64,000 nt of DNA from Vicinamibacterales bacterium (GTDB lineage: Bacteria > Acidobacteriota > Vicinamibacteria > Vicinamibacterales > UBA8438), in assembly GCA_029940535.1 (NCBI GenBank), contig JAPYUM010000013.1:1-64000 (forward strand), read 5' to 3'. Under the pieces are notes generated by a model that had not been told where the DNA came from, searched no databases, and saw only the letters and a program-made list of their open reading frames with translations. The translations under genes and the position numbers were made by a program. This document shows, one piece after another, positions 1-64,000 of the stretch (position 1 is its first letter; every line of letters begins with the position of its first letter).

Positions 1-393
1 AGTCTGGGTTCAGCGGGAACGGGGGTTACGGCTCACGCGGGTGCGCGGCGTCCCAGTCGCTGGCGAGGCGGAGTATCAGCGGGGGGCAAGCTGGAAGAGC
101 CAGGCGTCGCAGGAACGCGGTTCTGGGGGCAACTTTGGGGGCAACTCATGACAACATATAATGGAGTCTATTTAGAATCAGCTATTTACAGCAATGATGT
201 GGTTGACGTACCGCTACCAACATCACGTGCCTATAGACAACATTAGAGCCCCCCGACGCCTTAACGCCCCCTGAACAGAGGTTCGGGGCGCATGACGGAT
301 CCGATAATGGGTATTATGATAACCGGCACAGGGGGGACCAGAGCCCCGGGGCGCCCTAATCCGTCCTATGTTCAGACGTCTCGTCGGAAAACC
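1..393. other. Gene-poor, AT-rich junction downstream of pnp
   Basis: No convincing gene. Frame +1 is open from the window edge to a TAG at 244-246, with no recognisable family. It contains a tandem TGGGGGCAACT repeat (124-146) followed by an AT-rich stretch (about 150-245) unlike the GC-rich neighbours. An imperfect hairpin lies at about 264-290 (CGCCCC..GAAC / GTTC..GGGGCG). The composition shift and short tandem repeat suggest the scar or edge of a mobile element. A tyrosine-recombinase 3' end is possible, but no catalytic motif is visible. Confidence 0.4.
370..393 (-). repeat. R2-like terminal arm next to the pnp stop codon
   Basis: Read on the minus strand directly after the pnp stop, the sequence is GGTTTTCCGACGAGACGTCTG. 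This matches the outer arm of the R2 element at 30461 (GTTTTCCGACGAGGCGCCCGTCTGGC), including the run GTTTTCCGACGAG. No partner arm was found nearby, so this is either a lone element end or a chance similarity. Confidence 0.35.
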
Positions 394-2511
394 CTACGAC
401 TTTTCCGGCGGCGGGCCCCCGGCATTCTCGGATTTGTCCAGTAGGGCCTTGCGGCTCAGGCGTATCTTGCCGGACGGGTCGACGTTGATTACTTTGACCA
501 GGACCTGTCCGCCCTCCTGCAACTCGTCACGCACCTCTTTCACCCGGTAGTGCGCAATTTCCGAGATGTGGAGCAAACCGTCCACGCCGGGCAGTACTTC
601 GACAAAGGCGCCGAAGTCGGTGATGCGTTGCACGGTGCCCAAGTAGGACTTGTTGAGTTCCGGCGTCGCGGTCAACTCCTCGATGATCGAGAGCGCCTTT
701 TGCGCCGATTCGTCATCGCTAGACGCGACGTTCACCCGACCATCGTCCTCCACGTCGATCTTGACGCCGGTGCGTTCGATGATGCTCCGAATCGTTTTTC
801 CGCCAGGTCCGATCACGTCGCGGATCTTGTCGACCGGGATTTGAATGGTGACGATCCGCGGCGCATAGGACGAGATGTTTTCACGCGGCTCACTCAGGGT
901 GGCCTGCATCCGCTCCAGGATGTGGAGCCGCCCCGCCTTCGCTTGGCTCAACGCCTCCCGCATGATCTCACCCGTGATCCCGCCCACCTTGATGTCCATC
1001 TGCAAGGCGGTGATCCCGTCCGCGGTGCCGGCGACTTTGAAGTCCATGTCGCCGTAGTGGTCTTCCGCCCCCGCGATGTCGCTGAGCACGGCGTGGCGGC
1101 CGGTGGCTTCATCCATGATGAGCCCCATGGCGACCCCCGCGACCGGCGCCTTGAGGGGCACCCCCGCGTCCATCAGCGCCAATGCACCGCCACACACCGA
1201 TGCCATCGATGACGAACCGTTCGACTCGAGAATGTCGGAAACGACCCGCATGGTGTACGGAAACGTGTCTTCGCCGGGGATGACCGGTTGCAGGCTGCGC
1301 TCGGCCAGGTTGCCGTGCCCGATCTCGCGACGTCCTGGACCGCGGAGGAACTTCACCTCTCCCACCGAAAACGGAGGGAAGTTGTAGTGCAACATGAAGC
1401 GCTTGTACACCGACCCGTCGACCTTCTCGACCTTCTGCTGATCATCGGCCGTACCCAACGTCGACGTGACGAGAGCCTGGGTCTCGCCGCGGGTGAAGAC
1501 GGCCGAGCCGTGAGCCCGCGGTAGCAGCCCGACATCGCCGGTCACGGTCCGGATCTCGTCGAATGCTCGCCCGTCCAATCGGTGCCCTCGCTCGAGAATC
1601 TCGTCGCGGAGCACCTTCTCCTTGAGCGCCTTGAAGGCGCTCTTGCTGTCGGCGCGGCGCGTCGTCTCGTCCTCGGGGATGGTCGCCAGATAGTCGTCGA
1701 TCACCTTGTCGACGGCCGCATAGCTCTCGAGCTTGTCCTTGAGCCGCATCGCGTCGGCGAGGGGGCCGAGCAGCGCTGCCTCGACCTCGGCTGCGGTGGC
1801 GGCGTCCACAGACTTCACGGTGACCTCGAGCTTGGCCTTGCCGGCCGCCGCGGCAAGCTTGTCAATCTCGACAATAATGTCTCGGATGGCGGCGTGGCCG
1901 GCGTCGAGGGCGCGGATCATGTCCTCTTCGGAGACGATCTGGGCGCCCGCCTCGACCATCACCAGCGCGTCCTTGCTGCCCGCCACGACGAGATCGAGGC
2001 GTCCTTCACGACGCTGGGTGTAGGTCGGATTGATGATGAGTTCTCCGTCAATCAACCCGACACGCACCGCGGCGATGGTGGTCTTGAACGGTATCGCCGA
2101 CAGCGCCAGGGCTGCGGACGCCCCCGTCAGCGCCAGGACGTCTGAATCGTTGTCGGTGTCAGCCGAGATGACGAACGCGACCACTTGGGTTTCGCGACGC
2201 CATGTGTCTGGAAACAACGGTCGAAGCGGTCGGTCGATGACTCGGCTCGTGAGGACTTCTTTCTCAGGAGGCTTGCCCTCACGCTTGAAGAACCCGCCGG
2301 GGATCCGGCCGGATGCGTACGTGTTCTCACGATAGTCGACGGTCAACGGCAGAAAGTCGAGGCCCTCCCGCTCCCAGGAGGCGTAACAGGCGGTTACGAG
2401 GACCATGGTGTCTCCGTATCGCACCACGACTGACCCACTGGCCTGTTTGGCAAGTTTGCCCGTCTCGATGGTGAGGGGCTGGCCGCCGACATTCACTTCG
2501 GCTGTATGCAT
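394..2511 (-). CDS. pnp: Polyribonucleotide nucleotidyltransferase (PNPase)
   Basis: A phosphorolytic 3'-5' exoribonuclease of cytoplasmic RNA turnover. The 705 aa match the usual length. Two RNase PH-like domains fill roughly residues 10-540. A KH domain starts near 559 with VIGPGGKTIRSII, and an S1 domain starts near 620 (YLGTVQRITDFGAFVEVLPGVDGLLHISEI). The ATG is preceded by GGAG about 7 nt upstream. It is the last gene of the rimP-to-pnp cluster and follows rpsO, the classic rpsO-pnp order. A hairpin lies in the rpsO-pnp gap. No clear U-tract terminator follows the stop. Confidence 0.97.
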   Translation of the reverse strand: MHTAEVNVGGQPLTIETGKLAKQASGSVVVRYGDTMVLVTACYASWEREGLDFLPLTVDYRENTYASGRIPGGFFKREGKPPEKEVLTSRVIDRPLRPLFPDTWRRETQVVAFVISADTDNDSDVLALTGASAALALSAIPFKTTIAAVRVGLIDGELIINPTYTQRREGRLDLVVAGSKDALVMVEAGAQIVSEEDMIRALDAGHAAIRDIIVEIDKLAAAAGKAKLEVTVKSVDAATAAEVEAALLGPLADAMRLKDKLESYAAVDKVIDDYLATIPEDETTRRADSKSAFKALKEKVLRDEILERGHRLDGRAFDEIRTVTGDVGLLPRAHGSAVFTRGETQALVTSTLGTADDQQKVEKVDGSVYKRFMLHYNFPPFSVGEVKFLRGPGRREIGHGNLAERSLQPVIPGEDTFPYTMRVVSDILESNGSSSMASVCGGALALMDAGVPLKAPVAGVAMGLIMDEATGRHAVLSDIAGAEDHYGDMDFKVAGTADGITALQMDIKVGGITGEIMREALSQAKAGRLHILERMQATLSEPRENISSYAPRIVTIQIPVDKIRDVIGPGGKTIRSIIERTGVKIDVEDDGRVNVASSDDESAQKALSIIEELTATPELNKSYLGTVQRITDFGAFVEVLPGVDGLLHISEIAHYRVKEVRDELQEGGQVLVKVINVDPSGKIRLSRKALLDKSENAGGPPPEKS

Positions 2512-2589
2512 AATGTCACTCCAGAAACGTTCCTAATGGCGAGGGGACGAGCGAGTACGAGGACCAGTCTCGGAGCATCCAGCTCTCCC

Positions 2590-2611
2590 GGTCCGTCGAC
2601 CGACGGAGACC
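2590..2611 (-). promoter_or_regulatory. Hairpin between rpsO and pnp
   Basis: The inverted repeat CCGTCG-GT-CGACGG, extended by GGT/ACC, lies just after the rpsO stop in the transcribed direction. In enterobacteria the rpsO-pnp interval carries a terminator and an RNase III site used in pnp autoregulation. A comparable role here is inferred from position only, since no U-tract follows. Confidence 0.35.
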
Positions 2612-2615
2612 CAAT

Positions 2616-2885
2616 CTACTTCCGGAGACCCAACCGGCGAATGAGATCGGCGTATCGCCCGGAGTCCTTGGATTTCAGATAATCGAGCAACCGTCGTCGC
2701 TGCCCGACGAGCTTCAGTAGCCCGCGGCGGGAATGATGATCCTTTGTGTGGATCTTGAAATGTTCGGTCAGATAACTGATGCGCTCGCTCAGAATCGCGA
2801 CCTGTACTTCCGGTGAGCCGGTATCGGTTTCGTGAACCTGGTACGAGCCGATGAGCTCGGTCTTCTGATCCTTCTGTAACACCAC
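2616..2885 (-). CDS. rpsO: 30S ribosomal protein S15
   Basis: A primary binder of the 16S rRNA central domain. The track ORF is 110 aa. A GTG at 2885, preceded by GGAGG with a 5-nt spacer, gives exactly the family length of 89 aa and a normal N-terminus ([16 protein letters not shown]). Diagnostic blocks are [35 protein letters not shown] and the C-terminus RRLGLRK. It lies between truB and pnp in the same transcription unit. Confidence 0.95.
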
Positions 2886-2997
2886 TGCCACCTCCACGAA
2901 CGGTCCAGATACGACCGCTGCGAGATGGTCGAACAACTGGTGCTCCAAACCGCCGTTATTACAGCGTCCTCCCTTTGATAGGGTGAACGGACCGATC

Positions 2998-3936
2998 CTA
3001 CACTAGAACAATCTTGGGATGCAAAAGTCGGTCGTCCCCCGGTTCCGCGATCGCGAGTAGCCGTCCCCCTTCATCCAGAACCCGCAGCCGGTCGGTGACT
3101 CCCCACGTCGGAGGCTCAGTGCCGGGTGCGCAGTCACCCTGACCCAGTGGGTTGCCGTGGGCGGCCCGCCGTGCTCCAGCGGCAGTCACGACCACCTGTG
3201 GAAGGTCTCCGGCCAATCGGTCTATCGGCACCATCCGCGTCGACGCCGTTGCGCCCGTCTCGACCAGTGCCGTGAGCGTCACGACGTCCTCCAGACCGAA
3301 CGGTCCATGGCGCTCGCGGCGGAGCGTTTCGAGGCAGGCACCGCATCCCAGCCGTTGGCCCAGATCGTGCGCGAGTGAGCGCACGTAGAATCCGGACGAG
3401 CACACCAGCCGGCATCGAAGCCGCATGCCGTCTATCGCCAGGATAGACAGGGTGTCGATGGTGACCGTCACCGGTGCGAGTTCGACCGGTGCGTTCCGGC
3501 GCGCCAGCTTGTAGGCGCGCACCCCGCCGACCTTCTTCGCCGACACCGGCGGCGGGCGCTGCGGATGTGAGCCCATGAATCCGATCGCCGTGCTGCGGAT
3601 CTCATCGTCCGTGGGGCGGGCGGTCCGTGGACGCGCGGCGTCATCGGCATCGGATCCGCCAACGACGCGGCCGGTGATGTCGTAGCTGTCGGTGACAAGT
3701 CCCAGTTTGATGACGGCCTCGTATTGTTTGCTGGCGCCGGTAAACAGGGATGCCAGTCTGGTCGCCCGTCCGACCACGAGAGGCAGCACACCCGAGGCCA
3801 TCGGGTCGAGCGTGCCAAGATGACCGACCTTGCGGATGCGGAGCGCCCGGCGGGCGATGGCGACGATGTCGTGGGACGTGGGGCCGGCCGGTTTGTCGAC
3901 CACCAACACCCCGTCGAGCGCGGAAGGTTCCGTCAC
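2998..3936 (-). CDS. truB: tRNA pseudouridine(55) synthase TruB
   Basis: Makes pseudouridine 55 in the T-loop of tRNAs. The protein opens with [16 protein letters not shown], and the catalytic-aspartate block is [23 protein letters not shown]-like C-terminus follows. The track starts at 4194, well inside nrnA. The GTG at 3936 forms a 4-nt GTGA overlap with the nrnA stop and gives 312 aa, the normal size, so this start is preferred. Translation is probably coupled to nrnA. Confidence 0.95.
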
Positions 3937-4910
3937 GGCACAGTGATGACGCCCGCCACCCGTTTGATCACTTGCTCGCGGGTGTCGGTCGTCGGGTGTT
4001 CGACCGTGAATCCAGATGCGTTTCGGTGCCCGCCGCCGCCATAGCTGACCGCCACCTGGCGGATGTCGATGGCATCCTTCGATCGCAGACTGACCCGTAG
4101 TTCGCCGCCGGACTCCTTGAGGAAGATCACCGCTTGGACGTCTCTGGCGGCGAGCGGCAAGTTGACGATGCCCTCCAGGTCGTCGGACGCGCACCCCGCC
4201 TCGGCCAGCATGGCGTCAGTCAAGGTCAGGACGGCGATCTGGTTCTCGTGCTCGAGACGCATCTGGTGCAGCAGTGTCCCGGTGGCGCGCAAGCGCCCGA
4301 CGCTTCCGTTGTTGTAGACTTCCGCCGCGATCGTGGCTGGGTCGACACCGGTGGCGGCGATACGCTGGCAGATCCGGAAGGTCCGATCCGTGATGTTGGC
4401 ATGCCGGAACGACCCGGTGTCGGTCAAGATGGCCACGTAGAGCTGTGTCGCCATCGCTTGGGTCAACGTGGCTCCCAGCGCCTCGACCAGGTCGCTGACC
4501 AACTCCGCGCAGGCGCAGGCGGACACATCGTGCCAGTTGATGGCGCCGTACATCGCGTTGCCAGCGTGATGATCGATGTTGAGCAGGGTCTGACGCTCGA
4601 GTTCGCGGACGCCGGTGCGGTCGAGGCTGCTGCACTCGAGTACGACGACGGCGTCAAACATCTCCTCGACCGACTCGGCGATCTCGATCGTCGACACGTC
4701 TGGCAAGAACGCATACGACTCGGGCGCCGGGTCGGCATTGACGATCCGGACCTGTTTGCCCAGTTGTCTGAGCGCGGCGCCCAAGCAGAGTTGTGAGCCC
4801 AGCGAGTCGCCGTCGGGCCGCGCGTGGGAGGTCAGCAGAAAGCGGGTGCCCGCCAGCAAGGTGTCCCGTATGCGTGACGCGTCAGTCTGCGGAGGAGTCA
4901 CCATTGTCAC
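3933..4910 (-). CDS. nrnA: DHH/DHHA1 phosphoesterase, NrnA-like nanoRNase/pAp phosphatase
   Basis: Bifunctional oligoribonuclease and 3'-phosphoadenosine-5'-phosphate phosphatase family. Motifs visible are SHARPDGDSLGS (metal-binding D-x-D), the central NIDHHAGN, and the C-terminal DHHA1 signature GGGGHRNASG. The 325-aa length is typical. GAGGAG lies 4 nt before the GTG at 4910; an ATG two codons later is an alternative start. It overlaps the end of rbfA by 29 nt. In many bacteria this gene sits between rbfA and truB, as here. Confidence 0.9.
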   Translation of the reverse strand: MTMVTPPQTDASRIRDTLLAGTRFLLTSHARPDGDSLGSQLCLGAALRQLGKQVRIVNADPAPESYAFLPDVSTIEIAESVEEMFDAVVVLECSSLDRTGVRELERQTLLNIDHHAGNAMYGAINWHDVSACACAELVSDLVEALGATLTQAMATQLYVAILTDTGSFRHANITDRTFRICQRIAATGVDPATIAAEVYNNGSVGRLRATGTLLHQMRLEHENQIAVLTLTDAMLAEAGCASDDLEGIVNLPLAARDVQAVIFLKESGGELRVSLRSKDAIDIRQVAVSYGGGGHRNASGFTVEHPTTDTREQVIKRVAGVITVP

Positions 4911-5268
4911 CGTTCTCCTCGGACTGAGGGGCGTTCATGTGGAGTTCTTCCAACACCTGCGCGATGCGCTGCTCTCGTTCGAAGGAGTCGTCGTACACGA
5001 ACGTCAACTCCGGCACGTGCCGGAGCCGCATGCGCCGTCCTAGCTGGCTGCGAAGGAACGTGGCGGCGCGTTTGAGGCCGCGCTGGGTCTCGACCTTCGA
5101 GGCGTCAATCGGCGCCGTGTAGTACACCCGTGCATGCCGCAGGTCCCGGCTGAGCTTCACATGCGTCAATGTGACGAGTCGCACCGCCGGGTCGCGAACC
5201 GACCGCAGCAGCAGGGTCGACAGCTCCGCCCGAATCTGGTCGCCGACGCGCTGCGGACGTGCTGGCAT
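4882..5268 (-). CDS. rbfA: 30S ribosome-binding factor A
   Basis: A KH-like cold-shock factor needed for late 30S maturation and 16S 5'-end processing. The 128 aa carry the usual sequence: RPQRVGDQIRAELSTLLLRSVRDPAV, then VKLSRDLRHARVYYT, then RRMRLRHVPELTFVYDDS. The C-terminus is acidic (SEENGDNGDSSAD). It overlaps nrnA downstream. Upstream it is separated from the DUF503 gene by 141 nt holding an R1 repeat, the only sizeable interruption in this part of the cluster. Confidence 0.95.
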   Translation of the reverse strand: MPARPQRVGDQIRAELSTLLLRSVRDPAVRLVTLTHVKLSRDLRHARVYYTAPIDASKVETQRGLKRAATFLRSQLGRRMRLRHVPELTFVYDDSFEREQRIAQVLEELHMNAPQSEENGDNGDSSAD

Positions 5269-5286
5269 GTGTATTTAGTACTCAGG

Positions 5287-5376
5287 CGGGGCTATGCCCC
5301 GAACCCCACGCGACCACTGCGCGGGGGGCCGGAGAGCCCCACTTCGTGGCCGCGGGGCGCGCATTGTCGCGCGCCC
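5287..5376 (+). repeat. R1 structured repeat, copy 1 (inside the DUF503-rbfA gap)
   Basis: It begins with the hairpin CGGGGCTATGCCCCG. A long hairpin follows, with outer arms GCGACCAC and GTGGCCGC. The element ends in the hairpin GGCGCGC-ATTGTC-GCGCGCC (5356-5375). The same order of parts occurs at 20710-20775 (shortened) and, inverted, at 30628-30714. This copy lies inside an otherwise co-directional operon. Confidence 0.8.
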
Positions 5377-5409
5377 TACGTTCGGTGTGCCTTAGGCACG
5401 GGCCGGTCG

Positions 5410-5691
5410 CTACAACAGCCATTCGACCTCGCTGCGGACGAGCAGGCCTGGTTCGACGCGTTCGATTTCTGAGACGACGCTGCCGAGCGTTCGTTCAGCG
5501 ATCTCCTGGTCCACCCCAATCGTGACTACTCCCAGACCGGCGCGCTGGCGCAGGTCGTGGTGCGCCACCTCGGCCACGGCGACGTTCAGTCGAGCGACCC
5601 GGTCCTTCAGACGTCGCAGCACCGCCCGCTTGTCCTTCAACGAGCGCGCACCAGCTACATGCAGTTCGATGGACAGCAGCCCGACGATCAT
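5410..5691 (-). CDS. DUF503 domain protein (YlxP-like)
   Basis: A 93-aa protein matching DUF503: it starts MIVGLLSIELHVAGARSLKDKRAVLRRLKDR and continues with VAVAEVAHHDLRQRAGLGVVTIG. DUF503/YlxP members are commonly found between infB and rbfA, and a role in ribosome assembly has been proposed on that basis. The biochemical function is not established. It lies 60 nt after infB. Identification rests on the N-terminal signature and the context. Confidence 0.88.
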   Translation of the reverse strand: MIVGLLSIELHVAGARSLKDKRAVLRRLKDRVARLNVAVAEVAHHDLRQRAGLGVVTIGVDQEIAERTLGSVVSEIERVEPGLLVRSEVEWLL

Positions 5692-5751
5692 CGGGAGTCT
5701 TTCGGGGATATCTCCAGACCCAGAGGCCTGCGCGGGATCGGATGCTCCGGG

Positions 5752-8574
5752 CTATACGACCGCGGCCACCTTCTCCACGGTGAAAATTTCGACGACATCA
5801 CCAATTTTCAGATCGGCGTAGCGTTCGAAGGCCAGACCGCACTCCAGACCGTTCTTGACTTCGTTCACGTCGTCCTTGAATCGCCGCAACGAGCCGAGCC
5901 GGCCTTCGTGGATCACGACGTTGTCTCGAAGTAGCCGAGCCTGCGTGTCGGTGGCTCGATTGATCTTGCCAGCCGTGACCAGACAACCGGCGGCGGCGCC
6001 AAACTTGGGCACCTTGAAAATTTCGCGTACCTCCGCCGTGCCGACCTGTACCTCCTTGATGGTCGGATCGAGCAACCCGGCCATCGCCTTCTTGATCTCC
6101 TCTGTCACGTCGTAGATGACGCGGTGGAGTCGAATATCGATTGCCTCCCGGTCGGCCATGGCCTTCGCGTTCCGGTCAGGTCGGACATTGAACCCGACGA
6201 TGATGGCGTTGGAGGCTGCTGCGAACACGACATCGCCCTCATTGATGGCTCCCGCGCCACTGCTGAGAAGCCGCACTTTCACCCGGTCATCACCCAGCTT
6301 GCTCAGCGCGTCGGCGAGGACCTCGGCCGAGCCTTGAACGTCCGCCTTCACGATGATCGGGAGCTCCTTGGTTCCGCCTTCGGCGAGCTGCTGCTGCAAC
6401 GATTCCAGGGTCAAGCGACCGCCCCGGGCGCCAAGTGTCTTGGCCTTTTCCTGGCTCTGGCGAAGGACCGAGATCTGACGGGCCTTGGCCGCGTCGTCCA
6501 CCGCCTGGAACGTATCGCCGGGCTGCGGTAGCCCCGTCAGACCCAGCACCTCGATTGGGCTCGACGGACCAGCTTCTTTCTGTTTGTTGCCACGGTCGTC
6601 GATGAGTGCCCGTACCTTCCCGACAATCGACCCGGCGATGAAGTTGTCGCCGGTACGCAACGTGCCGTCCTTGACCAAGACGGTGGCGACGGGCCCACGC
6701 CCGCGGTCGATCTTCGCCTCGAGCACCGTGCCGCTCGCGCTTCGCTTCGGATTGGCTCTGAGTTCTGCCAGCTCCGTGACCAGCAACACCATTTCGAGCA
6801 ACAGATCGAGGTTCTCCTCCTTCTTGGCGGAGACTTCGACCGTGACGGTGGTCCCGCCCCAGTCTTCGGCGGTCAACCCGAGTTCCGAGAGTTCCGTCTT
6901 GACGCGCTCAGTGTTCGCGTTCGCCTTGTCGATCTTGTTGATGGCGACGATGAGTGGCACTTCCGCCGCCTTCGCGTGCTCGATGGCCTCCTTCGTCTGA
7001 GGCATGACCCCGTCGTCTGCCGCGACCACCAGGATGACGATGTCGGTCACTCGAGCGCCACGCGCTCGCATCAACGTGAACGCCTCGTGGCCAGGGGTGT
7101 CAAGAAACACGATACGTTTGTTCTTGGTCTCGACCGAGTAGGCCCCGATGTGCTGGGTGATACCGCCCGCCTCACGTTCGGCCACGCGCGACTTCCGGAT
7201 GGCATCGAGCAACGTGGTCTTGCCGTGGTCGACGTGGCCCATCACCGTGACCACGGGAGCCCGCGGAACGAGGTCACCCTCTTGGGTGGATGTTGATTCG
7301 ACGTCGACGACCTCTTCTTCGTACGAGCGCATCTCGACGTCGGCGCCGAATTCGCGCGCCACGATGGTGGCGGTCTCGGTATCGAGTGTCGTATTGATGT
7401 TCATCATCATCCGACGCTCGATCATTTTCTTGAGCACGTCCTTGGCGCGCAGTTCGAGCTTGTCGGCGAGGTCCTTGACCGTCATGCCCTCGGCGAGCGA
7501 GATCGTCCGCGTGATCGGGGGCGGCGGCGCCGGCGTGTACGGAGCGGACGGACGTGGTGGCCGCCGCTTGCGACCGCCGGGTGGGCGAGGCGGTGGTCTG
7601 AAATGCGGTCGGTATCCGACCGCAGGGGTGTTCGGGCGAATCGCGGGGCGCGCGGGGACAGCCCTGACCCCGCCGGCCGGCGCACTCGGTCGCGGCGCTG
7701 CCGCGATCGGACGTGACCCGGGTCGTGGGCGCGCCGGCCGCGGCAGCGCGGCGGTGCCAGTCGGTGCGGCCGGCGTGGGCCTGGTCGGCACCACTGTGGT
7801 CTTCGGCTGTGGCGGCGTGAGCAAGGGCGCCGTTTTCTCGACGCGCAGCCTCATCGTTGGTGGCACGACTCGGCCCGTGGGGGCCACCGGTGTCGTCGCG
7901 GCGGGCGGCGTCGGCGTCGACTCGGCGTCTGCCGCTGGAGTGGACGGTGCTTCTGACTTCGTCGTCGGCACTGGCGCACTGTCGTCGGCGGTCGGCGGCG
8001 CTGGTGGAGTGGGCGCCGGTGCGTCTGGCACCGTCGCGGCCGGCGTCGGAGCCGCGTCGGGCAGCGTGGCCGTCGGCTGCAACGGCGCGGTCGGAGCCGC
8101 GGCCGGGTCTTCGATCTTGAGCGATCGCAGCCTCGGTGCGCTCGACGGTCGGCGCGCGGGCGGCGGCGCCTCAATTGGTGGAGTTGGCTCCGGAGCCGGT
8201 GTCTCGGCTACGGGTGGCTCGACAACAGCGTCGCCCTCCTCCTCGGTTTCCACTGGTGGCACGACGGCCGGCGCCTTGACCAGTCGTGGCGGGCCCAGCC
8301 GTGGGCGCATCGCCGGCTCAGGTGTCTTTGCGCTCTTCGCACTCTTTCGGCCCTTCCCGGACGAGGCCGCCTTCTGCGAGAACAGGGGGCCTGTCGGCAG
8401 GCTCACGTCGCGTTCGCGCGCCAGACGCTCGGCGAACTGCCTCGCGACGATTTCCTCGATGGTGCTCGAGGCACTCTTTACCTCGATGCCATGCTCCTGC
8501 TTGAGAAGGTCCATGACCTCCTGACTCGGGATGCCGAGCACCTCCGCGACCTTGTAAATCCGGATCGTGGCCAA
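5752..8574 (-). CDS. infB: Translation initiation factor IF-2
   Basis: The GTPase that delivers initiator tRNA to the 30S subunit. It is long (940 aa). An IF2_N-type helix ([23 protein letters not shown]) is followed by about 280 residues rich in Pro, Ala and Thr, then a second IF2_N segment ([24 protein letters not shown]). The G domain has GHVDHGKT near 445, DTPGHEAF and NKIDK. The C-terminal domains end in KIGDVVEIF. The low-complexity linker produces a misleading 458-aa Gly-rich antisense ORF. It lies 33 nt downstream of nusA, and no ylxR-like gene sits between them. Confidence 0.97.
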
Positions 8575-8607
8575 CCTGTGTCCTCTGTTTTGCCGCTACG
8601 TGTTGGT

Positions 8608-10155
8608 TCAGTCGCCTTCTTTCGAAGGTTCGCTGTCGGTCGTCTCCGAGTCAGGTGCGGTCTGGTCGCCAGGGTCACCAGATGTCTCGCTCACCGACTC
8701 GTCATCGTTCCCCGGGTCTTCCGGGTCCGCCGGCGCCTCCGGGGCGGCCGCCGTCGTCTCTTCGTCGGCTGCCTCCGACACCGGTTCAGGCTCTGCGATC
8801 TCGGGTGGGGCGGCCGCCTGGGTCACCGCGCCCGGAAGGGGCTCGATGCCCTCTTGTGGCACTGCCTCGGTGGTTCCGCTTCCAACGGCGCCACCAGCCG
8901 CCATCGTGGCCGCTTCGGCGCCCTGCCTCAGCGCTTCCGCCGCACCCTCCGACAGACCCAGTACCTCGCTCAACTCGGACGCGCTCGCCGATACCATCCG
9001 TTCGACGGTCTCGATGCCGGCGGCGTTGAGCTTTTCGACCATCTCCTCGTCGAGTCCCGGCACCGACAGCGGAGCCGGCTCCGCTTCGAGGTCGTCGAAT
9101 TGAGCCTCGACTTCGCGTCGCTTTTCCTCTTCGCTCTTGATGTCTATTTTCCAACCGGTCAGCTTTGCCGCCAGCCTGACGTTTTGACCCTTCTTGCCAA
9201 TGGCGAGGGAGAGCTGTCGATCCTCGACGACAACTTCGATCACTCGATCCGCTTCGTCCACGACTGAAACGCGCTGAACTCGTGCCGGGCTGATGCCGTT
9301 GGTCACGAACGTCGCGGGGTCATCCGACCACTCGACGATGTCGATCTTTTCGCCGCGGAGCTCGCGAATAATGGCCTGCACCCGCGTGCCCTTCATCCCG
9401 ACACAGGCGCCCACCGGATCGACCTCGCGTTCGCGCGAGGCCACGGCGACCTTGGCACGGTCGCCCGCCTCTCTGACCGCGCCGCGAATGATGACGGTGC
9501 CGTCGTAGATTTCCGGTACTTCCTGCTCGAACAACTTGATGAGCAAGACGGGGTCCGTGCGCGACAAGATGATTTGCGGCCCCTTGGTGTTCTTGTTCAC
9601 GTCCTTAATCACGGCGCGGACCCGGTCACCGGTGGTGTAGTTCTCAGCCCGCGACTGCTCCCGGCGTGGGAGGAGTGCCTCGACGCGCCCGACTTCGACC
9701 ACGATGTCCCCGCTTTCGAAGCGTTTCACCAGGCCGTTGATGACTTCGCCGACACGCTCGCTGAATTCGCCGAACACGTTCTCGCGTTCGGCCTCACGGA
9801 CCTTTTGAAAGATGACCTGCTTGGCCGTCTGTGCCGCGATACGTCCCAGCACGTCGGTCGGTTTGGGGAATTCGATTTCCATCCCCGGCTCGGCCTCTTC
9901 GCCGTAGAGCTCCCGGGCCTCGGTCAGTGAAATCTCGGCCAACGGATCAGTGACTTCCTCCACGATCTGTCGCACCGCGAAGAGCTCAACCTGTCCGGAG
10001 TCCGGGTTGAACTTGGTACGCAGATTCTCGTCTGACTTGTAGTACTTGCGCGACGCCGTCAGCACGGCGTCTTCGATGGCCGTGATGATGACATCGGCCT
10101 CGATGCCCTTTTCCTTGGCCAGCGACTCAATGGTTTGCTGTAACACGTTGTTCAT
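8608..10155 (-). CDS. nusA: Transcription termination/antitermination protein NusA
   Basis: Binds RNA polymerase and modulates pausing, termination and antitermination. The N-terminal domain (IESLAKEKGIEADVIITAIEDAVLTASRKYY) is followed by an S1 domain near 128-195 and tandem KH domains (PVGACVGMKGTRVQAIIRELRGEKIDIVEW; LSLAIGKKGQNVRLAAKLTGWKIDIKSEEE). A helix-hairpin-helix-like segment follows. The last 85 or so residues are Ala/Glu/Pro/Asp-rich and strongly acidic, an extension beyond the conserved core. The gene is 18 nt downstream of rimP. Confidence 0.97.
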   Translation of the reverse strand: MNNVLQQTIESLAKEKGIEADVIITAIEDAVLTASRKYYKSDENLRTKFNPDSGQVELFAVRQIVEEVTDPLAEISLTEARELYGEEAEPGMEIEFPKPTDVLGRIAAQTAKQVIFQKVREAERENVFGEFSERVGEVINGLVKRFESGDIVVEVGRVEALLPRREQSRAENYTTGDRVRAVIKDVNKNTKGPQIILSRTDPVLLIKLFEQEVPEIYDGTVIIRGAVREAGDRAKVAVASREREVDPVGACVGMKGTRVQAIIRELRGEKIDIVEWSDDPATFVTNGISPARVQRVSVVDEADRVIEVVVEDRQLSLAIGKKGQNVRLAAKLTGWKIDIKSEEEKRREVEAQFDDLEAEPAPLSVPGLDEEMVEKLNAAGIETVERMVSASASELSEVLGLSEGAAEALRQGAEAATMAAGGAVGSGTTEAVPQEGIEPLPGAVTQAAAPPEIAEPEPVSEAADEETTAAAPEAPADPEDPGNDDESVSETSGDPGDQTAPDSETTDSEPSKEGD

Positions 10156-10173
10156 GAGGCTTCCTGTCGACCG

Positions 10174-10677
10174 CTAGATCTCAACCTCGAGTTGTGCGCG
10201 CGCCACCGCCGTGCCCGGAACCCGGCGCGTTGTCTTGCCGTCCTCAATAACGATAGTGCCGTCGTCCACATCAGCGATGCGACCCGACACGAACCGCTGT
10301 CCATCGACCAGCTCGTTCGTCACGATTCTGACTCTCCGGCCGACAAACCGAACAAAGTCATCCAAACCGCGCAGCGGTCGATCCAGCCCCGGTGACGACA
10401 CTTCGAGCGTGTAGTGCTGCTCGAAGGTGATCTCCGCATCGAGAATCGCGCTGACATCCGTACTGACCGTCGCGCAGTCGCTCACGGTGACGTTTTCTCC
10501 ACTGTCGCCGGTGTGTTCCGCCGCCGGCGACCCGACCCGGTCGATCACGATGCGCAGCATCCAGCCAATCGACTCGCGTCGAAACTGGACGTCGAAGAGT
10601 TCAAGCCCATGACTGCGGGCAACACGCTCCGCGATGTCGCGCACGGCGCCGAGACGATCAGTCGGTGACTGCGACAC
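10174..10677 (-). CDS. rimP: Ribosome maturation factor RimP
   Basis: A 30S maturation factor. The diagnostic block is LEVSSPGLDRPL, preceded by VRDIAERVARSHGLELFDVQFRRESIGWMLRIVIDR. The track ORF (215 aa) has an atypical N-terminus that runs through the asnS terminator at 10778-10808. A GTG at 10677 (VSQSPTDRLGAVRD) gives 167 aa, close to family size, and leaves the terminator outside the gene. The Shine-Dalgarno match is weak (AAGG). It is the first gene of the rimP-nusA-infB cluster. Confidence 0.88.
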   Translation of the reverse strand: MSQSPTDRLGAVRDIAERVARSHGLELFDVQFRRESIGWMLRIVIDRVGSPAAEHTGDSGENVTVSDCATVSTDVSAILDAEITFEQHYTLEVSSPGLDRPLRGLDDFVRFVGRRVRIVTNELVDGQRFVSGRIADVDDGTIVIEDGKTTRRVPGTAVARAQLEVEI

Positions 10678-10777
10678 TGCCAGCGCCTTGTCTCGCGGTT
10701 CACACGACGATGGTGGCGCACAACCGGTTCCCGGGGCCACCTCGAAAAACCCGAATCCAGCCGGCCCAAATCCGCCC

Positions 10778-10808
10778 AAAAAACAAAAAGCGGGCCAAAA
10801 CGCCCACT
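10778..10808 (-). terminator. Rho-independent terminator of the asnS unit
   Basis: On the minus strand, AGTGGGC-GTTTTG-GCCCGCT (7-bp stem with one G-U pair) is followed by the U-rich run TTTTGTTTTTT. It lies about 90 nt after the asnS stop and just before rimP, so it separates the two transcription units. Confidence 0.8.
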
Positions 10809-10895
10809 CGTTGTTCATCACAGGGAACGTAACCGGGGAACTATATCACGAGAGACCGCGTCGCGAAGACCGGGACAAATCGCGACATCGAAGGG

Positions 10896-12182
10896 TCACG
10901 GCGTCAGGCGGTTGAGCAGCCGTGGGTACGGAATCGTTTCCCGGACGTGCTCGAGACCGCAGATCCAGGCCACCACGCGCTCGATGCCCATGCCGAATCC
11001 GGCGTGGGGCACGCTCCCGTAGCGCCGCAAGTCCAGATACCACTCGAAGGCCTCCTGGGGCAGTTCGTGCTCCCGGATCCGTTGGAGGAGCAGGTCAAGA
11101 TCATCGAGGCGTTGTCCGCCCCCGACGATCTCCCCGTAGCCCTCCGGCGCCAGAATGTCGACCGAGAGCGACAGATCCGGTCGCTCCGGATCGGGCTTCA
11201 TATAGAAGGCCTTGGTGGCCGCGGGGTAGCGATGGACGGCTACCGGCCGGTCGAAGTGTTCGGCCAGCAGTGTTTCGTCGGGACCCCCGAAGTCGCCCCC
11301 GTACTCGAAGGGGCGCCCCTGGTCCGTGAGGATCTGAGCCGCCTCGTCGTAGGTCACGCGCGGAAACGGCGTCCGCACCCGCTCGAGCGGCTCCCGGTCT
11401 CGCTCGAGGGTGTCCAGTTCGCGCTGGCGTTCGTCGAGGGCTCGGGCCACGACGGACGTGATGAGTGCCTCGGCCAGGTCAATCGCGTCGTCGAGTGTCC
11501 CGTAGGCCATTTCAGGCTCGACCATCCAGAATTCGGTCAGGTGGCGGCGGGTCTTCGACTTTTCGGCCCGGAACGTCGGGCCAAAGCAATAGACCCGGCC
11601 GAGCGCCATGGCGTTGGCTTCGTTGTAGAGCTGTCCGCTCTGCGTCAGGTAGGCGGTCGTGTCGAAGTACGACACGGGAAACAACGTCGTCGTGCCTTCG
11701 CAGGCCGCCGGCGTGAAGACCGGCGTATCGGCCAGAATGAATCCACGGCTGTTGAAGAAGTCGCGTACCGCATTGATGACGGTGTGGCGGACCCGTAGCA
11801 CCGCGTGCTGGCGTTCCGAACGTATCCAGAGGTGCCGGCGGTCCAGCAGAAAGTCGACACCGTGCGATTTTGGCGTGATCGGGTAGTCGGTGGCCGAGCC
11901 CACGACCTCCAAGGCCGTGACGTCCATCTCGTAACCTCCGGGAGCTCGGGCATCCGCCCGGACCGCCCCCTCGATCACGAGCGCCGTTTCCTGACCCAGA
12001 TGACCTGCTTGCGCGAACTGCGTCTCGCCGACCGTCGCCTTGGACATGACGGCCTGGATGAACCCGGTCCCGTCACGGACCGTGAGGAAATGCAGCTTCC
12101 CGCTCGACCGCCGGTTGTGCAGCCAACCTTTCACGGTGACGGTCTGTCCGTCGTGTTGCGCGATGTCGTCGATGTAAGCCAT
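10896..12182 (-). CDS. asnS: Asparaginyl-tRNA synthetase
   Basis: Class IIb synthetase charging tRNA-Asn. An N-terminal OB-fold ([31 protein letters not shown]) precedes the catalytic domain. Visible are motif 2 ([23 protein letters not shown]) and motif 3 ([18 protein letters not shown]). The AsnRS-type [13 protein letters not shown] block distinguishes it from AspRS. The 428-aa length is normal. A good terminator follows. Upstream, a 239-nt gap holding an R2 element separates it from amgK. The window also encodes GatC and GatA, so the amidotransferase here probably mainly serves Gln-tRNA. Confidence 0.95.
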
Positions 12183-12256
12183 GCGTCTGTCCTTGATGCT
12201 CGAAACCGATTTTCACACATGCGCGAGGTGCAGGGCCAACGAACTTCCGACACGCG

Positions 12257-12421
12257 CTAGTCCCCTGTATCCGTAATTCGTTGCAAAGTCCCGGGCGGGG
12301 CATCCCCGCTGAACAGCGTTGTTCCTCGGTCACAAATGCCCGATTTGCTCCCTCGTCACGCCTTGTCAGCGGGGTTCCGCGCTCCGAGATTTCGCAACGA
12401 ATTACGGATACAGGGGACTAG
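12257..12421. repeat. R2 MITE-like palindromic element (amgK-asnS gap)
   Basis: Perfect 28-bp terminal inverted repeats, CTAGTCCCCTGTATCCGTAATTCGTTGC at 12257-12284 and its complement at 12394-12421, flank a core of about 109 bp. The core contains CGGTCA-CAAAT-GCCCG-ATTTG-CTCCCTC, a 5-bp hairpin shared in structure with the 30.5-kb elements. The right end abuts the amgK stop codon. There is no coding capacity, so any mobility would depend on a transposase elsewhere. Confidence 0.82.
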
Positions 12422-13465
12422 TCACATGCGCAATTCGGGCAGATGAGGTGTGAGCAGCTCGAGCAGCTGAGCGAAACGGTCGTGGGTGTGGAGCGTGCCT
12501 CGGAGGTGACGGAACGTGCGGGGAAGGGCCGACTCGAATGCTGGTCGCTCGGCGACCGCGATCTGATGGCCGAATGTGCCAAGCGCTTTCAAGTGGCGCT
12601 GGACCGACATGAGATCGAACCGCTGTTGAAAGCGGTTGCGCCGCGCCCGCGGTATCGCGGCCAGGAATCGGTCGGTCATCTCTGTCACCAACGCCGGCGC
12701 CAGATCGACGTAGCAGTCACGCAGCAGCGAGACCAGATCGTAGGTGTTCGGTCCCATGCGTGCGTCCTGGAAGTCAATGACCACCAATCGCTGGTGTCGC
12801 ACCATGAGATTGCGGCTGTGATAGTCACGGTGGCACAGCACGCGCGGTTCTCCGGCCAAGTCCTCGGCGATGGAGGCGAACTCCTCGTCGAGCGCGTGGG
12901 ACTGGGTTGCACTGAGAGTCAGGCGTCGATAGGCGCCCAGGAACTCCGCCCGGAAAAACGTCAGTTCGCGGGTGAGCGTCGCGTGGTCGAAGGCGATGTC
13001 GAACGGCGGTGGGGCCGGCTCGCGCTCTGGAGCGCCCGTCTGTTGAAGCCTCACGATGAGGTCGATCGCCTGACGGTACAGCGGGGCCGGATCGCGTTCC
13101 GCGACGTCCAGCCAGTCTTGGAGGGTGTCCGGGCCGAGGTCCTCCAGAGCCAGGATGCCTAGGTCGCCCGCGTGGCCGAACGTGGCGGGGATGGGGATGG
13201 CGAGACGGTCAAACAGCTCGCCGACCACCAGCTGCCGCAAGGTGCTGGCGTCGAACGGCTCCGGGTGAACGGCGAGCACGAGAGACGGCGACTCGCGCCG
13301 CGTGACACGAAAATAGGCGCGGTTCGACGCGTCGCCATGGAGTTGTTCCACCCGGGTGGCATCGGTCACGCCGGTTCGACGGAGGTACGCCGCGACGCGG
13401 TGGTCGGTCGGGCCGTCGGGTGCGGTCGTGGCGGTCATGCGCCGGTGGCTGTCTGAGTCCGTCAC
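12422..13465 (-). CDS. amgK: Aminoglycoside-phosphotransferase-fold sugar kinase, AmgK-like
   Basis: The 347-aa protein has the APH/choline-kinase catalytic motif CHRDYHSRNLMV and the metal-binding VIDFQDARMGPNTYDL. The N-terminus has HGDASNRAYFRV, as in AmgK, the anomeric kinase for MurNAc/GlcNAc. The next gene upstream is a MurU-like nucleotidyltransferase. AmgK-MurU is a known pair that recycles cell-wall sugars to UDP-MurNAc, so the context supports this role over antibiotic resistance. The substrate is inferred. It starts with GTG 4 nt after the murU stop. Confidence 0.8.
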   Translation of the reverse strand: MTDSDSHRRMTATTAPDGPTDHRVAAYLRRTGVTDATRVEQLHGDASNRAYFRVTRRESPSLVLAVHPEPFDASTLRQLVVGELFDRLAIPIPATFGHAGDLGILALEDLGPDTLQDWLDVAERDPAPLYRQAIDLIVRLQQTGAPEREPAPPPFDIAFDHATLTRELTFFRAEFLGAYRRLTLSATQSHALDEEFASIAEDLAGEPRVLCHRDYHSRNLMVRHQRLVVIDFQDARMGPNTYDLVSLLRDCYVDLAPALVTEMTDRFLAAIPRARRNRFQQRFDLMSVQRHLKALGTFGHQIAVAERPAFESALPRTFRHLRGTLHTHDRFAQLLELLTPHLPELRM

Positions 13466-13469
13466 AGTC

Positions 13470-14462
13470 TCACGCCGTCGCCGCCTCGATCGGGACCGTC
13501 AGCAACTCGCCCAGCTGTTTCGCGCCGGTCATCGCAAGTGCCTCAGTTCGCTGGTCGGTCATGGCAGCGAGTCGCAGGACCACTCGCCCGTCGAGCCGCA
13601 TACCGTCTGAGAGGGATACTCCGTCGGTGAGAATGCAGTTTGTAACCTGGCAGTTCGCGCCCACAACCACATCGTCCCACAGGACGGACCGCTCGATCCG
13701 GGCGGAGGTGTCGAGGTGGCATCGCCGGCCCACAAAGAGATCCCCGTGCGCCTCGGCGGCGCCGATCGCCCAAGTGGCGGTCAGGTAATCCTCCGGGGTG
13801 CCGATCTCGTGGAAACGACCGGTAACCTCGTGAATCCGCACCCGCCCGGGCGTCGCCAGCAGCCCGTCGTAGAGGCCCCCGACCGAGGCCGTCGACACCC
13901 CATCCTGGAGCGTCTCGAACACGGACGCCTCGGCGATCTGAACCCCCACGAACAGCGGCGGACGCTCCGGGTCGCCCCGCGAGGCGAAGCCGGTTACTCG
14001 CCCTGCCGTGTCAGCGTGCACCCCCCCGTATCGCTCTGGTGACGGATTCGTCGTGACGGCGAGTGTGACCCCGGCGCCCCGCGCCCGGTGAGCTTCGAGC
14101 ATGGCGCCGAGGTCGACGTCGCACAGTGTGTCGCCGTTGATGAGGAAGAAGCGGCTCCCAAGCAGCGGCACCGCATGGCGCGGCCCACCCGCAGACCCGA
14201 GGACCACCGGTTCCCAGGAATAGCGCACCCGACAACCGTGGGCGACGCCGTCGCCGACGGCCGCGGCGATCGTCTCGGGCCGATGGTGCAGATTGACAAC
14301 CGCCTCCGCCACGCCTTGTGCCGCCAGGCGGGTCAGGTGGCGCCGAATCAACGGTGTCCCGGCTATGGGGACGGCGGCTTTCGCGCGGCAGAATGTCAAC
14401 GGACGCAGGCGGGTTCCGAGTCCGGCGGCGAGCACCAGTGCTGGGGGCAGGGAGTCGGTCAC
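13470..14462 (-). CDS. murU: NTP-transferase family sugar nucleotidyltransferase, MurU-like
   Basis: The N-terminal signature LVLAAGLGTRLRPLT and the metal-binding LINGDTLCDVD identify a sugar-1-phosphate nucleotidyltransferase. The C-terminal part (HLDTSARIERSVLWDDVVVGANCQVTNCILTDGV) is a left-handed beta-helix/hexapeptide-like tail, longer than in the shortest MurU proteins. Pairing with the AmgK-like kinase suggests UDP-sugar formation in peptidoglycan recycling. A mannose-1-phosphate guanylyltransferase role cannot be excluded. It overlaps the CYTH gene by 4 nt. Confidence 0.75.
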   Translation of the reverse strand: MTDSLPPALVLAAGLGTRLRPLTFCRAKAAVPIAGTPLIRRHLTRLAAQGVAEAVVNLHHRPETIAAAVGDGVAHGCRVRYSWEPVVLGSAGGPRHAVPLLGSRFFLINGDTLCDVDLGAMLEAHRARGAGVTLAVTTNPSPERYGGVHADTAGRVTGFASRGDPERPPLFVGVQIAEASVFETLQDGVSTASVGGLYDGLLATPGRVRIHEVTGRFHEIGTPEDYLTATWAIGAAEAHGDLFVGRRCHLDTSARIERSVLWDDVVVGANCQVTNCILTDGVSLSDGMRLDGRVVLRLAAMTDQRTEALAMTGAKQLGELLTVPIEAATA

Positions 14463-15016
14463 GGCGTGTCGAACACCATGTGCTGGGCCGCGGAGCCATG
14501 GGCCTGCCGGTGCTTCTGGAACAACCCATGATACGAGTCGGCCACGAAGTCGGCCGGGGGGCGCCCCAGGTCGTTGGCCATTCGAAGAATGTCCTCCTGG
14601 CTGCCCTCGAGTTCGACGAACGTGCCGATCGGAGACTCGTCGAGCGCGATAACGAGGTCGCCCCGGGTGAACTCTTCCCGGTACTTCTCATACCGGAACC
14701 AGACGTGGAATCCCAGCCGTTCGCAGACCTGCAGCACCACGACGCCGTCGCCGACGCTCGTCTCGAGCTCCTCCCGCACTTTCATGGCGCCAGGCTGGGG
14801 CGTGCCTTTGAAGGTGACGAACGCACGATCCCCGTCTACTCGCACCCGCAACGTGCAGCGGCGATTCTGTAGTGGGTCGGTCTCGCGATCCAGCAGCTGG
14901 TCGCGTTGCAGTCGGCGCGCCTGCCAAGGGACGGCACCGGCGCGGAGAATCGCCGCGCGTGCGTCGCCCGGATTCGGGTACGGCAACTTGACTTCTCGCT
15001 CGACCTGGTTCGCCAC
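14459..15016 (-). CDS. CYTH-domain protein (class IV adenylate cyclase/thiamine-triphosphatase-like)
   Basis: The 185-aa protein begins with the CYTH signature ExExK (EREVKL). Alternating basic and acidic strand motifs follow: CTLRVRVDGDRAFVTFKG, KVREELET, YRKYR-like FRYEKYREEF and VIALDESPIGTFVELEG. CYTH enzymes act on triphosphate substrates such as ATP or thiamine triphosphate, or on inorganic polyphosphate. The substrate is not predictable here. It lies 2 nt after the MidA-like gene and overlaps the murU-like gene by 4 nt, so the genes are very probably co-translated. Confidence 0.85.
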   Translation of the reverse strand: MANQVEREVKLPYPNPGDARAAILRAGAVPWQARRLQRDQLLDRETDPLQNRRCTLRVRVDGDRAFVTFKGTPQPGAMKVREELETSVGDGVVVLQVCERLGFHVWFRYEKYREEFTRGDLVIALDESPIGTFVELEGSQEDILRMANDLGRPPADFVADSYHGLFQKHRQAHGSAAQHMVFDTP

Positions 15017-15018
15017 GA

Positions 15019-16170
15019 TCAGTTCCGGATCTTGAACGATCCACCACGCAGCGTCGGGGTTCCGACCTGCTTACCAAGGAGCAACACGTGGTGCGTGCTG
15101 CCAAGCCCGCCCGGTACGACCAACGTCTTCAGCGCGAGCCGATGCTTGATCGACGGCGTATCGGATCCGGTCGGGGGATCGTCGAGCGCGCCGAGGGCAA
15201 GCAGAAAATGGGTCTGATCGGGTAGTCCCAACACGTCGAGGCCTTCGGCGGCCGCGGCCGACGTGACTGAGGTCCAGTCGACATGGGAGGTGATGTCCTG
15301 CAAGCCGGGATGGGCGAGCCAGGCCGGGCCGCCCCGTTGGTCGGCGTCGTCCTGCGGCGTGCCCACCTGATGCCGGTGAAATGTCGTCAAGGTCCCCGTT
15401 TCATGGCGGTCCGAGTACAGGGCGTTCGCCGGATGCCCATAGTCCACCAACAACATGAAGCCCCGCGCCAGGCGTCTGGCCGCGTCTCGAGTCCAGGCGA
15501 CGGCGGCCAGGTTGACTTCAGCGCGCGAGCCTGGGGACAGCCGCAGATCGAGCTGCTCCAGATATGTGGCGAGGTGGGGTGTCGACAGGGGACCGATGCG
15601 CTCCACGAACCGGTTCTCGTCGAGGTCCACGAAGATTTCTCGGAGGCCCTCGGGGGTCATCGCGACGGCGTGCGTCGGCAAGGCGTCCAGCAGTTCGTTT
15701 GCGAGGATGACGCCATGCACCCGGTCCGGCATACGGTCGGAGGCGGCGACGAGGCGCGACGTGTGGCGGCCCAGGGTCTCGGACTGCATCGCGCGCGCCG
15801 GCGCGCTGGTTTCCACGAGGGTGAGGCGGATTGCGCGGTAGAGCTCAGGAAAGTCGGCCTCCGCCGCGTCGAGGATGTCCCGCGCGAGCTGTCCGTTGGC
15901 GGCGCCGGCCTCCACCAGGTCGAAGCCGTCCGCCGCGGAGTCACCCAGCCGCCGATACATCTCGTCGAGCTGGCTCGCCAGCAGCGCCCCGAACTGCGGT
16001 CCGACATCGACGCTGGTGAAAAAGTCCCCCGCGCGCCCGGTTCGTCGTGGCGCGCGGGAGTAGTACCCGAGGCTGGAATGATAGAGCGCCAGCTCCATGA
16101 ATTCCGCCGTCGTCAGCGGTCCGCGCGTGCGAATCCGACGCGCGATCAGCTCACGGAGCGTACAGGCCAC
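15019..16170 (-). CDS. SAM-dependent methyltransferase, MidA/NDUFAF7 family
   Basis: The 383 aa belong to the COG1565 group. Its N-terminal block is PLTTAEFMELALYHSSLGYYS. The SAM-binding region is DLVEAGAANGQLARDIL, and FTSVDVGPQFGALLASQLDEM is a family hallmark. The eukaryotic homologue dimethylates an arginine in complex I. The bacterial substrate is not settled. The GTG start shares one nucleotide with the TAG of the HtrA gene, indicating tight coupling. Confidence 0.85.
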   Translation of the reverse strand: MACTLRELIARRIRTRGPLTTAEFMELALYHSSLGYYSRAPRRTGRAGDFFTSVDVGPQFGALLASQLDEMYRRLGDSAADGFDLVEAGAANGQLARDILDAAEADFPELYRAIRLTLVETSAPARAMQSETLGRHTSRLVAASDRMPDRVHGVILANELLDALPTHAVAMTPEGLREIFVDLDENRFVERIGPLSTPHLATYLEQLDLRLSPGSRAEVNLAAVAWTRDAARRLARGFMLLVDYGHPANALYSDRHETGTLTTFHRHQVGTPQDDADQRGGPAWLAHPGLQDITSHVDWTSVTSAAAAEGLDVLGLPDQTHFLLALGALDDPPTGSDTPSIKHRLALKTLVVPGGLGSTHHVLLLGKQVGTPTLRGGSFKIRN

Positions 16171-17684
16171 TAGTCCTTGCGCAGCCTGAGGAATCGCTCT
16201 TCGTCAGGTCGCACTATCAGGAGATACGCCGTGCGTCCGGATGCGACCTGGTTCAACTCGCGACTGGCCTCCGCCGCGGTGCCCACCGCGGTTCGATTGA
16301 CGGCCGTGATCACGTCGCCAGGCCGAATCCCACCGGTCTGCGCCGGTCCGCCCGGCTCGACGTTGGTGACCACTGCGCCGGTCGTACCCCGCGGCAGCCG
16401 CAACTCGCGTGCCGATTCCGCCGCGAGGTCCTGCAGGCTCATGCCAAACCCGGTGTCCAGATCTTCGACTCTGACTTCGGCTGGCCGACCCTCGTCTTCC
16501 AGGTCCAGTTCCCCGATGGTGACCGGAAGGGTGGTTGGCTCGCCGTCTCGATACACCCCGAGCTCGACCACGGTGCCGGGGCGGCTATCCACCACTTTCG
16601 CCTGCAGACTCGCGACGTCATCCACACGTTGGCCGTCGAAGCTGACGATGACGTCGCCCAGCTCGAGGGTGGAATCGTCTGCCGGTCCGCCTCGCGTGAT
16701 TCTCGAGATGATCGCCCCCATCCGCTCGCTCAACCCGTGGTCCTGATAGTCATCGCTGGTGACCGCGAGAATCTCGATGCCGATGACGCCGCGTGTGACC
16801 CGGCCAGTGCGCAGCTGCGGCAGCAGGCTTCGCACCGTGTTGATCGGCATGGCGAAGCCGATGCCGAGGTTGCTGGGTCTGTCGCTGACAATCGCCGTAT
16901 TCATTCCGATGACCTCACCGCGCAGATTGAGCAGCGGACCACCTGAGTTGCCAGGGTTGATCGCGGCGTCGGTTTGAATGACCTGCTGGGACCGACCCGG
17001 CACTTGATCGAACGGTCGGCCGACCGCGCTGACTACGCCGACCGTCACCGTGTGGCCGAGTCCGAACGGATTGCCGATCGCCATCACCCAGTCGCCGGCT
17101 TCCATCTGCGCCGAGTCACCGAAGCTCGCCTCGGTCAGTGGATAGGGCGGCCGTTCGGTCAGTTCGATCAGGGCGCTGTCGGTCAGTCGATCGCGTCCGA
17201 CGATGTGTGCCTCGTACGCCTCGTCGTCATCCAGGAAGGACACCTCGATCTTGGTGGCGCCTTCGACGACATGATTGTTGGTCACGATGTATCCGGCCTT
17301 ATCGATGACGAATCCGGTGCCCGCGGCCACCGTCGGACGTTCTCGTGACGGCCGTCCCGGAGAAGGGGCTCCGGGTTGGGGCAAATCGCCCAAAAACTCT
17401 CGCAAGAGGTCGTTGCCCTGACTCCGCGATTCCGTACGAATATTCACGACCATCGGGCTCTGGGCCCTGGCGATGTCCCGGAACGTCGTCGCGGTCAGCT
17501 CACCCGTGATCGGTTCGCTGTTCATTGGTGGCAGCGCCGAGGTATTGACAGTGCCTGGGGCGGTGGAGGTTTGAGCCGCGGAGCTTGAGACGAGATCGAG
17601 CCTCGCGGTGATCACCGCACCGACCGCCAATGACGTCACGGCGATCAGGGCCCCCGAGAAGAGCGTGTGTCTACCTGTTGCCAT
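16170..17684 (-). CDS. HtrA/DegP-type serine protease with two PDZ domains
   Basis: A periplasmic S1C protease/chaperone. The 504-aa form starts at the ATG at 17684, preceded by GGAGG with a 6-nt spacer; the track start would run into the neighbouring gene. The N-terminus has a membrane anchor or signal (LFSGALIAVTSLAVGAVITA). The triad is visible as TNNHVVEG (His), RLTDSALIEL (Asp) and INPGNSGGPLLN (Ser), near residues 139, 170 and 247. PDZ1 (about 275-365) and PDZ2 (about 400-495) follow. It is transcribed ahead of the MidA-CYTH-murU-amgK genes, which fits an envelope-maintenance unit. Confidence 0.95.
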   Translation of the reverse strand: MATGRHTLFSGALIAVTSLAVGAVITARLDLVSSSAAQTSTAPGTVNTSALPPMNSEPITGELTATTFRDIARAQSPMVVNIRTESRSQGNDLLREFLGDLPQPGAPSPGRPSRERPTVAAGTGFVIDKAGYIVTNNHVVEGATKIEVSFLDDDEAYEAHIVGRDRLTDSALIELTERPPYPLTEASFGDSAQMEAGDWVMAIGNPFGLGHTVTVGVVSAVGRPFDQVPGRSQQVIQTDAAINPGNSGGPLLNLRGEVIGMNTAIVSDRPSNLGIGFAMPINTVRSLLPQLRTGRVTRGVIGIEILAVTSDDYQDHGLSERMGAIISRITRGGPADDSTLELGDVIVSFDGQRVDDVASLQAKVVDSRPGTVVELGVYRDGEPTTLPVTIGELDLEDEGRPAEVRVEDLDTGFGMSLQDLAAESARELRLPRGTTGAVVTNVEPGGPAQTGGIRPGDVITAVNRTAVGTAAEASRELNQVASGRTAYLLIVRPDEERFLRLRKD

Positions 17685-17706
17685 CTTGTGCCTCCACACC
17701 AATACC

Positions 17707-18933
17707 CTATACCAAGGCTCGGATGTCCGTCTGTCGAGGACCGGTGACGGTCGCCGAATGTTCACTGACATGCAGATTGATCTCGGTGCGTACGCCGAAA
17801 TCCTCGAAATAGATTCCCGGTTCGATCGTTACCGCGGTCCCCGGCAGTAACCGGCGGTCGTCATGGGTCTCGAAGTCGTCCAGATGCACGCCGTTGCCGT
17901 GCACCTCCTCGCCAAGGCTGTGCCCGGTGCGGTGAAGAAACTGGTCGCCGTATCCAGCGTCGTCGATGTGGTCGCGGGCCACCCGGTCGACTTCCCAGCC
18001 ACGTAGCGGACGGCCGGTCTCGGCGGCCTCGCGCACACACGTCACGGCGGCATCGCGACCATCTCTGATGACCGAGAACGCGTCGGCGTATCGCGTGGGC
18101 ACCGTGGGTCCCGTGTATCCCACCCAGGTGATGTCCGCATAGACGGCGCCGGGGGCGTGGAGCTTGCCCCACAAGTCGAGGAGCAGCACCTCCTCGCCGG
18201 CGATGACGCGGTGCCGTTGCGCCGTCGGCAGGTAGTGTGGGTCGCCCGCATTCTCCTGCGCCGCCACCACCGGCCGCGAGTCGCTCACGAGTCCGGCGTC
18301 GCCGAACCAGTCGGCCATGGCGCCCTGGACCTCGAATTCCGTTACCGGGTGTCCGCTCCGCATGCGGTCGGTGACCATCGCGAAGGCTCGGTCCTTGATG
18401 TCGTACAGCGCGGCGGAGGCCGTCTTGTGTGAGGCGAGCGCCGCGTCATCCCAGACCGCTTCGAACAGCTGCACCAGGTCTCCCGACGAGCGAACGTCGA
18501 CCCCCAGCGCACGCACGGCGTCGACCGTCCCCGCGTCCACGCGCGACACGTACGGGATGGCGCACCCGGGAGAATACTCCATGGCCACGGTGTCGCACCC
18601 GGCCACGAGCGCGCGGAGACCGGCGTCGAGCTCGCCGTGGCTCGCGTAGCGAACCGAGTCGCCCGGGAGATGTTCGAGTCGGTCGCGCTCGATCGCGTGC
18701 ACCAAAGCGCGCGGCACACCGTTCACCGGAATGAGGTAGTACCACCGTCGCGTCGTCAATTTGGCGCCGTCGTTCAATCCGGCGATCCGTCGCGCGATCG
18801 GGTTGGATCCATGAAAGTCGTACAGCAACCAGCCGTCGAGGCGTCGCTCCAGAAGCGCCTCTTGTACGGCGGTTAGATCGAAGGTCATGGAGTCGAGTAT
18901 AGCAGCGGGCATCGTGGCAACCGTGGCGGCCAT
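17707..18933 (-). CDS. M24 family metallopeptidase (Xaa-Pro aminopeptidase-like)
   Basis: The 408-aa protein has a creatinase-like N-terminal domain and a pita-bread C-terminal domain. All five dinuclear metal ligands are visible: the two Asp in LLLDLWGKLHAPGAVYADITW, His in HRTGHSLGEE, Glu in VTIEPGIYFE and Glu in RTEINLHV. It probably removes N-terminal residues before proline. There is no signal peptide. The start is uncertain: an ATG at 18888 (MTFDLTAVQEALL) fits the usual N-terminus better than 18933, but neither has a good Shine-Dalgarno. It lies 22 nt upstream of the htrA gene. Confidence 0.9.
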   Translation of the reverse strand: MAATVATMPAAILDSMTFDLTAVQEALLERRLDGWLLYDFHGSNPIARRIAGLNDGAKLTTRRWYYLIPVNGVPRALVHAIERDRLEHLPGDSVRYASHGELDAGLRALVAGCDTVAMEYSPGCAIPYVSRVDAGTVDAVRALGVDVRSSGDLVQLFEAVWDDAALASHKTASAALYDIKDRAFAMVTDRMRSGHPVTEFEVQGAMADWFGDAGLVSDSRPVVAAQENAGDPHYLPTAQRHRVIAGEEVLLLDLWGKLHAPGAVYADITWVGYTGPTVPTRYADAFSVIRDGRDAAVTCVREAAETGRPLRGWEVDRVARDHIDDAGYGDQFLHRTGHSLGEEVHGNGVHLDDFETHDDRRLLPGTAVTIEPGIYFEDFGVRTEINLHVSEHSATVTGPRQTDIRALV

Positions 18934-19078
18934 CCATGGTCCATCATGGCCGCTATTGGTTATGACGCAGGATCACAGGAGACGGTCGGTACGCCGCCGT
19001 TGGCGGTCCTCAGAACCGGGGGCTCGCTTCTCCGGACGCTCCAGATGAGCGCCCGCAAACCAGCTCTGTACATAAGTC

Positions 19079-19109
19079 GCGCCCGCGAACGACACAGGTT
19101 CGCGGGCGC
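19079..19109 (-). terminator. Strong hairpin downstream of the lipoprotein gene
   Basis: GCGCCCGCGAAC-GACACAG-GTTCGCGGGCGC is a perfect 12-bp stem about 27 nt after the lipoprotein stop. Only a weakly U-containing sequence follows on the minus strand (GACTTATG). It is a terminator or mRNA-stabilising hairpin, inferred from position. Confidence 0.5.
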
Positions 19110-19135
19110 CACGAAGCAGCTCGAGTGGACGATGC

Positions 19136-19696
19136 CTATTGCGCTTCTTCTTCTTCCGGTTCCACGTCGGTCAACACACCATCTTCAACGATGGAAGTCG
19201 GCTCGGGCATCTCTTCGAATTCGGTGGCCTCGATGACCCCGCCCTGATGACTGAACTCGTAGTTGCTGCGGGTCGCACGCGAATTCCGCGGCACGCGCAA
19301 GGTCACCTCGATGACTTCGTCCTTGAGCAGCGGGCGTTTCATTCGATACGTCCCACCGGTCAGGGTATCGCCGTTGTCGTCGTACCAGAACTCGTTCACT
19401 TTGAACCCGGCCAGCGGGCTGGTCGAGACGTTCTGGATGCGGAAGGTGGTGACGATTTCACCACTCAGCCGCCTCGAACTCGGCACCAGATAGCCGATCT
19501 GGCCTGGCCCCCGCAGGACCGCGACGAGGCGGGAGTCGGCGGCGACGTTCTCCAGCATCGGACGTAACTGCACTGTCGGGGCCGACATCTCGACCACGGG
19601 CGCCTCTTCTTCGGGTTCAGCCCCGCCGCCGCATCCGACCGCGGCCACCGCGACCGCAAGAAAACCCACTAGCGCCGCAACATTCAGGCGTCTCAT
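19136..19696 (-). CDS. Small lipoprotein of unknown function
   Basis: No family recognised. The ATG at 19696 has GGAGGT 5 nt upstream and starts a clean type II signal (RRLNVAALVGFLAVAVAAVGC), with the lipidated cysteine followed by GGGAEPEEEAP. The track start, 95 codons earlier, has no such signal. The mature part is about 165 aa and looks like one beta-rich domain (FRIQNVSTSPLAGFKVNEFWYDDNGDTLTGGTYRMKRPLLKDEVIEVTLRVPRNS), reminiscent of FxLYD or DUF-type immunoglobulin-like folds. The tail is highly acidic. It probably sits in the periplasm, anchored to a membrane. Confidence 0.8.
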   Translation of the reverse strand: MRRLNVAALVGFLAVAVAAVGCGGGAEPEEEAPVVEMSAPTVQLRPMLENVAADSRLVAVLRGPGQIGYLVPSSRRLSGEIVTTFRIQNVSTSPLAGFKVNEFWYDDNGDTLTGGTYRMKRPLLKDEVIEVTLRVPRNSRATRSNYEFSHQGGVIEATEFEEMPEPTSIVEDGVLTDVEPEEEEAQ

Positions 19697-19784
19697 TGCT
19701 GACCTCCGGATTGCATCATGATCAAACTGTGAACGCGGATTATACGGCGCACGGCCGAAAACCTCAACAAGGAGATTGCGTGGG

Positions 19785-20243
19785 TCACATCTCGCCGTTC
19801 CAGTCTTCGGGTTCGGCGTGGCTGGTTCGGAAAATCTCCAGGTGCCACTTGCCTCCACCCCACGGCTCGATGATCTCCGCTGCGACGACGTCCACGAGAA
19901 TTTCTGCGAACGAGCGTCCCTCGGGGTCGCCCTCCAGGTGGTACGCCGGCTCCTCCCATCCAAAACTCGGGTAGAGCACAAGCGTCAGAAAGAGGTCGTA
20001 CCCATCGTCGACGACGATGACCTGTCCGCAGGGGCGTTTGAGCGTGGAGTGGTACACGAGGTACTTCTCGGCGCTGTGGGCCCGGATGTAGCGCTTGAGG
20101 GCGAATTCCCTGGCGACGATGTCCTCGACCGCGATCTTCTTGTCCCAGCACGCCGGGCAGTATTTTGCGTCGCCGCCCGGTTCAGAAACGTCCTTCGCGC
20201 CGCAGAGCGCACATCGCGGCTGAGCCGCCGACCGTGGAGCCAT
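19785..20243 (-). CDS. Zinc-ribbon hypothetical protein
   Basis: Unrecognised protein of 152 aa when started at the ATG at 20243 (MAPRSAAQPRCALCGAKD). The N-terminus has two CxxC pairs, CALC and CPAC, about 20 residues apart: a treble-clef or ribbon-type zinc site. The remainder is a globular alpha/beta segment with many aromatic residues (YHSTLKRPCGQVIVVDDGYDLFLTLVLYPSFGWEEPAYHLEG). It is transcribed divergently from the VOC gene. Confidence 0.7.
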   Translation of the reverse strand: MAPRSAAQPRCALCGAKDVSEPGGDAKYCPACWDKKIAVEDIVAREFALKRYIRAHSAEKYLVYHSTLKRPCGQVIVVDDGYDLFLTLVLYPSFGWEEPAYHLEGDPEGRSFAEILVDVVAAEIIEPWGGGKWHLEIFRTSHAEPEDWNGEM

Positions 20244-20271
20244 CGCGTCGATCTTAACAGGGTGCCCCCTG

Positions 20272-20289
20272 GGCGCGCACATGCGCGCC
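20272..20289. repeat. 18-bp palindrome in the divergent promoter gap
   Basis: GGCGCGCACATGCGCGCC, nearly perfect, lies between two divergent genes. The same word, as GGCGCGCACGTGCGCGCC, ends each copy of the 172-bp duplication at 30628 and 30881. It could be an operator or a fragment of the R1 tail hairpin. The sequence alone does not decide. Confidence 0.45.
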
Positions 20290-20317
20290 TCGCCCGGAAA
20301 CCGACTAGACTGGATTC

Positions 20318-20707
20318 ATGACCGAGCGACCGACGCACATGGGGCTCCGTCATCTGGCGTTGTTCACCAGGGCGTTCGAGGAGATGACACGGTTCTACGT
20401 TGATCGGCTCGGTTTCGAGGTCGAGTGGAAACCTGACGCCGACAACGTCTACCTCACGTCGGGTAGTGACAATCTGGCGCTGCATCGGGCCGACCCCGAC
20501 CGACCTACGGCGGATGGACCACTCGACCATCTGGGTCTGCTGGTGCAAGAGCCGGCCGACGTCGACCGCTGGGCGGCGTATCTCGATGCGCACGGGGTGC
20601 GGCTGAAAGCGCGACCACGCACCCATCGCGACGGCGCCCGGTCGCTCTACCTGTTCGACCCCGATGACAATGTCATTCAGATCATCCATCACCCGCCTAT
20701 TTCCTAG
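20318..20707 (+). CDS. VOC (glyoxalase/bleomycin-resistance) family protein
   Basis: The 129-aa single-domain protein shows the paired beta-alpha-beta-beta-beta pattern. The first half is MGLRHLALFTRAFEEMTRFYVDRLGFEVEW; the second is LDHLGLLVQEPADVDRWAAYLDAHGV. It ends with the family's metal-site strand SLYLFDPDDNVIQIIHH. Likely metal ligands are His in RHLALF, His in LDHLGL and a late acidic residue. The reaction cannot be assigned. The 3' end converges on glgP across an R1 repeat. Confidence 0.85.
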   Translation: MTERPTHMGLRHLALFTRAFEEMTRFYVDRLGFEVEWKPDADNVYLTSGSDNLALHRADPDRPTADGPLDHLGLLVQEPADVDRWAAYLDAHGVRLKARPRTHRDGARSLYLFDPDDNVIQIIHHPPIS

Positions 20708-20709
20708 AC

Positions 20710-20775
20710 GCGGCTACTCCGTGGGGACTCCGAGTGCCCACTCCGTAGCCGCGGGGCGCGTATTGTCGCGCGCCC
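20710..20775 (+). repeat. R1 structured repeat, copy 2 (between convergent VOC and glgP genes)
   Basis: GCGGCTAC-tcc-GTGGG, an 11-nt loop, then CCCAC-tcc-GTAGCCGC forms a hairpin with a symmetrical tcc/tcc internal loop. It is followed by GGCGCGT-ATTGTC-GCGCGCC (20755-20774). Both parts match copies 1 and 3. This copy lacks the leading GGGGCT..GCCCC hairpin. Lying between convergent genes, it could work as a bidirectional terminator. Confidence 0.8.
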
Positions 20776-20792
20776 TGGCGCTGATCGGCTTG

Positions 20793-22934
20793 TCAGGGTT
20801 CGGTCCCGCGGATGGCGGGGGCGTACATCTGCTCCACGTATTCCTTCACCATGCGGCGGGCCGTGAAGCGAGGGGCGACGGTACGGATAGCCTGGCGCAC
20901 CAGCGTTAGCCATCGTTTCGGGAGGTCGTCGTTGTCGCGGTCGTAGAAGGCGGGAACAACATCGCGTTCGAGGAGCGTGTACAAGGCCTCGGCGTCGGCG
21001 GCGTCGGTCGCCGCGTCATCTGGATGCGTGCCACCGTCGATCAGCCAGCCGTTGTCGCCCGCGTAGCCCTCGGCCCACCAGCCGTCGCCAATACTCAGAT
21101 GCGGAACGCCGTTGAGCGCCGCCTTCATGCCACTGGTGCCGCTGGCTTCGAGCGGCTTCCGCGGATTGTTGAGCCACACGTCGCAGCCCTGTACGAGGAA
21201 GTGGGCGACGTGCAGGTCGTAGTCATCGACAAACGCGACCCGACCGCCGAAGCCGGAGTCGAGCGCCCGCTGATACACACGCTGGAGGTGGTGTTTGCCG
21301 GGGTCATCGGCAGGGTGAGCCTTGCCCGCGAAGACCAGCTGGACCGGCCGCTTCGCGGTATCGAGAATACGGCTGAGTCGCTCGGGGTCGCTGAAAATGA
21401 GCTCCGGGCGCTTGTATCCGGTGAATCGCCTGGCGAACCCGATCGTGAGCGCATTGGGGTCCAGCAGGGTCCCCGCCGCCAGCACGCGGGCGGCGTCGAC
21501 CCCGCCCGTCGTCCACCGTTGGCGGCCGCGTTCACGAATGAAGTCAAAGAGATACCGTCGCAGCTCCTGCCTGACCTGCCACAGGTCCGCGTCCGGGATG
21601 TCGAGGACGCGGTCCCAGATGGCGTCGTCCCGCTGGTCCCGCCAGCGTGGGCCGAGATAACGGTCGAACAGCAGCGCGAGGCGATGCGCGACCCAGGTGC
21701 CGACGTGGACGCCATTGGTGATGGCCCGAACTTGACGCTCAGCCTCTGATCCTTCCGGCCAGATCGGCGCCCACATTTTTCGCGTGACGTCGGCGTGGAG
21801 CTCGCTGACAGCGTTGACCTGTCCCGCGGTGCGGAGCGCCAGCGCCGTCATATTGAATTGCGGCCCCGCACCGTTGTCATACTGGCCCAGTTCCAGGAAT
21901 GCGTCCCGATGGGGTGCCAGCGTGCCCCAGCAGCCGGCCAGGTGCGACTCCACGAGCTGGAATGGGAAGGTGTCGTGACCGGCCGGTACCGGCGTATGGG
22001 TGGTGAAAACCGTGGTTCGGCGCACCTCCGCCAGGGCCGCCTCGAAGCTGTCGCCGCGGTCGATCATCTCCCGCATCCGCTGGAGCACGACGAATGCCGC
22101 GTGGCCCTCATTGAGATGCCAGACCATCGGATCAGAGCCCATGGCGCGGAGTGCGCGCACACCGCCGACGCCGAGGATGATTTCCTGCTGTACGCGAGTC
22201 TCGGTATCGCCGCCGTAGAGACGGGCCGACAGCTCTCGATCCCAGGGGGCGTTCTCGTCGAGGCCCGTGTCGAGGAGGTAGAGCTTGGTGCGGCCGAGCC
22301 GGACTCGCCACACGGAGACCTTCACCGTGCGGCGCCCCAAGGGTACCGTGACCACACACGGTCGTCCCCCTGGGGTGATCGCCGGGGTGACGGGCACATC
22401 GGCCCAGGTCAGCCGTTCATATGTCTCCTGCTGTCGCCCATCCGCCGCGACCCGTTGGTGGAAGTAGCCCTGCGGGTACATGAACCCGACCCCGAGGAGG
22501 GGAAGTCCCAGGTCTCCGCCCTCTTTGCAGATGTCACCCGCCAGCACGCCCAGACCACCGGCGTAAATGGGGAGCGACTGGTGGAGGGCGAATTCGGCCG
22601 AGAAGTAGGCCACCGATCGGCCCGGCAACGCCGGCATTCGCTCGCTCCACCAACTGCCGGACGCGCGCCGCGTAGGGTCGAGCTCCGTCAGGGCACGGTC
22701 ATACAGATCGAGAAATACCGGGTCTCGGGCGGCGTCCGTGAGACGTGTGGCCGGAAGCAGACGGAGCATCCGCACCGGGTTGTGGTCGGTCGTGCGCCAC
22801 AGGGTATAGTCCAGGCGCCTGAACACATTACGGGCGTTCGGATTCCAGGTCCACCACAGGTCGAGCGCCAGCTCGCCGAGTCGGGTGATACGGGGAGGCA
22901 GGGGGGCGAGCCCGTCCAGGCGGATGGTTGTCAT
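20793..22934 (-). CDS. glgP: Alpha-glucan (glycogen/starch) phosphorylase
   Basis: The 713 aa belong to the short bacterial alpha-glucan phosphorylase type with an N-terminal DUF3417 segment (LALDLWWTWNPNARNVFRRLD). Key blocks are VAYFSAEFALHQSLPIYAGGLGVLAGD, WHLNEGHAAF, QLVFAGKAHPADDPGK and the PLP-lysine motif GTSGMKAALNGVPHLSIGDGWWAEG. It releases glucose-1-phosphate from storage or malto-oligosaccharide glucan. It follows nadK by about 60 nt and is the last gene of the minus-strand unit. An R1 repeat lies just beyond its stop. Confidence 0.95.
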   Translation of the reverse strand: MTTIRLDGLAPLPPRITRLGELALDLWWTWNPNARNVFRRLDYTLWRTTDHNPVRMLRLLPATRLTDAARDPVFLDLYDRALTELDPTRRASGSWWSERMPALPGRSVAYFSAEFALHQSLPIYAGGLGVLAGDICKEGGDLGLPLLGVGFMYPQGYFHQRVAADGRQQETYERLTWADVPVTPAITPGGRPCVVTVPLGRRTVKVSVWRVRLGRTKLYLLDTGLDENAPWDRELSARLYGGDTETRVQQEIILGVGGVRALRAMGSDPMVWHLNEGHAAFVVLQRMREMIDRGDSFEAALAEVRRTTVFTTHTPVPAGHDTFPFQLVESHLAGCWGTLAPHRDAFLELGQYDNGAGPQFNMTALALRTAGQVNAVSELHADVTRKMWAPIWPEGSEAERQVRAITNGVHVGTWVAHRLALLFDRYLGPRWRDQRDDAIWDRVLDIPDADLWQVRQELRRYLFDFIRERGRQRWTTGGVDAARVLAAGTLLDPNALTIGFARRFTGYKRPELIFSDPERLSRILDTAKRPVQLVFAGKAHPADDPGKHHLQRVYQRALDSGFGGRVAFVDDYDLHVAHFLVQGCDVWLNNPRKPLEASGTSGMKAALNGVPHLSIGDGWWAEGYAGDNGWLIDGGTHPDDAATDAADAEALYTLLERDVVPAFYDRDNDDLPKRWLTLVRQAIRTVAPRFTARRMVKEYVEQMYAPAIRGTEP

Positions 22935-22995
22935 GTCGCTGCTGTCTCGTTGCCCGTTGTGAGCTGGGCGACCGCGATCGGGCCGATGTTCCGTC

Positions 22996-23913
22996 TCACC
23001 GTTCCGCCCAGCGGAGCTTCTCGCGTAGCACCGCGAAGTACGGGCGCGCCGCGGCGCGAATCATTCGCAACGAGCGGCTGGCGGCCTCCACGATGACCTC
23101 ATCGCCATGCTCCAGCTTAAATCCGGTCTGGCCGTCGAAGCTGGCGAACGCATCGGTTGGTCGGGCGGCCAGCTCCGGTTGGATGTGAATGGCGCCGCTC
23201 GCGGGGAGCACGATCGGTCGGTTGGTCAACGCGTGGGGGGCGATCGGCGTGAGCACGACCGCGTTCACGAGGGGGTGCACGATCGGTCCCCCCGCAGAGA
23301 GGTTATAGGCGGTCGACCCGGTCGGGGTGGCGACAATCAAACCGTCCGCCCGGAACCGAGCGACGAAGTGGTCTCCCACAGAGACCGACAGGTCCAGGAT
23401 GCCGGAGAGCGCGCTCTTGGTGATGACCACGTCGTTCAGCACGACTTGCTCGTCGAGAGTGGTCGTCCCACGGACAGTACGGGATCGCAGCATGCGGCGC
23501 TCGTCGATACCGGCGGTCCCTTCGACGACCGAGGCGAGCGCGGCGAACAGCTCGGGTAAGGTGATTTCGGTCAGGAAACCGAGACTGCCGAAGTTGACGG
23601 CCAAAATCGGGGGGTCCGCGTCGGTCGCCGCGATTCGGCGCGCCATCCCAAGCAGCGTGCCGTCACCCCCGAGCACCAGGATGAGGTCCGACGCCTCGGG
23701 CAACAGGGCCGCGTCGGCCGTTGGGGTGGAGGTGAGTCCGGCGAGTTCCGCCGTGGCTCGTTCGACGGTCGGCGACAGCCCTCGCTCGGTCAGCCAGTCC
23801 ACCACGTTCCGCACCACCGGGGCCGCTTCGCGCAGGCGCGCGCGCGCTACGATGCCAACACGTCTGATCGGGGCGAGCGTAGCCGGAGACGGCATGGGTG
23901 TGTCGGTACACAT
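22996..23913 (-). CDS. nadK: NAD kinase
   Basis: Phosphorylates NAD to NADP. Visible are the GGDGT motif (LILVLGGDGTLLGMARRIA), the NFGSLGFLTE block, VLNDVVITKSA, and the glycine-rich ATPTGSTAYNLSAGGPIVHP substrate loop. The 305-aa length is normal. The start codon overlaps the tlyA stop by one nucleotide (TGATG). This neighbourhood, tlyA-nadK next to xse genes and a polyprenyl synthase, is widespread in bacteria. Confidence 0.95.
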   Translation of the reverse strand: MCTDTPMPSPATLAPIRRVGIVARARLREAAPVVRNVVDWLTERGLSPTVERATAELAGLTSTPTADAALLPEASDLILVLGGDGTLLGMARRIAATDADPPILAVNFGSLGFLTEITLPELFAALASVVEGTAGIDERRMLRSRTVRGTTTLDEQVVLNDVVITKSALSGILDLSVSVGDHFVARFRADGLIVATPTGSTAYNLSAGGPIVHPLVNAVVLTPIAPHALTNRPIVLPASGAIHIQPELAARPTDAFASFDGQTGFKLEHGDEVIVEAASRSLRMIRAAARPYFAVLREKLRWAER

Positions 23914-24698
23914 CAGGATGCAGCGGCGTGTCGGAGGTGTAGAAAAAATTCGCGATTGCCTTCGGCGCCCGTGATCGGCGAGGGCGCCATGGCGACTCGG
24001 GTCAATCCTACCGCAGCGGCTGCCGCCGCCACATCCTCCACGGTTCGTTCGTGCAGACGTGGGTCTTTCACGACGCCGCCCCGGCCGACGTCAGCGCGGC
24101 CGACCTCGAACTGCGGTTTGACCAGGACGACCAGGTCCGCGTTGGGGCGAAGCAACTGGGAGAGTCGGTCGACGAAGTACCGGACGGAGATGAAGGACAC
24201 ATCGACCGTAATGATGTCGAACTGTCGATGTTCCGTCGGCCAGGCCTCTGGCGGGACGGTGGCGATATGCGTGCGTTCAAGGACGACCACGCGCTCGTCG
24301 CGGCGCAGACGCCAGTCGAGCTGGCCGTGTCCAACGTCGAGGGCCACGACCGTTGTCGCCCCGCGTCGTAGCAACACATCCGTAAACCCACCAGTTGACG
24401 CGCCCACGTCCAACGCCAGGGTCCCGGTCGGGTCGATCTGGAACCGGTCCAGGGCGTCAGCCAGCTTCAGACCGCCCCGCCCCACGTAGGGATGGTCTGG
24501 CGTGACGAGTGTGAGTTCCGCGTCAGCGTGGACGAGCGCGCCCGCTTTTGTTGCGGGGTGGCCGTCCACCCGCACCTGTCCGGCCATGATCAGCGCGTGG
24601 CCGCGGGTACGCGAGTCAACGAGCCCGCGCTCGAGGAGCAAGGTGTCGAGTCGGACACGAGGGAGGGAAGGTAGGGAACCCACGGTCGCCGGTCGCAT
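23913..24698 (-). CDS. tlyA: TlyA family 2'-O-methyltransferase / haemolysin-like protein
   Basis: An N-terminal S4 RNA-binding domain (RLDTLLLERGLVDSRTRGHALIMAGQVRVDG) is joined to an FtsJ-type Rossmann methyltransferase (LALDVGASTGGFTDVLLRRGA; DIITVDVSFISVRYF; LVVLVKPQFEVGR). In mycobacteria TlyA methylates 16S and 23S rRNA ribose; the rRNA target here is inferred. The ATG at 24698 gives 261 aa and starts after the ispA stop. The longer track ORF runs 227 nt into ispA and is rejected. Confidence 0.92.
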   Translation of the reverse strand: MRPATVGSLPSLPRVRLDTLLLERGLVDSRTRGHALIMAGQVRVDGHPATKAGALVHADAELTLVTPDHPYVGRGGLKLADALDRFQIDPTGTLALDVGASTGGFTDVLLRRGATTVVALDVGHGQLDWRLRRDERVVVLERTHIATVPPEAWPTEHRQFDIITVDVSFISVRYFVDRLSQLLRPNADLVVLVKPQFEVGRADVGRGGVVKDPRLHERTVEDVAAAAAAVGLTRVAMAPSPITGAEGNREFFLHLRHAAAS

Positions 24699-24735
24699 CG
24701 TCAGTGTGTCGGGTGGTGGTGGCGCTGGTGCATGT

Positions 24736-25698
24736 TCATTGGCGTCGGGACACGACCCAGTCGGCGATCTCGCCCAGTCGGCCACCCAGGTTGGCGTCGG
24801 CGAGTGCGTCCCTGGCCGCCGCCGCCGCGTTGGTCGCGAGCGCCCGCGATCGCGCGACGCCGTGCACTGCGGGATACGTCGGCTTGCCGGCCGCGGCATC
24901 TTTGCCCGCGGTCTTGCCCAGGTCGGTCGCACTGCCCTCCACGTCGAGAATGTCATCGACAATCTGGAATGCCAATCCGAGATGAGTGGAGTAGGCGTCG
25001 ATGGCGGCGACGGTGGGACGGTCGCCGTCGGCCAGGATCGCCCCGAGGGCCGCCGCGGCGCCGATCAACGCGCCAGTCTTGCGCTCATGAATTTCGCGGA
25101 GGGCTTCGTGGCCGGTTACAGGTGCGGCCCGCCCGTCGCCCACGGTCGTCAGGTTGCCGGTAGCCTCGACATCGAGCACCTGTCCGCCGACCATGCCGGC
25201 GGCGCCGGCCGCCCCGGCCAGTCGAGCGATGGCTTGGAGCCGTCGGGCCAGACGCGCGGGTGTTTCGTCAGCCTCGGGACGCGCCAGCACCTCGAAGGCA
25301 TGGGTGAGTAGTGCATCGCCGGCCAATATCGCCACCGCGTCCCCGTACACGACATGCGCGGTGGGCCGCCCGCGGCGCACATCGTCGTCGTCCATTGCTG
25401 GCAAATCGTCATGGATGAGCGAATAGGTGTGGACCAGTTCCACGGCGCATGCGGCCGGCATCGCAGAGGGCGACCGGGTGGGGTCACGACCAGGGTCATC
25501 CCGAACGGCCACGGCCTCGGCCGTGGCCAGCGTCAAGATGGGCCGCAGCCGTTTGCCGCCAGCCAGCAAGCTGTAGCGCATGGCGTCGACGATGAGGACC
25601 GGGCACGCGGGGGGCGTGGGCAACCCCGCGTTGAGCGCGGTCTCGATCTCGGTCCGCCGAACGCGCAGGTAGTGCTCGAAATCCTGGCCGTTGGTCAC
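24736..25698 (-). CDS. ispA: Polyprenyl synthetase (farnesyl/geranylgeranyl diphosphate synthase)
   Basis: Condenses isopentenyl diphosphate with allylic diphosphates. The first Asp-rich motif is in HDDLPAMDDDDVRRGRPT and the second in FQIVDDILDVEGSATDLGKTAGKDAAAGK. The FARM insertion (DDxxxxD) is the type seen in bacterial FPP synthases. The 320 aa fit. The start overlaps the xseB stop by 4 nt. Chain length, C15 or C20, cannot be fixed from sequence alone. Confidence 0.92.
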   Translation of the reverse strand: MTNGQDFEHYLRVRRTEIETALNAGLPTPPACPVLIVDAMRYSLLAGGKRLRPILTLATAEAVAVRDDPGRDPTRSPSAMPAACAVELVHTYSLIHDDLPAMDDDDVRRGRPTAHVVYGDAVAILAGDALLTHAFEVLARPEADETPARLARRLQAIARLAGAAGAAGMVGGQVLDVEATGNLTTVGDGRAAPVTGHEALREIHERKTGALIGAAAALGAILADGDRPTVAAIDAYSTHLGLAFQIVDDILDVEGSATDLGKTAGKDAAAGKPTYPAVHGVARSRALATNAAAAARDALADANLGGRLGEIADWVVSRRQ

Positions 25699-25955
25699 TC
25701 GTCGTCGCCATCCTCGACCGAACGCGTCAACGTGTCCGGCGCCGGAGCCCGTTCGCCCCGGTCGTTCAGCACCTCGATACGCCGTTCCGCGTCTTCGAGC
25801 CGTGTGTGGCAGAACCGGGAAAGCTGGACGCCCCGTTCGTAGAGTTCGAGTGACTGCTCCAACGAGAGGTCGCCACCCTCGAGCGTCTTTACGATGGATT
25901 CCAACTCGCCTATCGCCGATTCAAAGTCTTGGGTGTCCTGTTTCATCGCCATCAT
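25695..25955 (-). CDS. xseB: Exodeoxyribonuclease VII small subunit
   Basis: The 86-aa small subunit, mainly helical: FESAIGELESIVKTLEGGDLSLEQSLELYERGVQLSRFCHTRLEDAERRIEVL is a textbook XseB sequence. The ATG at 25955 forms an ATGA overlap with the xseA stop, so the 126-aa track version, which reads into xseA, is too long. The 3' end overlaps ispA by 4 nt. Confidence 0.93.
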   Translation of the reverse strand: MMAMKQDTQDFESAIGELESIVKTLEGGDLSLEQSLELYERGVQLSRFCHTRLEDAERRIEVLNDRGERAPAPDTLTRSVEDGDDE

Positions 25956-27340
25956 TCGTTCTTTGCCGTCACCGTGCACGTTAGCTCGCCGCGTCGGAGT
26001 CTGATGGCCACGCCGTCGCCGATCGACACGCGGTTGGCATTTCGCAGAATCGCGGTCCGCTCCTCGTTCCAGCACAGAGCGTACCCTCGCGAGAGCACGC
26101 CTAGTGGACTGAGTGCGTCAAGACGCCCCGTGACGTCGCCGACACGACTCGCCAGGTGCTGACGCCGCTGCGCCATGGCCGCACGCAGACGCTCACGCGC
26201 GGTCGCCAGTCGCGTTCTGGTCGATTCGAGTCGCCGGCCGGGTTCGTGGGCGTCCAAACGCGCGCGCGCCGCGTGCAGACGACGCAGACGACTGGTCAGC
26301 AGGGCCTGGCCGGTGCCGACGAGCGCGTGCGTCACCTCAGCCGCGTGCCGACCGCGTCCGGCGAGTCGGGCCGGCCAGGCCGCGAGGCCCGGGCGCCGGT
26401 CCAACTGGAGCAGTCGTGTTCGTCGTCGACCAATGCCGTCCGCCGCGCAGACGCCCAGCGCGCGGGTGAACTGGGCGACGCGATTCTGGAGTTCATCCCG
26501 GCCGGCGACAACGATCTCCGCCGCGGCCGAGGGGGTCGGGGCTCGCACATCGGCGACCAGGTCGCTCAGCGTCACGTCGGTCTCGTGACCCACCGCCGAG
26601 ATGATCGGAACGGTGGCATCCGCGATCGCGCGCGCCACCGGTTCTTCATTGAATGCCCAGAGGTCTTCGAGTGACCCCCCTCCCCGTCCCACGATGATCA
26701 CGTCCACACCGGGTGTGCGCGAGAGCAGGGTGATGCCGCGCGCGACCTGCGCGGCGGCCCCGTCGCCTTGCACCCTGGCCGCGCGAATGAGGACGTGCGC
26801 GGTTGGATGCCGCCGGATCAGCACGTTGAGGATGTCGCGCAGCGCGGCGCCGTCCAGCGACGTGACTACGCCGATCTGGCGGGGCAGGAGTGGCAGCGGC
26901 CGCTTCCTATCTGGTGCGAACAGGCCGTCGGCTTCGAGCGTGCGCTTGAGCTGATCGAACGCGACTTGCAGCGCCCCGACGCCCTGCGGCTGGAGATGCT
27001 CACACACGATCTGATACTCGCCCTTCGGCTCGTACACCGTCACCCGGCCGCGCGCAATCACTCTGAGCCCGTCTTCCGGCTTGAAGCGAAGGTACCGGAC
27101 GGCCGAACGGAACATCACCGCTTTGAGTTGCGCCTGGTCGTCTCGCAACGTGAAGTAGAGGTGGCCGGTTTTCCAAAGGCGGCTGTTGGCGAGTTCGCCT
27201 TCCACCCAGACTTCGGCGTAGGTCGACTCCAGGACCGAGCGGATCTGGGTCGTGAGCGCGGTCACGGTCAGAACGTCGCGGGTCGGCGTGCTGCGTCGCG
27301 AGGGGGCGCCGAACGGGAGCTGTGGCGGAGTGTTCATCAC
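25952..27340 (-). CDS. xseA: Exodeoxyribonuclease VII large subunit
   Basis: The catalytic subunit of the ssDNA exonuclease. An OB-fold N-terminus (VLTVTALTTQIRSVLESTYAEVWVEGELAN) is followed by the catalytic block IGVVTSLDGAALRDILNVLIRRHP, VDVIIVGRGGGSLEDLWAFNEEPVARAI and ISAVGHETDVTLSDLVADVRAPTPSAAAE. A long arginine-rich coiled-coil C-terminus follows. The 462-aa length is normal. It overlaps ymdB upstream and xseB downstream by 4 nt each. Confidence 0.95.
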   Translation of the reverse strand: MMNTPPQLPFGAPSRRSTPTRDVLTVTALTTQIRSVLESTYAEVWVEGELANSRLWKTGHLYFTLRDDQAQLKAVMFRSAVRYLRFKPEDGLRVIARGRVTVYEPKGEYQIVCEHLQPQGVGALQVAFDQLKRTLEADGLFAPDRKRPLPLLPRQIGVVTSLDGAALRDILNVLIRRHPTAHVLIRAARVQGDGAAAQVARGITLLSRTPGVDVIIVGRGGGSLEDLWAFNEEPVARAIADATVPIISAVGHETDVTLSDLVADVRAPTPSAAAEIVVAGRDELQNRVAQFTRALGVCAADGIGRRRTRLLQLDRRPGLAAWPARLAGRGRHAAEVTHALVGTGQALLTSRLRRLHAARARLDAHEPGRRLESTRTRLATARERLRAAMAQRRQHLASRVGDVTGRLDALSPLGVLSRGYALCWNEERTAILRNANRVSIGDGVAIRLRRGELTCTVTAKNE

Positions 27341-28155
27341 GCTGGTCCAGTGGCTGGCGTCGCCTCGAAGTCCGAGGGGGTCAGGCTGAGGCGCTCGATG
27401 CCCGTGGCGTGGCCAGTCGCGGCGTCCGCGGTGACGATCACGCCGTGCAGCCGTGGGTCTCCGGTCGCGGTGTCGAAGCGACCGGGCAGGCTAGTCAGGA
27501 ATCGGTTGAGCACCACACGCTTGTCGACACCGATGACCGAATCATGCGGTCCCGTCATGCCGACATCGGTGATATAGGCGGTGCCGCCGGGCAGCACCCG
27601 GTTGTCGGCCGACTGCACGTGGGTGTGCGTGCCCACCACAGCTGCTACCTGGCCGTCGAGGTGCCACCCCATCGCGATCTTCTCCGAGGTTGCTTCAGCG
27701 TGGAAGTCGACCAAGATGATGGACGCCTGCTCTCGAACGGCGGCGATCTCATCGCGTATCACGACGAATGGGTTGTCGAGCGGTGCCATGAACACGCGGC
27801 CCATGGCGTTGATCACCCCGACCGAGTCGCCGGCGCGGGTCTTGACCACGATATGTCCGGAGCCAGGCGCGCCGGCCGGGAAATTCGCCGGTCTGAGCAG
27901 GCGGGGCTCGAGCTCGATGTACTCGAGGGCTTCCCGCTTGTCCCACACGTGATTGCCGGTCGTCATCACATCCACACCCTGATCGCGAATGGCGTCGCCA
28001 ATGTCACGGGTAATGCCGTTGCCGCCAGCCGCGTTCTCGACGTTCGCCACGACGATGTCGATGTCATGCCGCTCGACCAGTTGCGTGATGCCGGCCCGTA
28101 TCAGCGCCCGGCCCGGTTTACCGACGATGTCACCGACAAACAGTAATTTCACCAT
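27337..28155 (-). CDS. ymdB: TIGR00282/YmdB-like metallophosphoesterase
   Basis: The 272-aa calcineurin-like phosphoesterase starts MVKLLFVGDIVGKPGR. Metal-ligand blocks are GDIVG, NVENAAGGNGIT, TTGNHVWD, DFHAEATSEK and VVGTHTHVQSADNRVLPGGTAYITDVGMTGP, which is diagnostic of the family. Characterised members have 2',3'-cyclic-nucleotide phosphodiesterase activity. The track start at 28296 adds 47 atypical residues; the ATG at 28155 is preferred. It is the first gene of the ymdB-to-glgP unit. Confidence 0.92.
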   Translation of the reverse strand: MVKLLFVGDIVGKPGRALIRAGITQLVERHDIDIVVANVENAAGGNGITRDIGDAIRDQGVDVMTTGNHVWDKREALEYIELEPRLLRPANFPAGAPGSGHIVVKTRAGDSVGVINAMGRVFMAPLDNPFVVIRDEIAAVREQASIILVDFHAEATSEKIAMGWHLDGQVAAVVGTHTHVQSADNRVLPGGTAYITDVGMTGPHDSVIGVDKRVVLNRFLTSLPGRFDTATGDPRLHGVIVTADAATGHATGIERLSLTPSDFEATPATGPA

Positions 28156-28612
28156 GAGAACCCGATCAGAAATAAGTTGACCATGCTGGACGTGGAGGCG
28201 CCGGTCCGGTAAGGCCTGAGGAGTGCGTCCTTTGCATTTCGGTCCATTGCTCTGGCGGCGGCGTGTCGGCCGTGCGTCATGGTCATGATCGCACACTGGT
28301 GGAGGGTGGGCGACAACACCACCCGTCGGCGCCGCTTACATGTCTCGAGTTGCGGACCACTGACCCGCAGTCAGGCGTTTGGAAGCGTCGGAACAGCACG
28401 GCTCTCCCTGTGCCTCGGTCTCCCAGACTCATCAGACGACATTCATGCCGACCTGGCCGCTGTTTGACGGGCCTGTTATTAATATGAGCGTATATAAGTC
28501 ATATTTACTTATTTACATACACTCACTATATGGTTATCATATCTTCAGCGTTGGGAATCGGCGGGTCTCCGCCGTGAACCGAAGATGACCGTTTCATTCG
28601 CAGGAGGACTAC
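28156..28612. other. Divergent intergenic region with AT-rich island
   Basis: This 457-nt stretch separates ymdB (minus) from hsp20 (plus). No gene was found. The part next to ymdB is GC-rich. From about 28478 to 28555 there is a sharply AT-rich island (ATTAATATGAGCGTATATAA...) holding a good promoter candidate. A 6-bp hairpin CGGCGG-GTCT-CCGCCG (28559-28574) lies in the presumed 5' leader of hsp20. No CIRCE inverted repeat is present. Confidence 0.6.
28504..28532 (+). promoter_or_regulatory. Candidate sigma70-type promoter for hsp20
   Basis: TTTACT, a 17-nt spacer and TATATG lie inside an AT-rich island about 80 nt before the hsp20 ATG. Alternative -10-like words (TATATA, TATTAA) are close by, so the exact hexamers are uncertain. 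Confidence 0.4.
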
Positions 28613-29056
28613 ATGTCATACGTTCAGTGGAATCCGTTTCGTGAGCTTTCGGTCTTTCGTACACCGGTCGGCCGGACGTTTCGTCCCGGTGGGTCCATCA
28701 CCGAGGACAGCGGCACCGAGTCGAGTTGGACGCCGGCGGTGGATGTCTATGAGACCGAGGACCACGCGTTGGTGGTCAGCGCCGATCTCTCAGGCGTTGA
28801 CCCGAAGGATGTGAGCGTCACGCTCGAGGACGGGATGTTAACCCTCGCTGGCGAGCGCAAGTTCGAGAGCACTGGTGACAAGGGTCGCGTCTACCGAACG
28901 GAGCGTGCCTACGGCAGCTTCCGCCGGTCGTTCAGTGTGCCGAACACGGTTGACGGCGATGGCGTGACCGCCGAGCACAAGGACGGGACCCTGCGGGTCA
29001 CCCTGCCGCAGAAAGAAGATGCGAAGCCACAGCGCATCACCGTCAAGGCGGCATAG
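28613..29056 (+). CDS. Hsp20/alpha-crystallin small heat-shock protein
   Basis: An ATP-independent holdase chaperone. The 147-aa protein has a short aromatic N-terminus (YVQWNPFRELSVF) and an alpha-crystallin domain (SWTPAVDVYETEDHALVVSADLSGVDPKDVSVTLEDGMLTLAGERK). It continues with the strand YGSFRRSFSVPNTVDGDGVTAEHKDGTLRVTLPQKE and ends in an I-x-V motif (RITVKAA). A strong AGGAGG lies 5-6 nt before the ATG. Its promoter appears to sit in the AT-rich island upstream, and a GC-rich hairpin follows the stop. Confidence 0.95.
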   Translation: MSYVQWNPFRELSVFRTPVGRTFRPGGSITEDSGTESSWTPAVDVYETEDHALVVSADLSGVDPKDVSVTLEDGMLTLAGERKFESTGDKGRVYRTERAYGSFRRSFSVPNTVDGDGVTAEHKDGTLRVTLPQKEDAKPQRITVKAA

Positions 29057-29069
29057 TGTTCGAAGAGTC

Positions 29070-29103
29070 GCCCCGCGCGGCCGCACCTACGGTCGCGCGG
29101 GGC
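29070..29103 (+). terminator. Hairpin terminator candidate after hsp20
   Basis: GCCCCGCGCGGCC, loop GCACCTAC, then GGTCGCGCGGGGC: a strong stem about 14 nt after the hsp20 stop, followed only by TTCGG. It is very stable but lacks a proper U-tract. Confidence 0.5.
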
Positions 29104-29140
29104 TTCGGAGAACTCGCGTAGGCACACAGGGAGGCCACGT

Positions 29141-29389
29141 ATGAGTCACGAGACGCCGAGCATCCGCCGGCAGCATATGGGTGCCATCGATGCGAGGGCC
29201 ATCGTCCCGGTCAGGGATGCACATGGCGGCCTGACGATGTACTCCCGCGGCCGTCCGACCCACTACTTGTTGGCCGGCGAATGGTATGTCGCCGCGCCGA
29301 GACCACATGCGCCCCAGTTGCCCGAGTCGCCCGGCCGGGCTGGGTCAGCCACGGCAGTCAGGGCGCTCACAGGCAACCGGATTAGTTGA
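29141..29389 (+). CDS. Small hypothetical protein
   Basis: No family recognised. The 82-aa ORF has a good Shine-Dalgarno (GGGAGG about 6 nt before the ATG) and starts soon after the hsp20 hairpin. The middle, GAIDARAIVPVRDAHGGLTMYSRGRPTHYLLAGEWYVAAP, could be a small beta-sheet; the C-terminal third is Pro/Ala-rich and may be disordered. The frame carries no signal peptide, zinc motif or membrane segment. Support is ribosome binding site plus frame only. Confidence 0.45.
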   Translation: MSHETPSIRRQHMGAIDARAIVPVRDAHGGLTMYSRGRPTHYLLAGEWYVAAPRPHAPQLPESPGRAGSATAVRALTGNRIS

Positions 29390-29441
29390 CACCGGATGCG
29401 GGTCTCGACTACGTGCTACTTTTGGGGTACGATCAACGGTT

Positions 29442-29762
29442 ATGACTGACGATTCTGACGCCCTTACCGACGGCGACACGGTTTCCGCCGCTCCGATGCT
29501 GCCCGTGGCGATGCCACGGACCCCGGCGGAGCCGGCACCACCGGTCACCAACCGTTTCCTCTTTGTCGATGTCGCGGCGCAGCGAGCCAAACAGCTCCGT
29601 CGCGGTGCGCTGCCTCGCCTCGAGCAGCTGCGGCCTGATCCGAACACCGGCGAGCGCCCGCCGGTGACCATGCGGTTGGAGCGGATTGCGATGGAAGAAG
29701 TTGAGAAGGGCCTGATCGAATACGATGTCCCGCCGCAGAAGGCACCGGAGACCGAGGCGTGA
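29442..29762 (+). CDS. rpoZ: Probable RNA polymerase omega subunit
   Basis: With the ATG at 29442 the protein is 106 aa (MTDDSDALTD). The central NRFLFVDVAAQRAKQLRRGALPRLEQL and MRLERIAMEEVEKGLIEYDVP match the omega pattern: an N-x-F/Y..VxxAAxRAxQL helix, then an IAxEEVxxGxI helix. The 40-residue acidic/Pro-rich N-terminal extension is unusual for omega. A perfect -35 word TTGACA (29386-29391) lies upstream, with only a weak -10. It is not next to gmk, the common partner. The GTGA overlap with the following membrane-protein ORF suggests coupling. Confidence 0.65.
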   Translation: MTDDSDALTDGDTVSAAPMLPVAMPRTPAEPAPPVTNRFLFVDVAAQRAKQLRRGALPRLEQLRPDPNTGERPPVTMRLERIAMEEVEKGLIEYDVPPQKAPETEA

Positions 29763-30031
29763 CTCCGGCAGAGATTCAGGACCTGGTGTTCGGCCTGATC
29801 CAGAGGCTCGGTATCTCCTCCGTGTTTCTGGTCGTCGTCTTCCTGGGGTTCTGCGTGATCGTCGGGTTCACCAAGCATCGAGTGATCGGGAAGTCCAGCC
29901 TGGTGGTCCGTAGCCTCGATGACCGCGTCGGCTCCGGCGCCCGTTTTCTCGCCCCAGACGTCCCCCGTGGTCCCGCCGACCAGCTCCACACGCCGGAACT
30001 TTTGGAACAGCCAGGTCGTCAGGTCTCATAA
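29759..30031 (+). CDS. Small single-pass membrane protein of unknown function
   Basis: The 90-aa ORF starts at a GTG forming a 4-nt GTGA overlap with rpoZ. One hydrophobic segment (SVFLVVVFLGFCVIVGF, about residues 20-36) follows a short amphipathic N-terminus, then a basic turn (TKHRVIGK) and a polar C-terminus. No family was recognised. Translational coupling and the clear membrane helix are the evidence that it is a gene. Confidence 0.5.
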   Translation: MTPAEIQDLVFGLIQRLGISSVFLVVVFLGFCVIVGFTKHRVIGKSSLVVRSLDDRVGSGARFLAPDVPRGPADQLHTPELLEQPGRQVS

Positions 30032-30115
30032 CGACGCGTCGGATGACGCGCGCGGGCTCCCGGAAGCTCGGCGACCGCGAGCGCTCACCGCGCCGTCGTA
30101 ACGAGGCTGAGGATC

Positions 30116-30460
30116 ATGAGCGAAATAGCCGGGTTGATCGCGCTGGGCGCCCTGGCGGCGGTGGGCTTTCTGGCGTTCGGCGCCCTGGTGCTGCTGATGA
30201 AGCTCGTCCTCGGCCTGATTCTCCTGCCTCTCCGCCTGCTTGCTTGGCTCGTCTTCCTGCCGGTGGTTCTCTTCAAGGCCGTCTTCGGGCTGCTCGCCGG
30301 GCTGGTCGTGCTGCCGATGGTGGCCGTCGCGGGGCTGGGCGTCATGTTCGTCCTGTTCGCGTTGCCGTTGGTGCCGCTGGCCCTGATGGCGCTTGCGGTG
30401 TGGGCGGTGGTCAAGCTGGCCCGGCCCGCGCCCGAACGCGCCCGCACGCCAGCCCGCTAG
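30116..30460 (+). CDS. Small polytopic membrane protein
   Basis: The 114-aa ORF has GAGG 6-8 nt before the ATG (GAGGATC). It is almost wholly hydrophobic, with about three membrane helices: LIALGALAAVGFLAFGALVLLM, the long VLGLILLPLRLLAWLVFLPVVLFKAVFGLLAGLVVLPMVAVAGLGVMFVLF, and VPLALMALAVWAVVKLA. A short Arg/Pro-rich tail follows. No family was assigned. It is the last plus-strand gene before the repeat-rich gap. Confidence 0.65.
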   Translation: MSEIAGLIALGALAAVGFLAFGALVLLMKLVLGLILLPLRLLAWLVFLPVVLFKAVFGLLAGLVVLPMVAVAGLGVMFVLFALPLVPLALMALAVWAVVKLARPAPERARTPAR

Positions 30461-30562
30461 GTTTTCCGACGAGGCGCCCGTCTGGCGGTGTTGCTTCGTC
30501 GGTCACATGCCGCCTGCATGCTCCCTCCTCGCGCCTAGCCAGACGGACGCCTCGTCAGAAAA
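30461..30562. repeat. R2 MITE-like element, copy 2
   Basis: Imperfect 26-bp terminal inverted repeats: GTTTTCCGACGAGGCGCCCGTCTGGC on the left and, read from the other end, GTTTTCTGACGAGGCGTCCGTCTGGC. The core GTCGGTCA-CATGC-CGCCT-GCATG-CTCCCTCCTCGCGCCT aligns with the 12.3-kb element across its hairpin flanks. There is no coding capacity. Confidence 0.8.
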
Positions 30563-30645
30563 CCCCCGGGACGTGCGAGGCGGGGGAAGCGTCCGCCTTC
30601 GGCGTCCCGTCCTCCTCGGTGAGTCCAGGCGCGCACGTGCGCGCC
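30474..30645 (+). repeat. 172-bp direct repeat, first copy
   Basis: Identical to 30727-30898 at every base compared, from GCGCCCGTCTGG to GTGCGCGCC, with a 253-bp offset. It includes most of an R2 element, a GC-rich spacer and the palindrome GGCGCGCACGTGCGCGCC. Confidence 0.9.
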
Positions 30646-30714
30646 TCGCGGCCGCGGAGTGGGGCACTCGGGGTCCCCGCGGAGCGGTCGCGTGGGGTTC
30701 GGGGCGCAGCCCCG
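30628..30714 (-). repeat. R1 structured repeat, copy 3 (inverted)
   Basis: Read on the minus strand: CGGGGCTGCGCCCCG, then GAACCCCACGCGACCGC-tcc-GCGGGG, a loop, CCCCAC-tcc-GCGGCCGC, then the GGCGCGC..GCGCGCC tail hairpin. It has the same architecture as copy 1, but the arm sequence is CCGC/GCGG where copy 1 has CCAC/GTGG and copy 2 has CTAC/GTAG. Confidence 0.8.
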
Positions 30715-30726
30715 TCTGCAGAGGTC

Positions 30727-30898
30727 GCGCCCGTCTGGCGGTGTTGCTTCGTCGGTCACATGCCGCCTGCATGCTCCCTCCTCGCGCCTAGCCAGACGGA
30801 CGCCTCGTCAGAAAACCCCCGGGACGTGCGAGGCGGGGGAAGCGTCCGCCTTCGGCGTCCCGTCCTCCTCGGTGAGTCCAGGCGCGCACGTGCGCGCC
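30727..30898 (+). repeat. 172-bp direct repeat, second copy (with partial R2)
   Basis: The second copy of the perfect duplication. Its R2 element (about 30727-30815) lacks the outer 13 nt of the left arm that the first copy has, so the duplication boundary cuts the element. Confidence 0.9.
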
Positions 30899-30960
30899 GT
30901 CGCCTTGCCAGCCTGTCACACGTGGGGCGTGAAGCCTCGGGCAGGAAACGAGTTAGGCTC

Positions 30961-31012
30961 TGTGGCGCAGGTCTTCAGGCATGCGATCGCACGGCCAAAG
31001 CCGTGCGCCACA
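30961..31012. repeat. Hairpin element near the gatA 3' end
   Basis: TGTGGCGCA (30961-30969) and TGCGCCACA (31004-31012) are perfect inverted repeats. Inside lies the hairpin GCACGGC-CAAA-GCCGTGC (30989-31006), which shares bases with the outer arm, so two folds compete. No U-tract follows on either strand. No second copy was seen in this window. Confidence 0.5.
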
Positions 31013-31050
31013 ACGAGATCTGTGGACAGGTTCCAGGACACCAGACCGAG

Positions 31051-32559
31051 CTATCGCGTTGGGGCTGGGATGCTGGGCGCGAGGACGGCCGTCGGCGGGG
31101 CCTCCCGCCAGCACGGGGCGTCTCGCTCGTAGTTGGCCGCGAGCCGAAGCAGCGTCGCCTCGTCGAACGCCCGGCCCACGAACTGGAGTCCGACGGGGAG
31201 TCCGGACGGGTCACGTCCACCTGGTACGCTCAGCGCCGGCAGACCGGTCAGGTTGGCACTTACCGTGAAGACATCGCCCGCATACATGCGCAGCGGGTCG
31301 GCCGAGCGCTCTCCCAGGCCGAACGCCACCGTCGGCGTGGTCGGCATGGCGACCGCATCGACACGTTCGAACGCGGTGTCATAATCCCGACGAATGAGGG
31401 TCCGTACTTGCTGCGCTTTCACGTAGTACGCGTCGTAGTAACCGGCGCTCAACGCGTACGTGCCGAGCATGATGCGCCGCTTGACCTCATCGCCGAAGCC
31501 GGTATCCCGGGTGCGGTTGTACATCGTGTCCAGGTCGGGCCGGTCGGCCCCAGCGGGCGCGCGAAACCCGAAGCGGACCCCGTCGTAGCGGGCAAGGTTC
31601 GAGCTGGCCTCGGCCGGCGCGACGACGTAGTAGGTCGGGACCGCGTAGATAGCATGCGGGAGCGGGACGTCCACGATCGTCGCGCCCTGGGTGCGCAGGA
31701 CATCGATGGCCGTGGTGAAGGCAGTGCTGACGTCTGCGTCTACGCCGTCCTCCAGCAGTTTCCACGGGACGCCGATCGTGGGGTGTGCCACTGGTTCGCC
31801 CAGACTTGCGGAGAACGGTGGCACCGGTTCGGCGGATGAGGTCGCGTCCGCAGGATCCGGTCCGGCAATGGCCGCCAGCAACACGGCCGCGTCAGCCACC
31901 GTCAACGCGAACGGCCCGATCTGGTCGAGCGACGATGCGAATGCCAGCAGGCCGTATCGTGAGACTCGCCCGTAGGTCGGTTTCAGTCCTACGATTCCGC
32001 AGAAGGCGGCTGGTTGTCTGATCGATCCGCCCGTATCGGATCCCAGTGCGATTGGTGAAAGACGCGCCGCTACCGCCGCGGCCGAGCCTCCACTCGACCC
32101 GCCCGGGACGCGGGCCAGATCCCACGGATTGCGCGTTGGGCCGGACACGGAATGTTCCGTGGTGGAGCCCATGGCGAATTCGTCGCAATTGGTCTTTCCG
32201 ACAATGACGGCGCCAGCCGCTCGCAAGCGCTCGATCACCGTGGCGTCATAGGGTGGGACGAATCCGGCCAGGATACGAGAGGACGCCGTGGTCGGCATCC
32301 CTCGCGTGGAAATGTTGTCCTTGATGGCGATCGGCACGCCGGCCAGCGGGAACGCGGTGTCCCGGCCTTGCCCGCTGGCGTCTACCGCTGCGGCGTCTTC
32401 AAGGGCCTGCTCCCCGGCTATGTGAGTGAACGCGTGAATGGGATCGTTCTGGGCGGCTATCCGGTCCAGATAGACCGAGCAGATCTCGACCGCCGTCACG
32501 CCGTCGGCCATGGCCGCTCGGATGTCGGCCGTGGTCTGCACGTCGGGAGCTGGCATCAC
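31051..32559 (-). CDS. gatA: Asp-tRNA(Asn)/Glu-tRNA(Gln) amidotransferase subunit A
   Basis: The glutaminase subunit of GatCAB. The amidase-signature catalytic residues are visible: Lys in PIAIKDNI, and the serines in VPGGSSGGSAAAVAARLSPIALGSDTGGSIRQPA. CGIVGLKPTYGRVSRYG is a GatA hallmark. The 502-aa length is slightly above typical. The start is either the GTG at 32559 (GTGA overlap with gatC) or the next-codon ATG (TGATG). gatB is not in the window. With asnS present, the main product is probably Gln-tRNA. Confidence 0.95.
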   Translation of the reverse strand: MMPAPDVQTTADIRAAMADGVTAVEICSVYLDRIAAQNDPIHAFTHIAGEQALEDAAAVDASGQGRDTAFPLAGVPIAIKDNISTRGMPTTASSRILAGFVPPYDATVIERLRAAGAVIVGKTNCDEFAMGSTTEHSVSGPTRNPWDLARVPGGSSGGSAAAVAARLSPIALGSDTGGSIRQPAAFCGIVGLKPTYGRVSRYGLLAFASSLDQIGPFALTVADAAVLLAAIAGPDPADATSSAEPVPPFSASLGEPVAHPTIGVPWKLLEDGVDADVSTAFTTAIDVLRTQGATIVDVPLPHAIYAVPTYYVVAPAEASSNLARYDGVRFGFRAPAGADRPDLDTMYNRTRDTGFGDEVKRRIMLGTYALSAGYYDAYYVKAQQVRTLIRRDYDTAFERVDAVAMPTTPTVAFGLGERSADPLRMYAGDVFTVSANLTGLPALSVPGGRDPSGLPVGLQFVGRAFDEATLLRLAANYERDAPCWREAPPTAVLAPSIPAPTR

Positions 32560-32852
32560 CCGAGGACCTTGGGCACGCGGAAGAGTCCGTGACCGCCCGG
32601 GTCCGGCGCGTTGGCCAGTGCTTCGTCTCGAGGCATGGACGGCCTCAGGGTGTCCTCTCGCATCACCGGCACAGACGTCACGGGGTTGGTGGTAGCCGGC
32701 ACACCGGTGGTGTCGATGTGCTGGAGTTGGTCAAAGTAGGTGAGGATGTCGCCAAGCTGTTGCGCGAACCGTTCTGCTTCCGACGCTGTCAACTCCAGGT
32801 GCGCCAGTGCTGCGATTCGCTCGACATCGGCAAGTGTCAACCGTGTAGCCAC
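32556..32852 (-). CDS. gatC: Asp-tRNA(Asn)/Glu-tRNA(Gln) amidotransferase subunit C
   Basis: The 98-aa stabilising subunit with the standard pattern RLTLADVERIAALAHLELTASEAERFAQQLGDILTYFDQLQHIDTTGVPATT, then the LRPSMPRDEALANAPD linker. It is coupled to gatA by a 4-nt overlap and transcribed divergently from the methyltransferase gene. Confidence 0.95.
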   Translation of the reverse strand: MATRLTLADVERIAALAHLELTASEAERFAQQLGDILTYFDQLQHIDTTGVPATTNPVTSVPVMREDTLRPSMPRDEALANAPDPGGHGLFRVPKVLG

Positions 32853-32979
32853 AGGCGCGATCGTAGTTTCCGGTCGCGGTGGTTCGCAACCTTAATTCGT
32901 CTCCGGACAGGAGGCACCGGTGGATTCGGAGGGTGGGGCTCCGGCATCATAGAAGCGTGACCACCACCAAGGCTGGGTC

Positions 32980-33897
32980 GTGAGCGGCGCGTCAGGCACG
33001 GTCCCCTCCCGGTCGCTCTTCGGTCGTCCTCGGGCTGAAGTCGCGGCAGCGCTTCCGGACCGTGAGCCGGTCGTCTGCCCCCTGTGCCGCCAACCACCAG
33101 CGCCGCTGGCTACCGATTTTCAAGGGCTGTCCCTGGCCCGGTGCCGACGGTGCGGCTTGCAATTCCACAGCCCTCGACCGGTGCTCGAGCAGCTGGCGAC
33201 TGCGGTCTACGGGGCCGACTATCACCGCCCGGATGAATCGGTCGCGGATGCCCGGCATCAGCGCCACTACGCGCATCAGCTCTCGCGGCTGGCGGAATAT
33301 CTCGACTCAGACCGGCGCCGGGTGCTGGATGTGGGGTGCGGTGCCGGTGCGTTCATGCGTTTCGCCCAGGGAGCTGGCTGGCGGGTGCACGGGACCGACA
33401 TGGTGGTGACCGACGCGGCTCGCACGACTGGGGCGCGGGTATGGGAGGGTGAGCTGCCGGCGATCGACTTCGGGGCCGAACGATTCGATGTCGTCCGGTT
33501 CAACCACGTGCTGGAACACACCCGGGATCCGCTGCTCGAACTGCGTTGCGCGAGCGGACTGGTCGCGCCGGGGGGCATCCTCCTCGTCGGGGTTCCGAAT
33601 GTCGGGGGGGTCAGCCCCTGGCTCAAGAGTTGGCAGAGCCGGTTGGGCCTGAAGTCAAAGCGATGGCGACACTACGCGGCGCTGCACCATCTCTGGTTCT
33701 TTACCCCGGCGACGTTGCGCCTCGTCGCCGAGGCCGCTGGTTTCGAGGTTGTTCGCTGGGAGACGCCAGTGATGGGCCGCTCCGACCGGTCCGCGGCGCT
33801 CACCGGACTGTTTCGTGCCGTGCTCGAAACCGGTCGGGCCGGAAGTCTGCTCGACCTCTATGCGCGGGTCTGTTCACGTCGAAGCGACGTCGCATAG
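32980..33897 (+). CDS. Class I SAM methyltransferase with N-terminal zinc-ribbon motif
   Basis: The 305-aa protein opens with CPLC (near residue 33) and CRRC about 20 residues later, followed by GLQFHSPRP. The Methyltransf_23-type domain follows: VLDVGCGAGAFMRFAQGAGW near 113, DVVRFNHVLEHTRDPLLEL, GGILLVGVPN and HHLWFFTPATLRLVAEAAGF. Such proteins usually modify sugars, quinones or small metabolites. The substrate is unknown. The GTG start lies in the divergent gap with gatC and has only a weak Shine-Dalgarno. Confidence 0.82.
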   Translation: MSGASGTVPSRSLFGRPRAEVAAALPDREPVVCPLCRQPPAPLATDFQGLSLARCRRCGLQFHSPRPVLEQLATAVYGADYHRPDESVADARHQRHYAHQLSRLAEYLDSDRRRVLDVGCGAGAFMRFAQGAGWRVHGTDMVVTDAARTTGARVWEGELPAIDFGAERFDVVRFNHVLEHTRDPLLELRCASGLVAPGGILLVGVPNVGGVSPWLKSWQSRLGLKSKRWRHYAALHHLWFFTPATLRLVAEAAGFEVVRWETPVMGRSDRSAALTGLFRAVLETGRAGSLLDLYARVCSRRSDVA

Positions 33898-33941
33898 TGT
33901 AGCCGGGCCCTGTTCCGACCGAAAACACCGATGAGAGGTCT

Positions 33942-34214
33942 ATGGGCGCCGACGTGTGTCCGTGCGCCCTGGAGGAACGGCACGTGGTGGAGAAGGAAGA
34001 GTCCAACGATCCGGCCCGCCAGTCGGAGGCGGAGTACACCCTGGAGTACCCGGCCCGCTGCCCGCACTGTGCAGCGGAATCGGAGGTGCTACGGGTGGTG
34101 CGGCTGCTGCGTACGAGGGTCAACTTTACCTCGACGTTGCCGCGTCGCGGGCGCGTGATCTCCTGCCCTGAGTGCACGACGATCATTGCCGCCGAGCTGG
34201 TGGGATTCGCCTAG
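33942..34214 (+). CDS. Small CxxC zinc-binding hypothetical protein
   Basis: The 90-aa ORF with GAGAGG before the ATG. CPHC and CPEC, about 37 residues apart, frame a basic beta-like stretch (ESEVLRVVRLLRTRVNFTSTLPRRGRVIS), so a zinc ribbon is likely. An extra CPC sits near the N-terminus. No family was recognised. It lies 44 nt after the methyltransferase, which also has CxxC pairs. Confidence 0.65.
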   Translation: MGADVCPCALEERHVVEKEESNDPARQSEAEYTLEYPARCPHCAAESEVLRVVRLLRTRVNFTSTLPRRGRVISCPECTTIIAAELVGFA

Positions 34215-34239
34215 ACTGCAGGCCGTCGCCGCTCCCGTC

Positions 34240-35136
34240 TCACTGATGGGCGCCTGGACCGCGGTAGGCCTTTTCGCCCGCCTCTATCCTGACGTCGAGC
34301 CGGTTGTCGGGGGGCGGCAACGGGCAGGTCGTGTGCGGGTTGAAGGCGCACGGCGGGTTATAGGCCCGGTTGAAGTCGACGGTCGTCCAGCCCTCGGCAT
34401 CCGGCGCGTCTGCGTACAGGAAGCGGGCCGCCGAGTACGTGTCCTCTCCGCTTGTCCCGTCCCGCATGATGAACCAAAGCCGTCGGCCGGAATTGACCGG
34501 TAGCATCCGCATTTCCTGTCCCGCCACCGTCAACGTCACGTAGCCCGTGCTCGTGTAGGTCTCGATGTCGCCCAGGATGTTCAGCGTCTTGACCGTCACC
34601 GGCTCGGCGTGGGGTGTGAACTTACCGCGTACGCGGTAGGCCTCGTCCACGGGAAACCAGTCGAGGCTCGTGAAATTCTTACGAATCTCGGCGTCGGTAT
34701 CGCGTACGCGAATCGCCAACCGCTCCCCGCTCAGATGGACCCACAGCGAGACCGGTCCCAGGGTGACGGTCGCGCGTGTCTCGGCCGGGTAGAGCTGGGC
34801 GGTGTCCACTGCCTCACCGTCGACCGACAGGCGGCCGTTGGACGGGGCCCGCACGGTCACGCGGCCGTCGCGCAGCGAGAACACTCCCGCCTCGGCCGGG
34901 GTGTGGGGCACGACGAAGTCATTGCGCTGGCTCGAGCCGAAGCTGGTGTCCCCCTCGCGGAGAAAGAACAACCCTGAGACTGTGAGCCAACTATCGTCGG
35001 CCTTTAGACTCGCTTCGCGCTGGGTTCGCCACGCTTCGATTTCCGCTTCGTAGTCGTTCGCCGCGCCGACCAGCGCCGTCACCCCGATGCTGGTCATCAG
35101 GACCGGGACCGCGAGCCGACGAATCTTCATTGACAT
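34240..35136 (-). CDS. DUF1684 domain secreted protein
   Basis: The 298-aa protein, started at the ATG at 35136, has a signal-like N-terminus (KIRRLAVPVLMTSIGVTALVGAAN). The DUF1684 signature is clear: WRTQREASLKADDSWLTVSGLFFLREGDTSFGS near the N-terminus and DFNRAYNPPCAFNPHTTCPLPPPDNRLDVRIEAGEKAY at the C-terminus. Function is not established for the family. The track start (35202) adds 22 non-signal residues. Confidence 0.88.
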   Translation of the reverse strand: MSMKIRRLAVPVLMTSIGVTALVGAANDYEAEIEAWRTQREASLKADDSWLTVSGLFFLREGDTSFGSSQRNDFVVPHTPAEAGVFSLRDGRVTVRAPSNGRLSVDGEAVDTAQLYPAETRATVTLGPVSLWVHLSGERLAIRVRDTDAEIRKNFTSLDWFPVDEAYRVRGKFTPHAEPVTVKTLNILGDIETYTSTGYVTLTVAGQEMRMLPVNSGRRLWFIMRDGTSGEDTYSAARFLYADAPDAEGWTTVDFNRAYNPPCAFNPHTTCPLPPPDNRLDVRIEAGEKAYRGPGAHQ

Positions 35137-35297
35137 GCCGGTATCGAACCACAGTCCATGGCAGCGGTCAACGGTGACCACCCCGCGGACGGTATGCCAC
35201 AATCACCGTACCGAATCAGTGTCCAGTTCGCGGCGCGGACCGATTGCTGGGGGCACGGCTCGGGGGCTCACGGTATGACCAAGGAAAGCACCAGCGG

Positions 35298-35543
35298 ATG
35301 ACCCAGCGCCCCGTCTTCCTGCATCCGCCATGGATGGTGGGTGTCATGCTGATTCTCGGCGTGATGTCGATCATCGTTGGCCTGACGATTGACCCTTTCT
35401 GGCTCGTCATGGGGAGCCCGGCCATCCTGACGCTCTTCGTGTACATCGGCGTGCGAGTTGCGTTGTCGTGGCGCCTGCGGCGTCTGCCGGTGGAAGAAAC
35501 CGGCGTGGACCCTGGCCCAGACGAGTCCCCGGGGGACGACTAG
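35298..35543 (+). CDS. Small two-helix membrane protein
   Basis: The 81-aa protein (MTQRPVFLHPPWM...) has two adjacent membrane helices, MVGVMLILGVMSIIVGLTI and FWLVMGSPAILTLFVYIGVRVAL, and an acidic tail (VEETGVDPGPDESPGDD). A short 8-codon ORF (35275-35301) ends with a TGA overlapping this ATG, a possible coupled leader peptide. No family was assigned. It precedes the MEMO1-like gene by about 30 nt. Confidence 0.6.
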   Translation: MTQRPVFLHPPWMVGVMLILGVMSIIVGLTIDPFWLVMGSPAILTLFVYIGVRVALSWRLRRLPVEETGVDPGPDESPGDD

Positions 35544-35574
35544 GCGCCCTCCGCGTAATGCACTAGTGACTGGC

Positions 35575-36441
35575 ATGACCAAGGCGAGCCACCCCGAGCC
35601 GCGGTGGGCCGGTGTTCGGCCGGCGGCTGTCGCCGGGACCTGGTACCCCGGGACCGAGGCGGGGCTGCGCGAGGGCGTCGTATCGTGCCTCGCGACGACT
35701 ACACCGCCACCGGGCGGTGACATCGTGGGTCTTATCGCTCCACACGCCGGGCTCGTGTATTCGGGATCAGTTGCCGCCTTCGCCTATCAGGCCGCGGCGC
35801 AGGGAGCCTACGATGTCGTGGTGCTGGTGGGACCGTCCCATCACGTCGAATTTGACGGCGTTGCCATCGCCGACAACACGGCGTTCGACACTCCGCTGGG
35901 GCCGGCGCCGATCGCGACCGACATCGCGGCACGATTGCTGAACGCCGCGTGCATCGGGACGCACCCGACCGCGCACGAGCGAGAACATTCCCTCGAAATG
36001 CAGCTGCCGTTTCTACGTCATCTGCTGCCGCGCACGCCGATCGTGCCGCTGCTCATCGGGTGTCAGGAGCGGGACACCATCCTCGCGCTCGCAGACACGC
36101 TGGCGGAGGTGCTGGCCGATAGGACGCCGTTGCTGGTGGCCAGCACCGACCTCTCACATTTTTTCGAGGCGCACCGCGCGGGCGAGCTCGACCAAGTGGT
36201 CATCGACCACGTCACCCGCTACGACCCGGACGGGTTACTGGTCGAGTACGAGCGATATCCACCGCACGAGCGGGGACGATACGTAGCCTGTGGTGGCGGG
36301 GCTATCGTAGCCGTCATGAAAGCGGCGGCGGCACTCGGTGCGCGAGAGGCCCGAGTGCTTCGCCACGCCAACTCGGGCGACGTGTCCGGGGACACGAGCG
36401 CGGTGGTCGGGTATCTCGCTGCGGCACTCCTGAAGGAGTGA
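35575..36441 (+). CDS. amrB: MEMO1 family protein (AmmeMemoRadiSam protein B)
   Basis: The 288-aa protein resembles class III extradiol dioxygenases without the full metal site. Family blocks are RPAAVAGTWYPGTEAGLREGV, GLIAPHAGLVYSGSVAAFAY, VVLVGPSHHVEFDGVAI, EREHSLEMQLPFL and LLVASTDLSHFFEAHRA. The ATG at 35575 excludes 39 residues of read-through in the track ORF. It is followed 9 nt later by an AMMECR1 gene, the usual pairing in the AmmeMemoRadiSam system, whose biochemical role is unsettled. Confidence 0.9.
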   Translation: MTKASHPEPRWAGVRPAAVAGTWYPGTEAGLREGVVSCLATTTPPPGGDIVGLIAPHAGLVYSGSVAAFAYQAAAQGAYDVVVLVGPSHHVEFDGVAIADNTAFDTPLGPAPIATDIAARLLNAACIGTHPTAHEREHSLEMQLPFLRHLLPRTPIVPLLIGCQERDTILALADTLAEVLADRTPLLVASTDLSHFFEAHRAGELDQVVIDHVTRYDPDGLLVEYERYPPHERGRYVACGGGAIVAVMKAAAALGAREARVLRHANSGDVSGDTSAVVGYLAAALLKE

Positions 36442-36450
36442 ACCTGACGA

Positions 36451-36993
36451 ATGCTGGAACAACACGAACAACAGGCGCTGTTGACACTGGCCCGGGTCGC
36501 GATACTCGCGCGCCTGGAAGATCGACCACTGACGGCCGGGGATACTCCTCCCGCGCGTGGGGGACTCGCGTGGCGCACCGGCGCGTTCGTCACGCTGACC
36601 CGTGAGGGTCGGCTTCGGGGGTGCATCGGGTCCGTGGCGCGGGACGAGCCGCTGGTCGACGTCGTGGCTCGCTGCGCCGCCGACGCGGCGACCCGCGACC
36701 CCCGATTTTCCGCCGTGCCGCTGGCGGAGTTGGCCGAGGTCATGGTGGAGATTTCGGTGATCGGTCCGTTCGAGCGCGTTGACGACGTGGCGCGAATTGC
36801 GGTGGGGCGCCACGGACTCGTCGTCGAGCAGGGCGCGCACCGGGGCTTGCTTCTGCCGCAGGTGGCCACCGAGCGCGGCTGGGACCGAGACACGTTTCTC
36901 AGCCAGACCTGCGTGAAGGCAGGTCTCGCCGAACATGCCTGGCGACAGGGTGCCGTCGTTTCTATCTTCGAGACGTATGTCTTCGGCGAATGA
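36451..36993 (+). CDS. amrA: AMMECR1 family protein (AmmeMemoRadiSam protein A)
   Basis: The 180-aa protein has the invariant AMMECR1 motif LRGCIGSV (GRLRGCIGSVARDEPLVDVV). DPRFSAVPLAELAEVMVEISVIGPFE follows, and GLLLPQVATERGWDRDTFLSQTCVKAGL closes the domain. Function is unknown across the family. It immediately follows the MEMO1-like gene, but the radical SAM partner that often completes the set is not found in this window. Confidence 0.92.
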   Translation: MLEQHEQQALLTLARVAILARLEDRPLTAGDTPPARGGLAWRTGAFVTLTREGRLRGCIGSVARDEPLVDVVARCAADAATRDPRFSAVPLAELAEVMVEISVIGPFERVDDVARIAVGRHGLVVEQGAHRGLLLPQVATERGWDRDTFLSQTCVKAGLAEHAWRQGAVVSIFETYVFGE

Positions 36994-37039
36994 TTACCTG
37001 CGCCCGATCAAGGTCCGAAACCGCCCGAGCGCGATCGCC

Positions 37040-37306
37040 TCAGCTGCTGACATTCCCCAAGGCGGCCATGACCTGATTGAGAATACCGGTGGCGCGAGGA
37101 TGCGACACCTCGAACTGCAGAATGGACTGGCGGAGGTCTTCCACGAGCGAGTGGTGGTGGGCGTGGTCGTCGGGCGTCTCCAGCCGGGTCTCGATCCCGG
37201 CGATGAGAGTATCCAGGCGCTCACGCACGTGCGCCTCCTCCGACTCCAACCGATCGAGTTCCGAGCGTAGTTCGGTGAGTGACCGCCGTAGCTGTGCCTC
37301 GGACAT
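37040..37306 (-). CDS. DUF4404 family protein
   Basis: The 88-aa, almost entirely helical protein: MSEAQLRRSLTELRSELDRLESEEAHVRERLDTLIAGIETRLE is a likely coiled coil, and HSLVEDLRQSILQFEVSHPRATGILNQVMAALGNVSS is the conserved DUF4404 end. Function is unknown. It is transcribed in the same direction as endonuclease IV, which ends about 50 nt upstream. Confidence 0.85.
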   Translation of the reverse strand: MSEAQLRRSLTELRSELDRLESEEAHVRERLDTLIAGIETRLETPDDHAHHHSLVEDLRQSILQFEVSHPRATGILNQVMAALGNVSS

Positions 37307-37326
37307 GCACCGATTCTAGTGCAGTG

Positions 37327-37353
37327 TCTGCGCCGCGACGCCGTCGGCGCAGA
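37327..37353 (-). terminator. Hairpin after the endonuclease IV stop
   Basis: TCTGCGCCG, a 9-nt loop and CGGCGCAGA: a 9-bp stem starting 2 nt beyond the nfo stop codon on the minus strand. No U-tract follows, so a terminator function is uncertain. Confidence 0.4.
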
Positions 37354-37355
37354 TT

Positions 37356-38240
37356 CTAGACACTCGCGATCAGCTCGCGCAGCACCGTGAGATTTTCGAG
37401 GTCCATCGGGTCGGCCTCGACCGCGGCGGGATTGGCCGGACGCTCCTTCGGGGTTTCCAAGACCATCGGCACCGCCTGCATCCGCGGGTCCGTCAGTAGA
37501 CGCCGAAACGCACCGAGCCCGACATGACCGCTGCCGATGTGCGTATGTCGATCGACTCGGCTCCCGAGCGGTGTCTTCGAGTCGTTCAGATGGATCGCCA
37601 TTATCCGATCGTGTCCCACGTGTTGGTCGAGCTGTGCCATGGTGTCGGCGTAGCTCTCGTCTGACCCCAGGTCATATCCAGCCGCCAGCAGATGACAGGT
37701 GTCGAGGCACACCCCGATCGACGCCGTGCCGCGTGCCTCGGCGTCGTCGATGATGGTTCCCAGTTGTTGGAATGTGTGGCCGAGGTTGGTGCCCTGACCG
37801 GCGGTGTGCTCGAGAAGCAGCCTGGTGTGCTGCTCTGTTCGCTCGTTCAGCACCGCCACGATTCCGTCGGCGATCCGGGCCAGGCCTGCCTCCTCCGACG
37901 TCGTCGTGTAGGAGCCCGGGTGCAACACCACGCCGAGCAGTCCCAACGCTTCGGCTCGGTCCAACTCCTCGCCGAGCGCGTCTTGAGACCGCGTGTGCAA
38001 CGCGTCATCCGGGCTCGCGAGGTTGATCAGATAGCTGGCGTGCGCCATCACCGGCCGCACTTCCAGTTCGACGCAGGCCCGGCGGAACGCGGCGATCTCC
38101 GCGTCCGGGAGAGGCCGCGCGCGCCACTGCCCGGACGACTTGGTGAACACTTGCATCGTGTCGCAGCCGGCGGCGCGTGCGCGCTCGACCGCCCGGGGGA
38201 GGCCGCCGGCGATCGACATGTGAGCTCCCAATCTGGGCAT
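37356..38240 (-). CDS. nfo: Deoxyribonuclease IV (AP endonuclease)
   Basis: The 294-aa EndoIV-family TIM barrel, a base-excision repair AP endonuclease using three zinc ions. Zinc-ligand blocks are VVLHPGSY, LLLEHTAGQG, VCLDTCHLLAAGYDL, MAIHLNDSKTPLGSRVDRHTHIGSGHVG and MVLETPKE. The ATG at 38240 (MPRLGAHMSIAGG) is the canonical start. The track start is a TTG 6 codons earlier. It is divergent from acnA across a 187-nt gap in which no strong promoter was recognised. Confidence 0.94.
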   Translation of the reverse strand: MPRLGAHMSIAGGLPRAVERARAAGCDTMQVFTKSSGQWRARPLPDAEIAAFRRACVELEVRPVMAHASYLINLASPDDALHTRSQDALGEELDRAEALGLLGVVLHPGSYTTTSEEAGLARIADGIVAVLNERTEQHTRLLLEHTAGQGTNLGHTFQQLGTIIDDAEARGTASIGVCLDTCHLLAAGYDLGSDESYADTMAQLDQHVGHDRIMAIHLNDSKTPLGSRVDRHTHIGSGHVGLGAFRRLLTDPRMQAVPMVLETPKERPANPAAVEADPMDLENLTVLRELIASV

Positions 38241-38427
38241 GCTCCCATCGTGGAACAATCCGACCGATGCGGCAAGTTGGTGTGGTTGATGCCCGCATTT
38301 CGGCCCACCAGCACGGCCGTGGATTGGCTTGCGTCAGCGTAGAACGGTGGAGGACAATCAAGATTTCCCACGGCTGCACGACGACTCCCCCTCTATTGTC
38401 CGGGCGGCTTGAACACGGAATGCGTAC

Positions 38428-41118
38428 ATGAGCACTGAGAACAGCTTTGGCACTCGCACGTCCTTGTCGGTCGGCGACACGACTGTCGCGTTTCACAGTC
38501 TGGAAACCCTCGAGCGAGGCGGGTTCCCGGCGGTGGCCCGGCTGCCGTACTCGCTGAAGATCCTCCTTGAGAATCTGCTCCGCCGGGAAGATGGCCGGAG
38601 CGTGACGGCCGACGACATCCAGGCGCTGGCGGCCTGGGACCCAACGGCTGGCGACACGAAGGAAATCGCCTTCATGCCGGCGCGCGTGCTGCTCCAGGAT
38701 TTCACCGGGGTGCCGGCCGTGGTGGATCTGGCGGCGATGCGTGACGGCGTCGTCCGGCTCGGGGGGAATCCTGATCAGATAAACCCCCTGCAGCCAGCCG
38801 AACTGGTCATCGACCACTCGGTGCAGGTCGACCACTTTCGAGAGGCCAATGCATTCGATCTGAACGCGCAGCTCGAGTTCTCGCGAAACAAAGAGCGGTA
38901 CGCGTTCCTGAAGTGGGGACAACAGGCGTTCGACAATTTCCGGGTCGTGCCACCGGACACCGGTATCGTCCATCAGGTCAACCTCGAGTATCTCGCTCGT
39001 GTCGTCTGCCTCGACGGGACCGGCGACGACGCGGTGGCCTACCCGGACACGCTTGTCGGCACCGATTCCCACACGACGATGGTCAACGGGCTCGGTGTAG
39101 TCGGGTGGGGCGTGGGCGGCATCGAGGCGGAGGCCGCCATGCTCGGTCAGCCGATCTCGATGCTGATCCCGGAGGTGGTCGGATTCAAGTTGAGCGGTCG
39201 ACTCCCGCAGGGCACGACCGCCACGGACCTGGTGCTGACGATTACGGAGCGGCTCCGTCAGCACGGCGTGGTCGGCAAGTTCGTGGAGTTCCTCGGGCCA
39301 GGGCTGGCCTCCCTCTCTCTGGCTGATCGCGCGACGCTTGGCAACATGTCGCCCGAGTATGGCTCCACGGTCGCCATCTGTCCGATTGACCAGAAGACGC
39401 TCGATTACCTGACGCTGACCGGCCGGGACGCCCGGCAGGTGGCGCTCGTCGAGGCGTATGCCAAGGCCCAAGGCCTGTTCGGCACGGGCGCTCAGGAGTC
39501 GGTCTACGCCACGGTGGTGGAATTCGACCTGGCGTCCGTCGTGCCGAGCATCGCTGGCCCCAAGCGCCCGCAGGATCGGGTCCCGCTGGACGAGGCCAAG
39601 GCCGCTTTTGCCGGCGCGCTGGACGGCCTGCTGGCCGGGCGTTCGCGGCCGGTCGGTTCCGCGAACGGAAACGGGGCCGGTCTCGACCTCGACCATGGCG
39701 CCGTTGTCATCGCGGCCATCACGAGCTGTACGAACACGTCGAATCCCAGCGTCATGATTGCGGCGGGATTGCTGGCTCAGAAGGCGGCGGCGCGCGGCCT
39801 GGCGCCGAAACCATGGGTCAAGACGACGTTGGCGCCCGGGTCGCTTGTCGTCACGGAGTATCTCGAAGCGGCCGGGTTGATGGCGCCACTTGCCCAACTC
39901 GGATTCACGCTGGTCGGCTACGGGTGCACGACCTGCATCGGCAACAGCGGACCATTGCCGGACGACGTCTCGGCCGAGGTGAAGTCGCGCGATCTGGTCG
40001 TGACCTCGGTGCTCAGTGGCAACCGGAACTTCGAGGGGCGCGTGCAACCGCAGGTGCGGGCCAATTATCTGGCGTCGCCGCCGCTGGTGGTGGCGTATGC
40101 GCTGGCCGGTTCGATGACGGCCGACCTGACGACGGAGCCGCTTGGCCAGGACCGCGACGGCGCGAATGTCTACTTGCGGGACGTGTGGCCGTCGGCCGAC
40201 GAGGTGCAGGCGGTCATGGCGGCGGCGGTGCGGACCGAACAGTTCACGTCGAAATACGCAGGGGTGTTCGATGGTGATGAACGGTGGCGCGGGTTGTCGG
40301 CCCCGGGCGGACAGCGGTTCGGGTGGGACGACGCGTCGACCTACGTGCGAAACCCGCCGTTCTTCGAGAACCTGACGCCGGAACCAGAGGCGCCGACGAA
40401 TGTGCTCGGTGCCCGCGTGCTGGCGAGGCTCGGCGACAGCGTGACGACCGACCATATTTCACCGGCGGGCACGATTCTCGTGGATGGCCCGGCCGGCACG
40501 TATCTGGTGTCCTGCGGGGTCGATCCCAAGGACTTCAATTCGTTCGGCAGCCGCCGCGGCAATCATGAAGTGATGATGCGTGGCACGTTCGCGAACATCC
40601 GGCTTCGCAATCAGCTCGCGCCGGGCACCGAGGGTGGCTGGACCCGGTATCAGCCGGATGACGAGCAGATGAGCATCTACGACGCTGCGATGCGCTACAA
40701 GGCGGCCGATGTTCCCCTGGTCATTCTGGCCGGCACGGAGTACGGGTCTGGGTCCTCTCGGGATTGGGCCGCCAAGGGTACCATGCTGCTGGGTGTCCGT
40801 GCGGTCATCGCGGCGAGTTTCGAGCGGATTCATCGCAGCAACCTGGTCTTCATGGGCGTCCTGCCGCTGGAGTTCACCGACGGAGCCAGCGCTGAGTCGC
40901 TTCAATTGACAGGTCGTGAGACGTTCGACATCACCGGCGTGTCTGACGGTCTGGAGCCGCGCGGGAGCGCGGCAGTGCGGGCCGTGGCGCCGGATGGCGC
41001 GGTGACGGAGTTCACCGCGCGAGTGCGTATCGATACGCCCGACGAGATCACCTACTACCGCCACGGTGGCATTCTTCAGTATGTGCTGAGACAGCTTGTA
41101 CGGGACGCGAGTCGATGA
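38428..41118 (+). CDS. acnA: Aconitate hydratase (AcnA/IRP-type)
   Basis: The 896-aa TCA-cycle enzyme interconverting citrate and isocitrate. The [4Fe-4S] cysteines lie in [13 protein letters not shown] (near 433) and [12 protein letters not shown] (near 499 and 502). Other blocks are [40 protein letters not shown] and the swivelling domain [17 protein letters not shown]. An 816-aa antisense ORF over the gene is a codon-bias shadow. The last bases overlap the next gene as ATGA. Confidence 0.97.
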
Positions 41119-43028
41119 TGTCGCATGACGCCTCGGTCGATTCGCCAGCCGCGACCACCACGTTCGTGGCCCTCTTGACCACAGTGACCATCATCATGAC
41201 GACAGTGACTACCACCGCCCAGGATGCCGCATCGGATCAGCCGGACCAGGTCGAGTGGGACCTCAGCGAGATCTATCCGACGTTGGAGGCCTGGGAGACC
41301 GCGCGAGGAGAGCTGGCGACGCGGGTCGAGGCGCTCGCCGCCTACCGCGGGAGATTGGGCCAGAGCGCCGCGACGCTTCGGGAGGCGTTCGACGCCATCA
41401 GCGCGACGGAGAAGGAGTTGTCGCGGCTCTACGTGTTTGCGTTCTTGAAGGCTGATGAAGACCGCCGCGTGTCCGAGGATCAGGAGCGTCGAGGGCTCGC
41501 CGCGGCGCTGTTGTCCGAGTTCGGCGAGGCGGTGGCCTTCTTGTCTCCCGAACTGCTGAGCGTTGGGTCAGAGACCGTCCAGGGATATCTCGCAGAGGAA
41601 CCGGGCCTGGCCAAGCACGCGTTCAACATCCGGAACATCTTGCGACAAGAGCCACATACGTTGTCGGACGAATCGGAACAGGTGATCGCCGCGACCGGTC
41701 CGGTGGTGCAGGGCGCGGAGCGGATCTACGCGATGCTGACCAGTTCGGACCTGCCGTTTCCGACGGTCACGTTGTCGACCGGCGAAGAGATCACCCTGGA
41801 CCAGGCCGCCTATTCGTTGCACCGCGCGTCCGACAACCGCGAGGACCGGAAACTGGTGTTCGACACGTTCTGGGGCGCGTGGAAGGGCTACGAGACGTCG
41901 ATCGGGCAGACGCTCGACACCCAGGTGAAGGCGCACGTGTTTCAGGCGAAGGTGCGCAAATACGACAGCGCCCTCGATGCCGCCTTGTCTGGTCCCAACA
42001 TTCCGACCGCGGTGTATCACACCCTGGTCGACGCGGCGCATCGCCACCTGCCTTCGCTCCACCGCTATTTCAGAATCCGGCAGCGGATGCTCGGGCTGAC
42101 GGACCTGCACTACTACGACATCTATCCACCGCTGGTCGCCTCCGACCGGACCTTTGACATCGATGAGTCCAAGGCGCTGACCCTTGCCTCGGCGGCGCCG
42201 CTGGGTCCGCACTATCTGGACCTGCTCGGCGAGGGGTTCGCCGGCAACTGGATGCATGTCTATCCGCGGCCGGGCAAGGCCCCCGGGGCCTACATGTATG
42301 GCAGCGTGTACGACGTGCATCCATTTTTGCTGTTGAACCACAACGGCCAGTTCAACGATGTGTCGACCTTCACCCACGAGTGGGGACACGCCATCCACAC
42401 GATGCTGTCCACCGAGCACAACCCGTACGAGACGTCGAGCTACGCGACGTTCACGGCCGAGATCGCGTCGACCACCAACGAGGTGCTGCTGCAGGAGTAC
42501 ATGCTGGGTCAGGAGATCTCAGACGACGAGCGTCTGTTCTATCTCGGCACCGCCCTCGAGGCTGCGCGCGGGACCTTCTTCCGACAGGTGATGTTTGCCG
42601 AGTTCGAGTTGAAGATTCACGAGATGGTCGAAGCGGGCGAGGCGTTGTCGGGGCAGAAGATGAGCGAGGTGTATGAGGGGCTGCTCCGGCAGTACCACGG
42701 CGCGGACCAGGACGTGCTCACCATCGACCCGGCCTATGCGGTCGAGTGGTCGTTCATCCCGCACTTCTATCGCAACTTCTACGTGTTCCAATACGCCACC
42801 TCGATCGCCGGTGGCACGATGTTCGCCGAGCGGTTCCTCAAGGGAGACCAGCAGGCGCGCGACGACTATCTCGCGGTGCTCTCCGCCGGCGGCTCGCGTC
42901 ACGCCTACGAACTGCTCCAGGAATACGGGATCGATCTGGCCACCGACGCGCCCTACGACGCCCTCATTGCCCGAATGGACCGGGTCATGGACCAGATCGA
43001 GGCCATTCTGGACACCCAGGACAATTAG
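41115..43028 (+). CDS. pepF: M3 family oligoendopeptidase F with an N-terminal signal-like segment
   Basis: The 637-aa zinc metallopeptidase. The HExxH site is in [17 protein letters not shown] (near 420), with the third ligand in [14 protein letters not shown]. PepF-type features are [15 protein letters not shown] and [29 protein letters not shown]. The first 37 residues include a Thr-rich hydrophobic stretch ([21 protein letters not shown]) resembling a signal peptide, whereas characterised PepF is cytoplasmic. The ATG overlaps the acnA stop by 4 nt, so translation is probably coupled. Confidence 0.9.
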
Positions 43029-43041
43029 AGTTGGACGCCGA

Positions 43042-43070
43042 TTGACACGTTGTCGGCCCCGCCGTAGAGT
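43042..43070 (+). promoter_or_regulatory. Candidate sigma70-type promoter of the secreted-protein cluster
   Basis: TTGACA, a 17-nt spacer (CGTTGTCGGCCCCGCCG) and TAGAGT. The -35 is perfect and the -10 matches 4 of 6 positions. It lies just after the pepF stop and about 47 nt before the ATG of the cytochrome c gene. Confidence 0.5.
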
Positions 43071-43116
43071 GGGGCCCTCGGGTGAAGTTCGGCTCTTCTG
43101 AACGAGGACCTAGCGT

Positions 43117-44595
43117 ATGAGGATCTGCATCTCCCTGTTGGCGGCAACGTTGGTGCTCTCGGGAGGAACCGCGCGGGCGGGGCAGGCGGATGCGGCTCCG
43201 ACGTTCGCCAAGGACGTCGCGCCGATCCTGTATGAGAACTGCGTGACCTGCCATCGGCCGAACAACATCGCCCCAATGTCGCTCTTCGAGTACACCGACG
43301 CGCGTCCCTGGGCGCGTTCCATCAAAGACCTGGTCGTCGCGCGGGAAATGCCGCCGTGGCCGGCCGACCCGAAGAACAGCCTCGAGTTTCGCAACGAGCG
43401 CTATCTGGAGCAAGCCGACATCGACACGATTGCGGCGTGGGTGGATGCGGGGGCCCCCAAGGGAAATGACGCCGACATGCCGGTGAAGCCCGATTTCCCC
43501 GCGGGGTGGACCTACGAGGGGGGGGAACCGGACTACGTCTTTGACCTGCCGGTCGAGTACACCGTTGCGGCCGAGGGCGAAGAGGACTACATCGACTTCT
43601 ATTCCGCGATGCCGTGGGACGAGGATCGGTTTGCCGAGGTGCTTGAGCTGCGTCCCAGCGACTATCGGGTGGTGCACCATTCCGGGGCCTACACCGTGGA
43701 TCTGCCCTGGGGCACCCAGGTCATCGACGGGGTGCTGCACGACCTCGAGGGCAACTCGCTCCTGCGCGCGCCGTTGCCGAAGCGGCCGGCCCCTGAAGAC
43801 AACGCCGAGAACGACGAGGGTGAGAACACGGGTCGGGTGGCGCAGCGCGTCTTCAACGAAGTGAACCTGCCTGGCTCGAGCAAGTTGCTGTCCTATGTGC
43901 CGGGTCGAGGCGTCGAACGACATCGCCCCGGCACCGGGAAGCGGTTGGCGGTCGACAAGTGGATCCGCTGGACCATGCACTACAACCCGATCGGTGTGGA
44001 AGCGACCGAACGGAGCAAGCTCGGCATCTGGTTCAATACGGAGCCGGTCACGCATGAGGTGCTGACCCGCCAGGCTGGCAACGCGTTTCCGACCGATCCG
44101 TTTGGCAACGACATCTATATCGTGCAGGGCGAGGAAGTGAAGCCGACAACGGATCCTGAGACCGGGCGCGTCCGCCGCGGCCGGATTCCGAACATTCCGC
44201 CCTATGAGGATGATTGGAAGATCACCGGGATCACGCCGATCACCGAACCGATTACGCTGTATGGCCTGTCTCCCCACATGCACCTGCGGGGGAAGAGTCT
44301 GCGATGGGTGGTGACCTACCCCGACGGCCGCGAGGAGACGATTCTCGACGTGCCGAAGTTCGATTTCAACTGGCAGATCCACTATGAACTGGCCGAGCCG
44401 CTCCGTCTGCCGGCGGGCAGTAAGATTAGCGGCATCGGGGTCTACGACAATTCGCTGGGCAATCGCTGGAATCCTGGGCCACACCTCCAGGTCTACTGGG
44501 GCCAGCAAAGCTGGGACGAGATGTATCAGGCCTTCACTGAATACACGATCGAGAGCCAGGATCTGACCAAGCAGCCGAGCACCAACGACGACTAG
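43117..44595 (+). CDS. Secreted c-type cytochrome fused to a copper type II monooxygenase-like domain
   Basis: The 492-aa protein has a signal peptide (RICISLLAATLVLSGGTARAG) and one c-type haem motif, CVTCH (near 42-46), inside FAKDVAPILYENCVTCHRPNNIAPMSL. The C-terminal two thirds resemble the PHM/DBM copper monooxygenase fold, with candidate copper ligands in VVHHSGAY and SPHMHLRGKS (His 387 and 389). Related proteins are common in Acidobacteriota and Planctomycetes; a substrate has not been assigned. It is led by a good promoter and heads a run of secreted proteins. Confidence 0.82.
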   Translation: MRICISLLAATLVLSGGTARAGQADAAPTFAKDVAPILYENCVTCHRPNNIAPMSLFEYTDARPWARSIKDLVVAREMPPWPADPKNSLEFRNERYLEQADIDTIAAWVDAGAPKGNDADMPVKPDFPAGWTYEGGEPDYVFDLPVEYTVAAEGEEDYIDFYSAMPWDEDRFAEVLELRPSDYRVVHHSGAYTVDLPWGTQVIDGVLHDLEGNSLLRAPLPKRPAPEDNAENDEGENTGRVAQRVFNEVNLPGSSKLLSYVPGRGVERHRPGTGKRLAVDKWIRWTMHYNPIGVEATERSKLGIWFNTEPVTHEVLTRQAGNAFPTDPFGNDIYIVQGEEVKPTTDPETGRVRRGRIPNIPPYEDDWKITGITPITEPITLYGLSPHMHLRGKSLRWVVTYPDGREETILDVPKFDFNWQIHYELAEPLRLPAGSKISGIGVYDNSLGNRWNPGPHLQVYWGQQSWDEMYQAFTEYTIESQDLTKQPSTNDD

Positions 44596-44656
44596 CGCGT
44601 CGGGCACACCCTGCCGGCGTCACCACCACACCGTCATGACCCGCCTGGAGGATCGT

Positions 44657-45295
44657 GTGACACCTGGCCGGACGTTGTTGCGTGTGGCGACCTGGGTCGT
44701 GATGGGCGCCCTGCTCGCACCCGGCACGGCGTTGACCCAGCCGGCCCAACCACGCCCGGAAGGCCAGATCCCAGACCGTGGCCGTCCCACGGAAAGCGGC
44801 GACGAGATTCCCCTCTTCGACTACGACGCGTACTTTCCGGGCACCTGGGAGTTCGAGTGGCGCGTTCCCGAGAGCCCGCTTGGTGCCGGCGGCACGATTG
44901 AAGGGACCGAGGTGTTCGAGCCGGGGCAGGGCGGGCGTTACTACACCAGCCGCATCGTCGCTCGGGGCCCGGATGGCGAGTTTACCGCCGACTCGCGCAT
45001 CATCTACCTCGCTGAACAGAAGACGTTCAGCCGGTACGAAGTCGATAGCCGAGGCTTCGAGCTGTTCAAGGCCGGTCACATCGGCGGTGATCTCGGCGGC
45101 TTCTACACCCTGCACTACGAGACGCCGCCGTTCGACAGGAACGGCCAGCAGGTGCAGCTCCGGATGACGACGCGATTGGTGTCACCGGTGAACTACCGTG
45201 TCGAGTCCCGCATCGCGGTCGATGGGGGGCCGTTCACCAACTTTGGCACCGGCTGGTGGACCAAGAACGTCCCCGGTGTGACCACACCCCGGTAG
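44657..45295 (+). CDS. Secreted hypothetical protein
   Basis: The GTG at 44657 has GGAGG exactly 5 nt upstream and starts a signal peptide (TPGRTLLRVATWVVMGALLAPGTALTQ). The track ATG 7 codons earlier has no Shine-Dalgarno. The mature part, about 180 aa, looks like a beta-barrel or calycin-type domain (YDAYFPGTWEFEWRVPESPLGAGGTIEGTEVFEP; RMTTRLVSPVNYRVESRIAVDGGPF), similar in style to DUF1579-like proteins. No firm family. It probably acts in the periplasm with its cluster neighbours. Confidence 0.75.
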   Translation: MTPGRTLLRVATWVVMGALLAPGTALTQPAQPRPEGQIPDRGRPTESGDEIPLFDYDAYFPGTWEFEWRVPESPLGAGGTIEGTEVFEPGQGGRYYTSRIVARGPDGEFTADSRIIYLAEQKTFSRYEVDSRGFELFKAGHIGGDLGGFYTLHYETPPFDRNGQQVQLRMTTRLVSPVNYRVESRIAVDGGPFTNFGTGWWTKNVPGVTTPR

Positions 45296-45301
45296 GCCAC
45301 C

Positions 45302-45682
45302 ATGACGAGCATGTCCACCACGGCGCCGGCGCTCATGCTTGTTCTCGCGACCTTGGTGCTGGCGGGCACCTCCCCCGTCCTGACGGCTCAGACGATGCCG
45401 GTGGTGATGACGGTGGGGTGCGTGGAGATGGACGGTCGCGATGGCGTCCTCCTGACCCGCGCCACCGACCCGACAGCGATTGATGAGCGGGCTCCGGACC
45501 AACCGCCATCCGACGCACCCCTGGGCGCCGAGACGCTCACATTGGTCGGCACGCTCGAGGAATTCGGCGTAGCGAACCACGAGGGTCACAAAGTGTGGGT
45601 CAAGGGGCTGCTCAATCCAGCCGCGCCACATCCTCTGCTGAATCTCACCTCGATCACGCACCTGTCTCCGTCCTGCGACTAA
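45302..45682 (+). CDS. Small secreted hypothetical protein
   Basis: The 126-aa protein has a clear signal peptide (APALMLVLATLVLAGTSPVLTAQT). The mature domain is about 95 aa, with VGCVEMDGRDGVLLTRATDP and ETLTLVGTLEEFGVANHEGHKVWVKGLLNP. The pattern recalls small secreted OB-like domains in which a strand ending GHKVxVxG(x)L follows LxGxLxx. It starts 6 nt after the preceding stop. Two cysteines (TVGCVE and the terminal SPSCD) could form a disulfide. Confidence 0.72.
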   Translation: MTSMSTTAPALMLVLATLVLAGTSPVLTAQTMPVVMTVGCVEMDGRDGVLLTRATDPTAIDERAPDQPPSDAPLGAETLTLVGTLEEFGVANHEGHKVWVKGLLNPAAPHPLLNLTSITHLSPSCD

Positions 45683-45708
45683 GCAGCCTGTTGCGGCCAG
45701 GGGGACCT

Positions 45709-47949
45709 ATGGAATGTGAGTTGGCTTCGCACGCTCGTCCAGGGCGGCGCGTCGTGGGTGGCGCGCTCGTGTTGCTGCTCAGCGGATGCGTCGACCAAGG
45801 CGTCGTCCCGGGGACGCTCGATGTGTCCACGGTGCCGACACCGGCTCACCTTGTGAGCGGTGGCGACGCCCTGGTTCGGGTCCTCGTGCCAGAGGGCGTG
45901 GACCCAAACGACGCGGAAGTGCGACTCGCCGGCCGCGACGTCACCCAGATGTTTCGGGAGCTGCCGCCTGACCGGTTGCAGAGATCGCAGCGGATGCTGC
46001 TCGGCCTGGTGACTGGGCTTGCGGAGGGCGGGAACGACCTGCACGTGCGGCTCGGTTCGGCCGAGGCCGCGCTGACCCTGACCAACTACCCCATTCACGG
46101 GCCGATTTTCTCCGGCGAGCATCTCGACCCCTATTTCTGTCTCGGCGACCTGGCTTCTGGTGCCTCCGGCGAGGCCCGGCGGTTCGCGATCGGCAATGGG
46201 GATGTCCTGGAGGGCACGTCGCAACTGGAGCACTGCGCGCTCGAGACGCGCATCGACGTCGTCTACCGTACGACCGGCGAAGAGCCGCGTTTTGCACCGT
46301 GGCCCGCCGGCGGGGTCACGCCGACCGATATGGCCGATGCGACGACCACCGAGGGGCAGACCGTGCCCTATGTCGTACGGCTCGAGACCGGCACCATCAA
46401 CCGCGCCATCTATCAGACCGCGGCGCTGGTCGACCCGGACGCGCCGGCCCCGACCCCGTGGGCGTCGTCGCCTGGGTGGAACGGTCGACTGGTCTACACC
46501 TACGGCGGCGGGTGCGAGGCCGGCTTCTTCCAGGGCACCAGTACCGGGGGCGTGTTGCGCGACAACATGCTCTCGCTGGGCTACGGGGTGGCGTCGTCGA
46601 CGTTGAACGTCAACGCCCAGGGCGGATGCAACGACGTGCTGTCGGCCGAGACGACCATGATGGTCAAAGAGCGCTTCGCCGAGGTGTACGGCCCCCCCCT
46701 GCACACGATCGGCTGGGGCGGCTCTGGTGGCGCCATGCAGCAGTTGCTCATTGCCGGCGCCTACCCGGGTATCCTCGACGGTATTCTGCCGACGCTGACG
46801 TTTCCCGACGCGATCTCGTATTTCATCGATACCGCCGAGTGCCGGTTGCCGCTCCGGCGGTTTCTCAATGCCCAGGACCCGCCCCTGCCGGATGAGGTGA
46901 AGAACGCCATCGGCGGGTGGGCCGCCTGGGAGGTCTGTGACCGTTCGTTGGGACCCCGGCCGAACCGCATCGGGCCGGATGACTGTCCGGGGCCGATACC
47001 GGCCGAAGCGCGGTATCACCCGGTCGACAACCCGGACGGGGTCCGGTGCTCCATCTACGATGGCATGCGCAACGTGTTCGGCACGCGCCCCTACGACGAG
47101 ATCGAGCCGGCGCCCACCCAGCCGTTCGCGCGCAATCCCCAGGACAACATCGGGGTGCAGTACGGGTTGGAAGCGCTCAACGCGGGACTCATCGATACCT
47201 CGCTGTTTCTCGACCTCAACGAACATGCCGGCGGGTGGGACATCGACTTCCGCTGGCGACCCGAGCGGGCCGAGGGTGACGCCGACGCCATCCGGATTGC
47301 CTACGAGACTGGACGCATCACCAGTGGCGGTGGAGGCCTGGCCACCACCCCGATCATCGACGAGCGGAACTATCTGGATCACGTCGCGAATTTTCACGCG
47401 AGCTACTACTCGTTCGTCATGCGCGAACGGCTGATCCGAGACAACGGGCACGCCGACAACTACGTGATTCAGCGCCGGATGGCTCCGTTGTCACGCGCCG
47501 ACGAGAACCTGGCGCTGATGGACGAGTGGCTGGTGGCGATGGCCCTCGACGAGAGCCCGCCGGGGGCGGAGAAGATGGTCCGCGCCAAACCGGCCGCCTT
47601 GCAGGACTCCTGCTGGAGCGACGACGGTTTGGAGATCGTCGAGCCGGCGGTCTTCGATCGAGAGGCGATCTTCGACAACACGAAGGGGCGGTGCAACGAG
47701 CTCTTCCCACCACATGCGGGTGCGCGAATCGTGGCCGGGGGGCCGCTGACCAACGATGTGTTGAAATGTCAGTTGAAGCCGATCGACCCGGCCGACTACG
47801 GAGTGACACTCACCGCCGAGGAGATGGGACAGTTGGAGGCGATCTTCCCGAGGGGTGTCTGTGATTGGTCGAAACCAGGCATGGGTCAGGTGCCCAACAC
47901 ACGAACGTGGTTGTCCTACGGACCGTCTCCCGTGAACCGTTACCAGTAG
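45709..47949 (+). CDS. DUF6351 family lipoprotein, predicted serine hydrolase
   Basis: The ATG at 45709 follows AGGGGGA and gives 746 aa with a lipobox (GGALVLLLSGC). The track start lies inside the previous gene. The sequence fits DUF6351: LVSGGDALVRVLVPEGVDPNDAEVRLAGRDVT, GRLVYTYGGGCEAGFFQG and a nucleophile-elbow-like TIGWGGSGGAMQQLLIAGAYPGILDG (Ser near 337). The many spaced cysteines suggest disulfides. An alpha/beta-hydrolase activity, perhaps esterase, is inferred from the elbow only. Confidence 0.82.
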   Translation: MECELASHARPGRRVVGGALVLLLSGCVDQGVVPGTLDVSTVPTPAHLVSGGDALVRVLVPEGVDPNDAEVRLAGRDVTQMFRELPPDRLQRSQRMLLGLVTGLAEGGNDLHVRLGSAEAALTLTNYPIHGPIFSGEHLDPYFCLGDLASGASGEARRFAIGNGDVLEGTSQLEHCALETRIDVVYRTTGEEPRFAPWPAGGVTPTDMADATTTEGQTVPYVVRLETGTINRAIYQTAALVDPDAPAPTPWASSPGWNGRLVYTYGGGCEAGFFQGTSTGGVLRDNMLSLGYGVASSTLNVNAQGGCNDVLSAETTMMVKERFAEVYGPPLHTIGWGGSGGAMQQLLIAGAYPGILDGILPTLTFPDAISYFIDTAECRLPLRRFLNAQDPPLPDEVKNAIGGWAAWEVCDRSLGPRPNRIGPDDCPGPIPAEARYHPVDNPDGVRCSIYDGMRNVFGTRPYDEIEPAPTQPFARNPQDNIGVQYGLEALNAGLIDTSLFLDLNEHAGGWDIDFRWRPERAEGDADAIRIAYETGRITSGGGGLATTPIIDERNYLDHVANFHASYYSFVMRERLIRDNGHADNYVIQRRMAPLSRADENLALMDEWLVAMALDESPPGAEKMVRAKPAALQDSCWSDDGLEIVEPAVFDREAIFDNTKGRCNELFPPHAGARIVAGGPLTNDVLKCQLKPIDPADYGVTLTAEEMGQLEAIFPRGVCDWSKPGMGQVPNTRTWLSYGPSPVNRYQ

Positions 47950-47997
47950 CGCGCCGGGCCAAGTGCCCCCGGAGCCAGTGAGACCGAGAAACACACG

Positions 47998-48993
47998 ATG
48001 CGACGAACCTTGGGTTGGGCGGCGAGCGTGTGGCTGTGCGCGATCTGGACACCGGCCATCGCGCTGGGGCAGACCGCGGTGGGCGCGTCACCGCGGACGG
48101 CGTGGGGGGCACCCGATCTCGGGGGGCTCTGGGACTTTCGCACCATGACCCCGCTCCAGCGCTCACGCGAGTTGGCCGACACACCGACCTGGACCGTCGA
48201 AGAAGCGACGGCGTATGAGGCGCAGACCCTTGAACGTCGTACCCGAAACCCGTTGGCCCCGAGCAGTGTGCACGCCGCGTGGTGGCTCGACAACGGCACG
48301 GAGTTGACGCGTGATCGCCGCACGTCACTCATCGTTCATCCCCCGGACGGCCGCATTCCCCCGATGACTTCGGAGGCACTCGCCCGACAGGAGGCGCAGG
48401 GGATGGGGCGGCCGGTTCGTCTGCGACAGTCTCGCAATGCATCCGCGCAGGGGCCGGAGGATCTCGGTGTCAGCGATCGCTGTTTGAGCGGATTCAGCAC
48501 CGGTCCTCCGATCACACCCAGTGCCTATAACAATAATCTGATGGTGTTTCAGACTCAGGACCATGTCGTGCTGTTCACCGAGATGGTCCACGAGGCGCGA
48601 ATCGTGCCGCTCTCTGACGGCCCGCGGCTGCCCGACACGATGCGCCAGTGGCTGGGCGATTCCAAGGGACACTGGGACGGGGACTCCCTCGTCATCGAGA
48701 CCACGAACTTCACACACAAGATCGGCAGCTTCAACAGTCTCGGCGTCGCGCTGGGGTCCGGCGACACGTTGCGACTCGTCGAGCGCCTCACGCGCGTCGA
48801 CGACGAGACGCTCCTGTACGAGTTCACCGTCGACGACCCCACGACGTTCATCGACACGTTCACCGCGGTGGTGCCGATGCGACGCTCCGATGCCCCACTC
48901 TACGAGTTCGCCTGCCACGAGGGGAACCGTGGTCTCGAAGGGATTCTTCGTGGGGCGCGGGCTCAGGATAAACAGGTGGGTACCCTCCCGTAG
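47998..48993 (+). CDS. Secreted hypothetical protein of a family common in Acidobacteriota
   Basis: The 331-aa protein has a signal peptide (RTLGWAASVWLCAIWTPAIALGQ). The mature part has the repeated, recognisable blocks PDLGGLWDFRTMTPLQR, SDRCLSGFSTGPP, YNNNLMVFQTQDHVVLFTEMVHEARIVPL and GDSKGHWDGDSLVIETTNFTHK. Proteins with the HWxGDxLVxETTNF pattern are abundant and uncharacterised in soil acidobacteria, often beside TonB receptors and lipoproteins. No catalytic motif is evident. Confidence 0.78.
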   Translation: MRRTLGWAASVWLCAIWTPAIALGQTAVGASPRTAWGAPDLGGLWDFRTMTPLQRSRELADTPTWTVEEATAYEAQTLERRTRNPLAPSSVHAAWWLDNGTELTRDRRTSLIVHPPDGRIPPMTSEALARQEAQGMGRPVRLRQSRNASAQGPEDLGVSDRCLSGFSTGPPITPSAYNNNLMVFQTQDHVVLFTEMVHEARIVPLSDGPRLPDTMRQWLGDSKGHWDGDSLVIETTNFTHKIGSFNSLGVALGSGDTLRLVERLTRVDDETLLYEFTVDDPTTFIDTFTAVVPMRRSDAPLYEFACHEGNRGLEGILRGARAQDKQVGTLP

Positions 48994-49480
48994 GTTGCGG
49001 AATCTAGCCGGTTGCTGGAAAACGATGTGGATGTTCCAGCCCTGGGGCGGCCCCGGTCCGACATGGAGGCGTTCGACCGACTCGAGTGGCCTGTCGGTCT
49101 CGCGTCCCGATGACCGGTTTGCCACAGGCATTCGCTTCCAGTCCAGGAACACGAGACCAAAGCCTTCGACGCTGGGCGGTTCGGGTCGGGAGGGTGTCAC
49201 GAAGACGTCGCACAGGGCGAAGTACTGCGGCAACTCGGCCGCCGTCACTCGGCCGAGGAAGCGCACCTGAGAGGGTCGTATGCCCACTGCGCTGCAGGCA
49301 GCCGCGCGACAGGGCGCACAAAGAGCTCACGACCGTGGGCCGCGACGAAGTATGACCCGATCGCCTACAGTCGACTCGCGTGACTCGGTGCGAAGCGCGG
49401 GCGATTCCTTTCCTCCGTGCGGGTTCGAGTAAGGGCGGTCGATCACGATCTCTCGTCGCGTGGGCCCTGACGCTCGGTCG
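48994..49480. other. Gap with a decayed glycosyltransferase
   Basis: No intact gene. The minus strand carries a recognisable but frame-disrupted piece of a glycosyltransferase (listed separately). From about 49300 to 49480 nothing else was recognised. Confidence 0.6.
48995..49300 (-). pseudogene. C-terminal remnant of a GT4-type glycosyltransferase
   Basis: One minus-strand frame reads VGIRPSQVRFLGRVTAAELPQYFALCDVFVTPSR..VEGFGLVFLDW, the usual donor-binding half of a family-4 glycosyltransferase. The expected continuation, EANACGKPVIGTRD, is present but in another frame, so a frameshift lies near 49150. Downstream similarity fades, and a stop codon lies about 14 codons upstream of the similarity in its frame. 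The N-terminal acceptor domain is missing. The 320-aa ORF covering it (48325-49287) continues as a shadow of the plus-strand gene. Confidence 0.65.
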
Positions 49481-50869
49481 TCACAACATCGGTGGAATGA
49501 GAAACAACGCGATCACGGTCACGACAAACAGCACCAGCGCGATGATGCCGGTGTAACCGAGGACGTCTCCGAACTTCATGCGGGTGACGGTCAGAATCGG
49601 GATCGCCCAGAACGGCTGGATGAGGTTGCTGGTGGAGTCGCCGTAGGCATACGCGAGGACGGTGGTTGTTGCCGACACCCCCAACTCTCGGGCGGCCGGG
49701 AGCAGGTAGGGCGCCTCGATCAGCCACTTCGAGCCCCCCGACGGGACGAACACATTCACCATGCCCGAGTAGAGGTAGACGATCACGGGGAAGGTGTCGG
49801 TCGTGGCGACCTGGACGAACAGCGAGCCCAACCAGTCGCCGAGTCCGGTGCCGTTGATCACCCCGAAGATACCGGCATAGAAGGGAAACTGCAGAATGAC
49901 GCCTGACGCCGTGCGGGCGCCGTTGCCGAACGCCTTCACCAGGTTGGCCGGAGTGCCCTGTAGCAGCATGGCGCCGATGAGGAACACGGCGTTGTAGGCG
50001 TTGATGGTCCAACTGGCCCCGAACCCGCGGGTCATGATCGAGTGCCCCAGGGGGTAGCCAATCAGGACCGCCGCCAGGAAGATCCAGCCCCGGTACGATT
50101 CCAGCTGAGCGGCGGGCGTCGTGGGTATGGTCTCGTCCTCCAGGGACGGCATGATGGCGTTCAGCTGGTCCTCGGTCAGCGTCCGCGCGTTCTGTCGCGG
50201 ATGCAGCAGGGCCACCATCACCAGCGCGACGGCGGCGACCACCGTGAGATAGATCAGGTTGAACGAGTTGAACAGCGTTTCCGTGACCGGCAGAATCCGA
50301 TCGAGCAACGGCTCGGTGCCCGGTGGCGGGGTGGTGATCGGATTCCCCGGTGTGGCCAGGATGAGCGGGGCCGAGCCCGACAGGCCGCCGTGCCAGACGG
50401 TGCCGATGCCCAGGTAGGCGGCGGCGATCATGAGTCGGATGTCAGCCTTGGGATTCCGTCTGGCCACGAACGGTACGAACAACGCGGACGCGATCACGCT
50501 GGCGGCCCAGTTGAAATACGCGATGACCATTGAGTACGCGCCAAGCAGGACCACGGCCTGCACCGGCTTGGTGACATCCGGTCGACTGGCCAGCCAGTCG
50601 AGGAACCGGTAGGCCGGCCGCGACGAGACGCAGGCGTGGGCGGCAATCATGGCGATGGTGAACTGCATCGCCAGCTCGAGCAGCGACCACATCCCACCGC
50701 CCCACGCGAGCACCGTCTCGTTGAGGCCGGCACCGGCGCCCACGATGGCGAGCAGAATCGCCATGACCGTCAGCATCATGCAGACGACCCAGGAATCGGG
50801 TATCCACCGCTGGGTGAACCGGGACAGGGCTTCTCCGAGGTTGCCGACAAAGCGGATGAGCGCAGACAT
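49481..50869 (-). CDS. Short-chain fatty acid transporter family protein (AtoE/TIGR00366-like)
   Basis: The 462-aa polytopic protein starts at the ATG at 50869 (MSALIRFVGNLGEALSRFTQRWIPDSWVVCMMLTVMAILLAI), just after the MFS stop. The family pattern includes WGGGMWSLLELAMQFTIAMIAAHA, SRPDVTKPVQAVVLLGAYSMVIAYFNWA, YLGIGTVWHGGLSGSAPLILATPGN and NVFVPSGGSKWLIEAPYLLPAARELG. About 11-12 membrane helices. It probably takes up short-chain organic acids. Its place after methylmalonate-semialdehyde dehydrogenase and an OFA transporter fits an acid-utilisation operon. Confidence 0.88.
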   Translation of the reverse strand: MSALIRFVGNLGEALSRFTQRWIPDSWVVCMMLTVMAILLAIVGAGAGLNETVLAWGGGMWSLLELAMQFTIAMIAAHACVSSRPAYRFLDWLASRPDVTKPVQAVVLLGAYSMVIAYFNWAASVIASALFVPFVARRNPKADIRLMIAAAYLGIGTVWHGGLSGSAPLILATPGNPITTPPPGTEPLLDRILPVTETLFNSFNLIYLTVVAAVALVMVALLHPRQNARTLTEDQLNAIMPSLEDETIPTTPAAQLESYRGWIFLAAVLIGYPLGHSIMTRGFGASWTINAYNAVFLIGAMLLQGTPANLVKAFGNGARTASGVILQFPFYAGIFGVINGTGLGDWLGSLFVQVATTDTFPVIVYLYSGMVNVFVPSGGSKWLIEAPYLLPAARELGVSATTTVLAYAYGDSTSNLIQPFWAIPILTVTRMKFGDVLGYTGIIALVLFVVTVIALFLIPPML

Positions 50870-50871
50870 AA

Positions 50872-52095
50872 CTAGGCGGTCGTCGTTGCCGTTGGGTTCT
50901 TGGCGGCGAGGAGGCAAAGCAGGGAGATGACCGAGAGCACCGCGGCGCCGAAGAACGCGTACTGATAGTTGCCGAAGGTGTCATACACGAATCCGGCGAG
51001 CTGCGAACCGGCCACCGCCGCGATGCCCCAGGCGAGAAACAACAGGCCGTAGTTCACCCCGAAGTGTTTGGTGCCGTAGAAGTCGGCCGAGGTGGCGGCG
51101 AACACCGCGAGCAGCGTGCCATAGCAGTAGTAGACGGCAAACACGCCGACGACGAAGAAGAGCACATTCGATCCGAACATATACAGCGCGGGCATCGCGA
51201 CGGCCGAGACCACCACCATCAGCTTCAGTACGTTCAGACGTCCGAGGTTGTCTGACATGGCTCCCGAGAGGACCCGTCCGGTGGTGTTGCCAATCGCCCC
51301 CGCGACCAGACCGATGAGGGCCACGCTGCCAATACCGGCCTCGATGCCAAACGGTACCAGCTGACTGATGAGCCCCAGTCCCGCGATCGCGCCGAAGAAG
51401 TAGGCCAGGAACAGAAAATAGAACGAGCTGCCGCGCAGCATCTCGGCCGTTGTGGTCTCGCCACCGACACGAGCCACGGCCGATTTGATCTGGGTGGGGT
51501 CCCAGCCGGCCGGCGCGTAGCCGTCGGGCGCCGGTTTGAGCAGCCAGGCGCCCACAAGTGAGAGCACCAGGAACACTATGCCGTAGATGCGGAAGGTCGA
51601 CTCCCATCCCACGCTGGGAATCAGAATCTCCGCCGCGATCGGTCCGAAGATACCGGAGCCGGCGCCGTAGCCCCCGACCGCGATGCCGATGGCGAGTCCG
51701 CGTTTGTCAGGGAACCACTTCGTGACGACCGGCATGGCGATCGAGTAGCCGATGCCGTTGCCGGCCCCGGCGAGCAGACCGTAGGCGAGATACAGCACGG
51801 TCAACGACGACGTGTAGCTGGAGAGAAAAAAGCCGAGGCTGAACAGTACCCCGCCGACGACCGCCAGCGGCCGGAAGCCGACGATGGCGTGCAACCGGCC
51901 GGCGATCACGAACGTGACCGCCATGGTCAGGACGCCGATGCTGAACACCCACGACGTCTGCTGGCGGACCCAGCCGAATTCCTGCTCGAGCGGCAGCACG
52001 AACACGCTCCACGAATAGAACGTGCCCAGGACGAGGTTCAACATGGTGCCGCCGACCAGCGGCATCCATCGGTTCTCTGTGGGTGTGTCAGCCAT
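50872..52095 (-). CDS. MFS transporter, OFA (oxalate/formate antiporter) type
   Basis: The 407-aa, 12-helix transporter, starting at the ATG at 52095 with GAGGA before it. OFA-type features are the early WMPLVGGTMLNLVLGTFYSWSVFVLPLEQEFGW, GLLAGAGNGIGYSIAMPVVTKWFPDKRGLAIGIAVGGYGAGSGIFGPI (MFS motif A region) and a duplicated second half. Substrates of this group are small mono- or dicarboxylates; the exact one is unknown. It sits between mmsA and the AtoE-like gene. Confidence 0.86.
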   Translation of the reverse strand: MADTPTENRWMPLVGGTMLNLVLGTFYSWSVFVLPLEQEFGWVRQQTSWVFSIGVLTMAVTFVIAGRLHAIVGFRPLAVVGGVLFSLGFFLSSYTSSLTVLYLAYGLLAGAGNGIGYSIAMPVVTKWFPDKRGLAIGIAVGGYGAGSGIFGPIAAEILIPSVGWESTFRIYGIVFLVLSLVGAWLLKPAPDGYAPAGWDPTQIKSAVARVGGETTTAEMLRGSSFYFLFLAYFFGAIAGLGLISQLVPFGIEAGIGSVALIGLVAGAIGNTTGRVLSGAMSDNLGRLNVLKLMVVVSAVAMPALYMFGSNVLFFVVGVFAVYYCYGTLLAVFAATSADFYGTKHFGVNYGLLFLAWGIAAVAGSQLAGFVYDTFGNYQYAFFGAAVLSVISLLCLLAAKNPTATTTA

Positions 52096-52145
52096 GGGTC
52101 CTCTGTTCTCCCGTGCCGTTCGAGCGTGTGCTGGACGCACTCAGC

Positions 52146-53654
52146 CTACTTCATCGTCGGCATATTGAGGTTCACCGCGTCACGCTGTTCGGGCCAGCGG
52201 GCGGTGATCACCTTGGTGCGGGTATAGAAGCGCACACCGTCCGGGCCGTGCACATGGAGGTCGCCAAACAGCGAGCCTTTCCAGCCCCCGAACGAGAAGA
52301 ACGCCATCGGCACCGGAATGGGTACGTTGACCCCCACCATGCCAACCTGGATCTGGTTCGCGAACCGACGGGCGGCCGCGCCCGACCGGGTGAAGATGGC
52401 CGTGCCGTTGCCATACGGGCTCTCGTTGACGATGCCAATCGCCTCATCTTCGGTGTCGGCGCGCACCACCACCAGCACCGGTCCAAAGATCTCGTCGCGA
52501 TAGATCGACATGTCGCGGCTCACGTGGTCGAACAGCGTGGGGCCCACGAAGTGGCCGCCCGCGTGTCCGTCGACCGCCAGGTCTCGGCCGTCGAGCACGA
52601 CCGACGCGCCTTCGCGTTCACCGGCTCCGATGTACCCCAGCACACGCTGGGCATGGTCGGCCGTGATCAGGGGCCCCATCTCGACGCCATCGCGTTGGCC
52701 GGGACCGACCTCAAGCGCCCGCGCCCGAGTGGCCAATCGCGACACGATCGCGTCGCCCGCTTCGCCCACCGCCACCACGGCCGAGATCGCCATGCACCGC
52801 TCGCCGGCGGACCCGTAAGCGGCGCCGATGAGCGCGTCGGCGGCCGCGTCGAGATCGGCATCAGGCAGCACGACCGCGTGATTCTTGGCGCCACCCAGCG
52901 CCTGGACCCGCTTGCCGGCCGCGCACGCCGTTTCGTAGACATGTCGCGCGACCGGCGTGGAACCAACAAAGGATACGGCCGCGACATCGGGGCGACCCAG
53001 AATCGCGTTGACCGCCTCCTTGTCGCCGTGCACGACGTTGAGCACGCCGTCCGGGAGCCCCGCTTCTGTCAGTAGCTCCGCCATCAGCATGCTGGCCGAC
53101 GGGTCTTTTTCGGACGGCTTCAGCACGAACGTGTTTCCGCAGGCCAGTGCCACCGGCACCATCCACAGCGGGCACATGATGGGGAAATTGAACGGGGTGA
53201 TCCCCGCGCACACACCCAGCGGCTGCCGGGTGCTGTGGGAATCGATCCCGGTTCCGACGTCTTCGGCGTGCTCGCCCTTGAGCAGGTGCGGGATGCCGGT
53301 GGCGAATTCCACCACTTCCAGGCCGCGTTGCACCGAGCCGGCGGCATCTGGCAGGGTCTTCCCGTGTTCTTCGGTAATGAGGGCGGCCAGGTCTGGGGTT
53401 CGCCGCTCCAGCAGGTCTCGGAACCGCATCAGGATGCGGGCCCGGCGCAACGGCGTGGTGGCGCGCCAGGACGGGAACGCCGCACGCGCGCTCGACACCG
53501 CGAGATCGATATCGGCGTCGTTGGCAAACGGTACCGTCCGCACGACCTCGCCGGTCGCCGAATTGGTGACGGTGCCCTCACGCGAACCCTGCGCGGCGTG
53601 GGGTTGCCCATCAATCCAAAACGGCACGGTCGACACCGCGGTCTGTGTGGTCAT
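52146..53654 (-). CDS. mmsA: CoA-acylating methylmalonate-semialdehyde dehydrogenase
   Basis: The 502-aa aldehyde dehydrogenase. The catalytic cysteine lies in AAYGSAGERCMAISAVVAVG, the MMSDH version of the motif. NAD-binding blocks are GVCAGITPFNFPIMCPLWMVPVALACGNTFVLKPSEKDP and AVSFVGSTPVARHVYE. It converts methylmalonate semialdehyde or malonate semialdehyde to propionyl- or acetyl-CoA in valine, inositol or beta-alanine catabolism. Two carboxylate-type transporters follow in the same direction. Confidence 0.93.
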   Translation of the reverse strand: MTTQTAVSTVPFWIDGQPHAAQGSREGTVTNSATGEVVRTVPFANDADIDLAVSSARAAFPSWRATTPLRRARILMRFRDLLERRTPDLAALITEEHGKTLPDAAGSVQRGLEVVEFATGIPHLLKGEHAEDVGTGIDSHSTRQPLGVCAGITPFNFPIMCPLWMVPVALACGNTFVLKPSEKDPSASMLMAELLTEAGLPDGVLNVVHGDKEAVNAILGRPDVAAVSFVGSTPVARHVYETACAAGKRVQALGGAKNHAVVLPDADLDAAADALIGAAYGSAGERCMAISAVVAVGEAGDAIVSRLATRARALEVGPGQRDGVEMGPLITADHAQRVLGYIGAGEREGASVVLDGRDLAVDGHAGGHFVGPTLFDHVSRDMSIYRDEIFGPVLVVVRADTEDEAIGIVNESPYGNGTAIFTRSGAAARRFANQIQVGMVGVNVPIPVPMAFFSFGGWKGSLFGDLHVHGPDGVRFYTRTKVITARWPEQRDAVNLNMPTMK

Positions 53655-53973
53655 CCGGGCTCCCGGTTGGTCTGGCGTGGCGGCGCGTAGGATGATGCGG
53701 ATGTGCCCCGTCCGTCAAGCGGGCTCGGACCAGGCGGCGCTTCGGTGGCGCCCAGAGACATTTGGCGGGCAGGCCCGGCCCGACGGTTCGTCCGCCGCCG
53801 TCACCAACGGATCTCGGCCAACTGTGACGTGCGTAATCCGTTGAACATAGGAGGCTTGCGTTTCTTGACGCGTTCGCGACCGCAGCCGTACAATTGAGGT
53901 TTCCTGACGGGGCCCGGCATCAGGCGGGGGTCTTCAGGCACACGACGGTCGTGAGGGAAGCGGGGCAGCAACG
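53655..53973. other. Divergent promoter region
   Basis: A 319-nt gap between mmsA (minus) and a secreted-protein gene (plus). No ORF was credited. It contains a strong plus-strand promoter candidate at 53865-53894. No clear promoter was recognised for mmsA. Confidence 0.6.
53865..53894 (+). promoter_or_regulatory. Sigma70-type promoter upstream of the 53974 gene
   Basis: TTGACG, an 18-nt spacer, then TACAAT: 5/6 and 5/6 matches to consensus. A transcription start about 7 nt beyond the -10 would leave a leader of about 70 nt. Confidence 0.6.
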
Positions 53974-54366
53974 ATGATGTGGAGACGTGCAATTTCGGCG
54001 ACAGCGGGCATGCTCGTCGCGGCGGTGGTCCTGGTCGTCGGCCACACGCCGGTGCGGGCCCAGGCCGGTGTGACGGGCGACTGGGAAATCGAGCTCACCA
54101 CGCAGACCGGCGTCACCACTTGGCAGGCGCGGTTCGAGCAAGAGGCTGACCAACTGGGTGGCGAGATCGACCTCGGCGACAACGAAGTGTTGGCCGTGGA
54201 TGGCACCGTCGACGGGTCGATGTTGAAGTTTGTCATCATTGTGCCGGACCTCGATGGCGACCAGCCGATCAACTTCGAAGGCGAGCTAGCCGGAGACACC
54301 ATCACCGGGGCCGAGGGCAAGTTCTCCTGGTATGGGACCGGCGCCTGGGTCGCGTCGCGAAAGTAG
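53974..54366 (+). CDS. Small secreted beta-rich protein
   Basis: The 130-aa protein with a signal peptide (RRAISATAGMLVAAVVLVVGHTPVRAQA). The mature part, about 100 aa, is predicted beta-sheet with alternating short strands: GDWEIELTTQTGVTTWQARFEQEADQLGGEIDLGDNEVLAVDGTVDGSMLKFVIIV and FEGELAGDTITGAEGKFSWYGTGAWVASRK. Many acidobacterial secreted proteins share this compact pattern, in which a GxWxxxx opening is followed by GxVxGxxL repeats. No enzyme motif. It has its own promoter. Confidence 0.75.
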   Translation: MMWRRAISATAGMLVAAVVLVVGHTPVRAQAGVTGDWEIELTTQTGVTTWQARFEQEADQLGGEIDLGDNEVLAVDGTVDGSMLKFVIIVPDLDGDQPINFEGELAGDTITGAEGKFSWYGTGAWVASRK

Positions 54367-54577
54367 GTCACCCGGCCGGCGCGTCGACGCTGCCGTCCAG
54401 CGTCGGCTCGCGAAGCCGCCGCCTGCTTGACACCCTTTTTCGGCATCTGCGAAGATTGGCCGTTTGTTCTGTTCAACTTGTGATGTGCTCGTGGCCGTGG
54501 CGGGCCAACGGTGTGATCGCGTCGTTCGACGCACACGCCAACTGCGAGACTCGGTATCGCTCCGGAAGGGGGTCGTG

Positions 54578-56752
54578 ATGGTGAAGCGCTTCGCAGGTGG
54601 GTTGATGGTGGCGGCGCTCGTGGGTGCTTCGGTCTTCTGGCTCACGACACCAGGTCGAGCCGCCGACGGCGCCATCACTGGCGCGGTCACCAGTTCGAAC
54701 GGTCCGGAGGCCGGGGTCTGGGTCATTGCGGAGACCACCGACCTGCCGACCAAATTCATCAAGACCGTCGTCACCGGCGATGATGGCCGCTACCTGGTCC
54801 CCGATCTGCCTGAGGCCTCCTACAAGGTGTGGGTGCGCGGCTATGGTCTGCTCGATTCGGCGGGGGTGACCGCCGAGCCGGGCGACACCGTGGCGCTCGA
54901 CGTCACCGTCGCGGCCACGCCGGTCGACGCGGCCCAGATCTATCCGGCCAACTACTGGTACTCGCTCATCGAGCCGCCGGCGCCGAGCGAGTTTCCCGGC
55001 ACGGGCGACGACGGGAACGGGATCGCCGCCACGCTGCAGCATCAAGAGCAGTGGGTCGACGTCCAGAAGCAGGGCTGCATGCTCTGCCATCAGCTTGGCA
55101 ACCGCATCATTCGCGAGATCGACAACCTCGAGCAGTTCGACTCGACGCTGGCGGCCTGGGACCACCGGGTGCAGATGGGCCAGCGCGGCTCGCAGATGAC
55201 CAACGTCATGAGCCGGTTCGGCCGACAACGGGGTCTGCAGATGTTCGCCGATTGGAGCGAGCGGATCGCCGCCGGCGCCGTGCCGCCGGCGCCGCCGCGT
55301 CCCGCCGGGGCGGAGCGCAACGTGGTCATCTCGATGTGGGAATGGGGCACCGAGATCGACTATATCCACGATGAGGTTGCGACCGACAAACGGAATCCTC
55401 GGGTCAACGCGAACGGTCCCGTCTACGGTGTGAATATCTCGAACGACGAACTGGCGATGCTCGACCCGGCCACCAACCTGGCCACCAACTTGAGTATTCC
55501 GCTGCGCGTTGATCCGGAGACGGTGCCAGGGATGATCGCGCAATCGATGCCGGTGCCGTCGCGCATGTTCGGAGACGAGCTCATCTGGAACGACCCGGCC
55601 AATCCGCACAACCCGATGATGGACCAGAAGGGGCGGGTGTGGATGACCTCCGCCATTCGGAACCGGGCCAATCCGGACTATTGCAAGGCAGGGTCGGACA
55701 ACCCGTACGCCCAGTATTTCCCGCTGGACAGCGGGTTCCGGTCCGCCGTGTTCTACGAGCCGGACACGCAGAAGTTCGTGATGATCGACACGTGCTACGG
55801 CACCCATCACCTGCAGTTCGCCGAGGACGAGAACGACACGGTGTACTTCAGCGGTGGCGGACAGGTCATCGGGTGGCTCGATACGAAGCTCTACGACGCC
55901 ACCGGAGACGAACGGGCCGCACAGGGTTGGTGCCCCACCGTGCTCGATACCAACGGGGACGGCGTCATCACGAAGCCCTGGAACGAGCCGGCCCGCCGCG
56001 GCCAGACGGCGACTCATGACGCCAGTCGAGACACGCGGGTGGTGGTGGGCAGCTACGGGGTGATCGGCGACCCCACCGACGACAAGGCGGTCTGGATCAG
56101 CTCCAATCGATTCCCGGGACGTCTGGCGCGCCTGCACGTTGGCGACAATCCACCCGAGACCTGCCTGACGGAGATGTTCGAGGTGCCGTCGGTGCTGGAT
56201 GCCACGGTCCCGAAGGAGAAGACTGGGTTTGGCTCACGCGGTCTCGACATCGATCGGGACGGCGTTATCTGGACGGCGCTGTCGGGTAGCAGTCACTTCG
56301 CCAGCTTCGATCGTACCAAGTGCCAGGTCCACAACGGGCCGACGACGATCGAGGGACGGCACTGCGTGGATGGCTGGACCCTGTTCCCGACACCCGGACC
56401 GGTTGTACAAGGCACCGACGTCCGTGCCGACTACCACTACTACAACTGGGTCGACCAGTGGAACACGCTCGGGCTTGGTGAGGACGTCCCGATCGCGACG
56501 GGGTCGAATTCCGATTCGCTGCTGGCCTTGGATCCCGACACGGGTAACTGGACGGTCTTGCGGGTGCCGTATCCGCGCGGATTCTTCACGCGGGGGCTCG
56601 ACGGCCGCATCGACGACCCGAACACGGGCTGGAAGGGACGCGGGGTGTGGGCCACCTACGGCGAGGCGGCCACCTGGCACATCGAAGGCGGCCAGGGGGT
56701 CAAGCCGGGTATCGTGAAATTTCAGGTGCGTCCAGACCCGCTGGCGAACTAG
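54578..56752 (+). CDS. Secreted protein: regulatory-like domain, c-type haem motif and beta-propeller-like region
   Basis: The 724-aa protein starts at the ATG at 54578 behind GGAAGGGGG, with signal RFAGGLMVAALVGASVFWLTTPGRAA. Residues about 30-110 form a carboxypeptidase-regulatory-like beta-sandwich (GAITGAVTSSNGPEAGVWVIAE..TVVTGDDGRYLVPDLPEASYKVWVRGYG). A single CMLCH haem motif lies near 167. The rest has repeated propeller-like blades (GFGSRGLDIDRDGVIWTALSGSSHFASFDRTKC), like Vgb/SMP-30-type lyases. Function unknown; electron transfer or oxidation in the periplasm is inferred. A perfect TTGACA (54427-54432) lies upstream without a convincing -10. Confidence 0.8.
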   Translation: MVKRFAGGLMVAALVGASVFWLTTPGRAADGAITGAVTSSNGPEAGVWVIAETTDLPTKFIKTVVTGDDGRYLVPDLPEASYKVWVRGYGLLDSAGVTAEPGDTVALDVTVAATPVDAAQIYPANYWYSLIEPPAPSEFPGTGDDGNGIAATLQHQEQWVDVQKQGCMLCHQLGNRIIREIDNLEQFDSTLAAWDHRVQMGQRGSQMTNVMSRFGRQRGLQMFADWSERIAAGAVPPAPPRPAGAERNVVISMWEWGTEIDYIHDEVATDKRNPRVNANGPVYGVNISNDELAMLDPATNLATNLSIPLRVDPETVPGMIAQSMPVPSRMFGDELIWNDPANPHNPMMDQKGRVWMTSAIRNRANPDYCKAGSDNPYAQYFPLDSGFRSAVFYEPDTQKFVMIDTCYGTHHLQFAEDENDTVYFSGGGQVIGWLDTKLYDATGDERAAQGWCPTVLDTNGDGVITKPWNEPARRGQTATHDASRDTRVVVGSYGVIGDPTDDKAVWISSNRFPGRLARLHVGDNPPETCLTEMFEVPSVLDATVPKEKTGFGSRGLDIDRDGVIWTALSGSSHFASFDRTKCQVHNGPTTIEGRHCVDGWTLFPTPGPVVQGTDVRADYHYYNWVDQWNTLGLGEDVPIATGSNSDSLLALDPDTGNWTVLRVPYPRGFFTRGLDGRIDDPNTGWKGRGVWATYGEAATWHIEGGQGVKPGIVKFQVRPDPLAN

Positions 56753-56796
56753 CGCCGCTAAGGGTGTGTCTCTCGGGGCGTTTCGTAATCTTGTCT

Positions 56797-59187
56797 ATGG
56801 CACGGATGAACAGGCATAAGTTGATGACAAGGCTTAAACAGACGGATACATATTGGGCGGTGGTAACGGTGGCGCTGCTGGTTCTCGCCGCCCCCGCCAG
56901 CTCGGCCGGCCAAGGGGCGACGGGATCCATTGATGGCACGGTCGCCGACGAAAGCGGCGGTGTCATGCCCGGCGTCACGGTGGGCGCGTCCATTGGCGGT
57001 GCCACGCGCTTCGGGGTCAGCGATACGCGGGGCCGGTTTGAGATTGCCGACTTGGCGACCGGGCGCTATGTCGTCGAGGCCGTGTTGTCCGGCTTCCGCG
57101 GCGACACCGTGTCGGTCACAGTGACCGCTGGCGTGACCTCTGGGGTCAACCTCAGGTTGGAGATCGCTCCTCTGGCCGAAACGGTCACCGTGACCCGCAC
57201 CGAGCAGACGCTGTCTGTCGTTCCGAACTCGATCGCGGTGGTGGAGCGGGACCAGATCGAGTTCGCCGAGCGTCGCACGTCGCTCGACGAGTCGCTGCGT
57301 GGTATCCCCGGGTTGTTCGTGCAGAATCGCCGAAATTACGGCTTGTCGGGTGGCATCGGCATCAGCATCCGGGCGCCGCAACCGCGGTTCGGTCTGCGCG
57401 GCGTCGCCATCATCCAGGACGGGATTCCGATCACGACCGCCGACGGCACCACGGAGCCGGGCAACGTCGATCTGGGGTCGGTGGGGCGCATCGAAGTCAT
57501 TCGCGGTCCCAGTTCTGTCTTGTACGGGAACTCGGCCGGCGGGGTGATCAACCTCACCACGACGTTCGACCGGTCGCGTCGGCTCACCATCCGCCCTGAC
57601 GTGCAGTTCGGCAGCTACGGCTACAACCGGCAGCAGATCCGGGCCGACGGCGGCGACGACAAGACACAGTTCATGTTCAGCGCGAGTCGGTTCGAAACCG
57701 ACGGATTCCGCACGAACAGCCATGCGGAAATCATCCAGACGAACCTTCTGGTGCGCCGCGAGCTGGGACCGAACACCGAACTGCGCGGCGTGTTCAATTT
57801 CAACGACACGCCCTACGCTGAAAGTCCAAGCTTTCTCAATGAATCCGACGCGCGGAGCGACCCGCTCAGGGACAGTGCCGGCGTGTGTCTGTCCGGCGCC
57901 TGTATGGCTCGGGGCGTCGCATTGTCACGTAATTGGGGCGAGGGTGCGAGACAGGGGCAGGGTGGCCTGACCCTCGAGCATCGATTCAGCGAGACCGATC
58001 GTCTCCGGGTCACCGGGTGGGGCATGTGGCGAAGTCTCGACGCGGTCGGGGCGTTTCGCAACGTCGAGCTTGGTCGTAACGGGTTCGGATTTCGGTCGGA
58101 GTATCTCGGTGGGACACAGGCCGGCACGGTTGGCCTCGACTGGGCGGCGGGGTTCGATGTGGCGTCGCAGCAAGACGATCGGATGGAATTCGGTCAGGTG
58201 GCTCCCGCGGTGAGCGGGGAACGAGCGACGAGCGGGTCGCTGCAAGTCGACCAGACGGAGGACGTCTTGTCCGCGGGGCCGTTCGCGCAGATCGGGATCT
58301 CGCCGAACGACCGGGTTCGGTTCAGCGCCGGTGTCCGGTGGGACTACTACGACTTCACCGCGGGTGACCGCAAGCTCGACGACGGCGACCAATCCGGCGG
58401 CCGGACCATGAGCCAGGTCAGTCCGTCCGTCGGGGTCACCGTGGCCGCGGCGGAAGGCGTGAATCTGTTCGGCAATGTGGCGACCGCTTACGAGACGCCA
58501 ACTACCGTCGAGCTGTCACAATCACCAACCGGCGCCGGCGGGTTCAATCAGGAGCTCGGTCCCCAGGACCTGACCAGTGTCGAGTTCGGGGCGCGCGGGT
58601 TGATCAGTCCGGCCCGGCTGCGATACGAGGCGACCGTGTTTGTGTCGACCGTCGACAACGCCCTCGTGTCGTTTCAGAACCCGGATGATCAGACCTTCTT
58701 CCGCAACGCCGGCAAGTCGTCGCGCGACGGGTTGGAGCTGGCGCTCGAATGGGTGCCGACATCCAGCTTCAGTACGCGGGTAGCCTACACCTATCAGGAC
58801 TTCGTGTTCGAAGAGTTCGTGACCGGCGGCAACGATTTCGCCGGGAATCTCGAGCCCGGTGCCCCGCCGCATCGCGTGTTCTTCGGTGCGAATTACATCG
58901 CCCCCTTCGGACTGCGGTCCGGGGCGACCGTGCGCTGGGTCGACAGATTCACGGCGAACAATGCCAACACCGTCTACAACTGGTCCTACGCCGTCGTCGA
59001 CCTCCGCTTCGGGTACGACGGTCGCTGGGGCGGGGTTGACGTGCGACCGTTCCTCGGCATCGACAATCTGTTCGACGAACGCTACAACTCGTCGATTATC
59101 ACGAACGCGTTCGGTGGCCGGTACTTCGAGCCGTCGCCGGATCGCGAATTCTACGTTGGTCTTACGATTGGGACCGGTGTGCGCTAG
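56797..59187 (+). CDS. TonB-dependent receptor with N-terminal carboxypeptidase-regulatory-like domain
   Basis: The 796-aa outer-membrane receptor. The signal peptide includes YWAVVTVALLVLAAPASSAGQG. A regulatory-like beta-sandwich (GSIDGTVADESGGVMPGVTVGA..TRGRFEIADLATGRYVVEAVLSGF) precedes the plug (LDESLRGIPGLFVQNRRNYGLSGGIGISIRAP..IQDGIPIT..VGRIEVIRGPSSVLYGNSAGGVINLTT). The 22-strand barrel follows, with TonB-box-like TVTVTRTEQ before the plug. The first ATG lies very close to the preceding gene; an ATG three codons later is also possible. The ligand cannot be predicted, though the adjacent haem-motif protein suggests joint use. Confidence 0.92.
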   Translation: MARMNRHKLMTRLKQTDTYWAVVTVALLVLAAPASSAGQGATGSIDGTVADESGGVMPGVTVGASIGGATRFGVSDTRGRFEIADLATGRYVVEAVLSGFRGDTVSVTVTAGVTSGVNLRLEIAPLAETVTVTRTEQTLSVVPNSIAVVERDQIEFAERRTSLDESLRGIPGLFVQNRRNYGLSGGIGISIRAPQPRFGLRGVAIIQDGIPITTADGTTEPGNVDLGSVGRIEVIRGPSSVLYGNSAGGVINLTTTFDRSRRLTIRPDVQFGSYGYNRQQIRADGGDDKTQFMFSASRFETDGFRTNSHAEIIQTNLLVRRELGPNTELRGVFNFNDTPYAESPSFLNESDARSDPLRDSAGVCLSGACMARGVALSRNWGEGARQGQGGLTLEHRFSETDRLRVTGWGMWRSLDAVGAFRNVELGRNGFGFRSEYLGGTQAGTVGLDWAAGFDVASQQDDRMEFGQVAPAVSGERATSGSLQVDQTEDVLSAGPFAQIGISPNDRVRFSAGVRWDYYDFTAGDRKLDDGDQSGGRTMSQVSPSVGVTVAAAEGVNLFGNVATAYETPTTVELSQSPTGAGGFNQELGPQDLTSVEFGARGLISPARLRYEATVFVSTVDNALVSFQNPDDQTFFRNAGKSSRDGLELALEWVPTSSFSTRVAYTYQDFVFEEFVTGGNDFAGNLEPGAPPHRVFFGANYIAPFGLRSGATVRWVDRFTANNANTVYNWSYAVVDLRFGYDGRWGGVDVRPFLGIDNLFDERYNSSIITNAFGGRYFEPSPDREFYVGLTIGTGVR

Positions 59188-59294
59188 CGAGCGCCCAGCG
59201 GTCGCGCCGTGACGGCGTCACCCCGCTCGGCCACGATCAGAGCGGTGTCGCGCCGCCTGTCGAACAGACCACGGAAGGGAGAGCACGCAGATTC

Positions 59295-60410
59295 ATGACC
59301 GTCCAACCCGCTCAAGAAATGGGTTTCGACCGCGCCAACGAAGTCGTTCAGCGGTTCCAGAAAGAGTCCACCAAGTGGCTCTACGGTCTCGACGAGGCGG
59401 CGCGCACGCTCTCGTGGGCGTTCTTTACCCTGTTGCCGTATACGGACAAGCTGAGCCAGAGCAAGCTGCTGCGTCAGCCCCACGTGATGTTCAGGGGACC
59501 GACCGGCACCGGCAAGACCGACCTGGTCAGCGCCTGCGCGATGGCGATCGACGCCAAGTTCGAGCGTATCCAGGGGATGCCGACCTACATGCCCGAGGAC
59601 ATCCTGGGCTACGAGACCATCGTCGAGGAAACGGACGGCAGCCGCAAACTGCAGTTCAAGCCTGGCAAGTTGATGGCGCACATCGTGCTCATCGACGAGG
59701 ACAACCGGCTGTCGGGCAAGACCAAGGCGGCGGTGCTCGAAGGGATGGAGGAGAGTTCCGCCACCCTGAGCTCAGACTACGGCAACCTCGCCGAAGGCAA
59801 GATGTTGCCGCTGTTTCCCTTGTCGTGCGATTTCTCGGACATCACCGGGCCGCGCTTCTTCATGGTGATTTGCACCGAGAACATCTTCGGTGAAGAGGAA
59901 GGCACCTTCGCCAATCCCGTGGCGCAGCTGGACCGCACCACGCTGTCCATCAATATGATGGATCCGGAGAGCGAGGAAGATGAGTACAAGATCAGCGCCC
60001 GCAACGTGGTCGGCCGCAAGGTCGAGAAGCTGACCGACCTGTATGAGGTGCTGGAGATCGCGAATTACATCTACGAGAACGTCGAGATGTCGGAGTACGG
60101 CCAGCAATACAAGGTGCGACTCATTCGCAACACTCGGCCCCACCGTGTCCAGGGGCGGGCCGCCCGAACGGTCAAGGAATACATCCGGGTCGGGATCTCG
60201 CCGCGCGTCCATTTTCACATCGAAGCGGTGGCCCGCACATTCGCATTTTTCAACGGCGACCTCAAAGTGACGCCGGACCATATCAAGGCGGTGGCCGGTC
60301 CCGTGCTGGCCCACCGGCTGGTGCTGCGCGAGGGTATGGAGTTCTCGGTCGACAAGGAGGAGCTGCTACAGCAAATCCTGCGGGACATGGAGGTTCCGCC
60401 GTGGAAGTAG
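59295..60410 (+). CDS. MoxR family AAA+ ATPase
   Basis: The 371-aa protein has Walker A GPTGTGKT (68-75), a Walker B-type HIVLIDEDNRLSGKTKAAVLEGMEE (near 129-136) and the MoxR pattern MPTYMPEDILGYETI. The sensor region is FFMVICTENIFGEEEGTFANPVAQLDRTTLSINM. MoxR ATPases act as chaperones, often for metal insertion or complex assembly, with DUF58 and VWA partners. It starts the operon that runs to the window edge and overlaps the DUF58 gene by 10 nt. Confidence 0.92.
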   Translation: MTVQPAQEMGFDRANEVVQRFQKESTKWLYGLDEAARTLSWAFFTLLPYTDKLSQSKLLRQPHVMFRGPTGTGKTDLVSACAMAIDAKFERIQGMPTYMPEDILGYETIVEETDGSRKLQFKPGKLMAHIVLIDEDNRLSGKTKAAVLEGMEESSATLSSDYGNLAEGKMLPLFPLSCDFSDITGPRFFMVICTENIFGEEEGTFANPVAQLDRTTLSINMMDPESEEDEYKISARNVVGRKVEKLTDLYEVLEIANYIYENVEMSEYGQQYKVRLIRNTRPHRVQGRAARTVKEYIRVGISPRVHFHIEAVARTFAFFNGDLKVTPDHIKAVAGPVLAHRLVLREGMEFSVDKEELLQQILRDMEVPPWK

Positions 60411-61318
60411 AGGAACTTTATGCTCGGTTTCGTGACATCAAGCACGGCATCCGAGCCCGAAAGCGCTCTACGAGCATGCACTTCGGCGAGCACAAGAGCG
60501 GATACAAGGGAGCTGGCTACGATATCGTCGGAGTCGATCAATGGAGACCGGGACAGCCTCTGAAGGACGTCGCATGGAACATCAGCATGCGTACCTATCC
60601 GGAGAAGCTGTACCGGATCGAGCGGATGGAGCCCAAGGAGCTCCGCACGCTCATCGTGTGCGACCTGTCGTATTCCACGCTGTTTCGGGTGTCGCAGGCG
60701 TCGACCAAGGCGCTGCTGATGCTGGATCTCCTCGGCAACATCGGGCTGACTCGGTCCAACGTCAGGGATCCGGTGGGGTTGCTGGGGTACTCCGATCGCA
60801 TCGAACTCTTCATGCGGCCAAAGCTGGGATCGTCGCAGATCTTCCACATGGCCCATCAGATCTTCGACAAGTTGAATCTCGAGCGCGAGTTTCCCTCGAA
60901 GCGGCCGGCCCACCTTCGGGTGGCGCTCGATTTCATGCTGGCGCGGCTCAAGACCCGGCACTCGGTCGTGCTGTTGACCGACCTCGTGGACATCGTGAAC
61001 GACCCGGACGCCATCGACTACAAGCGCCTGAGGACACTCGGCTCGAAGCACGATATGATCGTGCTCATTCTTGATGACCCGAACGAATTTCGCGTCAAGA
61101 GCCGATTCGGCTATATCCGAATCTCGGATATGGAGACGGGCAAGCAGACCGTGATCTCAGCCCGCAAAGCGGCCGCCATTCGTCGTCGCATCGAAGAGGT
61201 GCGCGAAACCGTGGCCTACAGGTTGAAGCGGAAGACCGGCATCGATGCCTGCGTGGTGACACCGGATAATCACATCGAGGAGCTGCCAAAGTTCCTGATC
61301 TCTCGCACTGCACGATAA
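60401..61318 (+). CDS. DUF58 domain protein
   Basis: The 305-aa protein starts at a GTG inside the end of moxR. It has the DUF58 hallmark (STSMHFGEHKSGYKGAGYDIVGVDQWRPGQPLKDVAWNISMRTYPEKLYRIERMEPKELRTLIVCDLSYSTLFRV) and a VWA-like fold with CDLSYST in place of a perfect MIDAS DxSxS. No membrane segment, so probably cytoplasmic. It is a typical partner of MoxR. Its TAA overlaps the next ATG by one nucleotide. Confidence 0.9.
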   Translation: MEVEELYARFRDIKHGIRARKRSTSMHFGEHKSGYKGAGYDIVGVDQWRPGQPLKDVAWNISMRTYPEKLYRIERMEPKELRTLIVCDLSYSTLFRVSQASTKALLMLDLLGNIGLTRSNVRDPVGLLGYSDRIELFMRPKLGSSQIFHMAHQIFDKLNLEREFPSKRPAHLRVALDFMLARLKTRHSVVLLTDLVDIVNDPDAIDYKRLRTLGSKHDMIVLILDDPNEFRVKSRFGYIRISDMETGKQTVISARKAAAIRRRIEEVRETVAYRLKRKTGIDACVVTPDNHIEELPKFLISRTAR

Positions 61319-62460
61319 TGGACCAACAAGTGGACATGACAGGCACCGTAAGCATGCCAAGCACGATACGCACCTCTACGATCGCTCTCAGCGCCCTGTT
61401 CTTGGTAGCCACGGCCGCGCTGGCCCAGCCGCCGGCGGTGGATGACGTCCCGATGGGGCCGGTACGGGTCGAGACCCTGGAGCTCGAGCCCACGGTCGTC
61501 AAGACTGGTGACCTGATTCTTCAACGCTATCGCCTCCGGTTTCCGGATCTGGTCGCGGAAGGACAGGAAATCATCATCCTCGAAGACCGCGTGGCGCCAG
61601 AAGCCTTGCCCGTGCACCCCTTCGAAGGGGTGTCGCTGACGGTCGACAAGGACCTCGTGGAGGGCGAACACATCTGGGAGTTCGAGTACGGGTTCCGGCT
61701 GGTCGACCCGAACAAGATGACCTATCTCCTGCCGAACTTCAGCTTCTACTACCTCGTGCGTGACCTGGGCGAGGATATCGAAGACGCCGAGGTGCAGCAG
61801 GTCGACGGCGGACAAGGGCTCGTGCGCTATGTCACGTCGATTACCGATGAGCCGCTGTTGAACATTCGCGACACTATCGAGCTCGGCGCCTTCGCCGGAC
61901 GGGCCACCTTCTTTCAGACGCTGGGCTGGGCGGTGGCTCCGCTGCCGCTCCTGCTCTGGTTCGTCATGCTCGTGCGGTTCGCGCGCAAGCCAAAGGCCGT
62001 CTCGCTGGAAAAACAGCAAGAGGCCGACGAGCTGGCGAGACTCGAGGCGCAGATTCCGGTGCAGCCGTCGATCTGGGAGGCGCGGCGCGCAGTGAATCGC
62101 GAGCTGAAGACGTTGCAAGATCTCCCGCCCGGGGCGGACACCGCGCAGCTCGCCGGCTACGAGCGGAGTATGGTGCTGGCGTTGCGCGACTATCTTCTCG
62201 CCGATGTTCCGGGGCTGGTCCCCGGCGACACGGCGCTGGACATGCAGCGCCAGGTCGGCGAGTTGAAGGATAGTCACCGCCGGGAGGCGCTCGGGGTGTT
62301 GACGGACCGTCTCGTCGCCTACCAGCGGGGGCTCGAGACCAGCGGGGCCGCGCCCATCGACAGTCCACCGCTGGAGTCCGATGTACTCGCTGACGCCCTC
62401 AAGAAGCTGCGACCGCACGTTCGGCTCCTGAACAACATCAAGTCGCTGGTGGGACGGTAG
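61318..62460 (+). CDS. Exported single-pass membrane protein of the moxR operon
   Basis: The 380-aa protein has a signal-like N-terminus ending IALSALFLVATAALAQ. A periplasmic beta-rich domain follows (VRVETLELEPTVVKTGDLILQRYRLRFPDLVAEGQEIIILEDRVAPEAL..WEFEYGFRLVDPNKMTYLLPNFSFYYLVRD). Then come a membrane helix (LGWAVAPLPLLLWFVMLVRFA, about 200-220) and a helical cytoplasmic tail. The layout recalls BatD-like or MxaA-like components, but neither is clearly matched. Translation is coupled to the DUF58 gene (TAATG). Confidence 0.78.
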   Translation: MDQQVDMTGTVSMPSTIRTSTIALSALFLVATAALAQPPAVDDVPMGPVRVETLELEPTVVKTGDLILQRYRLRFPDLVAEGQEIIILEDRVAPEALPVHPFEGVSLTVDKDLVEGEHIWEFEYGFRLVDPNKMTYLLPNFSFYYLVRDLGEDIEDAEVQQVDGGQGLVRYVTSITDEPLLNIRDTIELGAFAGRATFFQTLGWAVAPLPLLLWFVMLVRFARKPKAVSLEKQQEADELARLEAQIPVQPSIWEARRAVNRELKTLQDLPPGADTAQLAGYERSMVLALRDYLLADVPGLVPGDTALDMQRQVGELKDSHRREALGVLTDRLVAYQRGLETSGAAPIDSPPLESDVLADALKKLRPHVRLLNNIKSLVGR

Positions 62461-62490
62461 AGCGGCAAGATCGAGGAAGCGGTAACGACG

Positions 62491-63621
62491 ATGTTGATGC
62501 CCTGGAACCAGTTGGTCTCGTTCCTCGACTCGGGGATACGCGAGCTGCTCGAGACCGACTTCCAGCAGATCCGCTATGGCGACGTCGGAATGGCCGTGGC
62601 TCTGGCGATCGTCGTCAGCGTCATCCTGGTGCTGACCCTGATGCGTCTGGCTGCGATCCGGAAGCGTCATTCGCGGCAGCACTCGGGGCACGTCATTCGG
62701 CCCGCGCATCGCAAGCGCCTCTGGATCCGGGCGCTGCACACGGCGCCCAAGGCGTTCCTGGCCGCCGCGCTCGTGATGTTGATCTTTTCGGTCGCCGACC
62801 CGTTCCTGACCGCCACCGAGGAAGTGAGCGGCTACGTCGAGTCGCGCGTGCGTATCGATCTCGTCGACACCTCGGGGTCGATGGCGTGGGAGTTCCCCGA
62901 CACCAACAAGTCGAAGGCCGAAGTCGCGCGAGACGCCCATCTCGAATTCCTCGAGATGCGCAAGGAGAAGAACGACCGGGTGTCCTTGTGGCTGTTTTCC
63001 ACCTATCCGTACATGGTGGATGACTTCGTCATGGACGACGAGCTGTACTACTACCAGGTCTGGGACGCGCCGTATGTGATGACCCAGCGGCTGGACAAGG
63101 CGATGGTGGTGCCGCGCGACAAGGTGCGCATCATCCCGGCCGAGGGCGACACCAACATCATTCGGCCGCTCCAGGACATCGTCAAGCACTTCGACCGCGA
63201 CGAGGCGACGGTTGGCCGCGAAGCGGACCAGAACCGCGCGGTGCTCATCATTACCGACGCGGCCGTCGACGAGTTTCCGGATGCGGAGTTCGCCGAGTTG
63301 GCCCGGCGCAACATCGTGCCCTACCTCATCTATATCAACACCAGCGACGCCCGGTCGGCGAGTTTCCTGCACCCGACGGTGCCGCAGCTGGTGGCGCAGA
63401 TCCAGGAGTACGGCGGCGACTACTTCGACGTGACCAGTGAGGACAGCCTGCTGCGCGCGTATGAGGCGATTGACGAGCGCGAGGCCGTGCGCGTCGAGTT
63501 GAAGCACCGCGCATTGAAGGTGCCGATTTTCCCGCGGTTTCTGTTGGTGGCGATGGGGTTGCTGGTGATAGGCATTCCCCTGGGGTTCGTCTCAGAACTG
63601 CTGTGGGGTACGAGTCCGTAG
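62491..63621 (+). CDS. Membrane-anchored VWA domain protein
   Basis: The 376-aa protein has two N-terminal membrane helices (VGMAVALAIVVSVILVLTLM; AFLAAALVMLIFSVADPFL), a VWA domain with the MIDAS start DTSGSMAW (near 126-130) and a C-terminal helix (FLLVAMGLLVIGIPLGFVSELLW). RVSLWLFSTYPYMVDDFVM and AVLIITDAAVDEFPD complete the fold. It resembles BatA/MxaC-like partners of MoxR and DUF58. A type II secretory role is not suggested by the sequence. Confidence 0.88.
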   Translation: MLMPWNQLVSFLDSGIRELLETDFQQIRYGDVGMAVALAIVVSVILVLTLMRLAAIRKRHSRQHSGHVIRPAHRKRLWIRALHTAPKAFLAAALVMLIFSVADPFLTATEEVSGYVESRVRIDLVDTSGSMAWEFPDTNKSKAEVARDAHLEFLEMRKEKNDRVSLWLFSTYPYMVDDFVMDDELYYYQVWDAPYVMTQRLDKAMVVPRDKVRIIPAEGDTNIIRPLQDIVKHFDRDEATVGREADQNRAVLIITDAAVDEFPDAEFAELARRNIVPYLIYINTSDARSASFLHPTVPQLVAQIQEYGGDYFDVTSEDSLLRAYEAIDEREAVRVELKHRALKVPIFPRFLLVAMGLLVIGIPLGFVSELLWGTSP

Positions 63622-63637
63622 GACACGAGGAAAGACC

Positions 63638-64000
63638 ATGCGATTAACAGACTTGATCGATAAAGAACACTCCTTCCGGTATCTCGTCGGTTTCGTGCTG
63701 GCGTTGCTGTTCTTCATCGGGGTGTCGGTGCCGTCGAGGAGCCTGGCCGGGTTCTACGCCAACCTCGAGGGCTTGAGCGACAGTGTCGAACGTTCCGACT
63801 TTTCCACTGCGGAGGAGCAGCTGGCGGAGGTGTCCGCGTTCTACGAGGGCAGCCGGGCCTGGGGCATGCAAGGGTTGGTGGACTCGTATCTGTTTCAGGA
63901 CGCGTTCCTGCAGCAGGCGTCCTACAGTTACCTGACGCGTGACTACCAGACGGTGGTCGATGATCTGGCGGATGAGGTCGACGACCCGCGGGCGTCGGAG
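63638..64000 (+). CDS. Membrane-anchored protein of the moxR operon (partial, runs off the window)
   Basis: Behind GAGGA about 6 nt before the ATG at 63638, the frame stays open for 121 codons to the window edge. MRLTDLIDKEHSFRYLVGFVLALLFFIGVSV gives one membrane helix, followed by a helical, acidic periplasmic or cytoplasmic domain (SRSLAGFYANLEGLSDSVERSDFSTAEEQLAEVSAFYEGSRAW). It starts 16 nt after the VWA stop and clearly continues the operon. The family is not recognised from this part; an MxaK-like role is only a guess. Confidence 0.72.
   Translation, partial: MRLTDLIDKEHSFRYLVGFVLALLFFIGVSVPSRSLAGFYANLEGLSDSVERSDFSTAEEQLAEVSAFYEGSRAWGMQGLVDSYLFQDAFLQQASYSYLTRDYQTVVDDLADEVDDPRASE

Follow-up and report, generated by a model that had tools for sequence, protein, structure and literature searches.

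A conserved three-gene module for a putative heme-linked, PHM-type copper monooxygenase in Vicinamibacterales (Acidobacteriota)

The DNA analysed here (the window, 64,000 nucleotides) belongs to a 4.83 Mb Vicinamibacterales (Acidobacteriota) MAG, G000. The closest relatives with names are MAGs of Acidobacteria and Vicinamibacterales, and going by isolate names many of these are marine. Judging from sequence comparison, the conserved unit of the locus is a set of three genes at 43042-45682 rather than the five that run together there. We think it probable that this trio forms an operon encoding a PHM-type copper monooxygenase (CuMO) that is periplasmic and heme-linked, together with two exported accessory proteins, and that a PAL-like lyase was the system's partner in the ancestral state.

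The first-pass annotation of this DNA had described five consecutive genes in one direction behind a good promoter. The five ORFs lie on the + strand at 43117-48993 with gaps of 6-48 bp, and a codon-usage gene caller picked the same five. The features of the locus are the following:

43042..43070, + strand: sigma-70-like promoter of the trio, TTGACA-17-TAGAGT, top-scoring site of the region in the scan
43117..44595, + strand: CuMO (ORF 1), with signal peptide, c-type cytochrome domain and PHM-like dicopper monooxygenase
44636..45295, + strand: secreted protein (ORF 2), DUF1579-like by Pfam, calycin-type family, conserved CuMO partner according to synteny and co-localisation
45302..45682, + strand: s126 (ORF 3), small 126-aa secreted protein with two invariant cysteines, conserved partner
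45683..49411, no strand: variable segment, missing from the closest relative
45709..47949 (start may be 45754), + strand: DUF6351 tannase-like lipoprotein (ORF 4), genome-specific neighbour outside the conserved module
47998..48993, + strand: HWxGDxLVxETTNF (HWxGD) secreted protein (ORF 5), calycin-like barrel in the model, outside the conserved module
49100..49290, - strand: glycosyltransferase-4 remnant within the variable segment, truncated and with broken frame (Glyco_trans_1_4, E 9e-6 over 44 aa only)

Upstream of CuMO are genes for an aconitase (named by sequence reading) and an M3 oligopeptidase (matched by profile search), and 3' of the ORFs, on the opposite strand, are genes for a DcuC-type carrier, an MFS carrier and an aldehyde dehydrogenase, also named by sequence reading. 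A search of NCBIfam with the ORFs found no families.

Concerning the conservation of the locus, the order CuMO, DUF1579-like, s126 is kept in 10 syntenic relatives with 62-95% identity, where the DUF6351 and HWxGD genes are missing. The "cluster" of the first-pass annotation therefore stands as adjacency in the window genome, and only its first three genes are present in relatives. L022, L024 and L028 have the trio too, with s126 in a shifted position. A second, divergent clade of CuMO proteins, about 38% identical, is encoded at chromosomal sites unrelated to this one and is accompanied by both partners in the order CuMO-s126-DUF1579. Among 41 strong matches to the module's DUF1579-like protein across 40 genomes, s126 was within 3 kb in 35 and CuMO within 3.5 kb in 30, and 38 of the 45 s126 matches in 40 genomes were near a DUF1579 gene. 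Moreover, s126 is adjacent to CuMO in other families of the order (L236, L239-L241, L243, L248), both partners form a single fused protein in G011, and s126 was present in 15 of 297 genomes sampled across the phylum, 13 of which belong to the same order.

The association is also reflected in the phylogeny. Of the 63 CuMO proteins placed on a tree, nearly all that have the trio partners fall within one clade with 100/100 support, and nearly all that are accompanied by a PKD-like protein fall within another 100/100 clade. Partner labels change 9 times on this tree versus 31.6 in shuffles, a clustering far beyond the shuffled one. In this way DUF1579-like and s126, two orphan families, gain a first functional context from their linkage to CuMO.

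Peptidylglycine alpha-hydroxylating monooxygenase (PHM) and dopamine beta-hydroxylase (DBH) are textbook examples of enzymes that make hormones and neurotransmitters in animals. One recent survey (PMC8812541) considers the PHM family to be eukaryotic. A search with single proteins against the PDB (phmmer) gave nothing useful for CuMO, DUF6351 or HWxGD, so profiles were required for CuMO. The CuMO matches in Pfam were below threshold (Cytochrome_CBB3, E 0.013; Cu2_monoox_C, E 0.02), and the family profile matched PHM in the PDB (E 2.5e-4) with the HH, H and HxH copper motifs in register. H187, H188 and H288 align with H107 (mutated in that PDB entry), H108 and H172 of PHM and make up the putative CuH set, which is present in 49-50 of 50 sequences. 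The candidate CuM set consists of H387 and H389 (49/50), assigned by the alignment of HxH with PHM, and M469 (48/50), assigned by its conserved DEM context. The heme site C42-x-x-C45-H46 was found in all 48 sequences that cover these positions, and M78 (49/50) and M54 (47/50) are candidate distal heme ligands. Overall, the copper and heme ligands are kept in 47-50 of 50 sequences, with at most one substitution each.

The AlphaFold (AF2) model of CuMO (pLDDT 83) consists of a helical cytochrome domain and, after it, two jelly-roll domains, and PHM and DBH were its top Foldseek matches in the PDB (E 1e-13, TM up to 0.67 on the target). Hence, the cytochrome c/copper monooxygenase-like fusion read at first pass is borne out by the CxxCH motif, the six copper ligands and the fold of the model. 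A copper site lacking the needed ligands had been named as what would speak against that reading, and none of the six PHM ligands is missing in the family. CuMO differs from PHM and DBH in its N-terminal c-type cytochrome fusion, in its bacterial origin, in having about 27 paralogous loci in one genome and in the absence of the PHM disulfides, since it has no cysteines besides those of CxxCH and of the export signal peptide (read off the sequence). The tethered heme c suggests that the electron donor of CuMO is other than ascorbate. It seems that bacteria have a large PHM-type branch in which the copper site is complete, a covalent heme stands in for ascorbate and a PAL-like lyase is linked, and the heme-tethered enzyme could serve as a natural model for studying how electrons get to two distant coppers.

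The strongest hint at the chemistry comes from this lyase. In L022 and L028, two nearly identical MAGs that were counted as one lineage, the operon reads CuMO-DUF1579-PAL-s126. Its CuMO is the ortholog of the window CuMO (about 70% identity), and the PAL gene, 13 bp behind DUF1579, encodes a 349-aa secreted NHL protein. The best PDB match of the L022 protein was rat PAL (3fvz, E 5.6e-36), with agreement at all six positions of the active site (R, H, Y, H, R, H); we take their numbering to be R533, H585, Y654, H690, R706 and H786. In two genomes of other taxonomic families, a PAL ortholog is located less than 2 kb from CuMO, together with s126 and DUF1579 (G038), and 1.2 kb from CuMO (G035), and in G008, G015, G016 and G021 it lies away from CuMO. 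The system thus resembles peptidylglycine alpha-amidating monooxygenase (PAM), which joins PHM and PAL (peptidyl-hydroxyglycine-lyase), in that a PAL-like lyase sits within the operon of one related lineage and close to CuMO in two others, and differs from it in the separate genes, the two extra partner proteins and a window locus that has no PAL-like gene. The sequence association of PHM and PAL hints at hydroxylation beside a heteroatom followed by cleavage.

PHM and PAL act on glycine-extended peptides. The locus could accordingly be read as a true bacterial amidating system, in which CuMO and PAL amidate or degrade such peptides with the help of the secreted M3 oligopeptidase encoded upstream, a reading that fits the PHM fold and ligands, the PAL gene within the L022/L028 operon and the M3 peptidase gene found before CuMO in nine loci. 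Nevertheless, we regard it as quite unlikely. S385, Q471 and F473 of CuMO are at the positions of R240, N316 and Y318 of PHM, which we take to be the residues holding the peptide carboxylate, and in the alignment these anchors are not conserved and vary across the CuMO family, which makes a peptidylglycine an improbable substrate. Moreover, the other CuMO clade does not retain the M3 neighbour, and CuMO has a conserved promoter of its own after the M3 gene. In a six-species alignment, ATTGACAC and TAnAGTG are invariant at fixed spacing and the rest of the intergenic region varies, which indicates from conservation that the promoter at 43042-43070, already called good at first pass and the best of the region, is real and sets CuMO apart from the preceding gene.

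For the PHM-type monooxygenase that we favour, electrons would come from a soluble carrier or the respiratory chain and reach the CuH site through the c-type cytochrome domain, which would replace ascorbate. CuM would activate O2, and a substrate C-H next to a heteroatom (N or O) would be hydroxylated. The DUF1579-like barrel and s126 could bind or deliver the substrate or a cofactor, or help folding. In the ancestral state, the PAL-like lyase would cleave the hydroxylated product, resulting in oxidative N- or O-dealkylation, and in the window lineage the lyase gene would no longer be at the locus. More tentatively, Vicinamibacterales could run a periplasmic split-PAM chemistry, with a heme c-fed PHM-type hydroxylase, two accessory proteins and a PAL-like lyase in dozens of paralogs with varied partners, oxidising N- or O-alkylated dissolved organic matter. 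The bacterial PHM-type branch also offers a candidate route for organic-matter oxidation by abundant uncultured marine Acidobacteriota.

Regarding the two partner proteins, ORF 2 matches DUF1579 (PF07617) over most of its length with E 8e-4 and 19.7 bits, under the gathering cut-off of 25.2, and is treated here as DUF1579-like; its subfamily is the one tied to s126 and CuMO. s126 belongs to no Pfam family, and its C40 and C125 are invariant. Divergent s126/DUF1579 pairs without CuMO also exist, in L018 (15888-17319, 3 kb away from a complete trio) and in G008, G012, G015, G019, G021 and G024, which implies that the role of both proteins is not tied to CuMO only. These pairs, together with the conserved H160 of the DUF1579-like protein and a faint match of the DUF1579-s126 fusion to the THAP4 heme-binding barrel (E 0.007), would fit a different function, in which CuMO is a non-oxygenase copper redox or copper/heme-handling protein (storage, delivery, NO or peroxide) and DUF1579 its heme-binding barrel partner. 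This seems unlikely, given that CuMO keeps the PHM fold and the complete two-copper ligand set including the CuM methionine, and that the linked lyase with an intact PAL active site points to PHM chemistry.

The fourth and fifth genes have a different distribution from the monooxygenase trio. ORF 4 is a full-length member of the DUF6351 tannase-like family, as proposed at first pass (PF19878, E 4.7e-227, 756 bits, profile positions 2-654 of 655), with a lipobox LSGC read off the sequence. Neither this gene nor that of HWxGD was found at this place in any syntenic relative, and only the window genome has both here. The DNA alignment with the closest relative (L013, CuMO 95% identical) stops at 45681 and restarts at 49412, which places both genes within a variable segment of about 3.7 kb. 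In other relatives, the same spot has unrelated genes or none. The 78% relatives of DUF6351 sit elsewhere, and the closest relatives of both proteins are in other gene contexts.

An insertion into the window is only one possible origin of this segment, because L013 keeps a short stretch like the start of DUF6351 (AGGGGGACnTATGGAA) after s126. The segment may therefore predate the species split, and it may have been lost in the sister L013 rather than gained in the window lineage. A search for transposon-like repeats at its ends found just weak, chance-like ones. Whether gained or lost, the segment is not part of the conserved module, and DUF6351 is a neighbour of the module and not a component.

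The first-pass annotation had joined oxygenase and hydrolase in one breakdown route, and the five genes could indeed be imagined as a single pathway for an extracellular compound, which the oxygenase would open and whose breakdown would be completed by the DUF6351 hydrolase and HWxGD. The common strand, the short gaps and the lack of any + strand terminator between the five ORFs in a scan of the region make co-transcription possible in the window genome. The DUF6351-like stretch in L013 suggests that the segment may be old, and in G008, G015 and G021 a distant DUF6351 gene is located 5-9 kb away from another CuMO. Nevertheless, such a pathway appears very improbable. Comparison does not favour the joined functions, since both genes are missing in every syntenic relative, unrelated genes take the same spot in others, the nearest relatives of both are elsewhere and HWxGD lies near CuMO as often as expected by chance. 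A co-occurrence check of the five families, as had been proposed, gave a positive result for CuMO, DUF1579-like and s126 and a negative one for the other two, and it is a PAL-like lyase, not a serine hydrolase, that recurs beside the oxygenase. DUF6351 and HWxGD would then be unlinked passengers of the variable segment.

ORF 5 carries the motif HWDGDSLVIETTNF, in agreement with the HWxGDxLVxETTNF reading, and had no match in Pfam or NCBIfam, nor in the PDB by phmmer or profile. The C-terminal half of its AF2 model is similar to FABP-type barrels (FABP/CRBP fold; Foldseek E 7e-4, target TM 0.48), which suggests with weak confidence that HWxGD is a calycin, and its long N-terminal part has no known fold. 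The family is hyper-expanded, with about 100 paralogous loci in the 4.8 Mb genome G000. Each genome of this taxonomic family gave 54-66 scored matches, and most of the order's other families have only a few or none. In G000, HWxGD was within 3 kb of CuMO in 4 of 27 cases (P 0.30), and the values at 5, 7.5 and 10 kb were P 0.41, 0.046 and 0.16. As four distances were tried, the P of 0.046 is not significant, and the closeness of HWxGD to CuMO is no greater than chance.

A locus with two HWxGD genes and DUF6152 before CuMO (C159) was considered as a second cluster and discarded because these genes are kept only in some relatives (present in L136, L176, L177 and L182; not in L179-L181 and L185-L187). 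Tandem HWxGD pairs followed by a DUF6152 gene are common (L136 6984-9254, L171, L174, L175). The nearest kin of the window HWxGD adjoin genes for a STAS-domain protein, a UbiD decarboxylase and another CuMO (L154 10350-13998, L166, L167), and in L154 an HWxGD gene is inserted into this same gene string.

Finally, a literature search, thin on subscription journals, found no paper on the cytochrome c-PHM fusion, the function of DUF6351 or these expansions. The approximately 27 cytochrome c-PHM fusion loci of G000 (L136-L161) belong mostly to a second subfamily, whose partner is a 290-aa secreted PKD-like protein, and the pairing of CuMO with the PKD-like protein was also observed in a Gemmatimonadota MAG (L037).

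Follow-up and report, generated by a model that had tools for sequence, protein, structure and literature searches.

The stretch analyzed here (the window) comprises 64,000 nt from a Vicinamibacterales bacterium (GCA_029940535.1, JAPYUM010000013.1:1-64000). At its 3' end lies an operon of six genes, R-S-A-C-K-L, which runs past the window edge and ends at contig position 65467. The genes of the operon and those adjoining it are as follows.

54464-56752, plus strand: protein with a carboxypeptidase-regulatory-like domain and a CxxCH motif; adjoins the receptor gene.
56797-59187 (start codon approximate), plus strand: PqqU-like TonB-dependent receptor, directly upstream of R.
59295-60410, plus strand: R, MoxR-type AAA+ ATPase, 371 aa (Pfam AAA_3, 1e-25; AAA_lid_2, 1e-13).
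60401-61318, plus strand: S, DUF58 protein, 305 aa, GTG start (Pfam DUF58, 2e-23).
61318-62460, plus strand: A, with a signal peptide, a predicted beta (Ig-like) domain, one transmembrane (TM) helix, and a helical cytosolic domain.
62491-63621, plus strand: C, membrane-anchored VWA protein, 376 aa (VWA_2, 7e-7).
63638-64303, plus strand: K, with one N-terminal TM helix, 221 aa at full length; the window covers 63638-64000.
Contig 64379-65467: L, second VWA protein, membrane anchored, 362 aa; the last gene of the operon, outside the window.
Contig 65496-66221, same strand as the operon: ion channel gene, 28 bp after L.

The first-pass annotation had placed five open reading frames of the operon in the window, and all five are present on the plus strand at those positions. 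It had also described a MoxR/DUF58/VWA core accompanied by two membrane proteins that resist naming, and this was borne out: in profile searches, the proteins starting at 61318 and 63638 (A and K) matched no Pfam or NCBIfam family. Since MxaA of Methylocapsa likewise matches no Pfam family, and its MxaK shows only a sub-threshold tetratricopeptide repeat (TPR), the missing match is no argument against A and K being MxaA and MxaK. By position, A is the equivalent of MxaA, C of MxaC/BatA, and K of MxaK. The R/S and S/A genes overlap, and the remaining intergenic gaps are 16 to 75 bp. The Walker A (GPTGTGKT) and Walker B (LIDEDNR) motifs of R are intact and conserved, as are the DxSxS motifs of S, C, and L, and the DTSGSM motif of C is invariant. 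Promoter and terminator scans returned nothing above chance levels to fix the transcript ends, and neither Rfam families nor tRNAs were found in the window.

It had been proposed that the client of the operon could be encoded beyond the window edge. The sequence after 64000 contains the end of K, then L and the ion channel gene, with no standard Bat set, and the proposed client did not materialize: no metal or PQQ enzyme was recognized in the rest of the contig, read to its end at 72433. The ion channel is of the voltage-gated type and was seen again near the operon in several relatives. Beyond it lies a TPR gene on the opposite strand, and further downstream are CoA-transferase and 3-hydroxyisobutyrate-dehydrogenase-like genes (L003 12920-15451; CoA-transferase subunits, all named from translations). 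Upstream, translations of window positions 49481 to 53654 were named as transporters and a methylmalonate-semialdehyde-dehydrogenase-like protein. The genes framing the operon suggest a short- or branched-chain acid catabolic region. The informative neighbor is the PqqU-type PQQ receptor, which lies upstream and inside the window. Elsewhere in the same genome, an orphan paralogue of C with 58% amino acid identity was observed on another contig (L004 8777-9931, G000:C103); it is divergent from a sigma-factor-like gene, a PQQ_2-repeat propeller gene lies near it at 6425-7834, and the 20 kb read around it held no MoxR gene or other operon genes.

When the proteins of 60 related genomes were searched, A turned up in 26 of the 28 genomes of the window's family and in 0 of 32 genomes from 14 other families of the same order. 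Among 396 genomes of the phylum, matches to a K profile were likewise confined to this family. The six-gene unit is kept in 20 further family neighborhoods, wherever the contig permits (fragmented genomes limit these synteny counts), with 54 to 100% amino acid identity, and because of this conservation the arrangement cannot be attributed to chance. Across the family, MoxR proteins are 85 to 98% identical, and A falls to about 54%. A search of 399 Pseudomonadota genomes with an S profile gave nothing comparable, its single match belonging to an ordinary Bat operon, and plasmid searches with R and S returned only ordinary MoxR/DUF58 proteins among the matches listed. Since the evidence stems entirely from a single family, neither linkage nor co-occurrence is phylogenetically independent. 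In one relative (G023, L060 7054-8158), the moxR-like gene is frame-broken, appearing as two overlapping matches in different frames, which could reflect a mutation or an assembly error.

The mxaRSACKL genes have been described for the calcium methanol dehydrogenase (MDH) of methylotrophs, where the known client is a PQQ enzyme. On plasmids of Methylobacterium, Methylocystis, and Paracoccus, mxa clusters begin with the MDH large subunit, MoxJ, MoxG, and the MDH small subunit and continue with MoxR, DUF58, MxaA, VWA, MxaK, VWA, and SRPBCC genes (DUF58, MxaA, and MxaK sometimes being annotated as hypothetical); the same mxa genes are also present on plasmids of Azospirillum and M. bullatum. When the window and its continuation were compared with annotated clusters (L065-L067), the order MoxR-DUF58-MxaA-VWA-MxaK-VWA was found in both, with identical protein types from MoxR to the second VWA gene. 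The likeness to the methanol dehydrogenase set pointed out in the first-pass annotation thus holds at the level of gene order. Both systems also have a K-type protein between the two VWA genes, lack BatD and BatE, share a similar topology, and are associated with PQQ enzymes. They differ in their company: mxaFJGI and mxaD adjoin the known clusters, whereas none of these stands beside the window operon, mxaFJGI being missing from its entire contig, and the window operon is linked instead to PQQ import or synthesis.

Sequence comparison gave a different picture of ancestry. Among the six Mxa families, each window protein had its positional counterpart as the best match in a profile comparison, but this apparently clean one-to-one case for mxaRSACKL membership was gone once Bat proteins were added, and it was rejected. 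The control used this genome's Bat operon along with three more from the family and one Pseudomonadota operon. With this control, R, S, and L are closer to Bat than to Mxa, C is equal, and K is marginally MxaK-like, a preference that rests on a short TPR-like motif; A could not be aligned and favors neither side. MxaR, MxaS, MxaC, and MxaL, for their part, resemble Bat more than they resemble the window proteins. A MoxR tree places the window and Mxa proteins in distinct clades, each fully supported and on a long branch. The predicted models of A and MxaA have in common a layout of beta domain, TM helix, and helical domain with similar helix lengths; confidence in the A model is low (mean pLDDT, 61). 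A signal peptide/TM layout similar in outline to that of A is also seen in the third gene of this genome's Bat operon, and fold searches with the A and MxaA models yielded weak Ig-like matches, none of them significant.

The MoxR, DUF58, and two VWA proteins are clearly homologous to those of the Bat operon (MoxR-DUF58-BatA-BatB-BatC-BatD-BatE), with hhalign E values of 1e-23, 4e-22, 8e-11, and 7e-17, respectively. In contrast to that operon, the window operon is without BatD and BatE, and its TPR-like protein sits between the VWA genes; the BatD profile (PF13584) matched none of A, C, K, and L. The genome's own BatD is encoded on contig C158 within a complete canonical Bat operon, which rules out the window operon as the standard one, in line with the first-pass annotation. 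From these comparisons, the operon is most aptly described as a Bat-related variant of its own, arranged in mxa-type gene order, rather than as a proven mxa member.

The receptor gene ends 107 bp before the start of R. Among solved TonB receptors, the best match of its product is E. coli PqqU/YncD (E = 1.7e-69, against 5e-16 for the next family), and its best NCBIfam model is PqqU (1.2e-89), at 301 bits versus an equivalog cutoff of 1200. The published PqqU signature, an aromatic residue at position 99 with R304 and R365 (PMC12124388), was present as F99/R304/R365 in 13/13 family sequences in a MAFFT alignment with YncD; a pairwise HMMER alignment places R304 differently. Unlike YncD, the window receptor has an extra N-terminal carboxypeptidase-regulatory-like domain, and the position of E. 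coli Lys274 is occupied by Glu in all 13 family sequences. A Lys274-to-Glu change has been modeled as a metal site for PQQ-metal co-import, and PqqU has already been reported in Vicinamibacteria (PMC12124388). We regard the receptor as a PqqU-like protein and a putative PQQ transporter. In 12 genomes, including that of the window, fewer than 350 bp separate the receptor gene from R, with both on the same strand and the receptor first; in a thirteenth the distance is about 2.3 kb. Outside the family, it was found in three genomes of one other family, where the operon is missing.

In relatives without the receptor upstream of the operon, PQQ biosynthesis genes usually adjoin it. PqqC scored over cutoff in 14/28 family genomes versus 0/32 others of the order, and eight (G005, G008, G013, G019, G020, G021, G025, and G027) carry it on the same contig as the operon, at a distance of about 3 to 15 kb. 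For representatives, pqqB, -C, -D, and -E were located in the sequence, and their identity was confirmed with family models. At least one PQQ source, PqqU or PqqC, is thus present in 27 of the 28 family genomes (receptor only, 13; PqqC only, 7; both, 7), and the one with neither is small and incomplete. The window's genus shows no PqqC over cutoff and presumably imports its PQQ.

These genomes are also rich in possible clients. A first look gave 101 to 223 PQQ-dehydrogenase candidates per family genome versus 2 to 97 elsewhere in the order; in the window's genome, 11 loci exceed the TIGR03075 cutoff, and there are more than 30 near-full-length matches. Up to 70 lanthanide (Ln)-PQQ dehydrogenases have been reported in single genomes of marine Acidobacteria and Pseudomonadales (PMC11996626). 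No MxaF/XoxF-like enzyme was found in the window's genome, where the best identity to MxaF is 38% (the query matches a Methylobacterium plasmid copy at 92%), and MxaF or XoxF as the client was ruled out on this ground. When 29 distinct dehydrogenases were aligned, 28 carried the lanthanide-type Asp two residues past the catalytic Asp, and 14 also kept the equivalents of MxaF Asn261 and Asp303 together with Glu or Asp at 177. A sorbose/alcohol-dehydrogenase-like subfamily, with 5 to 25 copies per family genome versus 0 to 2 elsewhere in the order, is a candidate client group by co-occurrence only. Members of this subfamily (L195 1501-3057, G000:C68, and relatives) were seen to be without the MxaF Glu177/Asn261 equivalents while keeping Asp-x-Asp. 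A cofactor-free reading of the dehydrogenases without these equivalents was not adopted, because P0009, when looked up, was nearest to solved sorbose/alcohol dehydrogenases.

Because the operon stands beside PQQ import or synthesis genes in genomes with dozens of PQQ enzymes, it probably helps to assemble such enzymes. We consider it likely that R-S-A-C-K-L is a lineage-specific operon for the assembly of periplasmic PQQ-dependent dehydrogenases, working like mxaRSACKL, with linkage suggesting quinoproteins as its clients. In the mechanism that we infer by analogy with the Mxa system, the ATPase R and its DUF58 partner S would act on the cytoplasmic side, while A, C, K, and L would form a periplasm-facing membrane scaffold, in which the MIDAS sites of the VWA domains may serve to bind metal or client. 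ATP-driven cycles of R could remodel the A/C/K/L complex, and this remodeling would insert PQQ and metal into exported apo-quinoproteins or keep them insertion competent. Periplasmic PQQ would be supplied through the PqqU receptor just upstream or, in relatives, by the pqqBCDE products encoded nearby. In the methylotroph system, MoxR has an important part in activating methanol dehydrogenase (PMC3893208), and the literature links MxaK and further Mxa proteins to Ca2+ insertion (PMC9260416, PMC3615186).

The chief difficulty for the assembly role is that mxa accessory genes were reported to be unnecessary for the lanthanide enzyme XoxF (PMC11845868), whereas nearly all of the aligned enzymes have the lanthanide-type Asp. 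This leaves two options: the clients are the few enzymes of the Ca type, or lanthanide enzymes are served by the variant, and the latter would be new. Also against an assembly role, PQQ dehydrogenases (up to 97 candidates) occur in other families of the order, which do not have the operon, and R, S, and L lie closer to Bat than to Mxa. A more far-reaching version of the assembly role, which we put forward tentatively and regard as possible rather than probable, is that the operon encodes a maturase for quinoproteins in general, derived from a Bat-type ancestor independently of mxaRSACKL and serving tens of different, mostly lanthanide-type PQQ dehydrogenases. It is conceivable that the upstream PqqU, with its Glu274, may deliver PQQ together with metal to the maturation pathway.

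It could be argued that the operon is instead a second, diverged version of the Bat operon that acts generally in the envelope or in stress, its proximity to PQQ genes being incidental. The better match of R, S, and L to the genome's own Bat proteins than to Mxa agrees with this notion, as does the fact that MoxR/VWA operons have many clients. However, BatD and BatE are missing and a complete Bat operon is present elsewhere in the genome, the operon is linked in different genera to distinct genes of PQQ supply (PqqU and pqqBCDE), and it occurs only in the family whose PQQ-dehydrogenase sets are the largest; we consider a second Bat operon unlikely. Service to PQQ uptake itself, for instance by assembling or energizing the PqqU receptor or a periplasmic PQQ carrier, would fit the 12 genomes in which the receptor is the immediate upstream gene, but it appears highly improbable, given that the operon is kept without a PqqU orthologue in PQQ makers (e.g., G005, G013, G014, G019, G020, G024, and G025) and that E. 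coli PqqU is not known to require genes of this kind. The least probable of the alternatives is that the operon serves the CxxCH protein (54464-56752) or periplasmic cytochromes of other kinds, the PQQ genes lying close by for reasons of respiration: the CxxCH gene is a conserved neighbor of the receptor, and syntenic with the operon, in 10 relatives, but it is missing from the neighborhood read in several operon-keeping genomes (e.g., L057, L059, and L060), and a PQQ gene is the operon's more constant companion.

In the open-access literature, we found no paper describing an R-S-A-C-K-L operon or its linkage to PqqU/Ln-PQQ repertoires. If the operon is a general maturase, MoxR/VWA assistance would not be confined to calcium methanol dehydrogenase. 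An operon of this order with PQQ linkage, in genomes that have dozens of lanthanide-type quinoproteins and no MxaF, would suggest that machines of this type serve quinoproteins in general. The family would then provide a second system for probing the roles of MxaA, MxaC, MxaK, and MxaL.
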